Source: an uncultured Oscillospiraceae bacterium (GTDB taxonomy: Bacteria > Bacillota > Clostridia > Oscillospirales > Oscillospiraceae). Taken from it: a stretch of 64,000 bases of DNA. The notes under the pieces are model-generated. The model was not told the DNA's origin, ran no database searches, and saw nothing but the letters and a program-made list of their open reading frames with translations. The stretch spans positions 18,607 to 82,606 of the forward strand of contig CALXDC010000006.1 of NCBI GenBank assembly GCA_944386975.1. The letters are read 5' to 3'. Both the position numbers and the translations under genes were made by a program. Positions 1 to 64,000 of the stretch are shown in pieces (position 1 is the first letter of the stretch; each line of letters opens with the position of its first letter).

Positions 1-380
1 GTCTCGGGGTCGGCGCTGAGGGTGGCGACGAACTTGATGCCGTTCTTCTCGCCAAAGCCGTCCATCCACTGCAGGAAGGTCTCCATATCCTGCACATCGG
101 GATTCTTCACGATCTTGCCCAGGTTGTCGATGAAGATGTTGGTAATGTCATAGTTGCCCGCGTACAGGCCGCTGATAAAGCCGCGGAGGGTGTCAAAGCT
201 GTTGAGCTGATACTCGCCGGCGTCAATCATCCGGGTCTGGTGACGGATGTTGAAGCTGATGTTATGGGAGGCCTCAATGCACACCATGCAGCCGGTCTCC
301 GTCTCAGCGGCGGCGCTCATCAGCTCCATCAGCTGCTTGGTCTTGCCCTCGCCCTTTCCGCTCATGATCAGTCTAACCAT
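1..380 (-). CDS. P-loop-like ATP-binding protein (3' end outside window)
   Basis: Only the first 126 codons are present; the gene runs off the left edge. The protein opens MVRLIMSGKGEGKTKQ, a glycine-rich loop at residues 7-14 that resembles a Walker A motif but has Ser where the first Gly would be. A hydrophobic strand ending in Asp (IFIDN) near residue 87 looks like Walker B. The start is fixed by AAGGAGTG placed 7 nt before the ATG and by a good promoter further upstream. Nucleotide binding is inferred from these motifs; the substrate is unknown and I do not recognise a named family. It is transcribed in the same direction as rpsT but beyond the rpsT terminator, so it is probably its own unit. 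Confidence 0.7.
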   Translation of the reverse strand, partial: MVRLIMSGKGEGKTKQLMELMSAAAETETGCMVCIEASHNISFNIRHQTRMIDAGEYQLNSFDTLRGFISGLYAGNYDITNIFIDNLGKIVKNPDVQDMETFLQWMDGFGEKNGIKFVATLSADPE

Positions 381-424
381 AAGATATCACTCCTTTACGT
401 TATTGGGTGGATGTATCTGTCCTT

Positions 425-453
425 AGCATACCATAACGCCGCTGAAAACACAA
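425..453 (-). promoter_or_regulatory. SigmaA-type promoter for the partial gene at 1-380
   Basis: On the minus strand the -35 box TTGTGT (448-453) and the -10 box TATGCT (425-430) are 17 nt apart. It lies about 45 nt before the start codon. Confidence 0.5.
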
Positions 454-543
454 CGGAAAAACTACAGTTTCAAAAATATTCACAATCTGTTCATTCCCAG
501 CGGCTTTTCCCGGCAAAGTCCCTGTCTTTCCATCAAAAATAGC

Positions 544-576
544 AAAAAAAACCATCCGGTCCTCCCGGATGGTCCT
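544..576 (-). terminator. Rho-independent terminator of rpsT
   Basis: ACCATCCGG pairs with CCGGATGGT around a short loop and is followed on the minus strand by a run of T. The plus strand also carries T residues after the stem, so it could act in both directions. Confidence 0.85.
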
Positions 577-591
577 TTTTGTCTGGTTGCG

Positions 592-855
592 TCAGCCAAT
601 GCTGTTGAGCTTCAACGTCATGGCGCTCTTCTTGTGCGCCGCGTTGTTCTTATGCAGGATGCCCTTCTTCACGGACTTATCCACCAGCTTCACAGCAGCC
701 TTGTAAGCGCCCTCGGCCTCGGTGCGATTGCCTTCTGCGGCAGCAGCCTCGAACTTCTTGACGGCGGTCTTCAGGGCGGATTTGTTGGCCTTGTTGCGGG
801 CATTGCGAACCTCAGCCACCAGAACGCGCTTCTTAGCAGACTTGATATTCGGCAA
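592..855 (-). CDS. rpsT: 30S ribosomal protein S20
   Basis: Small basic protein that binds 16S rRNA early in 30S assembly. The family start PNIKSAKKRV is present and the body is rich in Lys and Ala, typical of S20 helices; length is 87 residues, normal for the family. I place the start at the TTG of 855: GGAGGTG lies 6-7 nt before it, and translation from TTG gives the canonical N-terminus. An ATG at 873 in the same frame would add six non-conserved residues, and the Shine-Dalgarno sequence would then be inside the coding region. It is divergent from gpr, a common neighbour in Clostridia, and has its own promoter and terminator. Confidence 0.95.
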   Translation of the reverse strand: MPNIKSAKKRVLVAEVRNARNKANKSALKTAVKKFEAAAAEGNRTEAEGAYKAAVKLVDKSVKKGILHKNNAAHKKSAMTLKLNSIG

Positions 856-918
856 ACCAAACACCTCCTCCAATAGGGATTTACGTCGCGGGTCGTCTAC
901 TCCCCCACGCAGAAATGT

Positions 919-947
919 ATTTTAGCATGAGATTTCCTGTTTTGCAA
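919..947 (-). promoter_or_regulatory. SigmaA-type promoter of rpsT
   Basis: Minus strand: TTGCAA (942-947), 17 nt spacer, TAAAAT (919-924), about 65 nt before the TTG start. Confidence 0.65.
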
Positions 948-1053
948 GGGTTTTTTTCAATTTTGTCCCTGTTTTTTCGCATAAAATTTGCGGCTCGCCG
1001 GAAAATAGGAAAATCCCACAATATCTTGTAGGCAAAAAAGGAGAAATTTGCAA

Positions 1054-1929
1054 ATGATGTGGTGTCAGCGGACGGATCTGGCGGCGGAGGCCTGGCGCTT
1101 ATGGCGGGAATCGGCGGGGGAGACCTCCTCGCTCCCCGGAGTGCGGGCCCGGGAGGGCCGTCTGGGAGACTTTCCTGTGACAGAGGTGGAGATTCTGGAC
1201 CGGACGGGGCGGGAGGCGCTCGGGAAGCCGGAGGGACGGTATGTGACGGTGGACCTCCGGCCCTACTTTGCCGACCGGGCGGGGAAATTTTCCGCCGCGG
1301 CGGAGGCGGTGGCGGCAGCTCTGGCAGAGCTTCTGCCGGAGGAGGGGGAGGTCTTTGTGGCGGGCCTCGGCAACCGGGCCATGACCCCCGACGCCATCGG
1401 CCCTCTCACCGTGGAGCACCTGCTGGTGACCCGGCATCTGGCGGAGGTACTGCCGGGATTCCGGCCGGTGTCGGCGGCGGCGGCGGGAGTGCTGGGCACC
1501 ACGGGGCTGGAATCGGCGGAGTGGGTGGAGGGCCTGGCCCGGCGGTGCGGCGCCGGTGCGGTGGTGGCGGTGGACGCCCTGGCGGCCCGGGAGACGGACC
1601 GGCTGTGCACGGCGGTGCAGCTGTCGGATACAGGGCTGGTACCCGGCAGCGGAGTGGGCAACCACCGCAAAGCCCTCAGCCGGGAAACCCTGGGGGTGCC
1701 GGTGCTCTCCGTGGGGGTGCCCACTGTGGTGGAGGCCGCCACCCTGGCGGCGGACCTGCTGGGGAGCGGCGCGTCCTCCGCCCTGAGAGAGCGGGGACGG
1801 GATCTCTTTGTCACGCCCCGGGAGGTGGACGCCCGGGTGGCGGATCTGGGCCGCCTGCTGGGGGCGGCCATTACCATGGCCACCCAGAAGGGTCTCTCCG
1901 CGGAAGACGCCCTCGCCCTGCTGGAGTGA
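1054..1929 (+). CDS. gpr: Germination protease GPR (spore protease)
   Basis: Endoprotease that degrades small acid-soluble spore proteins when spores germinate. The family N-terminus RTDLAAEA follows a short leader, as expected for the self-processed zymogen. VAGLGNRAMTPDAIGP and TVEHLLVTRH in the first half and GSGVGNHRKALS plus GVPVLSVGVPTVVEA in the second half are conserved GPR blocks. At about 291 residues it is slightly shorter than Bacillus GPR (about 370). The start is uncertain: AAGGAG at 1038-1043 is 10 nt before the ATG at 1054 and 4 nt before an in-frame TTG at 1048. Sporulation control by sigmaG is expected from the family, but I could not identify a convincing sigmaG promoter. 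Its presence implies an endospore former. Confidence 0.93.
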   Translation: MMWCQRTDLAAEAWRLWRESAGETSSLPGVRAREGRLGDFPVTEVEILDRTGREALGKPEGRYVTVDLRPYFADRAGKFSAAAEAVAAALAELLPEEGEVFVAGLGNRAMTPDAIGPLTVEHLLVTRHLAEVLPGFRPVSAAAAGVLGTTGLESAEWVEGLARRCGAGAVVAVDALAARETDRLCTAVQLSDTGLVPGSGVGNHRKALSRETLGVPVLSVGVPTVVEAATLAADLLGSGASSALRERGRDLFVTPREVDARVADLGRLLGAAITMATQKGLSAEDALALLE

Positions 1930-2105
1930 GAGTCCGGCCGCCGGAGCGGACCTCTCCGCCACACGGGTAGAGCGGTCCGCCCGCTGGCCCGGAGAGTTGC
2001 GTTTTGGGCGAGCCAGTGATACAATGGGTCGAAAGCCAGGGAAAGGATGCGGCGTGGAGCGGCTTTCCCGGCGGCGTGTTCAGATCAAGAGTGAGGATGG
2101 GATGC

Positions 2106-2615
2106 ATGAACAAGACGGTAATCATTATCAACGGCGCCGGCGGCGTGGGGAAGGACACCATATGCCATGTGGTGGCCCAACATTACAAGGTCAAGGTGAT
2201 CTCCTCCATCGACCCCATCAAGGAAATCGCCCAATCGGGGGGGTGGGACTACTCCGATAAATCCATGGCGGGCAGAAAGCTGCTCTCCGATCTCAAGCTG
2301 GCCTTCGCCGCATACAACGACCTGCCCAACCGCTACATTGTACAGGAATATGAGAACTTTCTCACGGATGACAACGAGATCCTGTTTGTCCACATCCGGG
2401 AGGGGCACGAAATCGACAAATTCCGGAAGTCCGTGGGGATTCGCTGCGTTTCGCTGCTGGTGACCTCCAACCGGGTACAGGCGGGACATTTCGGGAATGT
2501 CTCCGACGACGACGTGGAAGCGTATCCCTACGACTTTGTCTACCGCAACGTGAAGAGCGAGGCGGAGCTTGCAGAGGACTTCATGGCGTATTTTCATCAC
2601 AACATAATGGGGTGA
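2106..2615 (+). CDS. Small P-loop kinase-like protein
   Basis: A protein of 169 residues with a clear Walker A loop, NGAGGVGKDT, at residues 9-18. The GKDT form is typical of nucleoside/nucleotide and phosphomevalonate-type kinases. The middle contains a hydrophobic strand, EILFVHIREGHEI, that could be the second phosphate-binding strand. VTSNR and a late region rich in acidic residues resemble a lid. The substrate cannot be read from the sequence. I chose ATG 2106 because GAGGATG lies just upstream; an in-frame ATG at 2097 would add MGC. Longer upstream starts are not supported. It lies between gpr and a strong terminator and may be cotranscribed with gpr (176 nt gap). Confidence 0.75.
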   Translation: MNKTVIIINGAGGVGKDTICHVVAQHYKVKVISSIDPIKEIAQSGGWDYSDKSMAGRKLLSDLKLAFAAYNDLPNRYIVQEYENFLTDDNEILFVHIREGHEIDKFRKSVGIRCVSLLVTSNRVQAGHFGNVSDDDVEAYPYDFVYRNVKSEAELAEDFMAYFHHNIMG

Positions 2616-2667
2616 TAAGAGGGAGGGACCGACGCCAAGCGCCGTCCACCCCGGTCCATCCACAGAG

Positions 2668-2705
2668 AGCGCCAACGGATCTGTCCGGTCCGTCGGCGCT
2701 TTTTT
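2668..2705 (+). terminator. Rho-independent terminator
   Basis: AGCGCCAACGGA (2668-2679) pairs with TCCGTCGGCGCT (2689-2700) with one mismatch and is followed by six T. It closes the gpr / kinase-like unit. Confidence 0.85.
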
Positions 2706-2792
2706 CCGTCCTTCCGGGCCAAAGCGGCCGTCATAGAACCGGGCGGCGGTTCCCCGGAACAGCTCCGGAGCCGGGGAAAATGGGGCGGGACC

Positions 2793-2821
2793 TTGTGGCG
2801 AGGGTGGAAATGGGCTATAAT
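2793..2821 (+). promoter_or_regulatory. SigmaA-type promoter of the ABC transporter operon
   Basis: TTGTGG (2793-2798), 17 nt, TATAAT (2816-2821), about 37 nt before the ATPase start. No operator dyad is evident beside it. Confidence 0.55.
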
Positions 2822-2858
2822 CGAAACCAAGAACGGCAATAGGGAGATGAACAATACT

Positions 2859-3956
2859 ATGGAGATTCGCGTGGAGCATCTCACCAAGCGCTTCTACGAC
2901 CGTGGCCGCCGCCAGACCACCACGGCGGTGTCGGATCTGACCCTCACCGCGCCCGACGGGGCGCTCATGGGCCTGCTGGGTCCCTCCGGCTGCGGAAAGA
3001 GCACCACCCTCAACATGATCTGCGGCCTGGAGAAGCCCGACGAGGGCCGCATCTTTTTCGGCGGCGAGGACGTCACCGACCTGCCCCCGGAGGTCCGGGG
3101 CGTGGGCATGGTGTTTCAGAACTACGCCCTCTACCCCCACCTCACCGTACTGCAGAACATTCTCTTTCCCCTGGAGAATCTCAAGGGGGCCGCCCGGCCC
3201 TCCCGGGAGGAGATGGTCCGCCGGGCCCGGGAGACCGCCGCCCTGGTGGAGATCGAGGCCCTGCTGGACCGACGGCCCCGGGAGCTGTCCGGCGGCCAGC
3301 AGCAGCGTGTGGCCATCGCCCGGGCTCTGGTGAAGCGGCCCCGGGTGCTGCTGCTGGACGAGCCTCTCAGCAACCTGGACGCCCGGCTGCGGCTCCAGAC
3401 CCGGGAGGAGATCTGCCGCATCCAGCGGGAGACCGGCATCACCACCCTCTTCGTCACCCACGACCAGGAGGAGGCCATGAGCATCTCCCACCGCATCGCC
3501 GTCATGCGGGAGGGCCTTCTCATGCAGGAGGGGGCCCCCCAGCAGGTCTACGACGACCCCGCCTGCCTCTTTGTGGCCAGGTTTCTGGGCACGCCCCCCA
3601 TCAACGTCTTCTCCGGGGAGGTGCGCAGAGGCGCCCTCCTTTTAGACGGCCGGGCCGTTCTGGAGGTTCCCGAGGCGGCGGATGGCCCGGTGTGGGCGGG
3701 GATCCGTCCCGAGGGCTTTCTGCCCCGGCCCGACGGCCCCCTCCGCTGCGCCCTCAGCCGGGTGGAGGTACTGGGCCGGGACGTGAGCATGGTGTGCACC
3801 CACCCCGCCTGTGAAAACGGGTCCCTCCGGGCCATCGTCCCCTCCCGGCGGGAGGCGGAGGCCTCCGGCGGGGCCTTCGCCCTGCGGCCGGACAAGGTAT
3901 TCCTCTTTGACCGGGAGAGGGAAATCCGCATCCCCTTCCGGGCGGCGCGGGCGTAG
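2859..3956 (+). CDS. CUT1-type sugar ABC transporter ATP-binding protein (MsmK/UgpC-like)
   Basis: Nucleotide-binding subunit that powers the carbohydrate importer encoded by the next three genes. Walker A is GPSGCGKST (about residue 43), the Q-loop is FQNYALYPHLT, the ABC signature is LSGGQQQRVAIARAL, Walker B is VLLLDEPLSNLD, and the H-loop is FVTHDQEEA. The C-terminal 120 residues form the regulatory TOBE-like region, with GIRPEGF. Length of 365 residues is normal. I chose ATG 2859 (MEIRVEHLTKRF), the standard family start; AGGGAG is 12 nt upstream, and an ATG at 2847 is too close to it. UgpC/MsmK proteins can serve several transporters, so this one may be shared. It is the first gene of a four-gene operon. 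Confidence 0.9.
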   Translation: MEIRVEHLTKRFYDRGRRQTTTAVSDLTLTAPDGALMGLLGPSGCGKSTTLNMICGLEKPDEGRIFFGGEDVTDLPPEVRGVGMVFQNYALYPHLTVLQNILFPLENLKGAARPSREEMVRRARETAALVEIEALLDRRPRELSGGQQQRVAIARALVKRPRVLLLDEPLSNLDARLRLQTREEICRIQRETGITTLFVTHDQEEAMSISHRIAVMREGLLMQEGAPQQVYDDPACLFVARFLGTPPINVFSGEVRRGALLLDGRAVLEVPEAADGPVWAGIRPEGFLPRPDGPLRCALSRVEVLGRDVSMVCTHPACENGSLRAIVPSRREAEASGGAFALRPDKVFLFDREREIRIPFRAARA

Positions 3957-3968
3957 GGAGGAACAGCC

Positions 3969-4859
3969 ATGGAACGAAACAACCGCAAGGCCTGGCTCTA
4001 CCTGCTGCCGGCCCTGATCCTCCTGGGGGCTTTTTTGGTCTACCCCCTCATCGACGTGCTGATCTACTCCTTTGAGGAGGGGTTCAACTTTGCCTCCCAG
4101 ACCTACTTCGGCGTGGGACTCTACAACTACCGGTACGTCCTCCGGGACCCCTACTTCCTTCAGGCGCTGAAAAACACCTTTCTCCTGGTGCTCATCACCG
4201 TGCCGGTGTCCACGGCCCTGGCCCTCCTCATCTCTCTGGGCCTCAGCTCCATCCGGCCCCTCCGCCAGCTCTACCAGACCATCTACTTCCTGCCCTACGT
4301 CACCAACACCCTGGCGGTGGGGCTGGTGTTCATGGTCCTCTTTCAGAAGACGGAGTACACCGACGGCCTTGTGAACCTGATGCTGTCCTGGTTCGGCAGC
4401 GGACCGGTGGACTTTATCGACGGGCCCTACTGGGCCAAGCTGTTTGTCCTCTGCTTCTACACCGTGTGGGTGGTGCTGCCCTTCAAAATTCTGGTCCTCA
4501 CCAGCGCCCTGGCCTCGGTGAATCAGGACTACTACAAGGCCGCCCGGGTGGACGGCACCTCCCGGCTGCGGACCTTCACCCGCATCACCCTGCCCATGAT
4601 CTCCCCCATGATCGTCTATCTGGTGATCACCGGCTTTATCGGGGCCTTCAAGGCCTACAGCGACGCAGTGGCCCTCTTCGGCACCGACCTCAACGCCGCC
4701 GGGATGAACACCATTGTGGGCTATGTCTACGACATGCTTTACGGCGCCAGCGGCGGCTATCCCTCCTACGCTTCCGCCGCCGCCATTCTCCTCTTTCTCA
4801 TCGTGCTCACCATTACCTGCATCAACCTGATGGCGAGCCGCCGGCAGCTTCAGGGCTGA
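3969..4859 (+). CDS. Carbohydrate ABC transporter permease, first subunit (UgpA/MalF-like)
   Basis: Inner-membrane subunit of a CUT1 importer. Six hydrophobic segments are visible, beginning at AWLYLLPALILLGAFLVYP. The coupling EAA loop reads YYKAARVDGTSRLRTFTRITLP near residue 190 and contacts the ATPase. The length of 296 residues is typical. The gap to the ATPase gene is 12 nt, and GGAGG precedes the ATG. The partner permease follows after 11 nt. The transported sugar cannot be read from the sequence; homology points to oligosaccharides or glycerol-phosphate-like substrates in general. Confidence 0.9.
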   Translation: MERNNRKAWLYLLPALILLGAFLVYPLIDVLIYSFEEGFNFASQTYFGVGLYNYRYVLRDPYFLQALKNTFLLVLITVPVSTALALLISLGLSSIRPLRQLYQTIYFLPYVTNTLAVGLVFMVLFQKTEYTDGLVNLMLSWFGSGPVDFIDGPYWAKLFVLCFYTVWVVLPFKILVLTSALASVNQDYYKAARVDGTSRLRTFTRITLPMISPMIVYLVITGFIGAFKAYSDAVALFGTDLNAAGMNTIVGYVYDMLYGASGGYPSYASAAAILLFLIVLTITCINLMASRRQLQG

Positions 4860-4870
4860 GGAGGGACCAC

Positions 4871-5746
4871 ATGGAACAATCTACCAATCTCTCTGCCCTG
4901 GGCCGCCGGGCGGACGCGCGGCGGCGGACTCTCCGGGCCTTCACCTATCTGGGGCTCAGCCTCTGGGCGGTGCTGGTGCTCTTCCCTTTCTACTGGATGG
5001 TCCTCACCTCCTTCAAGAGCTACGCCGCCTACAACGGCGAGCACATCCCGGTGCTGTACACCCTTTCCCCAACCCTGGAGAACTACCGCCAGGCCTTCAC
5101 CGCCGTGCCCCTGGGGCGGTACCTCCTGAACACCCTCATTTTCGCCCTGGTGACCACCGCCCTCATGGTGGCGGTGAGCACCCTGGCAGCCTACGCCTTT
5201 GCCCGGCTGTCCTTCCGGGGGAAGGACCTGGTGTTCGGCCTCTTCCTCTCCATGATGATGATTCCCAGCGAGCTGGTGGTCATCACCAACTTCGTCACCA
5301 TCACAGACCTGGACCTCCGCAACAGCTTCCCGGGGCTCATTCTGCCCTCCATCACCTCGGTGTTCTACATCTATCTCCTGAAAGAGAACTTCGAGCAGGT
5401 GCCCGACGAGCTCTACCGGGCGGCCAAGGTGGACGGAACCTCGGACCTCAAGTACCTGTGGAAGGTGCTGATCCCCATCTGCCGCCCCACCCTGGTGACC
5501 ATCACCATTCTGAAGATCATCGAGTGCTGGAACAGCTATGTCTGGCCCCGGCTCATCACCGACGACCAGGCCTACTTCCTGGTGTCCAACGGCATCCAGG
5601 AGATCCGGGAGAACGGCTTTGGCCGGGAGAACATTCCCGCCATGATGGCCGCCGTGGTGGTGATCTCGGTGCCCCTGATTCTCCTCTTCCTGGCCTTTCG
5701 CAGGAAGATCATGGAGGGGGTCTCCAGAGGAGGGATGAAGGGATGA
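4871..5746 (+). CDS. Carbohydrate ABC transporter permease, second subunit (UgpE/MalG-like)
   Basis: Second membrane subunit, 291 residues, six predicted membrane spans, with LFPFYWMVLTSFKS after the first span as in MalG/UgpE proteins. Its EAA loop is LYRAAKVDGTSDLKYLWKVLIP. I start at ATG 4871, which follows GAGGAGGGACC; the open frame extends further upstream, but only as a shadow of the preceding permease. The stop overlaps the ATG of the binding-protein gene (ATGA), which suggests translational coupling. Confidence 0.9.
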   Translation: MEQSTNLSALGRRADARRRTLRAFTYLGLSLWAVLVLFPFYWMVLTSFKSYAAYNGEHIPVLYTLSPTLENYRQAFTAVPLGRYLLNTLIFALVTTALMVAVSTLAAYAFARLSFRGKDLVFGLFLSMMMIPSELVVITNFVTITDLDLRNSFPGLILPSITSVFYIYLLKENFEQVPDELYRAAKVDGTSDLKYLWKVLIPICRPTLVTITILKIIECWNSYVWPRLITDDQAYFLVSNGIQEIRENGFGRENIPAMMAAVVVISVPLILLFLAFRRKIMEGVSRGGMKG

Positions 5747-7332
5747 ACGCCATGAACCGTTTTTTCTCCCTGGCTTTGGCCCTTCTCCTCTGCCTCTCTC
5801 TCACCGCCTGCCACGGCAGCCGGGAGCAGGCGGCCTTCGCCGTGCCGGAGGCCTTTGACGAGAGCCGGAACTATGAGATCACCTTCTGGGCCAAAAACGA
5901 CACCAACAAGCGGCAGACCGACATCTACAAGGGAGCTATCGAGGACTTTCAGGCCCTCTACCCCAACATCACCGTCACCCTCCGGCTCTACACCGACTAC
6001 GGGGACATCTACAACGACGTCATCACCAACATCGCCACCCAGACCACCCCCAACGTGTGCATCACCTACCCCGACCACATCGCCACCTATCTCACCGGGG
6101 ACAACGTGGTGGTGCCCCTGGACCAGCTCTTTGCCGACGAGGCCTACGGCCTGGGGGGCAGCGCGCTCCGCTTCGACGGCCCCGCTTTGGAGGAGATCGT
6201 CCCCCAGTTCCTCTCGGAAGGGCGGCTGGAGGGGGCCTACTACGCCCTGCCCTACATGCGCTCCACCGAGGCCTGCTATGTGAACAAGACCTACGTGGAG
6301 GCGCTGGGCTACACCCTGCCCGATGTCCTCACCTGGGACTTCGTGTGGGAGGTGAGCCGGGCGGCGGCGGAGCAGAACGCCGACGGCACCTATGCCCTCA
6401 ATGGACAGAAGGTGATGATCCCCTTCCTCTACAAGTCCACCGACAACATGATGATCCAGATGCTGCGGCAGCTGGGGGCGGGCTACGCCTCGGACAACGG
6501 GGTGATCCAGCTGTTCAACGAGGACACCAAGGCCATTTTGGAGACGGTGGCGGAGAACACCGCCGCCGGGGCCTTCTCCACCTTCAAAATCTCCGGCTAT
6601 CCCGCCAACTTCTTAAACGCCGGTCAGTGCGTCTTTGCCGTGGACTCCACCGCCGGGTCCACCTGGATGGGCAGCGGCGCGCCTCTGGTGGACATCCCGG
6701 AGGAGGAGATCGTGGACTTTGAGACGGCGGTGCTGCCGGTGCCCCAGTTCGACCCGGAGAACCCCAAAATGATCTCCCAGGGCCCCTCTCTCTGTATCTT
6801 CAACAAGGAGGACCCCCAGGAGGTGCTGGCCTCCTGGCTCTTCGCCCAGTACCTCCTCACCAACGAGGTGCAGATTGCCTACGCCCAGACCGAGGGCTAT
6901 GTGCCGGTGACCTTAAAAGCTCAGGAGAGTGCGGAATATCAGGACTACCTCTCCCGGGCGGGGGAGGACGGGGACACCTACTACGAGGTGAAGCTCCAGG
7001 CCGTTCAGCTGCTCCTCAGCCACCAGGAGGACACCTTCATCACCCCCGTCTTCAACGGCTCCGCCTCCCTCCGGGACGCGGCGGGCCACCTCATCGAGAG
7101 CGTCACCAAGTCGGTGCGCCGAAAGGAGACGGTGGACGACGCCTATCTGGAGGCCCTCTTTGCCGACACCCGGTCCCTCTACCACCTGGACTCCCTGACT
7201 CCCTCCGGGGGCAAGACGGACTTGGGGCCCCTGCCCGCCGCCTCTGCGGCCCTGCTGACAGGTCTGGGGACGGTGTGGATGTTGCTTCTCCTCTGGGCTC
7301 TTTTCCGATGGAAAAAACGAAGGAAACCTTGA
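5743..7332 (+). CDS. Extracellular solute-binding lipoprotein with an added C-terminal membrane anchor
   Basis: Substrate-binding component of the ABC importer, family 1. A lipoprotein signal ends in the lipobox LTAC at about residues 21-24. The mature part starts a periplasmic-binding fold with ITFWAKNDTNKRQTDIYKG and TPNVCITYPDHIATYL. It is 529 residues long, about 80-100 longer than usual. The extra C-terminal part ends in a hydrophobic stretch (TGLGTVWMLLLLWALF, about residues 503-520) followed by RWKKRRKP, a classic stop-transfer signal. This would fix the protein at both ends, which is unusual for the family. AGGAGGG is 8 nt before ATG 5743, and the start overlaps the permease stop. Confidence 0.88.
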   Translation: MNAMNRFFSLALALLLCLSLTACHGSREQAAFAVPEAFDESRNYEITFWAKNDTNKRQTDIYKGAIEDFQALYPNITVTLRLYTDYGDIYNDVITNIATQTTPNVCITYPDHIATYLTGDNVVVPLDQLFADEAYGLGGSALRFDGPALEEIVPQFLSEGRLEGAYYALPYMRSTEACYVNKTYVEALGYTLPDVLTWDFVWEVSRAAAEQNADGTYALNGQKVMIPFLYKSTDNMMIQMLRQLGAGYASDNGVIQLFNEDTKAILETVAENTAAGAFSTFKISGYPANFLNAGQCVFAVDSTAGSTWMGSGAPLVDIPEEEIVDFETAVLPVPQFDPENPKMISQGPSLCIFNKEDPQEVLASWLFAQYLLTNEVQIAYAQTEGYVPVTLKAQESAEYQDYLSRAGEDGDTYYEVKLQAVQLLLSHQEDTFITPVFNGSASLRDAAGHLIESVTKSVRRKETVDDAYLEALFADTRSLYHLDSLTPSGGKTDLGPLPAASAALLTGLGTVWMLLLLWALFRWKKRRKP

Positions 7333-7356
7333 TTTTCCGGAAAATCGCGCTATAAT
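7329..7356 (+). promoter_or_regulatory. SigmaA-type promoter for the lipoprotein at 7437
   Basis: TTGATT (7329-7334), 16 nt, TATAAT (7351-7356). The -35 box overlaps the stop codon of the binding-protein gene. Confidence 0.6.
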
Positions 7357-7364
7357 AGCAAAGA

Positions 7365-7414
7365 ACGTCCCCCGGAGGGGGACGTCCGCGGCCCGCTTGC
7401 TGAGAGCGGGCCGC
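7365..7414 (+). promoter_or_regulatory. Two perfect hairpins in the leader of the lipoprotein gene
   Basis: ACGTCCCCC (7365-7373) pairs with GGGGGACGT (7377-7385), and GCGGCCCGCT (7388-7397) pairs with AGCGGGCCGC (7405-7414). No T-run follows either stem, so these are not ordinary terminators. They begin where transcription from 7351 would start and end just before the ribosome-binding site AAGGAGG (7421-7427). Confidence 0.6.
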
Positions 7415-7436
7415 CAATATAAGGAGGAATTTTGTG

Positions 7437-8243
7437 ATGAAAAAGATCTTTGCCCTGCTGCTGGCACTGTCTATGGTGCTGGCCCTGGCGGCCTGCGGGA
7501 ACACTCAGAACGGCCAGGAGAACCAGCAGAGCGGCAGCAACGCCCAGAGCAGCGAGAACCAGAATCAGGAGGAGCAAAGCGGCGGCGAGGATGTCGCTGT
7601 GATGAGCTACGAGGAGTACATGGCGGCGGAGCTGGACAGCGCCGTCACCGTGGAGGCCTATGTCCAGGCCAAGCAGTCCTGGTGGGAGGACCAGGCCACC
7701 GTCTATGCCCAGGATGAGGACGGCGCCTACTTCTTCTACAACATGGCCTGCACCGAGGCGGACTACGCCCTCCTGACCCCCGGCACCTGCATCCGGGTCA
7801 GCGGCTACAAGGCCGAGTGGTCCGGCGAGGTGGAGATTATCGACGCCACCTTCGAGATCGTGGAGGCGGAGCCCTACATCGCCGAGGCCAAGGACGTGAC
7901 GGAGCTGCTGGCCGATGAGAGCCTCATCGACTATCAGAACCAGTTCGTGTCCTTCACCGGCCTCACCGTGGAGGCCGCCGGTCAGGACGACGATGGCAAC
8001 GACGTGGCCTTCCTCTACAACTGGGACGGCTCCGGCACCCAGGGGGACGACCTGTACTTCAACGTCTCCGCGGGCGGCCAGACCTACACCTTCACCGTAG
8101 AGTCCTACCTCTGCGGCAGCGACACCGAGGTGTACAAGGCTGTGGAGTCCCTGGAGATTGGTCAGGTCATCGACGCGGAGGGCTTCCTCTACTGGTATGA
8201 GGGCGTGAACCCCCACATTACCTCCGTCACCGTGGTGGGCTGA
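7437..8243 (+). CDS. Lipoprotein of unknown function with OB-like beta-rich domains
   Basis: The signal peptide MKKIFALLLALSMVLALAAC ends in the lipobox LAAC. A low-complexity Gln/Asn/Ser/Glu linker (residues about 20-52) follows, and then about 215 residues of beta-rich sequence. The repeated pattern VTVEAYVQAKQSWWEDQATVYAQDEDGAYFFY, with TPGTCIRVSGYKAEW after it, resembles OB-fold lipoproteins of Clostridia. No catalytic motif is visible, so the function is unknown. AAGGAGG is 9 nt before ATG 7437; an in-frame GTG at 7434 is also possible. The gene has its own promoter and terminator and so is probably independent of the ABC operon. Confidence 0.8.
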   Translation: MKKIFALLLALSMVLALAACGNTQNGQENQQSGSNAQSSENQNQEEQSGGEDVAVMSYEEYMAAELDSAVTVEAYVQAKQSWWEDQATVYAQDEDGAYFFYNMACTEADYALLTPGTCIRVSGYKAEWSGEVEIIDATFEIVEAEPYIAEAKDVTELLADESLIDYQNQFVSFTGLTVEAAGQDDDGNDVAFLYNWDGSGTQGDDLYFNVSAGGQTYTFTVESYLCGSDTEVYKAVESLEIGQVIDAEGFLYWYEGVNPHITSVTVVG

Positions 8244-8261
8244 GGCAAGGGCAGCAAAACA

Positions 8262-8300
8262 CCGCGCCGGGAACTTTTCTGGTTCCCGGCGCGGTTTTTT
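8262..8300. terminator. Bidirectional terminator between convergent genes
   Basis: CCGCGCCGGGAAC (8262-8274) pairs perfectly with GTTCCCGGCGCGG (8282-8294) and is followed by six T on the plus strand. The minus strand has GTGTTTT after the stem and may serve the leftward nitrogen cluster. Confidence 0.9.
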
Positions 8301-8304
8301 GCGT

Positions 8305-8904
8305 CTATTTCAATTCCGTCAGGTCCTCGCAGGCGGCCAGAATCTGCCGGGCCACCGTTGCGCGGGGCAGGCGCTGGTCCATAGACCGCTTCTCAATGTG
8401 GCGGTGGGCCTCCTCCTCCGACATGCCCCGGCGCTGGATCAGAGCCCACTTGGCCCGGTTCACCAGCCGGATCTCCTGGATCTTCTCCTCCACCGACTGC
8501 TGCCGCACCTCCATGCGCCGCAGCCGCTCCCGGAGGGCGCAGAGGGCCCGGATGCACTGGACAACCACCGCCGTGGAGGTGGGCTTGGGAGCGGGGACCA
8601 CCCCGAAGGGAGTCACCTGGGCCGCCACCGCGTCCAGGTCCTCGCTCTTCACAAACAGCAGCACCGCCGCGTCCCCCTGGCAGGCGTCCTCCGCCAGCCG
8701 CTGGCCGCTGTCGTCGGGGAGGGGGGCGTTGATAAAAATCAGGTCGTACTCCTGCTCCGTCATGGACCGCCGGGCCTCCCCGGCGCTGCGGGCCCGCTTC
8801 ACCGGGTAGAAATCCGTCACCGGCAGCAGGGCCGTCAGAGCCTCGGCCATCCGGTCCCCGGCGGAGACGATGAGCACCGCGTAGGTGCGCTCCTGAAACA
8901 CCAT
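8305..8904 (-). CDS. ANTAR-domain RNA-binding antiterminator (NitR/NasR-like response regulator)
   Basis: Regulator of 199 residues. The N-terminal 110 residues form a receiver-like domain (YAVLIVSAGDRMAEAL; YDLIFINAPLPDD) that lacks the full acidic pocket of a phosphorylated receiver. A coiled linker (RERLRRMEVRQQSVEEKIQEI) leads to a C-terminal ANTAR domain, with LVNRAKWALIQRRGMSEEEAHRHIEK and RLPRATVARQIL. ANTAR proteins bind paired RNA hairpins and prevent transcription termination. In Clostridia such proteins sit next to glutamine synthetase genes, as here. The leader of the divergent type III glutamine synthetase (13718-13763) contains a terminator that is the obvious candidate target. 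It is the last gene of the leftward cluster. Confidence 0.9.
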   Translation of the reverse strand: MVFQERTYAVLIVSAGDRMAEALTALLPVTDFYPVKRARSAGEARRSMTEQEYDLIFINAPLPDDSGQRLAEDACQGDAAVLLFVKSEDLDAVAAQVTPFGVVPAPKPTSTAVVVQCIRALCALRERLRRMEVRQQSVEEKIQEIRLVNRAKWALIQRRGMSEEEAHRHIEKRSMDQRLPRATVARQILAACEDLTELK

Positions 8905-8940
8905 GGGCCTTCCTCCTTCCTCACAGAGAGTCTCTTCCGC

Positions 8941-10146
8941 TCACCGGCAGTAGGCCGCCAGGAGGGAGGCGGGGAGGCAGGACCGGAGGAAGGGACTGGC
9001 CGCGGCGGCGGCCGCCGCCTCCTCCCGGGTGGCGGGCAGACGGGCAAAGCCCGCCAGAAGCTCCGGCGGGGCGTTATAGAGGTTGAAGTTGGCGGGGGCG
9101 GGGAGGTAGAGGCCCCGCTCCAGCCCGTCCAGCCCGGCATAGAGCAGCAGGGTGAAGGCCAGGTAGGGATTTGCCGCCGGGTCCGGGGACCGCAGCTCCG
9201 CCCGGCGGTAGGGGCCGCTGGCGGCGGGGATGCGGATGAGCTGGGACCGGTTCTCCGGGGACCAGGTGACGTACCCCGGGGCCTTCCGGGTGCCCAGCCG
9301 GTGGTAGGACTCCTCCCGGGGGTTGAGGAAGAGGGTCATATCCCGGACGTGGTCCAGCACACCGGCAATGACCCCCGGCAGGGGGTCCTCCTCCCCGCCG
9401 GTGACGGAGAGGTTGATGTGAAAGCCGCTGCCGGGCTGGTCCTTCAGGGGCTTGGGGGAGAAGTCCGCCCAGAGGCCGCTGCGCTGGGCCACCGCCTCCA
9501 CCACGTTGCGGAAGGTGACGGCGTTGTCGGCGGCGGTGAGGGGGTCGGAGTAGCGGAAGTCGATCTCGTTCTGCCCCGGGCCCTCCTCGTGGTGGGAGCT
9601 CTCAGGGCGGATGCCCATCTGCTCCAGGGTCAGGCAGATCTCCCGCCGCACGTTCTCCCCCCGGTCCAGAGGGGCCACGTCCATATACCCCGCCTCGTCC
9701 CAGGGAATCCGGGTGAGACGGCCCTCCTGGTCGGTGCGGAAGAGGTAAAACTCCAGCTCCGCCCCGAAGGCGAAGCGGTACCCCGCCGCCTCCGCCTGCT
9801 CCACCGCCCGGCGGAGAAGACGGCGGCAGTCCGCCTCAAAGGGGCGGCCGTCGGGGTGGAGCACGTCGCAGTACATCCGCACCACCGTGCCGTTCTCCGA
9901 CCGCCAGGGCAGGGAGGACAGGGTGGCCGGGTCCGGCCGCAGCACCAGATCCGACCATACCTCCCCGCCGAAGCCGGGGATGGCGGAGGCGTCGATGGCA
10001 ATGCCGGTGTCGAAGGCCCGGGGCAGCTCCCCGGGGAGGATGGACACATTTTTCTGGCGTCCGTACACGTCGCAGAAGGCCAGGCGGATGAACTGCACCC
10101 CCGCCTCCGCCACGTACTGGAGCACCTCGCCCGCAGTATATCCCAT
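8941..10146 (-). CDS. glnA: Glutamine synthetase, short type I form
   Basis: Makes glutamine from glutamate, ammonia and ATP. Metal and substrate motifs are visible: GAELEFYLF, SSHHEEGPGQNEIDF, GSGFHINLS, NRSQLIRIPAA and RRAELRSPDPAANPYLAF. It has 401 residues, about 40 fewer than ordinary GlnA. The loss includes much of the N-terminal beta-grasp part, since the protein begins almost directly at QFIRLAFCDVYGRQKNV. I therefore regard activity as probable but not certain; a role as a sensor is possible. AGGAGGG precedes ATG 10146. It lies 15 nt after the GXGXG gene and before the ANTAR regulator in one leftward operon. Confidence 0.88.
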   Translation of the reverse strand: MGYTAGEVLQYVAEAGVQFIRLAFCDVYGRQKNVSILPGELPRAFDTGIAIDASAIPGFGGEVWSDLVLRPDPATLSSLPWRSENGTVVRMYCDVLHPDGRPFEADCRRLLRRAVEQAEAAGYRFAFGAELEFYLFRTDQEGRLTRIPWDEAGYMDVAPLDRGENVRREICLTLEQMGIRPESSHHEEGPGQNEIDFRYSDPLTAADNAVTFRNVVEAVAQRSGLWADFSPKPLKDQPGSGFHINLSVTGGEEDPLPGVIAGVLDHVRDMTLFLNPREESYHRLGTRKAPGYVTWSPENRSQLIRIPAASGPYRRAELRSPDPAANPYLAFTLLLYAGLDGLERGLYLPAPANFNLYNAPPELLAGFARLPATREEAAAAAAASPFLRSCLPASLLAAYCR

Positions 10147-10161
10147 ACAAAATCCCTCCTC

Positions 10162-10884
10162 TCAGTTGGCCACGTACAGCTGGCGGTAGGGGTCGCTGCT
10201 GTCGGGGGTGATGCAGGTGAAGGGGCCCGCCAGAATTTCGGCGCAGTCGCCGCCGAAGAGACGGCAGTACTCCGCCACATAGGGGCGAATCTCCTCCAAA
10301 TCCTCCCCTCCCGCCTCCCGGGCGGTGACCTTGCCGGGGAAGCGCAGGTCCTTGCAGGGGGAGCGGAGGAACACCTTCCCCCCGTGCATCCCCGTGCAGG
10401 GGAAGTAGCCGGTGATGGGCTTGCCGTCGGTGTGGAGGCCCAGCACCAGGATGATTCCCCCGGCCTGGTACTCTCCCAGGAAGCTCCCCACCCGGCCGCC
10501 GATGACCAGCACCGGCAGCTTCTCCTCATAGGCCTTCATGTGGACCCCGGCCCGGTAGCCGGCGCTGTCCCGGACGTAGATGGCGCCGCCCCGCATGGCG
10601 TAACCGGCGGCGTCGCCGATGCTGCCGTGGACCACGATGGTCCCGGCGTCCATGGTGTCCCCCACCGCGTCCTGGGCGTTGCCGAAAACCTCGATGGAGG
10701 CCCCGCTGAGGTAGGCCCCCAAGGCGTTGCCGGGGATGCCCCGGACGGCGATATGGCCACGGTCCAGCCCCGCGCCGATAAACCGCTGGCCGAGACACTC
10801 CGTGATCTCGCAGTCCCCCCGGCCCCGGCGGACGGTCTCGTTGAGGGCGGCGGCCTCCAGGCCGGAGGCGTTGATATGCAGCAT
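10162..10884 (-). CDS. Glutamate synthase large-subunit C-terminal (GXGXG) domain protein
   Basis: Corresponds to the C-terminal beta-helix of GltB encoded alone, 240 residues. Repeated glycine turns are visible (GAYLSGASIEVFGNAQDAVG, TIVVHGSIGDAAGYAMRGG, IYVRDSAGYRAG). It is expected to act as the structural partner of the amidotransferase and FMN-domain proteins encoded just upstream. Splitting of GltB into stand-alone domains is known from archaea and many Clostridia. The gap to the preceding gene is 14 nt. The C-terminal 60 residues (EEIRPYVAEYCRLFGGD) are outside the beta-helix. Confidence 0.9.
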   Translation of the reverse strand: MLHINASGLEAAALNETVRRGRGDCEITECLGQRFIGAGLDRGHIAVRGIPGNALGAYLSGASIEVFGNAQDAVGDTMDAGTIVVHGSIGDAAGYAMRGGAIYVRDSAGYRAGVHMKAYEEKLPVLVIGGRVGSFLGEYQAGGIILVLGLHTDGKPITGYFPCTGMHGGKVFLRSPCKDLRFPGKVTAREAGGEDLEEIRPYVAEYCRLFGGDCAEILAGPFTCITPDSSDPYRQLYVAN

Positions 10885-10898
10885 ATGGTTCCCTCCCT

Positions 10899-12404
10899 TT
10901 AGTCTCCGGCGTGGCCCACGCCCAAAATGTCCAGCTCCTTCTGAGTAAGGCCCACGCCCCGCAGCATCAGCCGGTTGCCCCGGAGGGCCTCGATGGAGTT
11001 GATGCCCATGCTGCCCAGAAACTCCCGGATCTCGTGCTTCCAGGCGGTCATCAGGCGGATGAGCCGCTGGCTCCCCTCGTCAGGGTCCAGCCGCTTCACC
11101 AGCTCCGGCTGCTGGGTGGCGATGCCCCAGTTGCACCGGCCGCTCTGGCAGGTGCGGCAGAGGTGGCAGCCCATGGCGATCATGGCGGCGGTGGCCACGT
11201 AGCAGGCGTCAGCCCCCAGGGCCACCGCCTTCACCACGTCGGCGGCGTTGCGGATGCTGCCCCCCACGATGAGGGACACCTGATTGCGGATGCCCTCCTC
11301 CCGCAGCCGCTGGTCCACAGCGGCCAGGGCCAGCTCGATGGGGATGCCCACGTTGTCCCGTATGCGGGTGGGGGACGCCCCGGTGCCGCCCCGGAAGCCG
11401 TCGATGGCAATGATATCCGCCCCGCTGCGGGCAATGCCGCTGGCAATGGCGGAGATGTTGTGGACCGCCGCCACCTTCACGATCACCGGCAGGCGGTACT
11501 CCGTGGCCTCCTTCAGGGAGGACACCAGCTGCCGGAGGTCCTCAATGGAGTAGATGTCGTGGTGGGGGGCGGGGGAGATGGCGTCGCAGCCCTCGGGCAC
11601 CATCCGGGTCCGGGACACCTCTCCCACCAGCTTGTTCCCCGGCAGGTGACCGCCGATACCCGGCTTGGCCCCCTGACCCATCTTCACCTCGATGGCGGCC
11701 CCGGCCTCCAGATAGGCCTTGTGGACGCCGAAGCGGCCGGAGGCCACCTGGACGATGGTGTTGCGGCCGTAGCGGTAGAAGTTCTGGTGGAGGCCCCCCT
11801 CGCCGGTGTTGTAGTAGATCCCCAGGGCCTCCGCCGCCCGGGCCAGGCTCTCATGGGCGTTGTAGCTGATGGAGCCGTAGCTCATGGCGGAGAACAGCAC
11901 CGGCATGCTCAGCTCCAGCTGGGGCGGCAGGGTGCAGTCCAGGGTGCCGTCGGGATTGCGGCGGACGTGGTCCGGCTTCTTGCCTAAAAAGGTCCTGGTC
12001 TCCATGGGCTCCCGGAGGGGGTCGATGGGGGGATTGGTCACCTGGGAGGCGTTGAGGAGGAGCCGGTCCCAGTACACCGGCACATGGCCGGGGCTCCCCA
12101 TGGAGGACAGCAGCATGCCGCCGCTGCCCGCCTGCATGTAGATCTCCCGCACCGCCTGGGCGCTCCAGTTGCCGTTCTCCCGGAGGGTGCTGGGGTTCTT
12201 CACGATCTTGATGGCCCGGGTGGGGCACACCGCCACGCACCGCTGGCAGTTGACGCACCGGGCCTCGTCGCTGACCATCCGCTTGTGCTCGGCGTCGTAG
12301 CGGTGGACGCCGTTGGCGCACTGGCGCTCACAGAGGCGGCAGTTGTTGCAGCGCTCGGCGCTGCGGAGGATGTCGTACTCCGGATAGACGTATTGAATCC
12401 GCAT
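10899..12404 (-). CDS. Glutamate synthase FMN/central domain protein with N-terminal ferredoxin domain
   Basis: Catalytic synthase part of GltB as its own protein, 501 residues. The N-terminus carries two [4Fe-4S] motifs, CNNCRLCERQCANG and CVNCQRCVAVCP (residues about 19-63). The FMN-binding TIM barrel follows, with PVLFSAMSYGSIS, GEGGLHQNFYRYG, VEVK-like KMGQGAKPGIGGHLPG and IIAIDGFRGGTGASP. CHLCRTCQSGRCNWGIATQ near residue 410 is the 3Fe-4S cluster motif of glutamate synthases. The fused ferredoxin domain may deliver electrons directly, since no gltD-like NADPH subunit is nearby. Its ATG overlaps the stop of the amidotransferase gene by one base. Confidence 0.93.
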   Translation of the reverse strand: MRIQYVYPEYDILRSAERCNNCRLCERQCANGVHRYDAEHKRMVSDEARCVNCQRCVAVCPTRAIKIVKNPSTLRENGNWSAQAVREIYMQAGSGGMLLSSMGSPGHVPVYWDRLLLNASQVTNPPIDPLREPMETRTFLGKKPDHVRRNPDGTLDCTLPPQLELSMPVLFSAMSYGSISYNAHESLARAAEALGIYYNTGEGGLHQNFYRYGRNTIVQVASGRFGVHKAYLEAGAAIEVKMGQGAKPGIGGHLPGNKLVGEVSRTRMVPEGCDAISPAPHHDIYSIEDLRQLVSSLKEATEYRLPVIVKVAAVHNISAIASGIARSGADIIAIDGFRGGTGASPTRIRDNVGIPIELALAAVDQRLREEGIRNQVSLIVGGSIRNAADVVKAVALGADACYVATAAMIAMGCHLCRTCQSGRCNWGIATQQPELVKRLDPDEGSQRLIRLMTAWKHEIREFLGSMGINSIEALRGNRLMLRGVGLTQKELDILGVGHAGD

Positions 12405-13498
12405 CAGTAAGCCCCCTCTCTCACCCGGACAATCACCGGCTCGCCTCCGGCGGGGGCCCAGATGTGCTCCGCCTCCGGCTCCATGGCCCGGATGGCGGCC
12501 TCCTCGCTGGCGATGAACACCAGGTCGTTCTTCTCCCCTACCACCATGCTCCGCAGCTTCAGCCGGTCGTTGAGGGCCATGAGCCCCCCGGTGAAGCCCA
12601 GGACGATGGAGAATGGCCCCGTCAGAAGGAGACCGGAGAACATGGCCCGGAGATAGCTCAGCTGCCGCTTCTCCCGCTCCGGCTTGGTCCCGATGGTGCT
12701 CCAGAAGGGAGCGGCGATCACCGAGGCCAGCTCCTCCAAAGTGAGGCCCTGGCGGCGGAGGAGATAGTCGGCAATGTAGGCCATCACCTCCGTGTCCGTC
12801 TGGAGGGTGCAGGTGTAGCCGTACATCTCAATGAAGCGGCGGTTGGCGTCGTAGGAGGAGATCTCCCCGTTGTGGACCACCGTGTAGTCCAGAAGACCGA
12901 AGGGGTGGGCCCCGCCCCACCAGCCCGGGGTGTTGGTGGGATAGCGGCCGTGGGCCGTCCAGGCGTAGGCCTCATACTCCTCCAGGCGGTAGAACCGGCC
13001 CACGTCCTCGGGGTACCCGGCGGCCTTGAAAACCCCCATGTTCTTCCCGCTGGAGAAGACATAGCAGCCCTTCAGGGCCACGTTGATCTTCAGAACGCTC
13101 CGGGCCACGAAGGTGTCCTCGTCCACCTGCATATCCCGGAGGGCGGACTGAAGGGGGGCGGCAAAGTACCGCCAGATCAAAGGCTCGTCGGTGATCTCCG
13201 GAATCTTCCGCACGGGAATCTCCTCCGCCCACACCAGGTCGAACCGCTCCTTCAAAAAGGCCTCGCAGGTCTCCCGGCAGCTGTTGTCGTCAAAAAAGAT
13301 ATGGATGGCGAAAAACTCCCGGTAGTCGGGGTAGATGCCGTAGCCGGCAAAGCCGCCGCCCAGTCCGTTGGACCGCTCCCGCATGGGCACCATGCTGGCC
13401 ACGATCCCCTCGCCGCTCATGCAGCGTCCCTCCCGGGAGATCACAGCGGAGATGGCGCACCCGGAGGGAATCCGTACCTGACCCTCCAAAGGTCTCAT
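12404..13498 (-). CDS. Glutamate synthase class II glutamine amidotransferase domain protein
   Basis: N-terminal Ntn-hydrolase domain of GltB as a separate protein of 364 residues; it releases ammonia from glutamine. The catalytic Cys is expected at residue 14 (RIPSGCAISAV), after removal of a 13-residue propeptide. Other class II motifs are GRYPTNTPGWWGGAHPFG, VVHNGEISSYDANRRF and LQTDTEVMAY. It is the first gene of the leftward cluster. Together the three GltB pieces, two glutamine synthetases and the ANTAR gene make up a complete ammonia-assimilation locus. GGGTG precedes the ATG. Confidence 0.92.
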   Translation of the reverse strand: MRPLEGQVRIPSGCAISAVISREGRCMSGEGIVASMVPMRERSNGLGGGFAGYGIYPDYREFFAIHIFFDDNSCRETCEAFLKERFDLVWAEEIPVRKIPEITDEPLIWRYFAAPLQSALRDMQVDEDTFVARSVLKINVALKGCYVFSSGKNMGVFKAAGYPEDVGRFYRLEEYEAYAWTAHGRYPTNTPGWWGGAHPFGLLDYTVVHNGEISSYDANRRFIEMYGYTCTLQTDTEVMAYIADYLLRRQGLTLEELASVIAAPFWSTIGTKPEREKRQLSYLRAMFSGLLLTGPFSIVLGFTGGLMALNDRLKLRSMVVGEKNDLVFIASEEAAIRAMEPEAEHIWAPAGGEPVIVRVREGAY

Positions 13499-13563
13499 AT
13501 CGTCACACCCTTTCGGTAAAGAAAAAAAGGACGCTTACAAAAAAGGGCAGACCTCCCCTCTTT

Positions 13564-13616
13564 ATAAACATCCTTGTTTATGAAACCACGATACTATAAA
13601 GACAAATGTTTGTCAA
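13564..13616 (-). promoter_or_regulatory. Promoter of the glt/gln cluster with two dyads
   Basis: Minus strand: TTGACA (13611-13616), 17 nt, TATCGT (13588-13593). A dyad with arms GACAAA and TTTGTC (13601-13614) overlaps the -35 box, and a second with arms ATAAACA and TGTTTAT (13564-13581) lies just downstream of the expected start. Both look like repressor sites; the binding protein is unknown. A third small dyad, ATTTG-TG-CAAAT, lies at 13655-13666. Confidence 0.55.
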
Positions 13617-13672
13617 CGGAAAACTCCACAAAATACCGACCGATATCCCGCTGAATTTGTGCAAATCTGGCA

Positions 13673-13701
13673 TTGACGGGAGAAAAAGTTCCGTGTATTG
13701 T
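13673..13701 (+). promoter_or_regulatory. SigmaA-type promoter of the type III glutamine synthetase
   Basis: TTGACG (13673-13678), 17 nt, TATTGT (13696-13701). Transcription would begin near 13709 and read directly into the leader terminator. Confidence 0.65.
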
Positions 13702-13717
13702 ATTGTCATTGCAAGAC

Positions 13718-13763
13718 GACGGCGTCAGGGACCCTGGGTCCCGGCGTCGCCGTCCCTTTTTTT
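13718..13763 (+). terminator. Leader terminator (attenuator) before glnN, likely ANTAR target
   Basis: GACGGCG (13718-13724) pairs with CGCCGTC (13748-13754), and within it GGGACC (13728-13733) pairs with GGTCCC (13737-13742). Seven T follow at 13757-13763, only 31 nt before the glnN start codon and inside its own transcript. This arrangement implies control by readthrough. The link to the ANTAR protein is inferred from position. Confidence 0.8.
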
Positions 13764-13794
13764 ATGCTAAAATACGCAGAGAGGGTGAATAAAC

Positions 13795-15885
13795 ATGAAA
13801 ACTGTACCGGAGTATTTCGGCAGTATGGTATTTGACGACCGGGTGATGAAGGCCCGACTGCCCGAGGGGGTGTACCGCTCCCTGCGGCGGACCATGGACC
13901 AGGGGGAGCGGCTGGATTTGTCGGTGGCCAACGCGGTAGCGGAGGCCATGAAGGACTGGGCCGTGGAGCGGGGGGCCACCCACTTCACCCACTGGTTCCA
14001 GCCCATGACCGGCGTCACGGCGGAGAAGCACGACAGCTTCATCTCCCCCGCCCCCGACGGCCGGGTGATTCTGGAGTTCTCCGGCAAGGAGCTGATCCGG
14101 GGGGAGCCCGACGCCTCCTCCTTCCCCTCCGGCGGCCTGCGGGCCACCTTCGAGGCCCGGGGCTACACCGCCTGGGACCCCACCTCCTACGCCTTCATCA
14201 AGGACCGTACCCTCTGCATTCCCACCGCCTTCTGCTCCTACGGCGGGGAGGCCCTGGACAAGAAGACCCCCCTGCTCCGGTCCATGGAGGCCCTGAACCG
14301 CCAGGCCATGCGGGTGCTGCGGCTGCTGGGGGACACGGAGACCACCTGCGTCCGCACCTCCGTGGGGCCCGAGCAGGAGTATTTTCTCATCGACCGCGCC
14401 CTCTATGAGAAGCGGAAGGACCTCATCTACACCGGCCGCACCCTCTTCGGCGCCCGCCCCCCCAAGGGTCAGGAGCTGGACGACCACTACTTCGGCGCCA
14501 TCAAGCCCCGGGTGGCGGCCTACATGGCGGAGCTGAACGAGGAGCTGTGGAAGCTGGGCATTCTGGCCAAGACGGAGCACAACGAGGTGGCCCCGGCCCA
14601 GCACGAGCTGGCCCCCATCTACACCGCCACCAACATCGCCACGGACCACAACCAGCTGACCATGGAGATCATGCAGAAGGTGGCGGCAAAGCACGGCCTG
14701 GTGTGCCTCCTCCACGAGAAGCCCTTCGACGGGGTCAACGGCTCGGGGAAGCACAACAACTGGTCCATGGCCACCGATACCGGCGTGAACCTCCTCTCCC
14801 CGGGAGAGAAGCCCTTTGAGAACACCCGCTTCCTCCTCTTCCTCTCCGCGGTGATCCAGGCGGTGGACGACTACCAGGATCTGCTGCGGCTGTCGGTGGC
14901 CACCGCCGGCAACGACCACCGCCTGGGGGCCAACGAGGCGCCTCCCGCCGTGGTGTCCATCTTCCTGGGCGACGAGCTCACCGCCGTCCTTCAGGCCATC
15001 GAGCGGGGAGAGGATTACACCGCCGCCGCCGGGGCCGTCATGAAGCTGGGGGTCCACGCCCTGCCCCGGTTCCCCAAGGACTCCACCGACCGCAACCGTA
15101 CCTCCCCCTTCGCCTTCACCGGCAACAAGTTTGAATTCCGGATGCTGGGCTCCTCCAACTCCATCGCCTGCGCCAACATGATGCTCAACAGCGCCGTGGC
15201 GGAGTCCCTCCGCCAGTACGCCGACCGGCTGGAGGGGGCGGCGGACGCCGAGAACGAGGTACGGCAGATTCTCCGGGATGTCATCACCGCCCACAAGCGG
15301 ATCCTCTTCAACGGCAACGGCTACGACGCCGCCTGGCTGGAGGAGGCCGCGCGCCGGGGCCTCAGCAACTTGCCCACCACCCCCGACTGCATGCCGCGGC
15401 TTTTGGATGAGAAGAATGTGGAGATGCTGACCCGCCACAAGGTGTTCTCCCCGGCGGAGCTCCACAGCCGCTGTGACATCATGCTGGAGAACTACTGCAA
15501 GAGTGTGGAGATCGAGGCCGTCACCATGTCCGACATGGCCCGGAAGGAAATTCTCCCCGCGGTGGAGGCCTTTGCCGCCGCCACCGCCGAGGCAGCCGGG
15601 AAGAAGAAGGCCCTGGCCCCGGAGCTGACCCTGGGGTACGAGACGGGGCTGGTCCGCCGCCTCTCCGGTCTCACCGACCGGATGGCCGAGGCCGCCGACG
15701 CCCTGGACGCCGCCATGGCCGCCCTGCCCCAGGGGGATATCATCGCCCGGTCCGAGGCCGTCCGGGACGAGATTCTGCCCCGGATGGCGGACCTCCGGTC
15801 CGCCGCCGATCAGGCGGAGCTGGCCACCTCCCAGGAGCACTGGCCCTTCCCCACCTACGGCGATCTCCTCTTCAGCGTCCGCTGA
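13795..15885 (+). CDS. glnN: Glutamine synthetase type III
   Basis: Large glutamine synthetase of the GSIII class, 696 residues, the usual size. Diagnostic blocks include [21 protein letters not shown] near residue 62, [32 protein letters not shown] (metal-binding Glu), [34 protein letters not shown] and [13 protein letters not shown]. The start at 13795 follows GAGAGGGTG. It is divergent from the glt/gln cluster and carries a leader terminator. The locus therefore codes two unrelated-size glutamine synthetases, which may serve different nitrogen states. Confidence 0.96.
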
Positions 15886-15933
15886 AATCCTTCCGATCCC
15901 ACGCGCTCGGGGATTTTTCCCCGCCATTTCTCC

Positions 15934-16020
15934 GGGACGCTCCCCTCTCTCCCCTCCCTCCCTCCGGGGAGCGTCCCCCTGAAAAGAATCCATCCGCCGC
16001 CCGGGAAGACCTCCCGGGCG
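15934..16020 (+). promoter_or_regulatory. Two strong hairpins between glnN and purC
   Basis: GGGACGCTCCCC (15934-15945) pairs with GGGGAGCGTCCC (15966-15977) across a 20-nt pyrimidine loop. CGCCCGGGA (15998-16006) pairs with TCCCGGGCG (16012-16020). Neither has a T-run. They may be a weak terminator for glnN or a leader structure of purC; I do not recognise a purine riboswitch here. Confidence 0.55.
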
Positions 16021-16089
16021 CGCGCGGCGTCTGGATACCGCCGCCGACTCTGCAGATACTGCAACAAAACATAAAAGGAGGCTGCACCC

Positions 16090-16809
16090 ATGGACAAGCA
16101 GGTTCTGCTCTACGAGGGCAAAGCGAAAAAAGTCTACGCCACCGAGGACCCCGGGGCCCTCATCGTCGCCTACAAGGACGACGCCACCGCCTTCAACGGC
16201 CTGAAGAAAGGCTCCATTGCGGGCAAGGGCGTCATCAACAACCAGATGACCAACTACTTCATGACCCTTCTGGAGCGGGAGGGGGTCCCCACCCACTTTC
16301 TCCGGGAACTGAGCGAACGGGAGACCCTGGTCAAGCGGGTGACCATCGTCCCCCTGGAGGTCATCGTCCGCAACATCGCCGCCGGGTCCTTCTCCAAGCG
16401 CTACGGCGTGGAGGAGGGGGTGGTCTTTGACCGGCCCACCATCGAGTTTTCCTATAAAAATGACGAATTGGGGGATCCCCTCCTCAACACCAGCCACGCC
16501 CTGGCCCTCCATCTGGCCACCGAGGCGGAGATTGACACCATCCGCACCCTGTCCCTCCGGGTCAACGAGGTCCTCCGGACCTTCTGGGCCCAGTGCGGCG
16601 TGACCCTGGTGGACTTCAAGCTGGAGTTCGGCCGCCTGGGGGACGGGACCATCGTCCTGGCCGACGAGATCAGCCCCGACACCTGCCGCCTGTGGGACGC
16701 CGCCACGGGGAAGAAGCTGGACAAGGACCGGTTCCGCCGGGATCTCGGCGGCGTGGAGGACGCCTATGCCGAGGTGATGGGGCGGCTGAGGAACCACGAT
16801 GCCCGATAA
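16090..16809 (+). CDS. purC: Phosphoribosylaminoimidazole-succinocarboxamide synthase
   Basis: SAICAR synthetase of purine biosynthesis: joins aspartate to CAIR with ATP. The start [15 protein letters not shown] is the family signature. Other conserved blocks are [41 protein letters not shown] and [14 protein letters not shown]. The length of 239 residues is standard. AAAGGAGG lies before the ATG. The stop lies 11 nt inside the purF reading frame, so the two are coupled. Confidence 0.97.
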
Positions 16810-18223
16810 CCACCTCCACGAGGAGTGCGGCGTCTTCGGCATGTTCGCCCCCCAGCGGGGGGATGTGGCCTCCCTGGCCTATTACGGACTCTACGCCCTC
16901 CAGCACCGGGGCCAGGAGAGCGCCGGCATCGCCGTCAACGACCGGGGCCTCTTCACCCTGCGCCGGGGGGTGGGACTGGCGGGGGAGGTGTTCTCCCCGG
17001 AAAAGCTCCGGGAGCTGGGGGAGGGAACCATGGCGGTGGGCCATGTCCGCTACGCCACCACCGGCTCTGACGCCGCCCTCAATGCCCAGCCTCTGGTGAT
17101 CAACCACCACAAAGGGGCCATGGCTCTGGCCCACAACGGCAATCTCACCAACTCCCTGCCCCTGCGCCGCCGCCTGGAGGAGCGGGGCTCCATCTTCCAC
17201 ACCACCACCGACTCGGAGGTCATCGCCTACCAGATCGTCCAGGAGCGGCTGCGGACTCCCTCCATCGAGGCCGCCGTCCGGGCGGCTATGGACCGGCTGG
17301 AGGGCGCCTATTCTCTGGTGATTGCCTCCCCCTCCAAGCTCATTGCCGCCCGGGACCCCTACGGCTTCCGGCCCCTCTGTATGGGCCGCCGCCCGGACGG
17401 AGCGGTGGTGTTTGCCTCCGAGTCCTGCGCCCTGGACGCGGTGGGGGCCGTTCTGGAGCGGGATCTCCTCCCCGGGGAGGTGGTCACCGTCAGCAGGGAG
17501 GGCGTCGCCAGCGACCGCAGCGCCTGCGGCCGGCGTCCCCGGCGGCTGTGCGTCTTTGAGCTCATCTACTTTGCCCGGCCCGACTCCGTCATCGACGGGG
17601 CCGGGGTGGCGGAGGCCCGGCAGCGTGCGGGGGCCTTCCTGGCGGAGACCCACCCGGCGGAGGCGGACGTGGTGGTGGGGGTGCCAGATTCGGGGCTGGA
17701 GGCGGCGCTGGGCTACGCCCGGGCCTCCGGCATCCCCTACGCCATGGGCTTCACCAAGAACAAATATGTGGGCCGCACCTTCATCGCCCCCCAGCAGGCT
17801 CTCCGTGAGGAGGGGGTCAGCCTGAAGCTGAACCCGGTGCGGGGCGCGGTGGAGGGGAAGCGGGTGGTCCTGGTAGACGACTCCATCGTCCGGGGAACCA
17901 CCTGCCGCCGCATCACGGCCCTCCTGCGCCGGGCGGGAGCCCGGGAAATTCACATGCGGGTCAGCGCGCCCCCCTTTGTGGCTCCCTGCCACTACGGCAC
18001 CGACATCGACAGCCCGGAGAACCTCATCGCCAACCGCCACAGCGTGGAGGAGATCGCCCGGCTCATCGGGGCGGACTCTCTGGGCTATCTGACGATGGAC
18101 CAGGTCTGCCGCCTCACCGGGCGGGAGGAGGGGTTCTGCACCGCCTGCTTCGGAGGCGGGTACCCCACCCCGGTGCCCCCGCCGGGACAAAAAGACCGCT
18201 TTTCGCAAAAAATCAGAGAATAA
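16799..18223 (+). CDS. purF: Amidophosphoribosyltransferase
   Basis: First committed enzyme of purine synthesis: transfers glutamine ammonia to PRPP. The short propeptide ends before Cys10 ([10 protein letters not shown]), the N-terminal nucleophile. The PRPP loop is [13 protein letters not shown], and FIAPQQALR and the late [10 protein letters not shown] are conserved. This C-terminal cysteine pair belongs to the Fe-S-containing class known from Bacillus, which loses activity in oxygen. The length of 474 residues is normal. The start overlaps purC by 11 nt, and AGGAAC precedes it. A terminator follows, so purC-purF is a two-gene unit here, without the rest of the pathway. Confidence 0.97.
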
Positions 18224-18226
18224 ACG

Positions 18227-18265
18227 ACGTCCGCTGCGGAATTTTTGCCCGCGGCGGACGTTTTC
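18227..18265 (+). terminator. Terminator of purC-purF
   Basis: ACGTCCGC (18227-18234) pairs with GCGGACGT (18254-18261), followed by TTT. Confidence 0.7.
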
Positions 18266-18293
18266 CGTTTCCAAGGTACCGTTCCTCCCGCCC

Positions 18294-18322
18294 TTGCCTT
18301 TCCGGAGAATTGTTGGTATAAT
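18294..18322 (+). promoter_or_regulatory. SigmaA-type promoter of the topoisomerase B-subunit gene
   Basis: TTGCCT (18294-18299), 17 nt, TATAAT (18317-18322), about 60 nt before the start codon. Confidence 0.65.
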
Positions 18323-18383
18323 ACTAAATTAGATTTAAGCTGGCGGAAAAGCCGCCAAATGGAAGCATCCCCAGGAGGACGAT

Positions 18384-20378
18384 ATGGCAGCAAGCAAAAA
18401 ATCCTACGGCAACACCTCCATCAGCGCCCTGAAGGGGGCGGACCGGGTCCGGAAACGGCCCGGCGTCATTTTCGGCAGCGACGGTCTGGACGGCTGCGAG
18501 CACGCCGTATTCGAAATCTTATCCAACTCCATTGACGAGGCCCGGGAGGGCCACGGCAAGATCATCACCGTCAAGCGCTTTTTGGACCACAGCGTGGAGG
18601 TGGAGGATCAGGGCCGGGGCTGTCCGGTGGACTGGAACGAGAAGGAGCAGAAATATAACTGGGAGCTGGTGTTCTGCGAGCTTTACGCCGGCGGCAAGTA
18701 CGGCAACAACCAGGGGGGCAACTACGAATACTCCCTGGGACTCAACGGCCTTGGCTCCTGCGCCACCCAGTACGCCTCCCGATATATGGACGTCACCGTC
18801 TGGCGGGACGGCTATGAGTACACCCTCCGCTTTGAGCGGGGCGAGGTGGTGGGGGAGAAGGGAAAGGAGCTCCAGAAGACCCCCCTCAGCAAAAAGCGCA
18901 CCGGCACCCGGACCAAGTGGCTTCCCGATTTGGACGTGTTCACCGACATCGACATCCCCGCCGACTACTTTACCGACGTGATGAAGCGGCAGGCGGTGGT
19001 GAACGCCGGCATCACCTTCCGGTTTCAAAACGAGGTGAGCCGGGGAAAATTCGAGACCACGGAGTTCCTCTATGAAAACGGCATTGCCGACTATGTGAAG
19101 GAGCTGGCGGGGGAGGAGAGCCTCACCTCCCCGGTGTTCTGGGAGGCGGAGCGAAAGGGTCGGGACCGTGCCGACAAGGACGAATATAAGGTAAAGCTCA
19201 GCGTGGCCTGCTGCTTCTCCAACCGCACCCACGTCATTGAGCACTACCACAACTCCAGCTGGCTGGAGCACGGGGGCAGCCCGGAGAAGGCCACCCGATC
19301 CGCCTTTGTAGGGGCCATCGACGCCTGGCTCAAGCAGAACAGCAAGTACCAGAAAAACGAGAGCAAGGTGACCTGGGCGGACGTGGAGGACTGTCTGGTG
19401 CTGGTGAGCAACAACTTCTCCACCCAGACCAGCTACGAGAACCAGACCAAGAAGGCTATCACCAACAAATTCATCCAGGAGGCTATGACGGAGTTCCTCC
19501 GGGAGCGGCTGTCGGTGTACTTCATCGAGACCCCCACCGACGCGGCGAAGATCGCCGAACAGGTGCTCATCAACAAGCGGTCCCGGGAGCGGGCGGAACA
19601 GACCCGTCTCAACATCAAAAAGAACCTCTCCGGCAGCATCGACATCGCCAACCGTGTGCAGAAGTTTGTGGACTGCCGCACCAAGGATGTGAGCCGCCGG
19701 GAGATCTATATTGTGGAGGGCGACTCGGCCCTCGGCAGCGTAAAGCTGAGCCGGGACGCGGAGTTTCAGGGAATCATGCCCGTCCGGGGCAAGATTCTCA
19801 ACTGTCTGAAGGCGGACTATGCCAAGATCTTCAAAAGCGAAATCATCACCGATCTCATGAAGGTGCTGGGCTGCGGGGTGGAGGTCCAGAGCAAGCACAA
19901 GGACCTGAGCTCCTTTGATTTGAGCAATCTCCGGTGGAGCAAGGTGGTCATCTGCACCGACGCCGACGTGGACGGCTTCCAGATTCGGACGCTGATTCTC
20001 ACCATGCTGTACCGGCTGTGCCCTACCCTCATTGAGAAAGGGTACGTGTATATCGCGGAGTCGCCCCTCTTTGAGATCACCTGCGGGGAGAAGACCTGGT
20101 TTGCCTACTCCGAGAAGGAGAAGGCGGAGATCGTGAAGTCCCTGGAGGGGAAGAAGGTAAAGATCGACCGGAGCAAGGGCCTCGGCGAGAACGACCCGGA
20201 CATGATGTGGCTGACCACCATGAACCCGGAGACCCGGCGGCTCATCAAGGTGATGCCCCAGGAGGCGGAGCGCACCAGCGCCATGTTTGAGCTGCTTTTA
20301 GGAGACAATCTCCAGGGCCGGAAGGACCACATCGCCGAGAACGGGTATAAATTTTTGGATTTGGCGGATATCTCCTGA
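18384..20378 (+). CDS. parE: Type IIA DNA topoisomerase B subunit (ParE-like paralog)
   Basis: ATPase subunit of a type IIA topoisomerase, 664 residues. GHKL ATP-binding motifs are present (VRKRPGVIFGSDG, EILSNSIDEA, DQGRGCPVDW, GLNGLGSCATQYAS). The Toprim domain has EGDSALGSVKLSRD and CTDADVDGFQIRTL, so the acidic metal residues are intact, and MPVRGKILN is conserved. It is more divergent than a housekeeping GyrB (EGDSALGS instead of EGDSAGGS). I read it as the second, topoisomerase IV-like enzyme of Clostridia; the name parE is by analogy. Its A-subunit partner lies 2.7 kb downstream, separated by repeat copy A and a secreted protein. GGAGG precedes ATG 18384. Confidence 0.88.
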   Translation: MAASKKSYGNTSISALKGADRVRKRPGVIFGSDGLDGCEHAVFEILSNSIDEAREGHGKIITVKRFLDHSVEVEDQGRGCPVDWNEKEQKYNWELVFCELYAGGKYGNNQGGNYEYSLGLNGLGSCATQYASRYMDVTVWRDGYEYTLRFERGEVVGEKGKELQKTPLSKKRTGTRTKWLPDLDVFTDIDIPADYFTDVMKRQAVVNAGITFRFQNEVSRGKFETTEFLYENGIADYVKELAGEESLTSPVFWEAERKGRDRADKDEYKVKLSVACCFSNRTHVIEHYHNSSWLEHGGSPEKATRSAFVGAIDAWLKQNSKYQKNESKVTWADVEDCLVLVSNNFSTQTSYENQTKKAITNKFIQEAMTEFLRERLSVYFIETPTDAAKIAEQVLINKRSRERAEQTRLNIKKNLSGSIDIANRVQKFVDCRTKDVSRREIYIVEGDSALGSVKLSRDAEFQGIMPVRGKILNCLKADYAKIFKSEIITDLMKVLGCGVEVQSKHKDLSSFDLSNLRWSKVVICTDADVDGFQIRTLILTMLYRLCPTLIEKGYVYIAESPLFEITCGEKTWFAYSEKEKAEIVKSLEGKKVKIDRSKGLGENDPDMMWLTTMNPETRRLIKVMPQEAERTSAMFELLLGDNLQGRKDHIAENGYKFLDLADIS

Positions 20379-20384
20379 TGCTGC

Positions 20385-21104
20385 CCTCTGGCCGGGCAGG
20401 GCCGTTTTTGTCCCTGACGAGGGCGGACGGCGTTTTGTCGGTGCCCGACGGTGTACTGCCCGGTGTTTTGCCTCCGGCGGCCTACTTTTGTCGCTGAACA
20501 AAAGTAGGCATCTCCGCGCTAAGAGCCTCGCTATGCTCGGTTGCGCTCCGAAACACCTCGCTGCGGCTTGGTGAAAATCAGCTTAGAACCTACGGTTCTA
20601 AGGATTCCCTTATTTCCCAAATCTGAAAATCCTGATGTTTTGGCGTGATTTTGTCTTTCTGACGCAGCAAGGGGGTGACAGTTCCCCTGTTTCCGCGCTT
20701 CAGCGCGCTCCCCTGGTGGTGGTAGGGGCCTCTGCTCCCGATGTTGTCAAATTTGCTAACGCCGCACAAGCTCATTCACGGAAAAACGGTAGGCGAAAAA
20801 ATCAGCGTCTACCCACCGCATGAGCGCGCTAAAGCGCGGCGCTTCAAGCAGAAGACGACCCAAACAGGCGTCACCCGTATAAAACCTTCAACAGAAAGCC
20901 TCCCTGACCATCCGGTCTTGGTAATAAAAAAAGGAGTTCTTAGAACCATGGGTTCTAAGTCAACTTTTGCCTACTTTTCTTTGACGAGAAAAGTAGGCCG
21001 CCGGAGGCATAACACCAAACGAAATACCGTCGGGTACCGACAAAGCGACATTCGCCCTCGTCAGAAGGGCAAAAACAGCGCCGGTCCCGGCAGCCGAGGG
21101 GACA
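20385..21104 (+). repeat. Composite inverted-repeat element, copy A
   Basis: Non-coding stretch between the topoisomerase B gene and the stalk-domain gene. The outer ends are inverted copies of each other: left GGTGCCCGACGGTGT and GCCTCCGGCGG, right CCGCCGGAGGC and ACCGTCGGGTACCGAC. Each arm has a hairpin (20481-20508 with arms CCTACTTTTGT/ACAAAAGTAGG; 20970-20997 with arms CCTACTTTTC/GAAAAGTAGG) and a palindrome with arms CTTAGAACC and GGTTCTAAG (20582-20602 and 20939-20959). The left arm has an extra module of about 70 bp (20509-20576, CTCCGCGCTAAGAGCCTCGC...), shared only with copy D. The core contains CCGCGCTTCAGCGCGCT and GAAGACGACCCAAACAGGCG in the same orientation as copy D. No convincing gene lies inside. 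Confidence 0.85.
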
Positions 21105-21208
21105 ATTTTTCCCCTTTTCCCCGTGCCCACCATCCTCATATGTGGATGTTTCAGATAAGTCGAGAGAAGAAATCAGGAGAAGAACAAACAGATTGGAGGA
21201 AAACTAAG

Positions 21209-22972
21209 ATGAAAAAGCTGTTTGCGCTGATGCTGGCGCTGGTGATGACCCTGTCTCTGGCCGCGCCCGCCATGGCCGCCGACCAGCCCCTGTGGCAGCA
21301 GATGGGCTACGAGAGCCAGCAGGAGCTGCTGGACTGGTACGGCATTTCCCAGGCCAATTATGACGCCATCGCCGCCAAGTTCGGGAGCTTCGACCCCTAC
21401 GCCTACTACGCTGAAAATGAGCAGATGTTCTGGGAGATGACCGCCCAGGAGTACATGTCCACCTACGAGGTGACGGAGGAGGAGTTCCGGCAGGAGATGC
21501 TCTCCTACTGGTTCTATAACCAGTACACCCCCCTGATGGAGCAGCAGATGGTGGACGACGCCATCACCGCTGTGGGCGGCGTGCCCGGTCAGATCAACGT
21601 CATGTGGAACGGCAAGTGCATCCAGTTCACCGACGCCGCTCCCGAGATCGCCAACAACCGCACCATGGTGCCCATTCGGGCCATCATGGAGGATATGGGG
21701 GCCGAGGTGACCTATGAAAACCGCACCGTCACCTGCATCCTCAACGGCGCCACCGTCACCTTCCCCGTGGGCGGCACCTCCGCCACCGTGGAGAAGGACG
21801 GCGAGACCGAAACCGTCACCCTGGACAGCCCCAGCTATCTCAAGAACAACCGCACCTACGTCCCCGTCCGCTTCATCAGTGAGGCCTCCGGCTACGACGT
21901 GTTCTGGGACAACGCCGCCCGCACCGCCGTCATCGTGGACCGGGAGGCCGCCGTGGCCGCCCTGGACGAGAATCTCACCATTCTCAACGAGATGATGCAG
22001 AAGCAGTACGCCCAGTACGATTTCAACAAGGCCTATGAGATCGACTACACCCTGGACGGCACCGTGGCCGTGATCGACTTCCTCAGCGGTAACAAGAACT
22101 ACGACTTCGACGCCGATATGACCGTTCTGTGGAAGGGCGCCGACTATGAGATCAACGGCTCCCTCCAGCTGGGCGACGTGATCGACGCCCTCATGGATGT
22201 GGGTGAAATCTACGCCGACGAGATTCCCGCGGAGCTGCTGCCCCTGCTGAAGGATCTGGACTTCTCCATGATCCTCTCCGGCGAGGGCTGCTGGATCAGC
22301 GCTCCCGTCCTTACCTATGTGCTGGCCCAGGAGTATCCTCAGCTGTCCGGCAAGGACGTGTGGCTGGATATGGGCAAGGCGCTGGGCATGGACATGAGCC
22401 AGCTGATGGAGATGTCCGCCGCCCTGATGACCGAGGACGCCACCCTCGGCAGCCTCCTCTATGACAGCAGCGTTATGTCGATGGAGATGCTGGGCGGCAT
22501 GGACCAGGTGAGCTACCTGAACTTCCCCGCCACCCTGGGATTTACCAAGACCATGCTGGACGCCCTTCTGGGGGACGACACCTTCACCAGGAGCGGCACC
22601 TCCTACAAGTGGACCATGGATCTGGCAAGTCTCTATGCCGCCATGGAAATACCCGTAACCGAGGAGGAACTGGCGGGCGGCGACTTCTCCATGGAGATGA
22701 CTATCCGCTCCAACGGCTCCGTGGACTACGACCTGACCCTCTCCCTCAACGACTATAATATCGTCTCCGGGGGCTACACCGACGATGCGCTGGTGACCTT
22801 CACCCTGTCCGGTACCTCCGGCGCCCTCAGCGGCAATATGGATCTGCAGCTGCAGATCAAGAACGTGGCGGACGCCAAGCTCACCGCGAAGTACACCGGT
22901 CGCACCACCGTCAAGACTCCCGCCGCTCAGCCTCCCGCCGGCAGCGAGATTCTGGACCTCTCCAGCCTGTAA
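21209..22972 (+). CDS. Secreted protein with stalk domain (copper amine oxidase N-terminal-like)
   Basis: Exported protein of 587 residues. The signal peptide is MKKLFALMLALVMTLSLAAPAMA with likely cleavage after AMA. A helical part rich in Tyr and Glu comes next. Two stalk-domain repeats follow at about residues 130-250: NNRTMVPIRAIMEDMGAEV and NNRTYVPVRFISEASGYDV are their hallmarks. The remaining 330 residues are beta-rich and resemble lipoprotein-like surface proteins without a catalytic motif. Such stalk domains occur on cell-surface proteins of Clostridia. ATG 21209 is supported by GGAGG 9 nt upstream; the frame is open far upstream into copy A, but those codons are not real coding sequence. 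The position between the two topoisomerase subunit genes gives no functional hint. Confidence 0.85.
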   Translation: MKKLFALMLALVMTLSLAAPAMAADQPLWQQMGYESQQELLDWYGISQANYDAIAAKFGSFDPYAYYAENEQMFWEMTAQEYMSTYEVTEEEFRQEMLSYWFYNQYTPLMEQQMVDDAITAVGGVPGQINVMWNGKCIQFTDAAPEIANNRTMVPIRAIMEDMGAEVTYENRTVTCILNGATVTFPVGGTSATVEKDGETETVTLDSPSYLKNNRTYVPVRFISEASGYDVFWDNAARTAVIVDREAAVAALDENLTILNEMMQKQYAQYDFNKAYEIDYTLDGTVAVIDFLSGNKNYDFDADMTVLWKGADYEINGSLQLGDVIDALMDVGEIYADEIPAELLPLLKDLDFSMILSGEGCWISAPVLTYVLAQEYPQLSGKDVWLDMGKALGMDMSQLMEMSAALMTEDATLGSLLYDSSVMSMEMLGGMDQVSYLNFPATLGFTKTMLDALLGDDTFTRSGTSYKWTMDLASLYAAMEIPVTEEELAGGDFSMEMTIRSNGSVDYDLTLSLNDYNIVSGGYTDDALVTFTLSGTSGALSGNMDLQLQIKNVADAKLTAKYTGRTTVKTPAAQPPAGSEILDLSSL

Positions 22973-22980
22973 CCCATTCT

Positions 22981-23008
22981 CCCGCCGCCCCGTCTCCGGG
23001 GCGGCGGG
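22981..23008 (+). promoter_or_regulatory. Perfect 12-bp hairpin without T-run
   Basis: CCCGCCGCCCCG (22981-22992) pairs with CGGGGCGGCGGG (22997-23008). It lies in the 78-nt gap between the stalk-domain gene and the topoisomerase A gene and may slow or partly end transcription. Confidence 0.6.
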
Positions 23009-23050
23009 CCCCTCCGGGGACGAGAACCTGAACAAAGGAACGCAACGTGT

Positions 23051-25291
23051 ATGCCGAAGAAGAAGAGCCCCCAGGAGGGGGCGAAGAAAGTCAGCAACCC
23101 CAACGTCCTGGGGCTTCGGGCGGAGGTGCTGGAGCAGCCCATCACCGACACCCTGGAGCAAAACTACATGCCCTACGCCATGTCCGTCATCGTCTCCCGG
23201 GCCATCCCGGAGATCGACGGCTTCAAGCCCAGCCACCGAAAGCTCCTCTACACCATGTATGAGATGGGCCTTCTCACCAAGCCCCGGACCAAGAGCGCCA
23301 ACATCGTGGGCCAGACCATGCGGTTAAACCCCCACGGCGACGCCGCCATCTACGAGACCATGGTCCGCCTCTCCAAGGGCTACGAGGCCCTGCTCCACCC
23401 CTTTGTGGACTCCAAGGGCAACTTCGGCAAGGTCTATTCCCGGGATATGGCCTACGCCGCCAGCCGGTACACTGAGGCCAAGCTCAGCCCCATCTGCGCC
23501 GAGCTCTTCCGGGACATCGACCAGGACACGGTGGACTTTATCGACAACTACGACAATACCAGGAAGGAGCCCACCCTCCTGCCCACCACCTTCCCCAACA
23601 TCCTCGTCAGCGCCAACCAGGGCATTGCCGTGGGCATGGCCTCCCAGCTGTGCGGGTTCAATCTGGGGGAGGTGTGCGACACCACGGCGGCCTTCCTGAA
23701 AAATCCCAAGTGCGACCTCACCGCCACCCTGCTGGCCCCGGATTTTCCCACCGGCGGCCAGGTGATTCTGGACGAGGCCGTGCTGCGGGACATTTATGAG
23801 ACGGGCCGGGGCAGCGTGCGGCTCCGGGCCAAGTACCGCTATGTGAAGGCGGAAAACCTCATTGAGATCTACGAGATTCCCTACACCACCACCACGGAGG
23901 CCATTCTGGACAAGGTGGCGGAGCTCATCAAGACCGGCAAGGCCAAAGAGATTGCCGACATGCGGGACGAGACGGACCTCAACGGCCTGAAGCTCACCAT
24001 CGACCTCAAGCGCGGCGTGGACCCGGACAAGCTGATGCAGAAGCTCTACAAGACCACCACCCTCCAGGACACCCTCTCCTGCAACTTCAACGTCCTCATC
24101 GCCGGGATGCCCCGGGTGATGGGGGTCCGGGAGCTTCTGGAGGAGTGGTGCGCCTGGCGCACGGAGTGCGTGCGGCGGCGGGTGTACTTCGTGATGCAGA
24201 AAAAACGGGAGAAGCTCCACCTCCTCCAGGGCCTGCGGAAGATTCTGCTGGACATCGACAAGGCCATCGCCATCATCCGGGAGACGGAGGAGGAGGCCAT
24301 GGTGGTGCCGAACCTGATGATTGGCTTCGGCATCGACGAGGTCCAGGCGGAGTACGTGGCGGAGATCAAGCTGCGCAACATCAACAAGGAGTACATTCTC
24401 AAGCGCACCGAGGAGTTGGAGCGCCTCCGGGACGAGATCGACGACCTCCAGGACGTGCTGGACAAGCCCCAGCGGGTGAAGAAGATCATCACCGGTGAGC
24501 TGGAGAACGTGAAGAAGAAGTACGCCGTCCCCCGGCGCACGGAGATCGTCTACGGCCACGAGGTGGAGGAGTACAGGGAGGAGGACGAGACCCCGGACTA
24601 TCCGGTCCATCTCTTCCTCTCCCGGGAGGGGTACTTCAAGAAAATCACCCCCCAGTCCCTCCGCATGGCCGCCGACCAGAAGTACAAGGAGGAGGACGGC
24701 CTCAGCCAGACCTTCGAGACAACGAATCGCGCCGAGATCATGTTCTTCACCGACCGCTGCCAGGTGTACAAATGCCGCCTCAGCGACTTTGGCGACACCA
24801 AGGCCAGCGCCATGGGGGACTACCTCCCCACCAAACTGGGCATGGACGCCGAGGAGCATGTGGTCTACGCCTGCCTCCCCGGGGACTACACCGGCTGCCT
24901 GCTGTTCTTCTTTGAAAACGGCAAGGCCGCCCGGGTGGAGCTGAGCGCCTATCAGACCACCTCCAACCGCCGCAGGCTCACCGGGGCCTATAGCGACAAG
25001 AGCCCCCTGACGGCGGTGCTCCTCCTCCGGGAGGACCTGGAGCTGGCGGTGTACTCCACGGAGCCGAGAGCTCTGATCTTCAACACCGCCCTTCTCACCC
25101 CCAAGACCACCCGGTCCACCCAGGGGGTCCAGGTGATGACCCTGAAGCCCAAGTACCGCCTGGCGGTTGCCAAGCCCCTGGAGGACACGGGCATCACCAA
25201 TCTGGGCCGCTACCGCTGCCGCTCCCTCCCCGCCGCCGGCGCTCTGGTTCGTGAGGAGGACGGAGAGGACAAGCAGATGCAGCTGCTCTAA
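23051..25291 (+). CDS. parC: Type IIA DNA topoisomerase A subunit (ParC-like paralog)
   Basis: DNA-cleaving subunit, 746 residues. The catalytic Tyr is in AASRYTEAKLS (about residue 141). SRAIPEIDGFKPSHRKLLY and GNFGKVYSRDMAYAASRY are conserved. A long coiled region (KKREKLHLLQGLRKILLDI to RVKKIITGELENVKKKY) precedes a C-terminal beta-propeller-like part. I see no GyrA box, which fits a decatenase rather than gyrase. In the quinolone-determining region NPHGDAAIYE, the usual Ser is Ala. The name parC is by analogy with the B-subunit gene upstream. The YitT gene follows after 26 nt. Confidence 0.88.
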   Translation: MPKKKSPQEGAKKVSNPNVLGLRAEVLEQPITDTLEQNYMPYAMSVIVSRAIPEIDGFKPSHRKLLYTMYEMGLLTKPRTKSANIVGQTMRLNPHGDAAIYETMVRLSKGYEALLHPFVDSKGNFGKVYSRDMAYAASRYTEAKLSPICAELFRDIDQDTVDFIDNYDNTRKEPTLLPTTFPNILVSANQGIAVGMASQLCGFNLGEVCDTTAAFLKNPKCDLTATLLAPDFPTGGQVILDEAVLRDIYETGRGSVRLRAKYRYVKAENLIEIYEIPYTTTTEAILDKVAELIKTGKAKEIADMRDETDLNGLKLTIDLKRGVDPDKLMQKLYKTTTLQDTLSCNFNVLIAGMPRVMGVRELLEEWCAWRTECVRRRVYFVMQKKREKLHLLQGLRKILLDIDKAIAIIRETEEEAMVVPNLMIGFGIDEVQAEYVAEIKLRNINKEYILKRTEELERLRDEIDDLQDVLDKPQRVKKIITGELENVKKKYAVPRRTEIVYGHEVEEYREEDETPDYPVHLFLSREGYFKKITPQSLRMAADQKYKEEDGLSQTFETTNRAEIMFFTDRCQVYKCRLSDFGDTKASAMGDYLPTKLGMDAEEHVVYACLPGDYTGCLLFFFENGKAARVELSAYQTTSNRRRLTGAYSDKSPLTAVLLLREDLELAVYSTEPRALIFNTALLTPKTTRSTQGVQVMTLKPKYRLAVAKPLEDTGITNLGRYRCRSLPAAGALVREEDGEDKQMQLL

Positions 25292-25317
25292 TTCCCTTTT
25301 CCCGAAAAAAGAGGACC

Positions 25318-26190
25318 ATGAAACAAAAGAAGACCTTTCTGACATTCCTGTGGGACTACGGCGTCATCACCCTGGGTAGCGCCCTCTACGCCCTGTCCTT
25401 CAACTGGTGCTTCCAGCCCAACCATATGGCCTTCGGCGGCTTCACCGGCGCAGCGCAGATTATCAACCGGCTTTTGCCGGTGCTGCCGGTGGGCGTGCTG
25501 GTGTTCGTGATGAACGTGCCCCTGTTTCTGATCGGCGTGCGGAAGATGGGGTGGGGCCTGCTGGTCTCCTCCCTCTACGCCATGACCATCGGGTCGGTCT
25601 TCATCGACGTGATGGCCGCCCTCCACACCTTCCAGCCCATGGAGCCCATGCTGGCCTGCATCTACGGCGGCGTGCTCATGGGACTGAGCATGGGGCTGCT
25701 GCTCCAGGTGGGGGCCACCACCGGCGGCACGGAGCTGGGGGCCCGGCTTTTGAAGTACCGGGTTCCCCACCTGTCCATCGGGCGGCTGTGCCTTGCCATT
25801 GATCTGGTGATCATTGCCGCCTACGCCCTGGTATTTCACAACCTTCACAACGCCCTCTACGGCGTGGTGGCCATGTATATCTCCAGTCTGGTGATGGATA
25901 CGGTGATCTACGGCTCCTTAAGCGCAAAAATGGCCTATGTGATTACCGGAGACTGTGAGGCCATGTCCCGGGCGCTGCTGGCGCTGGATCTGGGCGTCAC
26001 CATTCTCCCCGGCCGGGGCGCCTACACCGGCAAGGAGAAGGACGTGCTGCTGTGTGCCTTCAAGCGCAGCCAGATCGCCGCGGTGAAGCGGGCGGTCCAC
26101 GAGGTGGACCCGGGGGCCTTCCTCATTGTCTGCGAGGCCCACGAGGTGATGGGGGAGCGCTTCGGCGCCTATGATCCCGACAGCCTGTAG
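25318..26190 (+). CDS. YitT/DUF2179 family membrane protein
   Basis: Integral membrane protein of 290 residues with five to six hydrophobic segments, starting at YGVITLGSALYALSFNWCF. The family marks PNHMAFGGFTGAAQIIN and GATTGGTELGARLL are clear. The soluble C-terminal DUF2179 domain (YVITGDCEAMSRALLALDLGVTILPGRGAYTGKEK) is complete. The role of the family is not firmly known; it occurs widely in Firmicutes. It may be cotranscribed with the topoisomerase A gene because of the 26-nt gap. AGAGGACC precedes the ATG. Confidence 0.9.
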   Translation: MKQKKTFLTFLWDYGVITLGSALYALSFNWCFQPNHMAFGGFTGAAQIINRLLPVLPVGVLVFVMNVPLFLIGVRKMGWGLLVSSLYAMTIGSVFIDVMAALHTFQPMEPMLACIYGGVLMGLSMGLLLQVGATTGGTELGARLLKYRVPHLSIGRLCLAIDLVIIAAYALVFHNLHNALYGVVAMYISSLVMDTVIYGSLSAKMAYVITGDCEAMSRALLALDLGVTILPGRGAYTGKEKDVLLCAFKRSQIAAVKRAVHEVDPGAFLIVCEAHEVMGERFGAYDPDSL

Positions 26191-26259
26191 GCTGATACTT
26201 TGTATTTCCCGGTCCCCTGGGGGCCGATGTGCAACTGATTGAGAAAGGAAGGATTCACT

Positions 26260-26859
26260 ATGGCATTTGAAGCATTGAAGAAGACTCTGGAGAGCAACGG
26301 GTTCCAGGTATCTGTCTTTGCCACGGCGGAGGAGGCGGCGGCCTATCTCAACCGGGAAATCGACAACACCACCGTGGGCTGCGGCGGGTCCATGACCCTG
26401 AAGGATATGGGGCTCTACGACTCCCTGGCCGCCCACAACACCCTGTACTACCACGGCGCCAGCGACGACCCCAAGGGCACCATGCAGAAGGCCATGACCG
26501 CCGACGTGTACCTCCTCTCCGCCAATGCCATTGCCGCGAGCACCGGTGAGATTCTCAGCATCGACGGCACCGGCAACCGGGTCAGCTCCACCCTCTTCGG
26601 CCACCGGAAGGTGTATTTCGTGGCCGGGAAGAACAAGGTATCGGAGGACTTCGACAAGGCGCTGTGGCGGCTGCGCAACGTGGTGGCCCCCAAGAACGCC
26701 CAGCGGCTGGGCCGGAAGACCCCCTGTGCGCTGCGGGGGGACAAGTGCTACAACTGCAACAGCCCCGAGCGGATCTGCCGGGGTCTGGTGGTCCACTACA
26801 AGAAGATGAACTCCATGGACATGGAGGTGGTCCTGGTGGACCAGGAGCTGGGCTATTGA
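26260..26859 (+). CDS. LUD-domain protein (lactate utilization LutC-like)
   Basis: Single-domain protein of 199 residues. The pattern TTVGCGGSMTLKDMGLYDSL, DVYLLSANAIAASTGEILSIDGTGNRVSS and GHRKVYFVAGKNKVSEDFDKALWRLRNVVAP matches the LUD domain. The late cysteines CALRGDKCYNCNSPERIC form a cluster that may bind metal. LutB/LutC proteins belong to iron-sulfur lactate oxidation complexes, but stand-alone LUD proteins like this one have no defined reaction. GAAAGGAAGG precedes ATG 26260. There is no lutA or lutB next to it. Confidence 0.88.
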   Translation: MAFEALKKTLESNGFQVSVFATAEEAAAYLNREIDNTTVGCGGSMTLKDMGLYDSLAAHNTLYYHGASDDPKGTMQKAMTADVYLLSANAIAASTGEILSIDGTGNRVSSTLFGHRKVYFVAGKNKVSEDFDKALWRLRNVVAPKNAQRLGRKTPCALRGDKCYNCNSPERICRGLVVHYKKMNSMDMEVVLVDQELGY

Positions 26860-26890
26860 TCCCATACCCCGACGAGAGGAGGAGCCTCCC

Positions 26891-27622
26891 TTGAAGAAGC
26901 GGCTTTCCTGCCTGGCTGCGGCGCTGCTGCTGTTGCTGCCGGCGGGCTGTTCCCTGGACCGGCAGTATAGCGTGGTGGAGCCTCACGAGAACCAGTACTG
27001 GGAGAGCACCGCCGACGACATTCTGCGGGCGGAGAGCTACCAGGACTTTGTCAATACCATTCTGCTGCTGGTGGAACAGCACGATGACCAGGGTACCATC
27101 CGCCTCTATCTCACCGACGTGGATTATGCCGACGCCTTTGCCATGGTGAAGGCGGCCTGCGCGGAGGTGCGGCTGGAGACGGCCATCGGCTCCTACTCTC
27201 TGGAGGCCCTGGACTTCGACATGCAGGAGCTGCGCAACAGCTACTACCAGGTGGGGCTGCTGCCCACCTACCGCCGCACGGCGGAGGAGGCCGCCGCCAT
27301 TGTGGAGACCGCCTCCTCCTCGGCTATCTACGAGCTGCTGCTCCAGGCCTGGGAGCAGGGGGCGGAGCGGCTGACGGTCCGCTACGCCTATCTGGCGGAG
27401 GAGCGAGAAAGTCTTCTGAAGAACATCCGCCAGCTCCAGTGGGAGCTGGAGACCGGCCAGGAGAAGGGTTCGGAGGAAGAGACTTCACCGGAGGAGGAGC
27501 AGACCGGGGGGATGGAGATTCCCCAGGAACTGCCGGAGGGCTATGTGCCCTGGGAGGTGTTTCTCTACCCTCCGGAGGGGGACAGCAGCATCATCGAAAT
27601 TCTTCTCCATCCCGGACAGTAA
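26891..27622 (+). CDS. Lipoprotein of unknown function
   Basis: Begins KKRLSCLAAALLLLLPAGC with the lipobox PAGC, so it should be lipid-anchored outside the membrane. The body (about 225 residues) is mostly helical and acidic, with a coiled stretch LLKNIRQLQWELETGQEKG and a Glu-rich tail. I do not recognise a family. The start is a TTG at 26891, supported by AGAGGAGGAG about 8 nt upstream and by the complete signal peptide it gives. It follows the LUD gene by 31 nt and ends at a strong terminator. Confidence 0.78.
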   Translation: MKKRLSCLAAALLLLLPAGCSLDRQYSVVEPHENQYWESTADDILRAESYQDFVNTILLLVEQHDDQGTIRLYLTDVDYADAFAMVKAACAEVRLETAIGSYSLEALDFDMQELRNSYYQVGLLPTYRRTAEEAAAIVETASSSAIYELLLQAWEQGAERLTVRYAYLAEERESLLKNIRQLQWELETGQEKGSEEETSPEEEQTGGMEIPQELPEGYVPWEVFLYPPEGDSSIIEILLHPGQ

Positions 27623-27628
27623 AAGAAC

Positions 27629-27665
27629 ACGCACAGGGGACGAGGCCGTCCTCTGTGCGTTTTTC
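27629..27665 (+). terminator. Rho-independent terminator
   Basis: ACGCACAGGGGACG (27629-27642) pairs with CGTCCTCTGTGCGT (27647-27660) with one G-T pair, followed by TTTT. Confidence 0.88.
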
Positions 27666-27700
27666 GTAGGGAAATGGGAAAAAGAAAATCCAAATCCGGC

Positions 27701-27729
27701 TTGTAGCCCTTATGAGAATGTGGTAAAAT
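27701..27729 (+). promoter_or_regulatory. SigmaA-type promoter of radC
   Basis: TTGTAG (27701-27706), 17 nt, TAAAAT (27724-27729), about 57 nt before the start codon. Confidence 0.55.
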
Positions 27730-27785
27730 GATACGATAGTTCGATTAAGAGGGCCAATGGCGGTCCGGGGGAGGGAAGGGCGTCC

Positions 27786-28463
27786 ATGGGGATCCACGAC
27801 GAGCACCGCCAGCGGCGGCGCAGGCTGTTTCAGGAAAACGGTCTGGAGGTCTTCGCGGACCACGAGGTGCTGGAGCTGCTGCTGTTTTACGCCATTCCCC
27901 GAAAGGACACCAATCCCATTGCCCACCGGCTGATGGAGCACTTCGGGTCCTTGGACAGGGTGCTGTCGGCCACAGCGGAGGAGCTGTGTCAGGTGGAGGG
28001 GGTAGGCCCCTCGGCGGCCCTTCTCATTACGCTCCTTCCGCATATCAGCCGCCGGGCGGCGCTGCAAAGCATGGAGCGGGAGGTCATCCTCAACTCCGTG
28101 GAGGCCATGGGGCGGTACTGTCTGACTCTGGCGGGCAGCGGCAGGGAAGAGGCCTTTTATCTCATCTGTCTGGATGCCAAGGGGAAGGTGCTGAGCCGAC
28201 ACCGGCTGGGGGAGGGGCCCTCGGGGGTGTCGGTGAATCTGCGGAAGGTGGCGGAGATTGCGCTCCGGAGCAACGCCTACGCGGTGGTGCTGACCCACAA
28301 CCACCCCAGCGGCATGGCGCTGCCCTCCCGGGAGGATCTGCTGGCCACCCAGCAGATTCAGCAGCTGCTGCAGAACATGGGGGTGATTTTGCTGGACCAC
28401 ATCATCACCGCCGACGGGGATTTCGTCTCCCTGGCGGAAAACGGCAGCATCCCGCGGAGGTAG
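27786..28463 (+). CDS. radC: RadC/UPF0758 JAB-domain protein
   Basis: Protein of 225 residues. The N-terminal helix-hairpin-helix part reads DHEVLELLLFYAIPRKDTNPIAHRLM and ELCQVEGVGPSAALLI. The C-terminal JAB/MPN metallo-hydrolase domain has the metal motif THNHPSGMALPSRED at about residues 170-184. Despite the name, direct participation in DNA repair is not established for the family; a deubiquitinase-like or nuclease activity has been proposed. GGGGGAGGGAAGG precedes the ATG. Repeat copy B begins 10 nt after its stop. Confidence 0.93.
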   Translation: MGIHDEHRQRRRRLFQENGLEVFADHEVLELLLFYAIPRKDTNPIAHRLMEHFGSLDRVLSATAEELCQVEGVGPSAALLITLLPHISRRAALQSMEREVILNSVEAMGRYCLTLAGSGREEAFYLICLDAKGKVLSRHRLGEGPSGVSVNLRKVAEIALRSNAYAVVLTHNHPSGMALPSREDLLATQQIQQLLQNMGVILLDHIITADGDFVSLAENGSIPRR

Positions 28464-28473
28464 GGGGAGGATT

Positions 28474-29386
28474 TGTCCCCTCGGTTGCCGGGACCGGCGC
28501 TCGTTTTGTCCCGCTGACGGGGACAGCGTCCTCTTTGCCGGTACCCGACGGTGTACTGATCGGTGTTTTGCCTCCGGCGGCCTACTTTTGTCGCTGAACA
28601 AAAGTAGGCAAAAATCAGCTTAAAACCTACGGTTTTAAGAATTCCCTTCGTTTCCTACCGAAACTTGGAAGTCAGGGAGGCTCTTTGCTGTTGGCTTGGT
28701 CCGGGCGACGCCTGTTGACGTGCGTGTTTGCGTCTCCTTCCGCGCTTCGGCGCGCTGCCTTGATGGTCGTTTTGGCCTGTTCGTCTACCGGTTTCCAAAA
28801 CTTGACAGTCAGGGAGGCCTTTGGTTGCTGGCTTTGTACAGGTGACGCCGATTCGGGTCATCTTCTGCTCCTGCGCCGCGCTTCAGCGCGCTCATGCGGT
28901 GGGTTGGCGGTAGTCGATTCGTCTAAAGCCTTCCCCCGCTGGGGGAAGGTGGCGCGAAGCGCCGGATGAGGGACCGCGCAGTGCAGGATAACGGTAAAAG
29001 GAAGTCTCTGCCCTTGGGTTCCCCTCATCCGCCTCCTTCGGAGGCACCTTCCCCCAAGGGGGGAAGGCTTTCAAATTGGGAAATTGCAGAAGCCCCAACC
29101 ACCACCAGGGGAGCGCGCTGAAGCGCGGAAGGAGGGGAACTCCGACCCCCTTGCATCCGTCAGCCGGGAAAACCGGCGAAACAAACGGTACAGACTCCCC
29201 ATAACAGGCCGAAAGGAGTCCTTAGAACCTTGGTTCTAAGCGGACTTTTGGTGACTTTTCTTCCGCGAGAAAAGTCACCCGCCGGAGGCAAAACCAGATA
29301 TCGAAACACCGTCGGGTACCGACAAAAAAAGACCACACCCTCGCCAGAAGGACAAAAAAGAGCCGGTCCCGGCGGCGAGCGGACAA
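28474..29386 (+). repeat. Composite inverted-repeat element, copy B
   Basis: Fills the 940-bp gap between radC and a DMT transporter gene. Left arm: GCCGGTACCCGACGGTGT, GCCTCCGGCGG, hairpin 28581-28608 (arms CCTACTTTTGT/ACAAAAGTAGG) and palindrome 28619-28639, changed on both sides to arms CTTAAAACC/GGTTTTAAG. Right arm: palindrome 29221-29240, hairpin 29250-29279 (arms GGTGACTTTTC/GAAAAGTCACC), then CCGCCGGAGGC and ACCGTCGGGTACCGAC. The core lies in the opposite orientation to copies A and D, and part of it appears twice (GGAGGC-containing blocks near 28675 and 28815). A nested element sits at 28925-29071. No gene is evident. Confidence 0.85.
28925..29071 (+). repeat. Nested 147-bp palindromic element inside copy B
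   Basis: Bounded by AAAGCCTTCCCCC and GGGGGAAGGCTTT. Each end forms a CCTTCCCC/GGGGAAGG hairpin. The left half continues GGTGGCGCGAAGCGCCGGA then TGAGGGACCGCGC, and the right half GGGTTCCCCTCATCCGCC then TCCTTCGGAGGCACC. The same element lies in copy C with the two halves in reverse order. Confidence 0.85.
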
Positions 29387-29403
29387 AAAAGAAAGGCCCC
29401 GCT

Positions 29404-30282
29404 ATGACAGCAACAGAACCAAAAAAGAAAACCGCCGCCCAGCTGCAGGTGCTGCTGGGCGCCTCCCTCTGGGGCCTCATCGGCCTCTTTAACCGCCAGC
29501 TCACCGCCGGCGGCTTCTCCGCCCAGTCCATCGTCACCGTGCGGAACCTGGGGGGCCTCCTGGTCCTCACCATCGTCCTCCTCCTTACCCGCCGGGAGGC
29601 GCTGAAAATTCAGCTCCGCCACCTGCCCATTTTCTTCGGCACCGGCGTGGTCAGCGTCATCTTCTTTACCCTCTGCTACTTCCGCTGCCAGCAGATTGCC
29701 TCCCTGGCCGTGGCCGCCATCCTCCTCTACACCGCCCCCGCCTTCGTGGTGCTCCTCTCCGCCCTCATCTTCCGGGAGCGGATCACCCGGCGGAAGCTGA
29801 TTGCCCTTCTGCTGGCCTTTTTGGGCTGCGTCTTTGTCTCCGGCATTCTTCAGGGGGGATTGTCCCTCTCCGGAACGGGTCTCCTTATGGGGGTGGCCTC
29901 CGGCTTTTTCTACGGTCTCTACTCCATCTTCGCCCCCTTCGCTTTGAAGCACTACCAGCCCCTCACCGTCATCTACTACACCTTCGTCTTTGCGGGCCTT
30001 GGCTCTCTGCCCCTGCTGCGGACAGAGGAGGTGGCCCCCGCCCTCCACAGCCTTCCCCTCCTGGGGAGCGTGGCGGGACTGGTGCTCATCGCCACCGTGC
30101 TGCCCTACCTCTTCTACACCCGGGGCCTCGCCGGGGTGGAGAGCGGCCGGGCCGCCATTCTGGCCAGCGTGGAGCCCATTGTGGCCGCCCTGGTGGGAGT
30201 CGTCGCCTTCGGGGAACCCCTGGGCCTTGGCGTGGTGCTGGGCCTCGCCTGCATTCTGGCTACCGTTTTTCTGCTGCGATAG
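29404..30282 (+). CDS. DMT-family (EamA) transporter, ten-span form
   Basis: Membrane protein of 292 residues built from two EamA repeats, about ten spans. The first starts QLQVLLGASLWGLIGLFNR and the second LLMGVASGFFYGLYSIFAP. GLAGVESGRAAILASVEPIVAALVGVVAFGEPL is the typical end of the second repeat. It probably exports amino acids or other small metabolites; the substrate cannot be inferred. ATG 29404 is weakly supported by AAAGG. The frame is open upstream only because it crosses repeat copy B. It may be cotranscribed with the half-size DMT gene that follows. Confidence 0.88.
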   Translation: MTATEPKKKTAAQLQVLLGASLWGLIGLFNRQLTAGGFSAQSIVTVRNLGGLLVLTIVLLLTRREALKIQLRHLPIFFGTGVVSVIFFTLCYFRCQQIASLAVAAILLYTAPAFVVLLSALIFRERITRRKLIALLLAFLGCVFVSGILQGGLSLSGTGLLMGVASGFFYGLYSIFAPFALKHYQPLTVIYYTFVFAGLGSLPLLRTEEVAPALHSLPLLGSVAGLVLIATVLPYLFYTRGLAGVESGRAAILASVEPIVAALVGVVAFGEPLGLGVVLGLACILATVFLLR

Positions 30283-30315
30283 ATCGAGAAACCCATGAAA
30301 AGGAAGGTGTCCGCC

Positions 30316-30729
30316 ATGTGGGCCATCTTTGCCCTGCTCTCCGCGGTATTTGCCGCCGCCACCTCCATTCTGGCCAAGGTAGGGGTGGAGAACGTGAATT
30401 CCAATCTGGCCACCGCCGTCCGCACCACCGTGGTGCTGGTGATGGCCTGGGGTATGGTGCTCCTCACCGGGAAAACCGGGGAACTGAGCCAGATCAACAG
30501 CCGCAGCTGGCTCTTTCTCACCCTGTCGGGAATTGCCACGGGCCTGTCCTGGTTATGCTACTACTACGCCCTCCAGAAAGGCCCTGCCAGCAAGGTGGTG
30601 CCCATCGATAAATTCAGCGTGGTGATCACCGTGGCGCTGGCCTTCCTGCTGCTCCATGAGAAAGCCGACGCCAAGACGGTGCTCGGCTGCGCCCTGATCA
30701 CTGTGGGAACCTTTGTGATGATCTTGTGA
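30316..30729 (+). CDS. Half-size DMT (EamA) membrane protein
   Basis: A single EamA unit of 137 residues with four to five spans (MWAIFALLSAVFAAATSILAK to GCALITVGTFVMIL), so it would act as a dimer in the manner of small multidrug-resistance proteins. GLSWLCYYYALQKGPASKVVPIDKFSVVI is a family block. I start at ATG 30316, where AGGAAGG lies 8 nt upstream. ATG 30295 would add seven residues but has no good ribosome-binding site. It follows the ten-span DMT gene by 33 nt. Function is inferred only as transport. Confidence 0.85.
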   Translation: MWAIFALLSAVFAAATSILAKVGVENVNSNLATAVRTTVVLVMAWGMVLLTGKTGELSQINSRSWLFLTLSGIATGLSWLCYYYALQKGPASKVVPIDKFSVVITVALAFLLLHEKADAKTVLGCALITVGTFVMIL

Positions 30730-30740
30730 GGAAATCTGCC

Positions 30741-31232
30741 ATGGCAAAGCAAAAAGAAGAAAAAACCAACGTCATGCGGACGCTGGAGCAGAAAAAAATT
30801 CCCTATACCGCCCATACCTATCCCCACGAGGAGGGCGTGGCGGTGGACGGGGCCACCGTGGCCAGAAGTCTCGGCCAGGACCCCGCCCGGGTGTTCAAGA
30901 CCCTGGTGACCCGGGGAGCCTCCGGGGGCTACTATGTCTTCGACATCCCCGTGGAGGCCACCCTGGACCTGAAAAAAGCCGCCAAAGCCGTGGGGGAGAA
31001 GTCCGTGGCCATGCTCCACCAGAAGGAGCTTCTGCCCCTCACCGGCTATGTCCACGGCGGCTGCAGCCCCGTGGGCATGAAGAAGCTGTTCCCCACCGTC
31101 TTCCACGAGACCGCCCTGGACGGGGAGATCATCATGGTTTCCGCCGGAAAAATCGGCTATCAGGTGGCCTGCAGGCCCGCCGACCTTATCGCCCTGGTCC
31201 GGGCCAAGACGGCGGATGTGGTGACAAAATAA
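30741..31232 (+). CDS. ybaK: YbaK/EbsC-type Cys-tRNA(Pro) deacylase
   Basis: Protein of 163 residues of the YbaK/ProX editing family, which hydrolyses mischarged Cys-tRNA(Pro). YTAHTYPHEEGVAVDGATVARSLG, RVFKTLVTRG, VPVEATLDLKKAA (here IPVEATLDLKKAAKAVG), GYVHGGCSPVGMKK and VSAGKIGYQV are all typical. The conserved active-site Lys is in FKTLV. GAGGAAA precedes ATG 30741. It starts 11 nt after the half-size DMT gene, probably in the same transcript. Confidence 0.92.
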   Translation: MAKQKEEKTNVMRTLEQKKIPYTAHTYPHEEGVAVDGATVARSLGQDPARVFKTLVTRGASGGYYVFDIPVEATLDLKKAAKAVGEKSVAMLHQKELLPLTGYVHGGCSPVGMKKLFPTVFHETALDGEIIMVSAGKIGYQVACRPADLIALVRAKTADVVTK

Positions 31233-31293
31233 CAACAAATTGCAATGATTTGACGGCATTCTACAAAATGGAATCAAAAAGGAACGAGAACCC

Positions 31294-34125
31294 ATGCAAG
31301 ACAAACTCTATATCAAGGGCGCGCGGGAAAACAATCTGAAAAACATTGACCTCAGCATCCCCCGGGACAAGCTGGTGGTGTTCACCGGCCTCAGCGGCAG
31401 CGGGAAGAGCTCCCTGGCCTTCGACACCATCTACGCCGAGGGACAGCGGCGGTATGTGGAGAGCCTCAGCTCTTACGCCCGGATGTTTCTGGGCCAGATG
31501 GAAAAGCCGGACGTGGACTATATCGACGGCCTCTCCCCCGCCATCTCCATCGACCAGAAGACCACCAGCAAGAACCCCCGGTCCACCGTGGGCACGGTGA
31601 CGGAGATCTATGACTACCTCCGCCTCCTCTGGGCCCGGGTGGGGGTGCCCCACTGCCCCAAGTGCGGCAAGGAGATCCGCCAGCAGACCATCGACCAGAT
31701 CATCGACCAGGTGGCGGCTCTGCCCCAGGGCAGCCGCATCCAGATTCTGGCCCCCATGGTCCGGGGCAAGAAGGGCGAGCACCAGAAAATCTTCGAGGAC
31801 GCCCGCCGGTCCGGCTACGTCCGGGTACGGTGCGACGGCATCCTCTACGATCTGGGCGAGGAGATCAAGCTGGAGAAGAACAAAAAGCACACGGTGGAGA
31901 TCGTGGTGGACCGGCTCATCATCCGGGAGGACATGCAGAAACGCCTCACCGACAGCGTGGAGACCGCCAGCGCCCTGTCCGGGGGGCTGGTGGTGGTGAA
32001 CCTCCTGGGAGAGCAGGAGCAGGACCTGAGCTTCTCCCAGAACTACGCCTGTGAGGACTGCGGCATCTCCATCGAGGAGCTGGCCCCCCGGATGTTCTCC
32101 TTCAACAACCCCTTCGGCGCCTGTCCGGTGTGCACGGGGCTCGGCAGCCAATTGAAGATCGACCCGGACCTGGTGGTACCCGACGACAGCCGCTCCATCC
32201 TGGAGGGGGCCATCCAGGCCAGCGGGTGGAACAATATCCGGGGGGACGGCATCTCCCGGATGTACTTCGACGCCCTCAGCAAGAAGTACCGCTTCCAGCT
32301 CACCACCCCCTGGCGGGATCTCTCCAAGGAGGCCAAGGACGTGATCCTCTACGGCACCGGCGGGGAGAAGCTGGAGCTCCACTATGACCAGCCCCGGGGT
32401 AAGGGGGTGCTCCACCAGGCCTTTGAGGGCATCTGCAACAACCTGGAGCGCCGGTATAAGGAGACCCAGAGCGACGCCGCCCGCCGGGAGCTGGAGGAGT
32501 GCATGAGCGAGTGCCCCTGCCCGGAGTGCCAGGGCAAGCGGCTGAAAAAGGAGAGCCTGGCGGTGACGGTGGGAGAGCTGAACATCGACCAGTACACCCG
32601 TCTCAGCGTCACCGAGGCCCTGCGCTATATAGAGCAGCTCCAGCTGGGCCCCACCCAGGCCATGATCGCCGACCGGATTTTGAAGGAGATTCGGGAGCGG
32701 CTGGGCTTTCTGCAGAGCGTGGGTCTTGAATATCTGACCCTGAACCGCAGCGCCGGGACCCTCTCCGGCGGCGAGAGCCAGCGCATCCGGCTGGCCACCC
32801 AGATCGGGTCCTACCTGATGGGGGTGCTGTATATCCTGGACGAGCCCTCCATCGGCCTGCACCAGCGGGACAACGACAAGCTGCTGGAGACCCTGCGCCG
32901 CCTGCGGGACCTGGGCAACACCCTCATTGTGGTGGAGCACGACGAGGACACTATGCGCTCCGCGGACTATATCGTGGACATCGGCCCCGGGGCGGGGGTC
33001 CACGGCGGTGAGGTGGTGGCGGCGGGAACCCCGGAGGAGGTCATGAAGAATCCCAAGAGCCTCACCGGCCTCTATCTCAGCGGGAAGAAGAAAATTGCCG
33101 TGCCGGAAAAGCGGCGGGCGGGCAGCGGCAAGGCCCTTACGGTCCGGGGGGCGGCGGAGAACAACCTCCGCCACATCGACGTGTCCATCCCCCTGGGCAC
33201 CCTCACCTGCGTCACCGGCGTCAGCGGCAGCGGCAAAAGCTCTTTGGTCAACGAGATTCTCTTCAAACGGCTGGGGGCGGATTTGAACCGGATGAAGACC
33301 CGGCCCGGCAAGCACGACGCCATTGAGGGGGAGGAATATCTCGACAAGGTCATCAACATCGACCAGAGTCCCATCGGCCGCACACCCCGCAGCAATCCCG
33401 CCACCTACACCAGCATGTTCAACGACATCCGGGACCTGTTCGCCGCCACAGCGGAGGCCAAGGCCCGGGGCTACGGGCCGGGGCGGTTCAGCTTCAACGT
33501 CCGGGGCGGCCGGTGCGAGGCCTGCCAGGGCGACGGTCTTTTGAAGATCGAGATGCACTTTCTGCCGGATATTTACGTGCCCTGCGAGGTGTGCAAGGGC
33601 CGCCGGTACAACCGGGAAACCCTGGAGGTCCGATACAAGGGGAAAAACATCTACGAGGTGCTGGAGATGACGGCGGAGGAGGGGAAGGATTTCTTCTCTG
33701 CGATTCCGAAGATTGCCCGGAAGCTGGAGACCCTGTGCGATGTAGGCCTTGGATATATCAAAATCGGCCAGCCCTCCACCACCCTCTCCGGCGGCGAGGC
33801 CCAGCGGGTGAAGCTGGCCACGGAGCTCTCGAAGCGGTCCACGGGCCAGACCATCTATATTCTGGACGAGCCCACCACAGGCCTCCATACCGACGACGTG
33901 GGGAAGCTTTTGGAGGTGCTCCAGCGTCTGGTGGACGCGGGGAACACGGTGGTGGTGATCGAGCACAATCTGGACGTGATCAAGTGCGCGGATCATATCA
34001 TTGACCTGGGGCCCGAGGGCGGCAGCGGCGGCGGACAGATCGTCTGCACCGGCACGCCGGAAGAGGTGGCTGCCTGCGAGGGCAGCTACACGGGGCAGTA
34101 TTTGAAGAAAATGTTGGCAAAATGA
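31294..34125 (+). CDS. uvrA: Excinuclease ABC subunit A
   Basis: Damage-recognition ATPase of nucleotide excision repair, 943 residues, normal length. Two ABC modules are visible: Walker [21 protein letters not shown] near residue 31 and GVSGSGKSS near residue 645. The signatures are [17 protein letters not shown] and [21 protein letters not shown], and Walker B regions are [14 protein letters not shown] and [14 protein letters not shown]. Zinc-binding cysteine pairs are CEDCG...CPVC and CEACQ...CEVC. AAAAAGGAACG precedes ATG 31294. A diverged second copy of its last 66 coding bases lies 176 nt downstream. Confidence 0.98.
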
Positions 34126-34158
34126 GAAAAAAGCCCTGCCTGAGGCCATGGGGGGTCT

Positions 34159-34234
34159 CCGGGGGGAACCGGTTCCCCCCGGAAAAGCCGGCGCGCGAAG
34201 CGCCTGGTTTCCCCGCAGGAAAACCCCGGCTTTT
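34159..34234 (+). repeat. Palindrome and cloverleaf-like structure after uvrA
   Basis: A perfect palindrome with arms CCGGGGGGAACC and GGTTCCCCCCGG (34159-34182) is followed by an outer stem AAAAGCCGG/CCGGCTTTT (34183-34191 with 34226-34234). This encloses GGCGC/GCGCC (34190-34194 with 34200-34204) and a GGTTTCC-type stem. It separates the true uvrA end from its duplicate. Confidence 0.7.
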
Positions 34235-34235
34235 G

Positions 34236-34306
34236 GAGGAGGTGGCTGCCTGCGAGGGCAGCTACACCGGCCGGTATTTGAAAAAAATGCTGGTCAAGTG
34301 AGAAAA
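34236..34306 (+). pseudogene. Duplicated uvrA 3' end (remnant)
   Basis: 71 bases that match the real uvrA end at 34060-34130 at 62 positions by eye. It encodes [21 protein letters not shown] followed by TGA and GAAAA, against [21 protein letters not shown] in uvrA. Most differences are at third codon positions. It has no start and cannot be translated on its own. Confidence 0.85.
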
Positions 34307-34319
34307 TGGGAGGTCCACA

Positions 34320-34802
34320 TTGGAACTGCAGCAATGGTTAAATGAGACGCAATTAGGAGAATTCTGCTTTACGGTGCTGGTATCCATGCTGCCGGTGGTG
34401 GAGCTGCGTGGGGGCATCCCCTTCGGCATGCAGGCGGGACTGACGCTGCCGCAGGCCTTTGGCGCGGCATTTTTGGGAAACATTCTCCCGGTTCCCTTTT
34501 TGATTCTGTTCACCCGGCGGGTACTGGCGTGGCTGCGGCAGAAGATCCCCGCGGTGCGGGGGGCGGTGAACTGGCTGGAGCGAAAGGCGGACAAGAAGAA
34601 GGATATCGTGCTGCGCTACAGCGCCCTGGGGCTGTTTATTCTGGTGGCCATTCCCCTGCCGGGGACTGGGGCCTGGACAGGCTGTCTGGTGGCGGCGTTT
34701 TTGGACATGCGGCTGAAAAATGCGGTGCCGGCCATCATCGCCGGTGTACTGGCGGCAGGATTCATCGTCTCCATTGTCAGCTACGGGCTGTTTTCTTTGT
34801 GA
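34320..34802 (+). CDS. Small multidrug export protein family (PF06695-like) membrane protein
   Basis: Protein of 160 residues with about four membrane spans. The N-terminal MLPVVELRGGIPFGMQAGL is the signature of this family, followed by FGAAFLGNILPVPFLILFTR; PLPGTGAWTGCLVAAFLDMRLK marks the second half. The family name comes from sequence annotation and its substrate is unproven. The start is a TTG at 34320 with GGGAGG 6-7 nt upstream. It begins 14 nt after the uvrA-tail remnant, so its leader was altered by whatever created that duplication. Confidence 0.85.
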   Translation: MELQQWLNETQLGEFCFTVLVSMLPVVELRGGIPFGMQAGLTLPQAFGAAFLGNILPVPFLILFTRRVLAWLRQKIPAVRGAVNWLERKADKKKDIVLRYSALGLFILVAIPLPGTGAWTGCLVAAFLDMRLKNAVPAIIAGVLAAGFIVSIVSYGLFSL

Positions 34803-34805
34803 TAT

Positions 34806-35560
34806 TCCCTCGGCTGCGGAGACCGGCGCTGTTTTGTCCCGCTGACGGGGACGGCGTCCTCTTTGCCGGTACCCGACGGTGTACTGTCTGGTGTTTTGCC
34901 TCCGGCGGGTGACTTTTTGAACGAGCAAAAAGTCACCAAAAACTCGCTTAGAACCAAGGTTCTAAGAACTCCTCTCGTTACCAAAACCGGGTAATCAGGG
35001 AGACGTTTGGTCGTTGGCTTGTACGAGTGACGCCTGTTTGGGTCGTCTTCTGCTTGAAGCGCCGCGCTTTAAGCGCGCTCGTGCGGTGGGTGGACGGTGG
35101 TCCTCTCTAAGCCTTCCCCCTTTGGGGGAAGGTGCCTCCGAAGGAGGCGGATGAGGGGAACCCAAAGGCAGGGACTTCTTTTTATCAATACATTACACCG
35201 CGCGGTCCCTCATCCGTCACGGCTGCGCCGTGCCACCTTCCCCCAGCGGGGGAAGGCTTTCGATGGGGGAAATTGCAGAAGCTCCAACAGCCACCAGGGG
35301 AGCGCGCTGAAGCGCGGAAACAGGGGAACTCCGACCCCCTTGCATCCGTCAGCCGCAAAAGCCACCAAAATAACGGGACAGACTTCCCATAATAGGCCGA
35401 AAGGAGTCCTTAGAACCTTGGTTCTAAGCTGATTTTTGCCTACTTTTGTTCAGCGACAAAAGTAGGCCGCCGGAGGCAAAGAAGGGTTCGAAAACCCGTC
35501 GGGTACCGACAAAAAAGCCCAGGCCCCTCGTCAGAGGGCAAACCGGCCCGAGGCGGCGGT
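34806..35560 (+). repeat. Composite inverted-repeat element, copy C
   Basis: Fills the gap between the small export protein gene and the hypothetical gene at 35609. Left arm: GCCGGTACCCGACGGTGT, hairpin 34908-34937 (arms GGTGACTTTTTG/CAAAAAGTCACC) and a palindrome CTTAGAACC-AA-GGTTCTAAG. Right arm: the palindrome CTTAGAACC-TT-GGTTCTAAG, hairpin 35439-35466 (arms CCTACTTTTGT/ACAAAAGTAGG), CCGCCGGAGGC and CGTCGGGTACCGAC. The hairpin types are thus swapped compared with copy B. The core orientation matches copy B, and the nested element at 35108-35260 lies the other way round. Confidence 0.85.
35108..35260 (-). repeat. Nested palindromic element inside copy C, inverted relative to copy B
   Basis: Bounded by AAGCCTTCCCCC and GGGGGAAGGCTTT. 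The half with GGTGCCTCCGAAGGAGGCGG and TGAGGGGAACCC comes first and the half with CGCGCGGTCCCTCATCCG and TGCGCCGTGCCACC second, the reverse of copy B. Confidence 0.85.
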
Positions 35561-35608
35561 CGCCTCACCAATCCCTCCCCCCTGCATAGGATGAGGCGAG
35601 GTGAGACG

Positions 35609-35944
35609 ATGAAGCTCTTGCAGGACGGCGTAATCGCCATGCTGGCCGCTGTGGGCCTTGCCACCCTTCTGTGGCTGGCGGTCAGCCTGTTTCTCCGCCT
35701 GGGCAGGCGGACCACCATCTGCCATGCCGTGGCCGTGATTCCCTCCCGGGGCGGGGCCAACGGTCTGGAACATACCATCCACGCCCTGGAACAGCTGCGC
35801 TGCGACGGCGGCGGCTTCTCCGCCATCGTCATCGCAGACTGCGGACTCAGCGAGGAGGGACGGAGAATGGCCGCCCTTCTGGCCCGCCAGGAGCGGGACA
35901 TCTTTTTCTGTTCCCGGGAGGAGCTCCCCAACTTTTTACAGTGA
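35609..35944 (+). CDS. Hypothetical membrane-anchored protein
   Basis: 111 residues with one N-terminal membrane segment (VIAMLAAVGLATLLWLAVSLFL), an arginine pair that should face the cytoplasm, and a soluble C-terminal part (AVIPSRGGANGLEHTIHALEQLRCDGGGFSAIVIADCGLSEEG). The soluble part has the alpha-beta pattern of a small Rossmann-like fold and recalls the start of glycosyltransferases (IVIADCG), but it is too short for one. I do not recognise the family. GAGGTGAG precedes ATG 35609. It ends 13 nt before recD2 and is probably cotranscribed with it. Confidence 0.72.
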   Translation: MKLLQDGVIAMLAAVGLATLLWLAVSLFLRLGRRTTICHAVAVIPSRGGANGLEHTIHALEQLRCDGGGFSAIVIADCGLSEEGRRMAALLARQERDIFFCSREELPNFLQ

Positions 35945-35957
35945 GAGGTACATCGCC

Positions 35958-38171
35958 ATGACCCAGCAGCAGGTAACCATAGACGGCACCATCCTCAGCA
36001 CCATTTTTCAAAATGAGGAGAACGGCTATACCGTGCTGCGCCTGGTCACCGGCGATGGAGAAATTGTCACCGTGGTGGGCTGCATCCCCTGTGCCGCCCC
36101 CGGGGAGGACCTGATCCTCACCGGCTCCTGGATGGTCCACCCCCAGCACGGCGAGCAATTCAAGGCCGAGGAGGTGGAGCGGCACCTGCCCACCGAGGAG
36201 ACGGAAATCCTCAACTACTTAGCCTCCGGCGTCATCCGCGGGGTGGGCCCCGCCACCGCCCAGCGGCTGGTGGACCGCTTTGGGGCCGACACCCTCCGGG
36301 TGCTGGAGGAGGAGCCGGACCGGCTCCGGGACGTCAAGGGCATCACCGCCAAAAAAGCTCAGGAGATTGTCACCGGCTTCCGGTACCAGACCGGCATGCG
36401 GCGGCTGCTGGAGTTTCTGGCCCGGTACGAGCTGCCCCTGGCCCTCGCCATGCGGCTCTACCGCCGCTACGGCATGGAGTCCATGGAGGCCCTGCGGGAG
36501 AATCCCTATCTCCTGGTGGACGACTTCTACGGCGTGGACTTCTCCGTCATGGACGCTATCGCCCTCTCCATGGGTTTTGACGGCGGCAGCCGCCGGAGGA
36601 CTGAGGCCGCCGTTCTCTTCGAGCTGTCCCACAACACGGGCAACGGCCACGTCTTTCTCCCCCGGGAGAAGCTCATCGCCGCCACCGCCCAGCTGCTGGA
36701 CCTGTCCCCCGCCGACGTGGAGGAGGCCCTGGACGGCCTCATTGCCCGGAAGAGCGTGGTCCAGGACCAGGTGGGGAAGGTGGAGGCCTGCTACCTCTGG
36801 CGGCTTCATGAGGCGGAGGTCTATGTGGCGGACAAGCTGACCCTCATGCGGTCCTACCGGGCGGACGTGGGGAAAAACATCGGCCGGCTCATCGACCGCA
36901 TCCAGGCCCAGCAGGGCATCACCTACGCTCCCGCCCAGCGGCGGGTGGTGGAGCTGGCGGCCACCGAGGGCATGGTCCTCCTCACCGGCGGCCCCGGCAC
37001 CGGCAAGACCACCTGCGTCCGGGCTCTGGTGGCCCTCTTCGACAGTCTGGGGCTGGACATGGCCCTTCTGGCCCCCACGGGCCGGGCGGCCCAGCGGCTC
37101 AGCGAGGTCACCGGACGGGAGGCCCAGACCATCCACCGCTGCCTCGGCATGGTGTACAACGAGCAGACCGGGGACCTGACCTTCTCCAAAAATGAGAAGG
37201 AGCCCCTGGAGGTCCACGCCGTCATTGTGGACGAGATGAGCATGGTGGATCTGCCCCTCATGCGCTCCCTGCTGGCGGCCCTCCGGCCCGACTGCCGCCT
37301 GGTGCTGGTGGGGGACCCGGACCAGCTGCCCTCGGTGGGGCCGGGAAATGTGTTCGGGGACCTGATCCGCAGCGAGGTGATCTCGGAGGTGCCTCTGACG
37401 GAGATCTTCCGCCAGGCCCGGCAGAGCGCCATCGTCCGCAACGCCCACGCCATCAACCTGGGACAGGCCCCCTGTCTCGACAACAACCAGGGAGATTTCT
37501 TCTTTCTCTGTCGCCGGGACCCCCAGCGGCTGGTGGACACGGTGGTGGGACTGTGCAAGACCCGGCTGCCCGACAACATGGGTATGGAGCCGGGGCAGAT
37601 TCAGGTCCTCTGCCCCACCCGGAAGGGCCCCTGGGGCACTGAGGCTTTGAACCGGGCCCTCCAGGCCGCCCTCAATCCCCCGGCTCCCGGCAAGGGGGAG
37701 CGGACCTTCGGGGACCTCACCTTCCGGGTGGGGGACCGGGTCATGCAGATCCGCAACGACTACGACGTACTGTGGGAACGGGAGGACGGCACCGCCGGCA
37801 GCGGCATTTTCAACGGCGACGTGGGCCGGATTCTGGAGGTGGACCCCAGCGGGGAACTGGTGACCATCCTCTTCGACGACCGGAAGGCCGTCTACACCCT
37901 GGAGATGCTGGGGGAGCTGGACATGGCCTACGCCGTCACCGTCCACAAGGCCCAGGGCAGCGAGTACCGCTGCGTGGTGCTGGCGGTGATGCGCTGCGCC
38001 CCCTCCCTCATGGTCCGGGGGGTGCTGTACACCGCCATCACCCGGGCCAGGGAGCTGCTGGTGGCGGTGGGGGACGATTCCGCCGTCCGCCAGATGGCCG
38101 CCAACGACCGCCAGCAGCGCCGCTACAGCGGCCTCAGGCGCCGGCTGAAGGCGGCGGGGGAGCGGGAATAA
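35958..38171 (+). CDS. recD2: RecD2-type ATP-dependent DNA helicase
   Basis: Superfamily 1B 5'-3' helicase of 737 residues, the RecBC-independent form. The N-terminal OB-like part (TIFQNEENGYTVLRLVTGDGE) and helix-hairpin-helix repeats (GVIRGVGPATAQRLVDRFG, DVKGITAKKAQEI) define RecD2. Helicase motifs are GGPGTGKTT (I), VDEMSMVD (II), LVGDPDQLPSVGPGNVF (III), TEIFRQ (IV) and AVTVHKAQGSEY (V), with YTAITRA at the end. GAGAGGT precedes ATG 35958. It is followed by the hairpin array before rpe. Confidence 0.95.
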   Translation: MTQQQVTIDGTILSTIFQNEENGYTVLRLVTGDGEIVTVVGCIPCAAPGEDLILTGSWMVHPQHGEQFKAEEVERHLPTEETEILNYLASGVIRGVGPATAQRLVDRFGADTLRVLEEEPDRLRDVKGITAKKAQEIVTGFRYQTGMRRLLEFLARYELPLALAMRLYRRYGMESMEALRENPYLLVDDFYGVDFSVMDAIALSMGFDGGSRRRTEAAVLFELSHNTGNGHVFLPREKLIAATAQLLDLSPADVEEALDGLIARKSVVQDQVGKVEACYLWRLHEAEVYVADKLTLMRSYRADVGKNIGRLIDRIQAQQGITYAPAQRRVVELAATEGMVLLTGGPGTGKTTCVRALVALFDSLGLDMALLAPTGRAAQRLSEVTGREAQTIHRCLGMVYNEQTGDLTFSKNEKEPLEVHAVIVDEMSMVDLPLMRSLLAALRPDCRLVLVGDPDQLPSVGPGNVFGDLIRSEVISEVPLTEIFRQARQSAIVRNAHAINLGQAPCLDNNQGDFFFLCRRDPQRLVDTVVGLCKTRLPDNMGMEPGQIQVLCPTRKGPWGTEALNRALQAALNPPAPGKGERTFGDLTFRVGDRVMQIRNDYDVLWEREDGTAGSGIFNGDVGRILEVDPSGELVTILFDDRKAVYTLEMLGELDMAYAVTVHKAQGSEYRCVVLAVMRCAPSLMVRGVLYTAITRARELLVAVGDDSAVRQMAANDRQQRRYSGLRRRLKAAGERE

Positions 38172-38178
38172 GGCGCCC

Positions 38179-38207
38179 TTGTGTTTTCCCGAGGAATCCT
38201 CTATAAT
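38179..38207 (+). promoter_or_regulatory. SigmaA-type promoter reading into the hairpin array
   Basis: TTGTGT (38179-38184), 17 nt, TATAAT (38202-38207). Transcription would begin near 38214, at the first hairpin. Confidence 0.55.
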
Positions 38208-38217
38208 TAATGTCTGC

Positions 38218-38508
38218 TGAATAAACCGAACATCGGTTTATTCATGCGGCGGCAGCCGCGCAATTCCATAAAAACGGCTCCTTTGAGCCGTTTTTATGGA
38301 ATTCAGCCATTGTTACAATGCGTATTTCCACTGGCGCGTTTCAACGCGCCAGTGGAATGTGCAAGGCTTTTGGACAAAATGATCCAAAAACCTTGCACCT
38401 GAACAAAGCCATTTGGCCTTGAAAGTCTTGACTTTCAAGGCTTGTGGTTTTGTTCCGTACGCATTATAATAAAACCACAATGGGGGCCGGCTGGAACCGC
38501 CGGCCCCC
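38218..38508 (+). repeat. Array of nine consecutive stem-loops between recD2 and rpe
   Basis: The stems in order are TGAATAAACCGA/TCGGTTTATTCA (38218-38244); GCGGC/GCCGC (38246-38259); a 19-bp perfect stem from AATTCCATAAAAACGGCTC (38262-38303); CATTG/CAATG (38308-38320); TTCCACTGGCGCG/CGCGCCAGTGGAA (38326-38357); GTGCAAGG plus TTTTGGA with partners (38359-38398); GCCTTGAAAG/CTTTCAAGGC (38416-38441); TTGTGGTTTT/AAAACCACAA (38442-38480); and GGGGGCCGG/CCGGCCCCC (38482-38508). None carries a T-run. The remaining 38509-38701 is a very GC-rich leader with further dyads and no gene. Confidence 0.85.
38442..38470 (+). promoter_or_regulatory. Putative rpe-recR promoter inside the eighth hairpin
   Basis: TTGTGG (38442-38447), 17 nt, TATAAT (38465-38470). 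The -35 box lies in the left arm of a 10-bp stem and the -10 box in its loop. Confidence 0.5.
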
Positions 38509-38701
38509 TATATGAAGTGGCCGGCCCGGCAGGGCGGGCGCGGGGCGCGGGGCTGCGCGGGGACGTGTTCGCCCGCCGGCCGGGCCTCCTGCCACGTACT
38601 GCATCCTATGCGGGGGACAGCCCCCCGGTGCTCCGCCCCCCAGGGCGGGGGAAGGGATGTCCCCACGCCCCGGACCGCCCTTTACCTGAAAGGAAGTGGC
38701 T

Positions 38702-39355
38702 ATGATGATCAAAATTGCTCCCTCCATCCTCTCCGCCGATTTTGCCAATCTGGAGCGGGATATCCGCAAGGTGTCCGACGGCGGCGCCGACTACCTCCAT
38801 GTGGACGTGATGGACGGCAACTTCGTGCCCAACATCACCATCGGCGTACCGGTGGTCAAGTCCATCCGGGCCGCCACCGACATGGTGCTGGACGTGCACC
38901 TGATGATCGACCGGCCGGTACGGTATGTGGAGGCCTTCTGCAAGGCCGGGGCCGACATCGTCACCGTCCATGTGGAGGCGGACACAGAGGAAAACACCCG
39001 GAAGGCCCTGGAGCTCATCCGCGGCTGCGGCAAGAAGGCCGGGGTGGTGGTGAAGCCCAAGACCCCCGCCGAGGCGGTGCTGCCCTTCCTGGACCTGTGC
39101 AGCATGATTCTGGTGATGACTGTGGAGCCGGGCTTTGGCGGTCAGAGCTTCATGGCGGACATGATGCCCAAGCTCCGGACCATCCGGGGCTACATCGACG
39201 AGAAAAACCCGGACTGTGAGCTGGAGGTGGACGGCGGCATTGCCCCCGGCACCTGCAAAACCGTCATCGAGAACGGGGCCAACGTGCTGGTGGCGGGCAG
39301 CGCCGTCTACGGCGCGGCGGATATCCCCGGCCGCATCCGGGAGCTGAGAGGTTGA
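38702..39355 (+). CDS. rpe: Ribulose-phosphate 3-epimerase
   Basis: Interconverts ribulose 5-phosphate and xylulose 5-phosphate in the pentose phosphate pathway. IAPSILSADFANLERD, HVDVMDGNFVPNITIG, DVHLMIDRP, MTVEPGFGGQSFM and LEVDGGIAPGT carry the metal-binding His/Asp residues and the phosphate loop. It has 217 residues, a normal TIM barrel. ATG 38702 is preceded by AAAGGA with 7 nt spacing; an in-frame GTG at 38696 is too close to it. recR follows after 3 nt. Another pentose-phosphate enzyme, rpiB, is 10 kb away. Confidence 0.96.
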   Translation: MMIKIAPSILSADFANLERDIRKVSDGGADYLHVDVMDGNFVPNITIGVPVVKSIRAATDMVLDVHLMIDRPVRYVEAFCKAGADIVTVHVEADTEENTRKALELIRGCGKKAGVVVKPKTPAEAVLPFLDLCSMILVMTVEPGFGGQSFMADMMPKLRTIRGYIDEKNPDCELEVDGGIAPGTCKTVIENGANVLVAGSAVYGAADIPGRIRELRG

Positions 39356-39358
39356 TCC

Positions 39359-39958
39359 ATGGAGTTTTTTCCCGCACCCCTTGAAAATTTGGTGGAGCAG
39401 TTCGCCCGCCTCCCCGGCATCGGGGGCAAGAGCGCCCAGCGGCTGGCCTTCTATGTGCTGAACCTGCCGGAGGAGGAGGCCCGGGCCTTTGCCGACGCCA
39501 TTCTGGCGGCCAAGGAGACGGTGACCTGCTGCCCCGTGTGCCAGAACCTCACCGCCGGGGGACTGTGCCCCATCTGCGCCTCCCCCCGCCGGGACCACTC
39601 CGTCATCTGCGTGGTGGCGGACCCCCGGGACGTGGCGGCCATGGAGCGCGCCCGGGAGTATGACGGCCTCTACCACGTGCTCCATGGGGTCATCAGCCCC
39701 ATGAACCACGTGGGCCCCGACGACCTTCACATCAAGTCTCTCCTGGACCGGGTGGCCCAGGGGGAGGTCCGGGAGGTCATCATGGCCACCAACCCGGACA
39801 CGGAGGGGGAGGCCACGGCCATGTATCTGGCCCGGCTGCTGCGGCCCTTCGACGTGAAGGTGACCCGGCTGGCCTACGGCATCCCTGTGGGGGGCCACCT
39901 GGAGTTTGCCGACGACGCCACCCTCATGCGGGCCCTGGAGGGGCGGCGGGAGATCTGA
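39359..39958 (+). CDS. recR: Recombination protein RecR
   Basis: Part of the RecFOR loading pathway for RecA at gaps. The protein has 199 residues: an N-terminal helix-hairpin-helix (LVEQFARLPGIGGKSAQRLAF), a zinc finger CCPVCQNLT...CPIC, and a Toprim domain with VVADPRDVAAME and EVIMATNPDTEGEATAMYLA. The length is normal. It begins 3 nt after the rpe stop and shares a terminator with the convergent tatD gene. Confidence 0.96.
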   Translation: MEFFPAPLENLVEQFARLPGIGGKSAQRLAFYVLNLPEEEARAFADAILAAKETVTCCPVCQNLTAGGLCPICASPRRDHSVICVVADPRDVAAMERAREYDGLYHVLHGVISPMNHVGPDDLHIKSLLDRVAQGEVREVIMATNPDTEGEATAMYLARLLRPFDVKVTRLAYGIPVGGHLEFADDATLMRALEGRREI

Positions 39959-39982
39959 CGGCCCCGGAAGAAAACAGAGAAG

Positions 39983-40033
39983 AACGGTCCCCCTGGGGCC
40001 CTCGAAAGAGGAATCCCAGGGGGACCGTTTTCT
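39983..40033. terminator. Bidirectional terminator between recR and tatD
   Basis: AACGGTCCCCCTGGG (39983-39997) pairs perfectly with CCCAGGGGGACCGTT (40015-40029). TTTTCTT follows on the plus strand and a T-rich stretch on the minus strand. Confidence 0.9.
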
Positions 40034-40795
40034 TCAGATGCCGAAAAACCGGCGGCCGTTCTCCAGGGTGATCCGGGCCGTCTCCTCCACGGTGAGGCCC
40101 TTCAGCTCCGCCAGCTTCTCGCAGACGTGGAGCACATACCCCGAGTCGTTCCGCTTCCCCCGGTGGGGCGCCGGGGCCATGTAGGGGCTGTCCGTCTCGA
40201 TCATCAAGTGGTCCATGGGCACCGCCAGGGCCGCCTCCACCGCCTTCCGGGCGTTCTTGTAGGTCAGCACCCCGGTGAAGGAGATCATCCACCCCAGATC
40301 CACCAGCTGCCGGGCCGTCTCCGCGCTGCCGGAGTAGCAGTGGAACACCCCCCGGACCTTGGGAAACTCCTTCACGATGGCGAGGCTGTCGCCGTGGGCC
40401 TCCCGGTCGTGGACGATCACCGGGAGATTCATCTCCTCCGCCAGAGCCATCTGCCGCCGGAACACCAGCTGCTGGAAGTCCCGGGGCGGGTTCTCCTCCC
40501 AGTAGTAGTCGAGACCGATCTCCCCGATGGCCACCACCTTGGGGTGGGCTGCCAGCTGCCGCAGCGCCTCCAGGTCGGCGTCGGTATAGGGGGCGCAGTT
40601 CTCCGGGTGATACCCCACGGCGGCGTAGAGGAAGGGGTATTGCTCCGAGAGGGCCACGGCGGCCCGGGAGGAGGGCAGGTCGCAGCCGGGGTTTACCACC
40701 AGGGACACCCCCCGGCCGGGGAGGGAGGCCAGCACCGCCTCCCGGTCGGCGTCGAACTGCTCCGCGTCGTAGTGGGCATGGGTATCAAACAGCAT
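40034..40795 (-). CDS. tatD: TatD-family metal-dependent DNase
   Basis: Hydrolase of the TatD/YcfH family, 253 residues. Metal ligands lie in FDTHAHYDAEQF, AIGEIGLDYYW, LPVIVHDREAHGD, GVFHCYSGS and IETDSPYMAP. Family members act as 3'-5' exonucleases or D-aminoacyl-tRNA-related hydrolases; the exact role here is not resolved. It lies 31 nt after the MATE transporter gene on the same strand, so the two probably form an operon. Confidence 0.94.
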   Translation of the reverse strand: MLFDTHAHYDAEQFDADREAVLASLPGRGVSLVVNPGCDLPSSRAAVALSEQYPFLYAAVGYHPENCAPYTDADLEALRQLAAHPKVVAIGEIGLDYYWEENPPRDFQQLVFRRQMALAEEMNLPVIVHDREAHGDSLAIVKEFPKVRGVFHCYSGSAETARQLVDLGWMISFTGVLTYKNARKAVEAALAVPMDHLMIETDSPYMAPAPHRGKRNDSGYVLHVCEKLAELKGLTVEETARITLENGRRFFGI

Positions 40796-40826
40796 AGAAC
40801 AAACTCCTTTTTTGGAATATGGCGGC

Positions 40827-42185
40827 TCACTCCGCCAGACTGCCCCGCCGCTTCCAGCGGCCGGAGAGGAAGTAGATCACCGTCACCGCCGCGCCGAAAA
40901 TCCACCCCATACCAAAGCCGTAGTACATGTACCGCGGCCCGAAGAAATGGGCGAAGAGATAGACGCCGGGGATGCGGAAGAACACGTTGGACAGCATCAC
41001 CACCGCCATGGGCACCACGCTCTCCCCGGCCCCCCGCATGATGTTGCACATGGTATACTGTATGGCAAAAAGGGGATAGAAGGGCAGGATGCACTGGAGC
41101 ATCAGGGCGGCCCCGTCGATGGCCCCCCGGCTGTCGGTGAAGAGTCCGGCGGCCAGGAACCGGGCGGGATAGAGCACCGCCATGATAATGGCGCACCAGA
41201 TGACGGCGTAGAGAAGGCTCAAAAACACCCCCCGGCGGACCCGGTCCTCCCGCTTGGCCCCCACGTTCTGGCCCACAAAGGCGGTGGCCGCCGTGGCCAG
41301 GGACTGGACCGGCAGAAAGCCGGTGTTGTCCAGCTTGTGGCCCACGTTGTACCCGGCGGCGTAGGAGGTACCGTACACGTTTACCTGGCTCATGACGGCG
41401 ATCATGCCGATGGACACGGTGGCCATCTGAAGCCCGGCAGGGAGGCCCACCCCCATGATCTTCCGCAGCAGCTCCCTGTCCAGCCGCATGCAGAAAGGGC
41501 GGATGGCAAACTCGGTGTAGAGGCGGTTGATGTAGAAGATGCCGAAGACCCAGGAGGCAAACTGGGAGACGATGGTGGCAATAGCCACCCCCTCCACCCC
41601 CATGTGGAACACCAGCACAGAGACCAGATCCAGCACAATGTTCATCACCGCCGAGATGGCCAGGAACAAAAGGGAGGCCCGGCTGTTGCCGAGACCCTGA
41701 AGGATGCCGGCGTTGGTGTTGTAGCCAATGGTGCCGATGAGGCCGCCGCAGCAGATGAGGAGGTAGAGGCGGGTGTCGTCGATGGCGTCGGGCTGAACCC
41801 GCATGAGGGCCATCAGGGGCTCCACGATGAGGAGAGCCAGAGCGGTCAGCGGGACCACCGACAGCACGAAGAAGGTGTAGGTCGTATCCACCACGTCCCG
41901 GACCTTGTGGAGCTTCCCCGCCCCGTAGTACTGGGCGATGACTACGGTGGTGCCGCTGCTCATGCCCATGAACAGGGAGGTGAACATGAACACCACCGGA
42001 AAACCGATGCCCACCGCCGCCAGGGCGGCCTCGCTGACGTATTTCCCCACCACCCAGCTGTCCACCATGTTGTATAGCTGCTGGAGAAGGCTCCCCGCCA
42101 GAAGGGGCAGGGCAAACCCCAGCAGGTGGCCGGAGATGGGCCCCGTGGTCATGTCCCGCAGGGCGGTGCGCTTGCGCTCCATCAT
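40827..42185 (-). CDS. MATE family efflux transporter
   Basis: Multidrug and toxin extrusion type antiporter of 452 residues with twelve predicted spans. It begins GPISGHLLGFALPLLAGSLLQQLYNMVDSWVVGKYV, the usual first segment, and the second half repeats the fold at GVGLPAGLQMATVSIGMIAVMSQVNVYG. It should export cationic compounds using an ion gradient; the substrate is unknown. I chose the ATG at 42185 because AGAGGG lies 6 nt upstream. The frame is open for 21 more codons, but these are not MATE-like. Confidence 0.92.
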   Translation of the reverse strand: MMERKRTALRDMTTGPISGHLLGFALPLLAGSLLQQLYNMVDSWVVGKYVSEAALAAVGIGFPVVFMFTSLFMGMSSGTTVVIAQYYGAGKLHKVRDVVDTTYTFFVLSVVPLTALALLIVEPLMALMRVQPDAIDDTRLYLLICCGGLIGTIGYNTNAGILQGLGNSRASLLFLAISAVMNIVLDLVSVLVFHMGVEGVAIATIVSQFASWVFGIFYINRLYTEFAIRPFCMRLDRELLRKIMGVGLPAGLQMATVSIGMIAVMSQVNVYGTSYAAGYNVGHKLDNTGFLPVQSLATAATAFVGQNVGAKREDRVRRGVFLSLLYAVIWCAIIMAVLYPARFLAAGLFTDSRGAIDGAALMLQCILPFYPLFAIQYTMCNIMRGAGESVVPMAVVMLSNVFFRIPGVYLFAHFFGPRYMYYGFGMGWIFGAAVTVIYFLSGRWKRRGSLAE

Positions 42186-42266
42186 AGAATTCCCTCTTTT
42201 CTTCTCTTTCTTTCCTTCCACAATACCGGGAATCCTGAAAAAAAGCAAGCCCCTCTTTCACAGTCG

Positions 42267-42295
42267 TTGACACACTTTCCCCTGTCGGATATACT
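42267..42295 (+). promoter_or_regulatory. Near-consensus sigmaA promoter for a small membrane protein
   Basis: TTGACA (42267-42272), 17 nt, TATACT (42290-42295), ending 21 nt before ATG 42317. Confidence 0.7.
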
Positions 42296-42316
42296 GAGAA
42301 AAAAGGGGGTGCGGAT

Positions 42317-42460
42317 ATGGGAGATGTGGCATACCGGGCGTTGTGCCAGCTCTTCGGCAGCTTTTTTGCCGCCGCGGTGCTCCTGCCGGTGGGGATCATG
42401 CTGGCCGCCTGGCTCCTCTATATCGTGGTCATGTCCATCCGGGAGGGACGGAAGAAATAG
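42317..42460 (+). CDS. Small single-span membrane protein (47 residues)
   Basis: Short open frame MGDVAYRALCQLFGSFFAA, continuing into a hydrophobic span (VLLPVGIMLAAWLLYIVVM) and a basic end SIREGRKK. The layout is one membrane helix with the positive tail inside. GGGGG lies upstream of the ATG, but a clean Shine-Dalgarno is lacking. The near-consensus promoter directly before it supports expression. I do not recognise a family. It lies alone between the divergent MATE gene and xth, which has its own promoter. Confidence 0.65.
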   Translation: MGDVAYRALCQLFGSFFAAAVLLPVGIMLAAWLLYIVVMSIREGRKK

Positions 42461-42478
42461 CCGCCCCTCCCCTTTCCA

Positions 42479-42507
42479 TTGACAAGGACCTTTTCACCGG
42501 GTATGAT
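42479..42507 (+). promoter_or_regulatory. SigmaA promoter of xth
   Basis: TTGACA (42479-42484), 17 nt, TATGAT (42502-42507), 31 nt before the start codon. Confidence 0.7.
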
Positions 42508-42538
42508 GGGGCAAAGCGCAGAAAAGGAGCCAATTGTG

Positions 42539-43294
42539 ATGAAACTGATTTCCTGGAATGTCAACGGCCTGCGGGCCTGCCTCAAGAAGGGCTTTGTGGA
42601 CTACTGCCTCCGGGAGGGGGCGGACGTGTACTGCCTGCAGGAGACCAAGATGGAGGAGGGCCAGGCGGACTTCGACCTCCCCGGCTACCACCGCTACTGG
42701 AACAGCGCCGACAAGAAGGGCTACTCCGGCACCGCCGTCTTTACCCGGCAGGAACCCCTCTCCGTCACCTATGACTTCGGGGAGGACCTCCACCGCCATG
42801 AGGGCCGGGTCATCACCGCCGAGTACCCGGATTTCTACCTGGTGTGCTGCTACACCCCCAACGCCCAGGACGGCCTCAAGCGCATCGACTACCGGATGCA
42901 GTGGGAGGACGACTTCCGCGCCTACCTCATGGAGCTGGATGAGAAGAAGCCGGTGGTCCTCTGCGGGGACCTCAACGTGGCCCACCAGGAGATCGACCTC
43001 AAAAACCCTGGCCCCAACCGGGGCAACGCCGGGTTCTCCGACCAGGAGCGGGAGAAGATGACGACACTTCTCGCCTCCGGCTTCGCCGACACCTTCCGCA
43101 CCCTCCACCCCGACGTTACCGGGGTCTACAGCTGGTGGAGCTACCGCTTCAACGCCCGGAAAAACAACGCGGGGTGGCGGATTGATTACTTCATCGTCTC
43201 CCAGCGCCTTCTGGACAAGGTCACCGACGCCGCCATCCGCACGGAGGTGGAGGGCAGCGACCACTGTCCCGTGGCGCTGGAGCTGGCACTATAG
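42539..43294 (+). CDS. xth: Exodeoxyribonuclease III
   Basis: AP endonuclease / 3'-5' exonuclease of base-excision repair, 251 residues. The active-site blocks are MKLISWNVNGLRA, CLQETKMEEGQ, GRVITAEYPDFYLVCCYTPNAQ, VVLCGDLNVAHQEIDL, YSWWSYRFNARKNNAGWRIDYFIVS and GSDHCPVALEL; the last carries the catalytic His. AAAAGGAG is well placed before ATG 42539. It stands alone between its promoter and a strong terminator. Confidence 0.97.
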   Translation: MKLISWNVNGLRACLKKGFVDYCLREGADVYCLQETKMEEGQADFDLPGYHRYWNSADKKGYSGTAVFTRQEPLSVTYDFGEDLHRHEGRVITAEYPDFYLVCCYTPNAQDGLKRIDYRMQWEDDFRAYLMELDEKKPVVLCGDLNVAHQEIDLKNPGPNRGNAGFSDQEREKMTTLLASGFADTFRTLHPDVTGVYSWWSYRFNARKNNAGWRIDYFIVSQRLLDKVTDAAIRTEVEGSDHCPVALELAL

Positions 43295-43311
43295 GCAGGC
43301 AATCAACAAAC

Positions 43312-43345
43312 GGGCGGGCGGTCCCTTGGACCGCCCGCCCTTTCT
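43312..43345 (+). terminator. Terminator of xth
   Basis: GGGCGGGCGGTCC (43312-43324) pairs perfectly with GGACCGCCCGCCC (43328-43340), followed by TTTCT. Confidence 0.88.
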
Positions 43346-43405
43346 CCCTGTCGGACAACTCTTGTAGAAAAGAAACAAAAATTGCAGAAACCGCATGAAA
43401 TCCCC

Positions 43406-43458
43406 TTGATATTTTAAAAATGTGGTCTATACTTTTCTATAGTTTGGATACAAACTAT
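43406..43458 (+). promoter_or_regulatory. marR promoter with palindromic operator
   Basis: TTGATA (43406-43411), 16 nt, TATACT (43428-43433). A palindrome with arms ATAGTTTG and CAAACTAT and a GATA centre (43439-43458) covers the expected start point. MarR proteins usually bind such dyads in their own promoters, so autoregulation is likely. Confidence 0.7.
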
Positions 43459-43481
43459 TCGGAAAGGATTGGGAAGAGGCC

Positions 43482-43916
43482 ATGACCGACCGGGATCTGC
43501 ACTATCTGCTGCTGGTGGGACACCAGCGGGCCAACCGCCGTATTGTGGAGCAGGTGTATGCCCGAGGACTTCAGCCGGGGCAGCCGAAGATTCTGGAGTT
43601 TCTCCGGGAGCACCAGGGCTGCACCCAGAAGGAGATCGGCCGGGGCTGCGTGCTGGACAAATCCTCGGTGACGGGGCTCCTGCGCCGGATGGAGGAGGCG
43701 GAGCTGGTGCGCCGGGAGGTCTGTCCCCAGGACCGGCGGGCAGCCCGGATCTATCTGACGGACCGGGGCATGGAGCTGGCCCAGTGGGTCCAGGGGATTT
43801 TCGACCAGGTGGACGCTCTGGGCTGGGGGGACATCCCCCAGGAGGAGCGGGAGCAGTGCATGGCCACCCTTCGCAAGGTCATCCGCAATTTTGAAAATCG
43901 GGAGGAATCGGAATGA
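43482..43916 (+). CDS. MarR family transcriptional regulator
   Basis: Winged-helix repressor of 144 residues. The recognition region reads GCTQKEIGRGCVLDKSSVTGLLRRMEEAELVRREVCPQDRRAARIYLTDRG, with the usual Asp-Arg-Arg of the wing. It probably senses a small aromatic or toxic compound, as family members do, but the ligand cannot be read. Its stop overlaps the start of the next gene (ATGA), so the pair is translated together. The palindrome at 43439-43458 is its likely operator. Confidence 0.92.
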   Translation: MTDRDLHYLLLVGHQRANRRIVEQVYARGLQPGQPKILEFLREHQGCTQKEIGRGCVLDKSSVTGLLRRMEEAELVRREVCPQDRRAARIYLTDRGMELAQWVQGIFDQVDALGWGDIPQEEREQCMATLRKVIRNFENREESE

Positions 43917-44188
43917 ATGCCAACATCCGCCGCTACGGCTGGTTCATACTGGGGGTGGTGCTCAACTCCTTCGGCATCGCCCTGATCACCAAGGCGGCCT
44001 TGGGCACCTCGCCCATCTCCAGCCTGCCCTATGTGCTGAGCTTTGCCTTTGCGCCGTCCCTGGGACAGTTCACTTTTCTGGTGAATCTGCTGTTTATCGC
44101 GGGACAGGCCCTGCTGGTGGGACGGCTGGTGAACCTGTGCAACCGGCGGCTGCCTCTGATCGCCGCCATCGCCGGACTGAAGGGATAG
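43913..44188 (+). CDS. Truncated YczE/YitT-like membrane protein (DUF6198-like)
   Basis: 91 residues. The first part, RRYGWFILGVVLNSFGIALITKAALGTSPISSLPYVLS followed by SLGQFTFLVNLLFI, is the usual start of YczE-type membrane proteins of about 200-220 residues. The end, ALLVGRLVNLCNRRLPLIAAI, resembles the C-terminal end of that family rather than its middle. The simplest reading is an in-frame internal deletion of about 120 residues, leaving three spans. It may be non-functional. It is cotranscribed with marR, whose stop it overlaps by 4 nt. Confidence 0.65.
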   Translation: MNANIRRYGWFILGVVLNSFGIALITKAALGTSPISSLPYVLSFAFAPSLGQFTFLVNLLFIAGQALLVGRLVNLCNRRLPLIAAIAGLKG

Positions 44189-44204
44189 CCGCTTTCCTCC
44201 GCCC

Positions 44205-44238
44205 CAGGCCCTTTCCCCGATGTCGGGGGAGGGGCTTT
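44205..44238 (+). terminator. Terminator of the marR unit
   Basis: GCCC and TCCCCGA on the left pair with TCGGGGGA and GGGC on the right across a two-base turn near 44221, followed by TTTTCT. Confidence 0.7.
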
Positions 44239-44348
44239 TCTGCTTTTCACGGCGAAAAACCGCCGGCTCCATTGTGATTGTGCACAAATCCGTCCCCACA
44301 TATCGTGCGAAAAAGTGCACAAATTTTTTATTTCTTTAAAGTTTATCT

Positions 44349-44378
44349 TTGAAATTACCGTAAAAAATGCGCTAAAAT
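44349..44378 (+). promoter_or_regulatory. SigmaA-type promoter of the CarD-like operon
   Basis: TTGAAA (44349-44354), 18 nt, TAAAAT (44373-44378), 27 nt before the start codon, in an AT-rich stretch. Confidence 0.55.
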
Positions 44379-44405
44379 AAAGTATATAAAAGGAGGCGCA
44401 TTGCA

Positions 44406-44645
44406 ATGAAACGAATCAAGGCCGCGTGCCTGACCCAGACCATCCACTTTCAGCTGCGGGAGAACCTGCCCCACGAGGCGGCGGTCCGGGCCGTGGAATT
44501 GGAGTACGAGCAGTACAAGCGGAGCATGGAGCGAAACGGCACCCGATACCGGCTGCTGCGGGAGGAGCCCCAGGCCGACGGCTCCCTCCTCATTGAGATC
44601 AAGCGGCAGTACAACAACCAGTGCTGCGGCAGCTACCTGGATTGA
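44406..44645 (+). CDS. Hypothetical protein, 79 residues
   Basis: Small soluble protein: a beta start (AACLTQTIHFQLRE), a helix (HEAAVRAVELEYEQYKRSMERNG) and a beta hairpin (RYRLLREEPQADGSLLIEIKRQYN), ending NNQCCGSYLD with a Cys pair. The pattern looks like a compact alpha-beta fold, but I do not recognise the family. AAAAGGAGG precedes ATG 44406 and a promoter lies just upstream. It is followed after 5 nt by the CarD-like gene, so the two are likely to work or be controlled together. Confidence 0.78.
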   Translation: MKRIKAACLTQTIHFQLRENLPHEAAVRAVELEYEQYKRSMERNGTRYRLLREEPQADGSLLIEIKRQYNNQCCGSYLD

Positions 44646-44650
44646 CCGTC

Positions 44651-45157
44651 ATGTACCAGAAGGGAAGTTTCGTCTTCTACGCCCAGGCCGGTGTCTGCCG
44701 GGTGGTGGAGATCGGCCCTCTGACCGGCGTCCCCGACGCCCGGGCGGTGCCCTACTACACCCTGGAGGTGGTGGGGGAGCCGGGGCGGGTCTTTGTACCG
44801 GTGGACACCGCCGCCTACCTTCGGCCCGTTCTCTCCCAGGAGGAGGCCCGGGCGCTTTTGGAGGAAATTCCCGCCCTGGGGGCGGCCTCCGACTGCGGCA
44901 GCCTCCGCCAGTGGGAGGAGCAGTACCGGGGCATGGTGAAAAGCCACAGCTGCCGGGAGCTGGCCAGGCTGTTGAAAACCGTTCGCCGCCGTCAGGGGAA
45001 TCTTGAGCGCCGGGGACGGCGGCTGGGAGGCGTGGACGAGCGCTACCGGAAGCGGGCCCAGCGGCTGTTGTACACGGAGCTTGCCGTGGCCCTTGGGGTG
45101 TCCCTGGACCGGGCGGAAGCCTTGGTGGAGGAACGGCTGGCCGCCGGGGCGGGATAG
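44651..45157 (+). CDS. CarD/CdnL-like transcriptional regulator
   Basis: Protein of 168 residues. The N-terminal 60 residues (KGSFVFYAQAGVCRVVEIG, PYYTLEVVGEPGRVFVPVD) form the Tudor-like RNA-polymerase interaction domain of CarD/CdnL/TRCF proteins. The rest is helical and rich in Arg (LKTVRRRQGNLERRGRRLGGVDERYRKRAQRL), as in the DNA-binding part. CarD proteins stabilise open promoter complexes. No ribosome-binding site stands before ATG 44651, and translation probably depends on the gene that ends 5 nt upstream. Confidence 0.85.
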   Translation: MYQKGSFVFYAQAGVCRVVEIGPLTGVPDARAVPYYTLEVVGEPGRVFVPVDTAAYLRPVLSQEEARALLEEIPALGAASDCGSLRQWEEQYRGMVKSHSCRELARLLKTVRRRQGNLERRGRRLGGVDERYRKRAQRLLYTELAVALGVSLDRAEALVEERLAAGAG

Positions 45158-45160
45158 GGG

Positions 45161-45188
45161 TTGCAAAGTAGGGGAAGTGTGATATACT
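45161..45188 (+). promoter_or_regulatory. SigmaA-type promoter of the hydrogenase-maturation operon
   Basis: TTGCAA (45161-45166), 16 nt, TATACT (45183-45188). It begins 4 nt after the CarD-like stop codon, and the first gene starts about 200 nt downstream. Confidence 0.65.
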
Positions 45189-45371
45189 GAAACCATACCA
45201 CGACCTGCGGCGCCGGGATCTGCCCGCCGCCAAAGGCGGTCCGCGCCCTGTGCTGACCCGGCGGGCATCCGCCCAACGGGAAAGACGGCAGACAAACGCG
45301 CTCTCCCCGGTTTTTGGTCTGTTGTTTTTTCTTACGCCTGCGCGGAAGTTGCCGCGCAGGCATTTTTTTAC
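45189..45371 (+). promoter_or_regulatory. Structured leader with tandem terminators before the hyd operon (candidate riboswitch or attenuator)
   Basis: A leader of about 170 nt. TGCCCGCCG can pair with CGGCGGGCA, while CCGCC and GGCGG inside the same region form a competing hairpin. CAGAC and GTCTG then bracket a stem followed by TTGTTTTTT (about 45289-45330). A second, stronger terminator follows: GCCTGCGCGG (45336-45345) with CCGCGCAGGC (45352-45361) and seven T. It lies 24 nt before the first start codon and inside the transcript, so expression must depend on readthrough. I could not match it to a riboswitch class I know. Confidence 0.7.
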
Positions 45372-45393
45372 CCAATTGGAAAGGAGAAGGACT

Positions 45394-45648
45394 ATGGACA
45401 CTCGTCTCGCCGTCATCGGCATTATTGTGGAGGATCTGGAGGTCACCGACCGCATCAACCATATTCTCCACGACTACAGCGCCTACATTGTGGGCCGCAT
45501 GGGGATTCCCTACCGCCAGCGGGGCATCAGCGTCATCAGCGTCATTGTGGACGCCCCCGCCGACGCCATCAGCGCCCTCACCGGCAAGCTGGGCATGCTG
45601 GAGGGGGTCAGCGCCAAGGCCCTCTACTCCCCCGAGGGGAAGGCGTGA
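45394..45648 (+). CDS. Iron-only hydrogenase system regulator (TM1266 family)
   Basis: Small ferredoxin-fold/ACT-like protein of 84 residues: MDTRLAVIGIIVEDLEVTDR, then INHILHDYSAYIVGRMGIPYRQRGISVISVIVDAPADAISALTGKLGMLEGVSAKALYSP. The RMGIPYRQRGISVISVIV block is characteristic. It is regularly the first gene before hydE/hydG/hydF and has been named a putative regulator, but the mechanism is not shown. AAAGGAGAAGG precedes ATG 45394. Its stop overlaps the GTG of hydE. Confidence 0.9.
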   Translation: MDTRLAVIGIIVEDLEVTDRINHILHDYSAYIVGRMGIPYRQRGISVISVIVDAPADAISALTGKLGMLEGVSAKALYSPEGKA

Positions 45649-46607
45649 CGCCGGATCTCAGCCGGGAGGGGCTGGTGGCCCTCCTCCGCCTGGAGGATTT
45701 CTCCCCCGTTTATGAGGAGGCCGACCGGGTCCGGCGGGAGGCGGTGGGGGACGCGGTCCACATCCGGGCGCTGCTGGAGTTTTCCAACCACTGCCGCAGG
45801 AAGTGCGCCTACTGCGGCCTCCGCGCCCCCCGGCGGGACCTGCCCCGGTACCGCATGACCCCGGAGGAGATTCTCTCCTCCGTCCGGGCGGCCTGGGCGG
45901 TTGGCTACCGCACCATTGTCCTCCAGTCCGGGGAGGACCCCTGGTACACCCCGGCGCTGTTAGGGGAGATCGTCCGGGAGATCAAGAAGGCCACCGGCAT
46001 GGCGGTGACCCTGGGCTGCGGGGAGCTGAGCCGGGAGGCCTACGCCGCCCTTAGGCAGGCGGGGGCGGACCGGTACCTCCTTAAGCACGAGACCGCTGAC
46101 GAGGACCTGTATCAGAGCCTCCACCCCGACGGGACCCTTCGGGAGCGGGTGCACTGCCTTCGAACGTTGAAGGCCCTGGGCTACGAGACCGGCAGCGGCT
46201 TTATGGTGGGGCTTCCCGGCCAGACTCTGGACGTGCTGGCGAAGGACCTGCTGCTTCTTGGGGATATCCCCTGCGACATGGCGGGCATCGGCCCCTTCCT
46301 GCCCCACCCGGAGACCCCCCTCAAGGGCGCGGCCCCCGGCAGCGCCGAGCTGACCCGCCGGTGTGTGGCCCTGGCCCGGCTGCTGCTGCCCAGGGCCAAT
46401 CTCCCCGCCACCACCGCCCTCACCGTCCGGGGGGACAACGGAAGAGTGTTCTCCGGCGGGGCCAACGTGGTGATGCGGAAGATCACCCCCAACGCCTACA
46501 AGCGGCAGTATGAGATCTACCCCGCTCAGCTGCCGGACACGGATATCCCCGCCCAGCGTGCCCTTCTGGAGGACCAGATTCGCTCCTTGGGCCGAGTTCC
46601 CCTGTAA
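45645..46607 (+). CDS. hydE: [FeFe]-hydrogenase maturase HydE (radical SAM)
   Basis: Radical SAM enzyme that helps build the 2Fe subcluster of [FeFe] hydrogenase, 320 residues. The cluster motif is CRRKCAYCGLR (about residues 51-61). LQSGEDPWY, VTLGCGELSREAY, KHETADEDLYQSLHP, GSGFMVGLPGQT and GIGPFLPHPETPL are family blocks. The start is a GTG at 45645 within the previous stop (GTGA), preceded by GAGGGGAAG. It lies in the usual order TM1266-hydE-hydG-hydF. Confidence 0.95.
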   Translation: MTPDLSREGLVALLRLEDFSPVYEEADRVRREAVGDAVHIRALLEFSNHCRRKCAYCGLRAPRRDLPRYRMTPEEILSSVRAAWAVGYRTIVLQSGEDPWYTPALLGEIVREIKKATGMAVTLGCGELSREAYAALRQAGADRYLLKHETADEDLYQSLHPDGTLRERVHCLRTLKALGYETGSGFMVGLPGQTLDVLAKDLLLLGDIPCDMAGIGPFLPHPETPLKGAAPGSAELTRRCVALARLLLPRANLPATTALTVRGDNGRVFSGGANVVMRKITPNAYKRQYEIYPAQLPDTDIPAQRALLEDQIRSLGRVPL

Positions 46608-46649
46608 GATTCTTACGAAAAATTGAGAAAACAGAAAGAAGGATGCACC

Positions 46650-48065
46650 ATGTCCTATGATCCCAAATCCCTGAAGGCCACGGAGTTTATCGACGACGGC
46701 GAAATCCGCGACACCCTGGCCTACGCCGAGGCCCACAAGAACGACCGCGCCCTGGTGGAGTCCCTCCTCGCCCGGGCAGAGGACTGCAAGGGTCTCACCC
46801 ACCGGGAGGCGGCGGTGCTGCTGAAGTGCGAGGACCCGGACCTTGTGGAGAAGATGTACGGTCTGGCCCGGCGGATCAAGGAGCGGTTCTACGGCAACCG
46901 CATCGTCATGTTCGCCCCCCTGTACCTCTCCAACTACTGCATCAACGGCTGCCGCTACTGCCCCTACCACGGCCAGAACAAGCACATTCCCCGGAAACAG
47001 CTCTCTCAGGAGGAGATCGTCCGGGAGGTGGTGGCCCTCCAGGACATGGGCCACAAGCGGCTGGCCCTGGAGACCGGCGAGGACCCCAAGAACTGCCCCA
47101 TTGAGTACGTGCTGGAGAGTATCCAAACCATCTACGGCATCCACCACAAAAACGGGGCCATCCGCCGGGTGAACGTGAACATCGCCGCCACCACCGTGGA
47201 GAACTACCGGAAGCTCAAAGAGGCGGGCATCGGCACCTACATCCTCTTCCAGGAGACCTACAACAAGGAGCAGTATGAGTACCTCCACCCCACCGGCCCC
47301 AAGAGCGACTACGCCTACCACACCGAGGCCATGGACCGGGCCATGGAGGGGGGCATCGACGATGTAGGCTGCGGCGTCCTCTTCGGACTGAACCTCTACG
47401 ACTACGATTTCGTAGGCATTCTCATGCACGCCGAGCACCTGGAGGCGGTCCACGGGGTGGGCCCCCACACCATCAGCGTGCCCCGGCTCCGCCGGGCCGA
47501 CGATATCGACCCCGACCAGTTTGACAATGGCATCAGCGACGACCTCTTTGCCAAGATCGTGGCGGTGCTCCGCATCGCCGTGCCCTACACCGGCCTCATT
47601 ATCTCCACCCGTGAGAGTAAGGAGTGCCGGGAGAAGGTGTTGGAGCTGGGCGTCTCCCAGATCAGCGGCGGCAGCCGCACCAGCGTGGGCGGCTACGCCG
47701 AGGAGGAAGAGGAGGACTCCAGCCAGTTCGAGGTCAGCGACACCCGCACCCTGGACCAGGTGGTGAGCTGGCTTCTCGATATGGGCCACATCCCCAGCTT
47801 CTGCACCGCCTGCTACCGGGAGGGGAGGACCGGCGACCGGTTCATGTCCCTGTGCAAGAGCGGCCAGATCGTCAACTGCTGCCACCCCAACGCCCTCATG
47901 ACATTGAAGGAGTATCTGGAGGACTACGCCGCCCCGGAGACCAAGGCCAAGGGCCTCGCCCTCATTGAAAAAGAGGTGGAGAAGATCACCAACCCCAAGG
48001 TGAAGGAGACCGTCATCCGCCACCTCCACGACATGGAGGGGGGCATGCGGGACTTCCGCTTCTGA
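46650..48065 (+). CDS. hydG: [FeFe]-hydrogenase maturase HydG (radical SAM tyrosine lyase)
   Basis: Splits tyrosine to supply CO and cyanide ligands for the hydrogenase active site, 471 residues. The N-terminal radical SAM motif is CINGCRYCPYHGQNK, and LETGEDPKNCPIEYVLESI and FQETYNKEQYEYLHP are conserved. The C-terminal second cluster motif CTACYREGRTGD with a later NCCHPNA fits the CxxCx22C form needed for full activity. ATG 46650 is supported by AAGGATG upstream; an upstream in-frame ATG at 46623 lacks a ribosome-binding site. Confidence 0.97.
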   Translation: MSYDPKSLKATEFIDDGEIRDTLAYAEAHKNDRALVESLLARAEDCKGLTHREAAVLLKCEDPDLVEKMYGLARRIKERFYGNRIVMFAPLYLSNYCINGCRYCPYHGQNKHIPRKQLSQEEIVREVVALQDMGHKRLALETGEDPKNCPIEYVLESIQTIYGIHHKNGAIRRVNVNIAATTVENYRKLKEAGIGTYILFQETYNKEQYEYLHPTGPKSDYAYHTEAMDRAMEGGIDDVGCGVLFGLNLYDYDFVGILMHAEHLEAVHGVGPHTISVPRLRRADDIDPDQFDNGISDDLFAKIVAVLRIAVPYTGLIISTRESKECREKVLELGVSQISGGSRTSVGGYAEEEEEDSSQFEVSDTRTLDQVVSWLLDMGHIPSFCTACYREGRTGDRFMSLCKSGQIVNCCHPNALMTLKEYLEDYAAPETKAKGLALIEKEVEKITNPKVKETVIRHLHDMEGGMRDFRF

Positions 48066-48077
48066 GAGGGGGCAGCT

Positions 48078-49256
48078 ATGAGCGGTTTACAGGAGACCCC
48101 CGCCGCCCAGCGGCTTCACATCGCCCTCTATGGCCGGCGCAACGCCGGAAAATCCAGCCTCATCAACGCCCTCACCGGCCAGGAGATCGCTCTGGTGTCC
48201 CCGGTGGCGGGCACCACCGCCGACCCGGTGAAGAAGGCCATGGAGCTCCACCCCATCGGCCCGGTGCTGTTTATCGACACCGCCGGGTATGACGACGAGG
48301 GGGAGCTGGGGAAGCTGCGGGTGGCGGCCACGGAAAAGACGCTCCAGCGGGCGGACGTGGCCCTGCTGGTGCTGGAGGGAGCCCCCACAGAGGAGGACCT
48401 CCGGTGGGCGGAGCAGCTGAAGGAACAGAAGACCCCCTTCCTGGTGGTCCAGACCAAGGCGGACCTTCAGGCCCCCGCCCCTCTGCCGGAGGACTTACAG
48501 TCCAAAGCGGTGACGGTGAGCGCCGCCACCGGGGCGGGAATTGAGGCATTGCGGACGGCCCTCGCCGCCATCGTGCCGGAGAACTTCGGCCAGATGGACC
48601 TCACCGGGAGGCTCTGCGCCCCCGGAGACACGGTGGTGCTGGTGATGCCCCAGGACATCCAGGCCCCCAAGGGGCGGCTGATTCTGCCCCAGGTCCAGAC
48701 CATCCGGCACCTTCTCGACAAAAAGTGCATCCCCGTCTGCTGCACCGCCGACGGACTGGAGGGGGTCCTCAGCGCCCTCTCCGCCCCGCCGAGGCTCATC
48801 ATCACCGACTCCCAGTGCTTCCCCCTTGTGGCGGCAAAGAAGCCGGAGGAGAGCCTGCTCACCTCCTTCTCCATCCTCATGGCGGCGAGTAAAGGCGACA
48901 TCGACGCCTTTGCCAGGGGGGCGGAGGCCATCGGGAGGCTGACGGAGCGCAGCCGGGTCCTCATCGCCGAGGCCTGCACCCACGCCCCCCTGGAGGAGGA
49001 CATCGGGAGAGTGAAGATTCCCGCCCTCCTCCGGAAGCGGACGGGCCCTGGCCTCACGGTGGATGTGGTGGCGGGCAGCGACTTCCCGGCGGACCTCACC
49101 CCCTACGATCTGGTGATCCACTGCGGAGGCTGCATGTTCAACCGGGCCTATGTGCTGCGGCGGCTGGAGTCCGCCCAGCGGCAGGGGGTGCCCATGACCA
49201 ACTACGGCGTGGCCATCGCTTACCTCACCGGGATTCTGTCCCAGGTGAGCTGGTGA
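48078..49256 (+). CDS. hydF: [FeFe]-hydrogenase maturation GTPase HydF
   Basis: Scaffold GTPase on which the 2Fe subcluster is assembled and transferred to the hydrogenase, 392 residues. GTPase motifs: GRRNAGKSSLINAL (P-loop), DTAGYDD (G3) and QTKADL (G4). The C-terminal cluster ligands are CTHAPLEEDIG and HCGGCMFNRA. It follows hydG after 12 nt and closes the operon. No hydrogenase structural gene is in the window. Confidence 0.96.
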   Translation: MSGLQETPAAQRLHIALYGRRNAGKSSLINALTGQEIALVSPVAGTTADPVKKAMELHPIGPVLFIDTAGYDDEGELGKLRVAATEKTLQRADVALLVLEGAPTEEDLRWAEQLKEQKTPFLVVQTKADLQAPAPLPEDLQSKAVTVSAATGAGIEALRTALAAIVPENFGQMDLTGRLCAPGDTVVLVMPQDIQAPKGRLILPQVQTIRHLLDKKCIPVCCTADGLEGVLSALSAPPRLIITDSQCFPLVAAKKPEESLLTSFSILMAASKGDIDAFARGAEAIGRLTERSRVLIAEACTHAPLEEDIGRVKIPALLRKRTGPGLTVDVVAGSDFPADLTPYDLVIHCGGCMFNRAYVLRRLESAQRQGVPMTNYGVAIAYLTGILSQVSW

Positions 49257-49292
49257 CAAACATCAGAGTTCTCCGCATTTTTTCAACAAAAA

Positions 49293-49321
49293 AACGCCAG
49301 CAGCGTGCTGCCGGCGTTTTT
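49293..49321. terminator. Bidirectional terminator between hydF and rpiB
   Basis: AACGCCAGCAGC (49293-49304) pairs with GCTGCCGGCGTT (49307-49318) with one mismatch. Ts follow on both strands. Confidence 0.88.
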
Positions 49322-49331
49322 CCTTGTGGGC

Positions 49332-49769
49332 TCAGTCGTTGATGTGGTCGATCTTGTCGATGCGGCGCTGGTGGCGGCCGCCCTCAAACTCGGTGGAGAG
49401 GAACACGTCCAGAATCTTCTTTGCCAGCACCGGGGCGGTGAGGTGGGCGCCCATGGCCAGCACATTGGCGTTGTTGTGGCGGCGGGTCATCTCAGCGCTG
49501 TAGATGTCGCCGCAGAGGGCGCAGCGAATGCCGGGGACCTTGTTGGCGGCAATGGAAATGCCGATGCCGGTGGAGCAGATCACAACGCCCCGCTCACATT
49601 CACCGGAGGCCACCGCCTTGGCGGCAGCGGCGCCGAAATCGGGGTAGTCGCAGCTCTCCGTGCTGTGGCAGCCGCAGTCCAGCACCTCGTGGCCCTGCTG
49701 GCGGAGATACTCGGCGATCTCCTGCTTCAAAGCAAACCCGCCGTGGTCAGACGCAATGGAAATTTTCAT
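49332..49769 (-). CDS. rpiB: Ribose-5-phosphate isomerase B
   Basis: Converts ribose 5-phosphate to ribulose 5-phosphate, 145 residues. IASDHGGFALKQEI and ESCDYPDFG are at the start. GVVICSTGIGISIAANKVPGIRCALC carries the active-site Cys. EMTRRHNNANVLAMGAH is the family end block. AAAAGGAGAG precedes the ATG. It is monocistronic or cotranscribed from the dnaJ side (gap 72 nt). Confidence 0.96.
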   Translation of the reverse strand: MKISIASDHGGFALKQEIAEYLRQQGHEVLDCGCHSTESCDYPDFGAAAAKAVASGECERGVVICSTGIGISIAANKVPGIRCALCGDIYSAEMTRRHNNANVLAMGAHLTAPVLAKKILDVFLSTEFEGGRHQRRIDKIDHIND

Positions 49770-49841
49770 GTTCTCTCTCCTTTTCTTCTGTAGTCAAAAT
49801 ATGTGAATATTCGGGTCTCACATCGTGCCGGGAAGCGGTCC

Positions 49842-50981
49842 TCACCTCATGAACTTTTTGAAGAAGTTCTTCCGCTCCTCGTAGTTGCCCTCTCCCAGAG
49901 TCTGGCTGAACTTCTTCAGCGCCTCCTTCTGCTCCCGGTTGAGGTTGCGGGGGGTCTCAATATACACGGTGACATACTGGTCGCCCCGGCCCCGGCCGTT
50001 GAGGTTGGGGATGCCCTTGCCCTTGAGGCGGAAGGTAGTGCCCGTCTGGGTACCCTCGGGGATGTCGTACTTCACCTTGCCGTCAATGGTGGGGATCTCC
50101 AGCTCGCCGCCCAGCACTGCCTGGGTGAAGGTGATGGGGGCCTGACACAGAACGCTGGTGCCCTCCCGGCGGAAGATGGCGTGGGGCTTGACGGAAATCA
50201 CAATGAGAAGGTCCCCGGCGCTGCCGCCGTTGCGCCCGGCGTTGCCCTGACCTCTCAGGGAGATGGTCTGACCGTCGTCGATGCCCGCGGGGATGCTGAC
50301 TTTGATGGTCTTGCGCCGCCGCTGCTGGCCGGTGCCGCCGCAGTCCTTGCAGGGACTGTGGATGATCTTCCCCTTGCCGCCGCACTTGGGGCAGGTGGTG
50401 GTGGTGGCGAAGACGCCCATGGGGGTCTGCCGCCGCTGCTGGACCTGGCCGCTGCCGCCGCACTGGGAGCACACCTCAGGGGTGGTGCCTGCCTCGCAGC
50501 CGCTGCCCTTGCAGGTGGGACACTGGTCCACCCGGTCCACGCTGACCTCCTTCTCGCAGCCGAAGGCCGCCTCCTCGAAGGAGATGGTGAGACCCACCCG
50601 GAGGCTCTCGCCCCGCTGGGGGCCGTTGCGGCTCTGCCGTCCGCCGCCGAAGCCGCCGCCGAAGAAGGAGCCAAAGATGTCCCCTAAGTCCCCGAAGTCG
50701 AAGGAGCCGTCGAAGCCGCCGAAGCCGCCGCCTCCCGCACCGAAGTTGGGGTCCACACCGGCGTGGCCGAACTGGTCGTACCGGCTTCTCTTATCCTTGT
50801 CGCTGAGGACCTCGTAGGCCTCGTTGATCTCCTTGAACTTCTGCTCGGCCTCCTTGTTCCCCGGGTTCAGGTCCGGGTGGTACTGCTTGGCCAGCTTGCG
50901 GTAGGCCTTTTTGATTTCATCGTCGGAGGCGCCCCGGCCTACGCCCAGCACCTCATAGTAGTCTCGTTTCTGCTCTGCCAT
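49842..50981 (-). CDS. dnaJ: Chaperone protein DnaJ
   Basis: Co-chaperone that delivers substrates to DnaK and stimulates its ATPase, 379 residues. The J-domain carries the HPD motif ([11 protein letters not shown]), followed by a Gly/Phe-rich stretch ([15 protein letters not shown]). Four zinc repeats are [24 protein letters not shown] and CKDCGGTG. The C-terminal substrate domain ends with [22 protein letters not shown] start at ATG 50981 ([14 protein letters not shown]), the normal start; the frame is open upstream without homology. Last gene of the hrcA operon. Confidence 0.97.
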
Positions 50982-51091
50982 ACTTGGTTCACCAACTTTC
51001 CCTGATGGGACCGGGAGGAAGCCCGCCCCCATCGGTCCGTTACGCCGCGCAAGGCGGGACGCATCGCCCCGCCTGTGCACGATTCAGATTC

Positions 51092-52939
<1,848 letters not shown>

Positions 52940-53019
52940 AATTGATTGCCTCCTAAATCTATAGAAAAATTATTATTAACAAAGTAAATTTGGAATACGC
53001 AATAAAAAGTATGGATTGA

Positions 53020-53138
53020 TTTTTCTGACGACATGCGCGTCAGAAAAATACCTTGACCCGCGCGCCCTGGGCGCGCACACCAGTGACCGATGTCACTGGT
53101 GGTGGGGGATTCTCAAGGGGGAGCCAGCTCCCCCTTGA
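53020..53138 (-). repeat. Array of four consecutive stem-loops between grpE and dnaK
   Basis: TTTTTCTGACG/CGTCAGAAAAA (53020-53048), GCGCGCC/GGCGCGC (53060-53076), CACCAGTGAC/GTCACTGGTG (53078-53101) and TCAAGGGGGAGC/GCTCCCCCTTGA (53113-53138). None has a terminator T-run in the direction of transcription. They fall inside the operon transcript and resemble the array before rpe. Confidence 0.85.
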
Positions 53139-53143
53139 AGCTC

Positions 53144-53713
53144 TCAGTTTGCGACGACGACCGTAGCAAACCGGATGACCTTCTCTCCCAGAAGGAAGCC
53201 CTTCTGGTAGACTTGGGACACCACATTCTCGCCTAAGGTTTCGTCCTCCACGTGCATCACGGCGTTGTGCCGCTCGGGGTCGAAGGGCTGACCGGTGGGG
53301 TCCACCACGGTGACCCCCAGCTTCTCCAGCACGCTCTGGAGCTGGTGGAAAATCATCTCCATGCCCTTCTTGTGGACGTTCTCCTCGTCCCCGGCCTGGG
53401 TCACCGCCCGCTCCAGATTGTCGTAGACCTCCAGGAACTTGCCAATGGTGTCGGTCTTGGCGTCCTGGTAGATGCTCTCCTTCTCCTTGGCGGTGCGCTT
53501 GCGGTAGTTGTCATACTCCGCCAGCAGACGGAGGTGCTGGTCGTTGAGCTCGCTCATCTGCTTGGCCAGATTTTCCATCTTCTCCATCTGCTCCCGGGTG
53601 ACGGTGAAGGTCTCCACCGTCTCCTGAGGGGTCTCCTCCTGGGGGGCCTCCGCCTCCGCCGTCACCGGAGTCTCCTGCTCCTCCATGGGGGTGGGGTTTT
53701 CCTGTTTGCTCAT
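53144..53713 (-). CDS. grpE: Nucleotide exchange factor GrpE
   Basis: Exchanges ADP on DnaK, 189 residues. An acidic, disordered start (PTPMEEQETPVTAEAEAPQE) leads into the long coiled coil (MEKMENLAKQMSELNDQHLRL and AEYDNYRKRTAKEKE) and the beta-rich head with GVTVVDPTGQPFDPERHNAV and VSQVYQKGFLLGEKVIRFATV. It overlaps the end of hrcA by 4 nt, so the two are coupled. Confidence 0.96.
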   Translation of the reverse strand: MSKQENPTPMEEQETPVTAEAEAPQEETPQETVETFTVTREQMEKMENLAKQMSELNDQHLRLLAEYDNYRKRTAKEKESIYQDAKTDTIGKFLEVYDNLERAVTQAGDEENVHKKGMEMIFHQLQSVLEKLGVTVVDPTGQPFDPERHNAVMHVEDETLGENVVSQVYQKGFLLGEKVIRFATVVVAN

Positions 53714-54768
53714 GTCTTTTGTTCCTCCTTAGGGCCCGGCAGCAGGGGGTCCTGCTTTCCAAACATTTTTGTCAGGCCCTCGGCAAAATAGCTCAGCCGC
53801 GCGGCCACGGTGGCGTAGTCCATCCGGGTGGGACCTACCACGCCGATGAGGCCCCGCATATTATCTCCAATGTCGTAGCTGGCTACCACCACGCTGGTAT
53901 CCCGCAGGGCCTCATTCACATTCTCCGGCCCGATGAGGATCTCCATGTTGGTCCCAGCCGGGGGCACCGGCAGGTTCTCCGTGTTGTCCACCATAAAGCT
54001 CATCAGCTCGTGGGCCTTATCCGCGTCCCGGAACTCCGGCAGCTTCAAAATATTGTTGGCCCCGGTGGTGTAGACCTTGTTTTTCTCTCCGCCCTCAATC
54101 ACCGAGCAGGCGTACTCGATGGTCTGGGACAGCGTCATAAAGAGAGGTCCCGGCGTCTTGGAGGAGAGATCCATCAGCCGGTGGTTCATCTCCGTCTCGT
54201 CGACGCCGGTGAATTGGGCGTTCAAAAGGGCCGCCAACGCAGCCAGCTGGTCGGCGTCCACCCCGGTTTCCGACCGGATCAGACGGCTTTTCACCCGGCT
54301 GTCCTGGGTCATCACCACGGCGATAAAGCTACCCTGATCCACCGGCAGCAGATCGAACCGCTGGACCGTCAGCCCCGGGGTGCCGGAGGCCATGGCGTAG
54401 GCCGGGTAGTTCACCAATGCGGCGGCCATCTGGCCCGCCTTGGAAATCACCCCGTCCAGCTCCTGCATCTTCATCTGCAGGGCACGGTTGATCTCCTCCG
54501 TCTCCTGGAGACTCAGGGCCCGCTGCTCCATCAGCTCGTTGACGTACAACCGGTAGCCCTTGGGGGAGGGAATCCGCCCGGCGGAGGTGTGGGGCTGCTC
54601 CAGATAGCCCATCTCCACCAGGTCCGCCAGCTCGTTTCGGATGGTGGCGCTGCTGACCTTGCTGGTCAGCTGGGAGGCGATGGCCTTGGAGCCCACCGGC
54701 TCCGCCGTGGAGATGTAGTTCTCGATCACCACTTTCAGTATTTCCTTTTTCCGCGGCGTCAAGTCCAT
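53710..54768 (-). CDS. hrcA: Heat-inducible transcription repressor HrcA
   Basis: Repressor that binds CIRCE and controls the chaperone operon, 352 residues. Winged helix: TPRKKEILKVVIENYI, GSKAIASQLTSKVSSATIRNELADLVEMGYLEQPHTSAGRIPSPKGYRLYV. The C-terminal GAF-like part ends GLIGVVGPTRMDYATVAARLSYFAEGLTKMF. ATG 54768 follows AAGGAGG and gives the normal start MDLTPRKK. First gene of hrcA-grpE-dnaK-dnaJ. Confidence 0.97.
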   Translation of the reverse strand: MDLTPRKKEILKVVIENYISTAEPVGSKAIASQLTSKVSSATIRNELADLVEMGYLEQPHTSAGRIPSPKGYRLYVNELMEQRALSLQETEEINRALQMKMQELDGVISKAGQMAAALVNYPAYAMASGTPGLTVQRFDLLPVDQGSFIAVVMTQDSRVKSRLIRSETGVDADQLAALAALLNAQFTGVDETEMNHRLMDLSSKTPGPLFMTLSQTIEYACSVIEGGEKNKVYTTGANNILKLPEFRDADKAHELMSFMVDNTENLPVPPAGTNMEILIGPENVNEALRDTSVVVASYDIGDNMRGLIGVVGPTRMDYATVAARLSYFAEGLTKMFGKQDPLLPGPKEEQKT

Positions 54769-54779
54769 GGCGGCCTCCT

Positions 54780-54806
54780 TTAGCACTCCTCGCTCCCGAG
54801 TGCTAA
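54780..54806 (-). promoter_or_regulatory. CIRCE operator
   Basis: TTAGCACTC, 9 nt, GAGTGCTAA: a perfect match to the HrcA operator. It lies in the 5' leader only 11 nt before the hrcA start codon, so the operon is controlled by HrcA. Confidence 0.97.
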
Positions 54807-54810
54807 ACAG

Positions 54811-54839
54811 AGTGTATCACCGAAGTCCCGCCTTGTCAA
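54811..54839 (-). promoter_or_regulatory. SigmaA promoter of the hrcA operon
   Basis: Minus strand: TTGACA (54834-54839), 17 nt, TACACT (54811-54816). The CIRCE element sits immediately downstream. Confidence 0.8.
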
Positions 54840-54927
54840 TCCTTTCTGACGTCTTGAAATTGAACAAATTGTAAATTGGGGGAAAATAATTTATGTACGG
54901 GGCCGTTTTTCCCCACCCGGGGGCGCA

Positions 54928-54956
54928 TTGCCTTTTTTCCCGCCTTGTGCTACAAT
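54928..54956 (+). promoter_or_regulatory. SigmaA-type promoter of lspA-rluD
   Basis: TTGCCT (54928-54933), 17 nt, TACAAT (54951-54956), 52 nt before the start of lspA. Confidence 0.6.
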
Positions 54957-55008
54957 AATGCGTACCTTTTCTTCAAAATTCTGAGTGAAACCCAAAGGAG
55001 AATCCGCT

Positions 55009-55521
55009 ATGCTCTACGCCGCCGCGCTGCTGCTGCTTCTGGCCGCCGATCAGCTGGTCAAGCTGTGGGTAGTCCGCCATCTGGCCCTCTATGAGACCAT
55101 GGCGCTGCTGCCCGGCTTTGTGGAACTGAAATATGTGCAGAACACCGGCGGAGGCTGGTCGGTGCTGTCGGAGCACACCTGGCTTCTGAGCCTCCTTACC
55201 GCCCTCATCATGGCGGTGGTGCTGGCGCTGGTGCTGCGGCGGGTGGTCCGCCATCCCCTGGGGCTGTGGAGCTGCACCCTGGTGCTGGCGGGAGGGCTCG
55301 GCAACCTCATTGACCGGCTGCGGCTGGGGTATGTGGTGGACATGTTCAATTTCCAGTTTATGAACTATCCTGTCTTTAATGTGGCAGACATCTGCATCGT
55401 CTTCGGCATGATTCTGGGGGCGGTCTACTACCTCTTTCTCTATGAGAAGGTGGACGCTCCCCGGCAGAAGAAGGGAGGGGAGGGGAAGAATGGAGCCGAT
55501 CCTGCTGACCCCGGGGCCTGA
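55009..55521 (+). CDS. lspA: Lipoprotein signal peptidase (signal peptidase II)
   Basis: Membrane aspartic protease that cleaves lipoprotein signal peptides, 170 residues, four spans. LAADQLVKLWVVRHL, VQNTGGGWSVLSEHTWLL and GNLIDRLRLGYVVDMFNF, with the catalytic Asp there and in VFNVADICIVFG, are the family motifs. AAAGGAG precedes ATG 55009. Its last 32 bases overlap the next gene. It would process the five lipoproteins visible in this window. Confidence 0.96.
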   Translation: MLYAAALLLLLAADQLVKLWVVRHLALYETMALLPGFVELKYVQNTGGGWSVLSEHTWLLSLLTALIMAVVLALVLRRVVRHPLGLWSCTLVLAGGLGNLIDRLRLGYVVDMFNFQFMNYPVFNVADICIVFGMILGAVYYLFLYEKVDAPRQKKGGEGKNGADPADPGA

Positions 55522-56413
55522 GGCGGTGGGGAAGCGGCTGGACGCCTATGTGGCAGAGGAGATGGAGGGGCTCACCCGGTCCGCCGCCCAGCGGCTTCTT
55601 CTCCAGGGGGACGTCACCGTCAACGGCGTGGCCGCCGCCAAGAACTACAAGCTCACCGGCGGGGAGACCGTCGCCGTGACCCTGCGGTCACCGGAGCCCA
55701 CGGAGGCGGTGCCCCAGGACATTCCCCTGGACGTGGTGTATGAGGACGAGGACGTGATCGTGGTGAACAAGCCGGTGGGCATGGTGGTCCACCCGGCCCC
55801 GGGCCACAGCGACGGCACCCTGGTCAACGCCCTCCTCTACCACTGCGGCGAGAGCCTCAGCGGCATCGGCGGGGCCATCCGGCCGGGCATCGTCCACCGC
55901 ATTGACCGGGACACCAGCGGCCTCATCATCGCCGCCAAGAATGACGCCGCCCACCTGTCCCTGGCGGCCCAGCTGGAGGATCACAGCCTCCACCGGGTCT
56001 ATGAGGCGGTGGCCATGGGCCGGTTTCGGGAGGACCGGGGCACCGTGGACGCCCCTATTGCCCGCCACCCCACCGACCGCAAGCGGATGGCGGTGGTGCC
56101 GGGAGGACGGCGGGCGGTGACCCATTGGGAGGTGCTGGCCCGGTACCCCGGCTGCGCCCACATCCGCTGCCGCCTGGAGACAGGCCGCACCCACCAGATC
56201 CGGGTCCACATGGCCCACATCGGCCACCCCCTCTACGGCGACACGGTGTACGGGGCGAAAAGAGCGGCCGCCGACATGACCGGCCAGTGTCTCCACGCCG
56301 TATCCCTCACCTTCCGCCACCCCCGCACCGGGGAGGAGGTCACCTGCACCTGCCCCCTGCCGGAGGAGTTTCAGCGGCTTTTGGAGAAGCTGCGGCGGAT
56401 GGGGGAGATCTGA
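55490..56413 (+). CDS. rluD: Pseudouridine synthase, RluD family
   Basis: RNA-modifying enzyme of 307 residues. An N-terminal S4 RNA-binding domain (KRLDAYVAEEMEGLTRSAAQRLLLQGDVTVNG) is followed by the catalytic domain, with VVNKPVGMVVHPAPGH and the catalytic Asp in HRIDRDTSGLII. RLETGRTHQIRVHMAHIGHPLYGD is the third conserved block. The family modifies 23S rRNA; the exact site is not certain. The pair lspA-rluD is common in Firmicutes. Confidence 0.93.
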   Translation: MEPILLTPGPEAVGKRLDAYVAEEMEGLTRSAAQRLLLQGDVTVNGVAAAKNYKLTGGETVAVTLRSPEPTEAVPQDIPLDVVYEDEDVIVVNKPVGMVVHPAPGHSDGTLVNALLYHCGESLSGIGGAIRPGIVHRIDRDTSGLIIAAKNDAAHLSLAAQLEDHSLHRVYEAVAMGRFREDRGTVDAPIARHPTDRKRMAVVPGGRRAVTHWEVLARYPGCAHIRCRLETGRTHQIRVHMAHIGHPLYGDTVYGAKRAAADMTGQCLHAVSLTFRHPRTGEEVTCTCPLPEEFQRLLEKLRRMGEI

Positions 56414-56418
56414 ATACC

Positions 56419-56456
56419 AAAAGATCCTCTCTGCCCAGAGCGGAGGGGATCTTTTT
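56419..56456 (+). terminator. Terminator of lspA-rluD
   Basis: AAAAGATCC (56419-56427) pairs with GGATCTTTT (56447-56455), with extra pairs inside, and T follows. Confidence 0.8.
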
Positions 56457-56555
56457 GTGCTCCTTTGCAGAACTTTTCGTTTTTTCTGTCCGTCTAATGG
56501 AACAACAGGACATACCATTGTAAGATATACACCCCATCGGAAAGGAGCATACCAC

Positions 56556-58118
56556 ATGAAGCGTGCGCTGTTTTTCATACTGGCCCTCTGTCTCTGCCTG
56601 ACTCTTCTGGGGGGCTGTGCTCCCCAAGAGGAAGAGAGGCTGCCGGAGGAGAACCCCGGCGGCACTCCGGAGCAGGTCACGCCGGAGGTCCTCCAGGACC
56701 AGGAGGAGGCCCCCGCCCCTTACTTTGACCCCCGTGAAGAGGCCGTGCGGCGTTACGCCCTGATCTTCGGGGATCGTCTGTCCTTTGCGGAGGGGGAGAC
56801 GGTGGCCTTTGCCGATGTGTTCCCCTACTTTACCTACGCCGGGGTCTACCGCCCGGACCAGGCGTACCTCTATAGCCTGCCGGAGCTGACGGCCTGCCGG
56901 GACAGTAAGGAGTGGGTCTACACCATCCCGGCGGAGACTGCGGCGGACCTCATGGCCCGGGAGATTCTGACGGAGGAGGATTTTCCCGAGGACATGCGGG
57001 AGGGGGACGTCTACCGCATCCCTGTCTCCTTCTTTACCGTCCGGCGGGAGTTGTACCCCTACTTTGACCAGGAGACCTGCACCCTCTCCAACGTCCCCGC
57101 CCAGCTGGTGGACGGCTTCCTCACGGAAACCTTTCCCACTACAGTGGATCACACCGGACTCTCTGCCTACGACCCGGCCACCGACACCTACTCCTTTGAG
57201 GCCTTCACCGGCGAGTCCTATTACGACATCACGATAGGCAGCGCCTCCGGGACCTCCGATGGGCTGTGGACCTTCGCCGCCGCGGCGGTCCTGGACCGGG
57301 AGATTCAGCCGGAAGCGGTCACTGGCTGCTCCTACACCTTTTCCATTCAGCTAAAGGAGAACGGCGACTGCCGCTTCCTGTCGGTGGAGGCGGCTCCCCT
57401 GAATCCCTGGGACGTGTACCAGCCCTCGGAGGACCTGGGGGCTCTGGCGGAGCTGCTGGAGGGGCGCACTGGAACGGCGGCTGCAGATGAGGCGCTGATC
57501 CTGGCGATGTACGACTACCAGCGGCAGACCGCCCGCCGAAGCTATGAGTGGTCCCTGCTGCCTGCCTTCTCAGAGGACTGTCCTCCGGACTGGGTCGAGT
57601 TGGTGCTGTATGTCTATATGATGTGTGAGGATACAGGGGAGAACGCCGAAGGCTATCCCACCATGACCGACGAGGCCTTTGCCGCCACGGTGGAGCGATA
57701 TCTCCCCGGAATTTCCTATACGCCGGACGATTCCCCCTACTTTGCCTACGCCGATGGGGTCCATACTTCCAGAGGCTGGGGAGATGTCAGCGGAGAGCTC
57801 CTCCTCCCGGTCTCCCTCACTTGCCACGGGGACGGCACCTATACCATGGCGCTGAATGGGTACCGCTTCTATGAGATGGAGGATCTGAACGACGAGGCCA
57901 GCCTCAGTCCCCTGATGAAGGCCATCCTGGCCCTCCGGGACGGGCAGGTCCCCGTGTCCCGCCTGGGCGCCCTGCTGGGACTCTATGTGGACGAGGGCAC
58001 CCGGGACAGTCTGCCGGTGTCCTCCCAGGTGACCATCACCTTCCGCCTCACCGGCGACGAGGCCCATCCCTTCCAGTATCTCTCCTGTGAGCGTCCGGCC
58101 CTGCCGCCCCAGGCGTAG
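56556..58118 (+). CDS. Large lipoprotein of unknown function
   Basis: 520 residues. The signal MKRALFFILALCLCLTLLGGC ends in the lipobox LGGC. An acidic Pro/Glu linker (APQEEERLPEENPGGTPEQV) leads to about 460 residues of mixed alpha-beta sequence with no motif I recognise. DGLWTFAAAAVLDREIQPEAV, and SCERPALPPQA at the end, suggest two or three beta-rich domains. AAAGGAG lies 8 nt before ATG 56556. It stands alone between two terminators. Confidence 0.8.
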   Translation: MKRALFFILALCLCLTLLGGCAPQEEERLPEENPGGTPEQVTPEVLQDQEEAPAPYFDPREEAVRRYALIFGDRLSFAEGETVAFADVFPYFTYAGVYRPDQAYLYSLPELTACRDSKEWVYTIPAETAADLMAREILTEEDFPEDMREGDVYRIPVSFFTVRRELYPYFDQETCTLSNVPAQLVDGFLTETFPTTVDHTGLSAYDPATDTYSFEAFTGESYYDITIGSASGTSDGLWTFAAAAVLDREIQPEAVTGCSYTFSIQLKENGDCRFLSVEAAPLNPWDVYQPSEDLGALAELLEGRTGTAAADEALILAMYDYQRQTARRSYEWSLLPAFSEDCPPDWVELVLYVYMMCEDTGENAEGYPTMTDEAFAATVERYLPGISYTPDDSPYFAYADGVHTSRGWGDVSGELLLPVSLTCHGDGTYTMALNGYRFYEMEDLNDEASLSPLMKAILALRDGQVPVSRLGALLGLYVDEGTRDSLPVSSQVTITFRLTGDEAHPFQYLSCERPALPPQA

Positions 58119-58147
58119 CGCACGCCGCCGTGGGATGGGTTTCATAG

Positions 58148-58184
58148 AAAAAGCTCCGAAGCCGGTTGGCTTCGGAGCTTTTTT
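58148..58184. terminator. Bidirectional terminator
   Basis: AAAAAGCTCCGAAGCC (58148-58163) pairs with GGCTTCGGAGCTTTTT (58168-58183). It separates the lipoprotein gene from the convergent zinc-ribbon gene. Confidence 0.92.
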
Positions 58185-58195
58185 ACTTTATCGCC

Positions 58196-58372
58196 TTACT
58201 GGGGGAACGCCTTGCCGGCTTCGATCACCAGACCGCACTTGGGACAGGTGACTTCCTCGGTGACGACGCCGTCCTTGGTGAAAACCTCCAGGATCTCGCC
58301 GCAGGTGGGGCAAGGCCGCTCCTGCACAGTGGGGGTCCAGGACTTCCCGCTGCATCCATCCAAAATCGCCAT
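58196..58372 (-). CDS. Small zinc-ribbon protein, 58 residues
   Basis: MAILDGCSGKSWTPTVQERP followed by two CxxC knuckles, CPTCGEILEVF and CPKCGLVIEAG, about 21 residues apart, which fits a zinc ribbon. The partner and role are unknown. GGGAGG lies about 10 nt before the ATG. A longer frame extends upstream to 58522 but has no ribosome-binding site and no recognisable sequence. Confidence 0.82.
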   Translation of the reverse strand: MAILDGCSGKSWTPTVQERPCPTCGEILEVFTKDGVVTEEVTCPKCGLVIEAGKAFPQ

Positions 58373-58478
58373 AGTCGTAGTGCCTCCCTTTTTTGTAGAT
58401 GCACCTATTGTATCCCATTCTCTCCCCACTGTCAACAAAATTGCCGAAGGGTATGGGGCGGTTTGATAAAATTTTGTC

Positions 58479-60425
58479 CTATTTGCCGAAATTCCGGCGA
58501 CCGCGGCCCCTTGCAGGCCCACGGCCGTTCTTTTCCCGGATCTCCCGCAGGGGCCTCCGGTCTTCCCGGCGGCGGGACGCGTCCGGCTTCTCCGCCTTCC
58601 GCTCCCGGACGGGGGATTCCTCCCGGCCGTGGAGGGGGCGAATGAGGCACTCCTTCCCGTAGCCGATGAGGTCGGTGCGCCCGGCCCTGTGGAGAGCCTC
58701 CGTCACCAGGCGGCGCATCTCCGGCCGCTTCCACTGGAGCAGGGCCCGCTGGAGGGCCTTCTCGTGGGGGTCCCGGGCCACGTACACCGGCTCCATAGTC
58801 CGGGGGTCGATGCCGGTGTACCACATGCAGGTGGAGAGGGTGCCCGGGGTGGGGTAGAAGTCCTGGACCTGCTCGGGCTGGCGGCCGGTTTTGTTGAGAA
58901 ACTCCGCCAGCTCCACCGCGTCGGAGAGAGTGCAGCCCGGGTGGCTGCTCATGAGGTAGGGCACGATATACTGCTCCAGGCCGTAGCGCTGGTTGAGGCG
59001 CTCGTACTTCTCCTTGAACCGGAGGTACACGTCAAAGTGGGGCTTGCCCATGTAGTCCAGCACCCGGGCGGCGCAGTGCTCCGGGGCCACCTTCAGCTGG
59101 CCGGACACGTGGTATTTCACCAGCTCGAAGAAAAACTCGCTGTTTTTCTCGCAGAGCATGTAGTCAAAGCGGATGCCGCTGCGGATGAACACCTTCTTCA
59201 CCCCGGGGATGGCCCGGATCTTCCGGAGAAGGCTCAGATAGTCCTGGTGGCTGGGGTCCAGATTGGGGCAGGGGGTGGGGGCCAGGCAGGAGCGGTTTTT
59301 GCACATGCCGTGTTTCAGCTGCTGCTGGCAGGAGGGATGACGGAAGTTGGCGGTGGGGCCTCCCACATCGTGGACGTAGCCCTTGAATTTGGGGTCGTGG
59401 GTGAAGCCCTCCACCTCCTTCAAAACGCTCTTGTGGCTGCGGGAGGTGATCATCCGCCCCTGGTGGAAGGCCAGGGAGCAGAAGTTGCACCCGCCGAAGC
59501 ACCCCCGGTTGTGGGCCACGGAGAAGCGGACCTCCTCGATGGCGGGAACGCCCCCCTCTTTGTCGTACATGGGGTGGACCTCCCGGGTGAAGGGCAGGGC
59601 GTAGACCTGGTCCAGCTCCTGGCGATTAAGGGGCATGGCAGGGGGATTGACTACGAGGTAGCCCTCCCCGTGGAGCTGGAGGATGGCCTTCCCCCGGACG
59701 GCGTCGTGCTCCTCATACTCCACCTTGGTGGCCTGGGCGTAGTCCCGCTTGTGGTCCCGGACGGCCTCGAAGGAGGGGACGGCCACGGCGTCGAAGGCGC
59801 AGTCCGGGGTGGGGGCGTAGAAGGCAGTGCCCCGGACGTCGGTGATGGTCCTCACATCCTCCCCTTTGGCCAGCCGGCGGGCGATCTCCCGGGTGGCCCG
59901 CTCCCCCATGCCGTAGACCAGCAGGTCCGCCTGGGCGTCTAAGAGGATGGAGCGGCGGACCTTGTCGTCCCAGTAGTCATAGTGGGCGAAGCGGCGGAGG
60001 CTGGCCTCCAGGCCGCCGATGACGATGGGAATACCGGGAAAGGCCTCCCGGCAGCGGTTCGAGTAGACGATGGTGGGACGGTCCGGGCGGCGGCCGTTTT
60101 TGCCGCCGGGGCTGTAGGCGTCCTCGCTGCGGCGCTTTTTGGCGGCGGTGTAGTGGGCCACCATGGAGTCAATGTTGCCGCCGCCGATGAAAACGCCGTA
60201 GCGGGGCTTCCCCATGGCCTTGAAGGCGTCGGCGCTGTGCCAGTCCGGCTGAGCCAGCACGGCCACCCGGTAACCCTCATCCTCCAGCACCCGGGCAATA
60301 ATGGCGCTGCCGAAGCTGGGGTGGTCAATATAGGCGTCGGCGGTGATGAGGAGGAAATCGTAGTACCACCAGTCCCGCTCCTCCAGGTCCCGCTTACTGA
60401 CGGGAAGAAAATCCAAACGCTCCAT
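58479..60425 (-). CDS. YgiQ family radical SAM protein
   Basis: Radical SAM protein of 648 residues of the YgiQ/UPF0313 family; the reaction is unknown. A cobalamin-binding-like N-terminal part is suggested by WWYYDFLLITADAYIDHPSFG and GYRVAVLAQPDW. The cluster motif is RGCFGGCNFCSL at about residue 315, followed by a Cys-rich stretch CKNRSCLAPTPCPNLD. The tail is low-complexity, rich in Arg/Lys (GRGPARGRGRRNFGK), and may bind nucleic acid. GAAAGGAG precedes the ATG. Repeat copy D starts 20 nt upstream of it. Confidence 0.93.
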   Translation of the reverse strand: MERLDFLPVSKRDLEERDWWYYDFLLITADAYIDHPSFGSAIIARVLEDEGYRVAVLAQPDWHSADAFKAMGKPRYGVFIGGGNIDSMVAHYTAAKKRRSEDAYSPGGKNGRRPDRPTIVYSNRCREAFPGIPIVIGGLEASLRRFAHYDYWDDKVRRSILLDAQADLLVYGMGERATREIARRLAKGEDVRTITDVRGTAFYAPTPDCAFDAVAVPSFEAVRDHKRDYAQATKVEYEEHDAVRGKAILQLHGEGYLVVNPPAMPLNRQELDQVYALPFTREVHPMYDKEGGVPAIEEVRFSVAHNRGCFGGCNFCSLAFHQGRMITSRSHKSVLKEVEGFTHDPKFKGYVHDVGGPTANFRHPSCQQQLKHGMCKNRSCLAPTPCPNLDPSHQDYLSLLRKIRAIPGVKKVFIRSGIRFDYMLCEKNSEFFFELVKYHVSGQLKVAPEHCAARVLDYMGKPHFDVYLRFKEKYERLNQRYGLEQYIVPYLMSSHPGCTLSDAVELAEFLNKTGRQPEQVQDFYPTPGTLSTCMWYTGIDPRTMEPVYVARDPHEKALQRALLQWKRPEMRRLVTEALHRAGRTDLIGYGKECLIRPLHGREESPVRERKAEKPDASRRREDRRPLREIREKNGRGPARGRGRRNFGK

Positions 60426-60445
60426 AGGGGGGCTCCTTTCTTGTT

Positions 60446-61161
60446 GTCCGCTCGGTTGCCGGGACCGGCGCTTCTTTTTTCAGCCCTCTGACGAGGGTAG
60501 GTCGTTTTTTGTCGGCGGCCGACGGTGTTTCGATACCTTGTTCTGCCTCCGGCGGGTGACTTTTCTCGCGGAAGAAAAGTCACCATCTCCGCGCTAAGAG
60601 CCTCGCTGCGCTCGGTTGCGCTCCGAAACATCTCGCTGCGGCTCGGTGAAAGTCCGCTTAGAACCAAGGTTCTAAGGACTCCTTTTGGCCTATTATGGAA
60701 AATCTGTCCCATTTGTTTCGGTAAATCATGCGGCTGACACTGCAAGGGGGTCGGAGTTCCCCTCCTTCCGCGCTTGAAGCGCGCTGCCCTGGTGGTGGTA
60801 GGGACTTCTGCACCGATGCTGTCAAACTTGCCAAAGCCGTAATAGCTCATTTGCGGAAAAGCGGTAGACGAACCGACCATCGTCAACCCACCGCATGAGC
60901 GCGCCGAAGCGCAGCGCAGGAGCAGAAGACGACCCAAACAGGCGTCACTCGGACGACACCTCCGACCAAAAGCCTCCCTGACTTCCAAGTCTCGGTAGGA
61001 AACAAAGGAGTTCTTAGAACCTTGGTTCTAAGCGAGTTTTTGGTGACTTTTTGCTCGTCCAAAAAGTCACCCGCCGGAGGCAGAACAAGGTATCGAAACA
61101 CCGTCGGGTACCGACAAAAACAACCAGCCCCTCGTCAGAGGGGAAAACGGCCCGCCCGGCC
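60446..61161 (+). repeat. Composite inverted-repeat element, copy D
   Basis: Lies between the YgiQ gene and the acetylation pair. Left arm: GGCGGCCGACGGTGT, GCCTCCGGCGG, hairpin 60555-60584 (arms GGTGACTTTTC/GAAAAGTCACC), the extra 70-bp module and a palindrome CTTAGAACC-AA-GGTTCTAAG. Right arm: CTTAGAACC-TT-GGTTCTAAG, hairpin 61042-61071 (arms GGTGACTTTTTG/CAAAAAGTCACC), CCGCCGGAGGC and ACCGTCGGGTACCGAC. The core runs like copy A and has no nested CCTTCCCC element; a cassette around 60818-60870 (ATGCTGTCAAACTTG...) holds that place. No gene is evident. Confidence 0.85.
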
Positions 61162-61171
61162 TGAGGGCAAA

Positions 61172-62332
61172 TCAGGAGAAATACGCACTGTTGTCCCGGA
61201 CGATCAGAATGACCTCCGGCCGAAGGTCCGCCAAATACTGGGAAATATCGCCGGTAAAATGCCGGGGATCGATGCTGTGTACCTCGTCGAAGGAGGCGTA
61301 CAACAGAGTCTCCAGCGCGTTGGTGAAGCTCTCGCCGATCACCACCGCCGTGGGCAGCTCCTCCCGGTGGGTGTCCACCACCGTCTCCCCGATATCGCCC
61401 CCCATAAATACGTTATAAGTGGCCGTCTCCTCCGCCGTGGCAGGGAGGGCCAGGAGGGACGCCTCCGAGGGCTCCCCGTTGTCGCTGCGGGTGAAGGGAA
61501 TCTCCTCCTGATACTCCGCCACCGTCAGCGTATCCCCCTTGTCCTCCAGGCCGAACAGCTTCCGGTTCCGGGACCCCAAGAAGGGATTGGGCAGGGTGGT
61601 GAAGGTCAGGTCCTCCTCCTGGGGGACATATAGCCCCAGCCCCTGGACCTCATTCACCGTTTCCAACGCCGCCCGGCAGGCAGACAGGGCCCCGTAAATG
61701 GTGTAGTGGTGGTCCGTGGCAAAGTAGTATGCCTTGGGGCAGCCCTCCTGCCGCCAGCGGGTGTACATGGAGACAAAGGGAACGCCTACCTCACCCATGG
61801 CCTTCTCCATGGCCTCCTCAATGGGCGGATACACCCAGGACCGGTTCTCCAGATACTCGGGGTAATGGTCCTGAAAATAGCTGTATTGCTCGGGAAGGCC
61901 CAGGTAGTACACCTGACCGCCCCAGCTCTCCGCCATGGCCTGCCAGTCCCCCGGCTCCACCGCCGCCTCCGCAGCGGAAGCCTCGGCGTAGCTCATATCC
62001 CAGCTGCCGTAGCCGTGGTAGCCCAGCAGCACGTCGCTGTCGGTGACCACGTCGCTGACCACCGGCTGGCGGAGGACGTGGACCTGAAGGAAGGTCTGGG
62101 CCTTCATCAGATAGGAGCGGAGAGCCACGTGGTCGGTGAAATAAGTCTCCCAGTCGGTGAAGTATTCCCCGGAGAGAAAGCTCTCCCAAGTGAATTCCGG
62201 GGCCTCCGCCAGACTGCGGTTTTCATAGTAGGAGCTGGCAGCCTTGGGCAGCAGCAGGGTCAGCAGGGCCATCCCTGCCAGAAACACACAGAAGCAGCCC
62301 ACAAACAGCTTGGGCGCAAGGGATTTTTTCAT
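61172..62332 (-). CDS. DHHW/AlgX-like protein (polysaccharide O-acetylation partner)
   Basis: 386 residues. One N-terminal membrane anchor (LFVGCFCVFLAGMALLTLLLP) is followed by an extracellular SGNH-hydrolase-like domain. NRSLAEAPEFTWESFLSGEYFTDWETYFTDHVALR is the typical start of the DHHW family, and FATDHHYTIYGALSACRAA carries its catalytic DHH. AVVIGESFTNALETLLYASF is the Ser-containing block. It lies 12 nt after the MBOAT gene on the same strand. Such pairs transfer acetyl groups to cell-surface polysaccharides; the acceptor here is unknown. Confidence 0.88.
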   Translation of the reverse strand: MKKSLAPKLFVGCFCVFLAGMALLTLLLPKAASSYYENRSLAEAPEFTWESFLSGEYFTDWETYFTDHVALRSYLMKAQTFLQVHVLRQPVVSDVVTDSDVLLGYHGYGSWDMSYAEASAAEAAVEPGDWQAMAESWGGQVYYLGLPEQYSYFQDHYPEYLENRSWVYPPIEEAMEKAMGEVGVPFVSMYTRWRQEGCPKAYYFATDHHYTIYGALSACRAALETVNEVQGLGLYVPQEEDLTFTTLPNPFLGSRNRKLFGLEDKGDTLTVAEYQEEIPFTRSDNGEPSEASLLALPATAEETATYNVFMGGDIGETVVDTHREELPTAVVIGESFTNALETLLYASFDEVHSIDPRHFTGDISQYLADLRPEVILIVRDNSAYFS

Positions 62333-62344
62333 GGACGGCTCCTT

Positions 62345-63718
62345 TCAAAAGCGGTAGTAGATGAAGGGGTTGAAGGTGGAGCTGATGAGCTGGAGAAAAC
62401 TGAGCCCCAACAGCAAAAGGGCCGTGACGGGCACCGCCCACTCCTTTGTCCGCTCCGGAAGCCTCTCCGCCAGCCAATCCTTCACCGGCAGGGAGGCCGC
62501 AGTCCCCGCCAGCAGCCAGAAGCCGTACTGCTTGACAAAGTAGAGGCTCTGACCGGCAGGACCTTCCGAAAGGCCCGCCATAGCCCCCAGATACTGACCC
62601 ACAGCGGCCAGGGAGGTGCAGCGGAAGAGGACCCAGCCCAGGACAATGAGCACCATGGCGTAAAGATGCCGGAGAGCCTGGGGACTGCGGTTGAGGAGAT
62701 TTTTCCACACAAACCGCTCCCCCAGGAGGAGGAGCGCAAAGTAGAGCCCCCAGAGGAAAAAGTTCCAGGCGGCCCCGTGCCAGATGCCTGTGAGCATCCA
62801 CACCACCAGCACGTTGCGGATCTGCTTGCCCAGCCCGCAGCGGCTGCCTCCCAAGGGGATGTACACATAGTCCCGAAACCAGCCGCTGAGGGACATGTGC
62901 CACCGCCGCCAGAACTCGGTGATGGACCGGGAGAGGTAGGGATAGTGGAAGTTTTCCTCAAAGCGGAAGCCGAACATCCACCCAAGACCGATGGCCATGT
63001 CGGAGTAGCCGGAGAAGTCGAAGTAGATCTGGCCGGTGTACCCCAGGGCCCCCAGCCAGGCGGCGGAGGCGGTGAGACCGGCGGCGGAAAAGGCCTCGTC
63101 GGCCAGCATCCCCAGGTTGTTGGCCAGCAGCATCTTCTTGGCCAGACCGAAGCAGAACCGAATCGCTCCGGCGTAGAAGTCCTGAAAGGTCTCCCGCCGG
63201 TGGCGCAGATCGTGGGCCACGGTGGTATAGCGGACAATGGGGCCCGCCACCAGCTGGGGAAAAAGGGAGATGTAGAGAGCCACCCCCAGAATGCTGCGGT
63301 CGGCTTTTGCGTCCCCCCGGTAGACGTCAATGACGTAGCTCATTCCCTGGAAGGTGAAAAAGGAAATGCCCACCGGCAGGGCAATGGAGGGAATCTCCAC
63401 AGGAAGCCCCAGAGCCTGGAGGTTCTCCATCAGGAACCCGGCGTATTTGAAATAGCCCAAAAGGGCCAGATTGGCCCCCATGGAGAGAACCAGGGCGGAC
63501 TTCCTGCCTCCCTCCACCAGAAGGCCGGAGAGATAATTGATGAGGATGGAGGCCAGCATGAGGAGAAGGTATTTGGGTCCGCCGCAGAGGTAGAAAAAGA
63601 GGCTGAAAAGGAGGAGCACCAGGTTACGGCCTCCCCGCCATCGGGCCGGCTGAACGTAGTAGAGGGCCAGCAGGGCGGTGAGGAAGAGAAACAGAAAAGA
63701 AAAGCTGGAAAATACCAT
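62345..63718 (-). CDS. MBOAT family membrane O-acyltransferase (AlgI-like)
   Basis: Membrane protein of 457 residues with about ten spans that brings acetyl groups across the membrane for polysaccharide O-acetylation. The family blocks are GISFFTFQGMSYVIDVYRG, GQIYFDFSGYSDMAIGLG, RSITEFWRRWHMSLSGWFRDYVYIPLGGSR and the active-site His in GIWHGAAWNFFLWG. ATG 63718 gives the usual start MVFSSFSFLFLF; a GTG at 63751 is possible but has no ribosome-binding site. First gene of a pair with the DHHW protein. Confidence 0.92.
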   Translation of the reverse strand: MVFSSFSFLFLFLTALLALYYVQPARWRGGRNLVLLLFSLFFYLCGGPKYLLLMLASILINYLSGLLVEGGRKSALVLSMGANLALLGYFKYAGFLMENLQALGLPVEIPSIALPVGISFFTFQGMSYVIDVYRGDAKADRSILGVALYISLFPQLVAGPIVRYTTVAHDLRHRRETFQDFYAGAIRFCFGLAKKMLLANNLGMLADEAFSAAGLTASAAWLGALGYTGQIYFDFSGYSDMAIGLGWMFGFRFEENFHYPYLSRSITEFWRRWHMSLSGWFRDYVYIPLGGSRCGLGKQIRNVLVVWMLTGIWHGAAWNFFLWGLYFALLLLGERFVWKNLLNRSPQALRHLYAMVLIVLGWVLFRCTSLAAVGQYLGAMAGLSEGPAGQSLYFVKQYGFWLLAGTAASLPVKDWLAERLPERTKEWAVPVTALLLLGLSFLQLISSTFNPFIYYRF

Positions 63719-63759
63719 GGAAAATACCCATTTCTTTCTCAGAATTTGCACATCAAGTT

Positions 63760-63788
63760 ATTATACGCCACTCTCTGTCATATTACAA
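63760..63788 (-). promoter_or_regulatory. SigmaA-type promoter of the acetylation pair
   Basis: Minus strand: TTGTAA (63783-63788), 17 nt, TATAAT (63760-63765). Confidence 0.55.
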
Positions 63789-63856
63789 GAAAAAATGCAC
63801 GCTTCTCCCGCGGCATATACGGCGTCTCGTCCGGGATTCAGCCGGCCTCCTCCTGC

Positions 63857-63884
63857 CTCCCCTGCAAACAGGGGAGCATTTTTT
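63857..63884 (+). terminator. Terminator-like hairpin on the plus strand with no gene before it
   Basis: CTCCCCTG (63857-63864), loop CAAA, CAGGGGAG (63869-63876), then CATTTTTT. The region 63719-64000 holds no convincing gene. Confidence 0.65.
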
Positions 63885-63927
63885 ATGGAAGTTTTATCTT
63901 ATGAAACCGGACGTCCGGCAGGCAAAA

Positions 63928-63968
63928 GGGCCTGTCGCAGAATAAAAATCTGCGGCAGGTCCTTTTTT
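63928..63968 (+). terminator. Second terminator-like hairpin
   Basis: GGGCCTGTCGCAGA (63928-63941) pairs over 14 bp, with two G-T pairs, with TCTGCGGCAGGTCC (63949-63962); six T follow. Confidence 0.65.
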
Positions 63969-64000
63969 GCCTGGGAAAGGGCAAACAATTCCTAAAATAT

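Follow-up and report, generated by a model that had tools for sequence, protein, structure and literature searches.

A family of intergenic elements with structured inverted ends and a four-base match between hairpin loop and hairpin foot

Four homologous elements between genes

The window analysed here, a 64-kb stretch of DNA, is part of contig C6 of a MAG (G000) that comprises 2.66 Mb in 96 contigs and is about 90% complete. Four elements lie in it (Table 1), the first directly preceded by a gyrB/parE-type topoisomerase gene (18384-20378). The preliminary description of this DNA had reported four copies with shared ends that face each other, each holding an arm hairpin, a palindrome and a core without a gene, and all lying between genes. 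These points hold. The copies are homologous (76.6% identity over 687 columns between copies 1 and 4), and the left and right ends of each copy are inverted repeats (70.9-83.6% identity over 110-179 columns). Arm hairpin and palindrome were located by pattern in all four copies, and the neighbouring genes confirm that every copy is intergenic. No convincing gene was seen in the cores, where copy 1 was checked closely and the other three through the ORF list alone. The long mechanical ORF over copy 1 (20741-22972) was rejected as the downstream signal-peptide gene read upstream of its ATG at 21209. The palindrome at the left of copy 2 reads CTTAAAACC..GGTTTTAAG, and the right-hand reverse complement of CCGACGGTGT is absent from copy 3 at one mismatch or fewer.

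Table 1. Coordinates of the four elements and their parts in the window.
Feature	Position	Strand	Remarks
Element copy 1	20385..21104	.	Between gyrB-type topoisomerase gene and Cu_amine_oxidN1-domain gene; outer ends uncertain by some tens of bases
Copy 1 left arm, H1	20480..20509	+	Loop CGCTGA
Copy 1 left arm, optional insert of ~63 nt	20510..20573	+	Borders approximate
Copy 1 left arm, foot of P (TCAG)	20578..20581	+	Complementary to H1 loop CTGA
Copy 1 left arm, hairpin P	20582..20602	+	CTTAGAACC..GGTTCTAAG
Copy 1 right arm, hairpin P	20939..20959	-	Palindrome pattern
Copy 1 right arm, H1	20969..20998	-	Loop CGTCAA; foot TTGA at 20960-20963 matches
Element copy 2	28474..29386	.	Between radC-type and EamA-type genes
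Copy 2 left arm, H1 + linker + P	28580..28639	+	Loop CTGA / foot TCAG
Copy 2 right arm, P + linker + H1	29221..29279	-	Loop CGGA / foot TCCG
Element copy 3	34806..35560	.	Between Sm_multidrug_ex gene and gene without Pfam match
Copy 3 left arm, H1 + linker + P	34908..34966	+	Loop CGAG / foot CTCG
Copy 3 right arm, P + linker + H1	35409..35467	-	Loop CTGA / foot TCAG
Element copy 4	60446..61161	.	Between DUF3362/Radical_SAM_N gene and DHHW gene, both minus strand
Copy 4 left arm, H1	60555..60584	+	Loop CGCGGA, then insert, foot TCCG 60653-60656, P 60657-60676
Copy 4 right arm, P + linker + H1	61013..61071	-	Loop CGAG / foot CTCG
GCCTCCGGCGG starts	20470, 28570, 34898, 60545		Reverse complement 20998, 29279, 35467, 61071
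CCGACGGTGT starts	20445, 28545, 34873, 60519		Reverse complement 21024, 29306, 61098

The expectation of further copies in this genome and its relatives was also borne out. BLAST with copy 1 returns 209 pieces from its own genome, and element sequence is present in all 10 congeners and, weakly, in only 3 of the 49 other relatives searched. The genome has 77 occurrences of the palindrome CTTAGAACC(0-6 nt)GGTTCTAAG, against 0 for a reversed-pattern control. Relative to 20 shuffles, the folding energy of copy 1 is lower by 20.6 s.d. as RNA and by 12.7 s.d. as DNA, much of this excess being the pairing of each arm with the opposite arm. Together, these three results show that the repeats are not due to chance. 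Complete elements, with both P hairpins and both arms, number 39 in G000 and 11 in the congener G006; the remaining loci in the genome are partial elements. At about 0.7 kb each, the 39 complete elements make up an estimated 1% of the 2.66 Mb.

Architecture of the arms and cores

Read inward, an arm consists of outer terminator-like hairpins, CCGACGGTGT, a small GC hairpin (GCCTCCGGC) abutting the hairpin H1, H1 itself, the linker CAAAA, four bases, and a further hairpin, P. H1 has a 12-bp stem (NNNNACTTTTNN/NNAAAAGTNNNN) and a 6-base loop, and P is a 9-bp hairpin that starts with CTTAG. In other genera of the family, arms whose H1 carries CTTTC/GAAAG usually have the linker CAAAG, not CAAAA. 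Some arms, including the left ones of copies 1 and 4, hold an extra stretch of about 63 nt that separates H1 from the foot tetranucleotide and that the preliminary description did not mention. The insert of copy 1 matches by itself in genus g6 (L035 around 1501-1561, near a tRNA-Leu gene) and thus looks like a separate repeat.

Both arms of an element point inward and flank a non-coding core. Where two arms are neighbours within 1 kb, 27 of 28 pairs face inward (corrected count). Inward pairs span 317-778 bp (26 pairs), which is short for a transposase gene, and about 40 arms have no detected partner. Between the P hairpins, the core measures 291-661 bp (51 rows, one of which, L171, repeats a G006 element). 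It is built of two half-cores of types A, B, C and D with shared segments. In 42 of 50 elements, a half of superclass X (A, C) is joined to one of superclass Y (B, D), a regularity that random filler would not show. When whole cores or half types A-D are folded to a consensus, neither strand is clearly better, and therefore no structural claim is made for the core. Arms with the same loop occur together in 8 of 50 elements against 25.6% expected, a figure not used as evidence. A core segment (AAGCCTTCCCCC..GGGGGAAGG, GGATGAGGG) common to copies 2 and 3, at 28963-29070 and 35109-35216 in opposite orientation, resembles a separate nested repeat.

A strict match between the H1 loop and the foot of P

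A feature that the preliminary description lacks is complementarity between the H1 loop, in its last four bases, and the tetranucleotide at the foot of P. This match is found in 96 of the 99 arms of the 50 complete elements (one of the 100 arms, L077:128 left, could not be parsed). When the feet are redealt among the arms, the mean is 25.0 matches and the maximum 39 in 2,000 trials. In G000 and G006, the loop/foot pairs are CTGA/TCAG, TCAA/TTGA, CGGA/TCCG, CGAG/CTCG and CCAA/TTGG. A broader tally, which includes false candidates, has 210 of 235 candidates perfectly matched in 13 kinds, adding CCAG/CTGG, CGGC/GCCG, TGTG/CACA, CGTG/CACG, CAGC/GCTG, CGCA/TGCG, TGGC/GCCA and TGCC/GGCA. Among the 99 arms, the three unmatched ones are L047:3166 right, L049:3906 left and L064:9232 left. 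In two insert-bearing arms (L049:3906 left and L053:3177 right), the H1 loop mismatches the foot beyond the insert, as though H1 had been exchanged and its partner left behind.

The match is kept by paired change. In a set of 22 diverse arms from several congeners (22 of 30 aligned arms, with 8 dropped for a clean alignment, mostly for other P lengths), 99.1% of 550 cells are paired in the structure made of H1, P and the loop-foot contact. Both sides have changed in 17 of 25 pairs, and one side alone in 0. Sliding the partner by 1-3 columns lowers pairing to 33.5-53.8%. The number of pair types shows no excess (26 against 28.1 in shuffles). This loop-foot match, rewritten between copies and species and rarely broken, points to a selected DNA structure, as far as sequence comparison can tell.

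H1 and P are near-perfect palindromes with few intermediates of either kind, as would be expected of a mutational by-product in which template switching keeps palindromes perfect in a selection-free manner. However, template switching within a hairpin does not match a loop to a separate tetranucleotide, and the loop-foot match is as strict as the stems and persists across genera. Such an origin of the arms is therefore highly improbable.

Stem composition and the possibility of a structured RNA

The stems are almost free of G-T pairs. Over the 99 arms, H1 has 1179 Watson-Crick, 5 GT, 3 AC and 1 other cells, and P has 887 Watson-Crick, 1 GT and 3 AC, so that G-T cells account for 6 of 2,079 in the two stems together. 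By comparison, the acceptor and T stems of tRNAs from the fetched loci (12 of 13, those with fewer than 9 of 12 pairs being left out) have 130 Watson-Crick, 13 GT and 1 AC (13/144 GT, 9%). RNA stems that covary this much should show G-U steps, and their near absence fits a structure restricted to Watson-Crick pairs, as in DNA. The composition of the stems would thus favour selection on DNA, as an argument rather than a proof. Recombination among copies could hide G-T intermediates. Wobble pairs were also considered as a test of strand and rejected, because there are too few of either kind.

These counts bear on the possibility that the arm belongs to a structured RNA, either a non-coding RNA or a 3' UTR read inward from the neighbour gene. 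RNA H-type pseudoknots consist of a stem, a match from its loop to downstream sequence and an A-rich connecting strand. The arm has this geometry, with H1 as S1, the loop-foot contact as S2 and an A-rich third loop, and an A-rich linker across the stem would be expected in such an RNA too. Copy 1 and its surroundings hold 9 terminator-like hairpins, whereas shuffles give 1.5; two of the nine are the P hairpins, and roughly half lie in the outer ends. The regular X-Y joining of half-cores would also suit a functional transcript, as would the many G-U cells in core folds (206/1,344 for half type A read inward), although these were chosen by the folding program and both strands are alike. Unlike in such pseudoknots, the arms are nearly without G-U even though most of their pairs covary, and the structure occurs as mirror-image copies on both strands. 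The core folds, as described above, have no clear strand bias. No sigma-70-like promoter was found in 20300-21250, and Rfam has no match at the gathering threshold in the window or in three loci outside it. At E<=1, six loci yield four weak Rfam matches, all outside the arms and far below the cut-offs. On balance, a structured RNA is an unlikely explanation. One of the weak matches is T-box-like (L034:1182-1409, 46.6 bits against a gathering threshold of 93) and lies upstream of an arm in G008.

Distribution in the phylum

A covariance model of the arm, built without the loop-foot pairing and giving rough E-values, extends the family well beyond the genus. In the bacterium's own family, Oscillospiraceae, it matches 92 of 300 genomes and nearly half of the sampled genera (49/106; E<=0.001, own genus included). 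It also reaches other families: in a sample of the order, 43 of 394 genomes match (E<=1e-4), with nine other families among them. A sample of the phylum gives 9 of 398, including G000 and G099 from the own family and four genomes in family f124, outside the class. The phylum-wide matches in G925 and G771 are not arm-like on reading, and G815 is counted from the model score alone. Matches scored per genome are capped at 18 or 13 and are thus lower bounds on copy number; many genomes have one to three, and within the own family the count runs from none to the cap.

Since the model contains no loop-foot pairing, the loop-foot match is a largely independent check on these arms. In other genera of the family, 40 of 54 arms, a set that includes near-identical copies from one genome, have at least four complementary loop-foot bases, whereas shuffling gives a mean of 7.3 and a maximum of 14. 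In a second set, which includes six of the nine other families, partly overlaps the first and has no shuffle baseline, 23 of 40 arms have at least four complementary bases and 33 of 40 have at least three. In family f124, the match is present, by eye, at all five loci (L449-L452 and L458, from four genomes).

Outside the phylum, nine loci among the matches listed were read (alphaproteobacteria, Bacteroidetes, Flavobacteriales and Polynucleobacter), and eight were scanned with the model. They have an H1-like hairpin and CAAAA, a combination that the query pattern itself required, and show by eye neither a four-base foot match nor an inward partner; for this reason they are not counted in the distribution. 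A repeated H1-like hairpin followed by CAAAA is seen in alphaproteobacterial MAGs (L193:1614-1643, L195, L211, L213 and L252; GTTACTTTTGT..ACAAAAGTAAC) and in Bacteroidetes and Flavobacteriales (L215 and L234). These hairpins may be convergent or very distant relatives.

Occupied, empty and rewritten sites

Comparison of gene borders in relatives, as the preliminary description had proposed for locating insertion ends and a target duplication, yielded empty sites at two loci. The copy-3 site is empty in five congeners (G007, G003, G010, G001 and G005), where the same two genes are separated by a few tens of bases. It is occupied in G000, in G006 and in the more distant congener G009, which has its own diverged version. 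In G002 and G008, the left neighbour gene differs, and in G004 one arm is present before the contig ends. At the second locus, in another genus, a segment of about 638 bp with both arms inside (G177, L395 bases 5698-6335; also in G099) is absent from G233, according to BLAST breakpoints. The flanks in G233 are contiguous, beside a terminator-like hairpin. No target duplication is visible at this one clean empty site, where the difference may be a gain or a loss. Sequence outside the arms varies among the fetched G099 copies (genus g90). At about 31.2 kb of the window, G006 also has an insertion; it was rejected as an element, since by eye it holds small regulator-like genes instead.

At shared addresses, arms are rewritten in place. 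G000 and G004 share element addresses, with flank identities of 90-94.5% for copies 2 and 3 and 88% for the copies in L059. In the left arm of the third L059 copy, the loop is CCAA in G000 and CGGA in G004, and the foot is TTGG and TCCG, respectively; one compensated P pair also differs, and the H1 stem and linker are identical. In its right arm, copy 2 differs from its G004 counterpart in the loop, the foot and the distal H1 stem, with P and the outer flank unchanged. Overall, three of four orthologous arms have a new loop type and all four keep the match. Such changes could arise from the exchange of short tracts between copies. All six addresses tested in G006 (those of copies 2, 3 and 4 and three in L059) hold element sequence, and the loop types there often differ; at its copy-2 address, the arm finder detected no intact arm. 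This occupancy argues for stability rather than jumping.

Stable addresses raise the possibility that the host keeps the element, which would have no enzyme of its own, as a two-way transcription insulator or a cruciform or nucleoid site made uniform by recombination between copies. Near species share addresses, arm types are exchanged at orthologous loci, and the outer hairpins are terminator-like, all of which would fit such a role. The flanking genes, which also agree with the non-autonomous element proposed below, do so as well: among 38 scored elements (39 examined), 25 neighbourhoods are tandem, 11 convergent and 2 divergent, as counted with a simple codon-usage gene caller that finds 4 convergent and 4 divergent pairs in the whole window. 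However, a host function of this kind gives no reason for the required match between a loop and the following hairpin's foot. It also sits poorly with the empty copy-3 and g90 sites in relatives and with scored matches that vary from none to many within one family. This explanation is thus rather unlikely.

The mover itself was sought through a single enzyme family, the Y1 transposases (PF01797), which have no match in G000, a MAG about 90% complete; a Y1 transposase is thus not supported as the mover in the assembled part of G000. Three of the 11 genus genomes (G001, G006 and G009) have PF01797 matches, none of them seen linked to the arms. The preliminary description had taken the copies for a non-autonomous mobile or structured-DNA family spread by an enzyme encoded outside the window. 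The first part fits the many intergenic copies, the lack of a visible gene, the symmetric structured ends and the presence or absence at two loci. The second part is unproven, given the PF01797 result, the lack of a visible target duplication and the six addresses also occupied in G006.

Comparison with known systems and a model of the ends

Most non-coding repeats of bacteria are explained by REP/RAYT systems or as MITEs of known transposons. Classical MITEs have terminal inverted repeats and a target duplication. The elements described here resemble them in being short, non-coding and present in many copies, with inverted ends around a core. Unlike MITEs, their ends consist of several hairpins whose structure is better kept than their sequence. 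No target duplication is seen at the one clean site, and no related autonomous transposon came to light among the inward pairs examined.

REPINs and REPs, which are associated with RAYTs, are closer. These too occur between genes in many copies, as inverted doublets of a unit that forms a hairpin and has a tetranucleotide at its 5' foot, and they also show compensatory changes and a sequence that differs by species under a conserved structure (PMC3116915, PMC6006769). However, the inter-REP spacings given there for P. fluorescens are 71 and 110 bp, against 317-778 bp for inward pairs here (PMC3116915, PMC6006769). The foot is GTAG or GTGG in the REP set used in those papers, whereas here it is variable (TCAG, TTGA, TCCG, CTCG, TTGG, CTGG, GCCG and others) and matches the loop of a second hairpin (PMC3116915, PMC6006769). 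In addition, no cognate RAYT (Y1 transposase) was found in G000. On these tests of foot sequence, RAYT and span, the last of them several times larger here, the element is not a REPIN.

The ends of IS200/IS605 elements have a subterminal hairpin with a guide tetranucleotide (PMC6006769). Here, too, a guide-like tetranucleotide lies just 5' of a hairpin foot and matches another tetranucleotide, and no target duplication is seen at the one clean site. The partner tetranucleotide of IS200/IS605 flanks or ends the element, whereas here it lies in the H1 loop (PMC6006769). The ends of the present element are also mirror images, and no tnpA was found in G000. Palindrome-associated transposable elements were grouped with the IS200/IS605 ends for this comparison. 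By analogy, the element would work like REPIN or IS605 ends.

A mechanism can be proposed on these grounds. The arm would be recognised as a folded single strand of DNA, such as might form on the lagging strand. The foot tetranucleotide of P would serve as a guide, as at IS200/IS605 or REP ends, and the tetranucleotide in the H1 loop would be its matching target. An enzyme acting in trans would bind both folded ends, position itself by the match between guide and target, and then cut, join or exchange. The 13 different perfect pairings would be exchangeable keys. Recombination between copies would shuffle the arms, and the elements would stay mostly at their old addresses. There is, in our judgement, about an even chance that these are non-autonomous, non-coding DNA elements whose structured inverted ends are recognised in trans as a folded single strand. 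A bolder and less probable version is that they would constitute a new class of DNA element, mobile or exchangeable and old in the phylum, with ends that are single-stranded pseudoknots and carry a four-letter lock (the H1 loop) and key (the foot of P) served by an enzyme in trans. The code would then be free to change if both parts change, so that the ends would be recognised by shape and an internal password, not by sequence.

In the literature, judged by titles and abstracts with subscription journals mostly outside reach, no description of this element was found. A four-base match that is strict yet freely rewritten, in arms whose stems are nearly without G-T, would be rare evidence for selection on a tertiary contact in DNA.

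Plasmid and phage collections have no match to copy 1. In IMG/VR, two arm patterns return 3 and 0 stretches, and two of the three have a loop-foot match by eye. These two viral contigs (L459:11019-11052 and L461:598-631) have an arm-like hairpin with loop/foot TCAG/CTGA and GGAC/GTCC, respectively, and are possible carriers, or may represent host DNA near contig ends.
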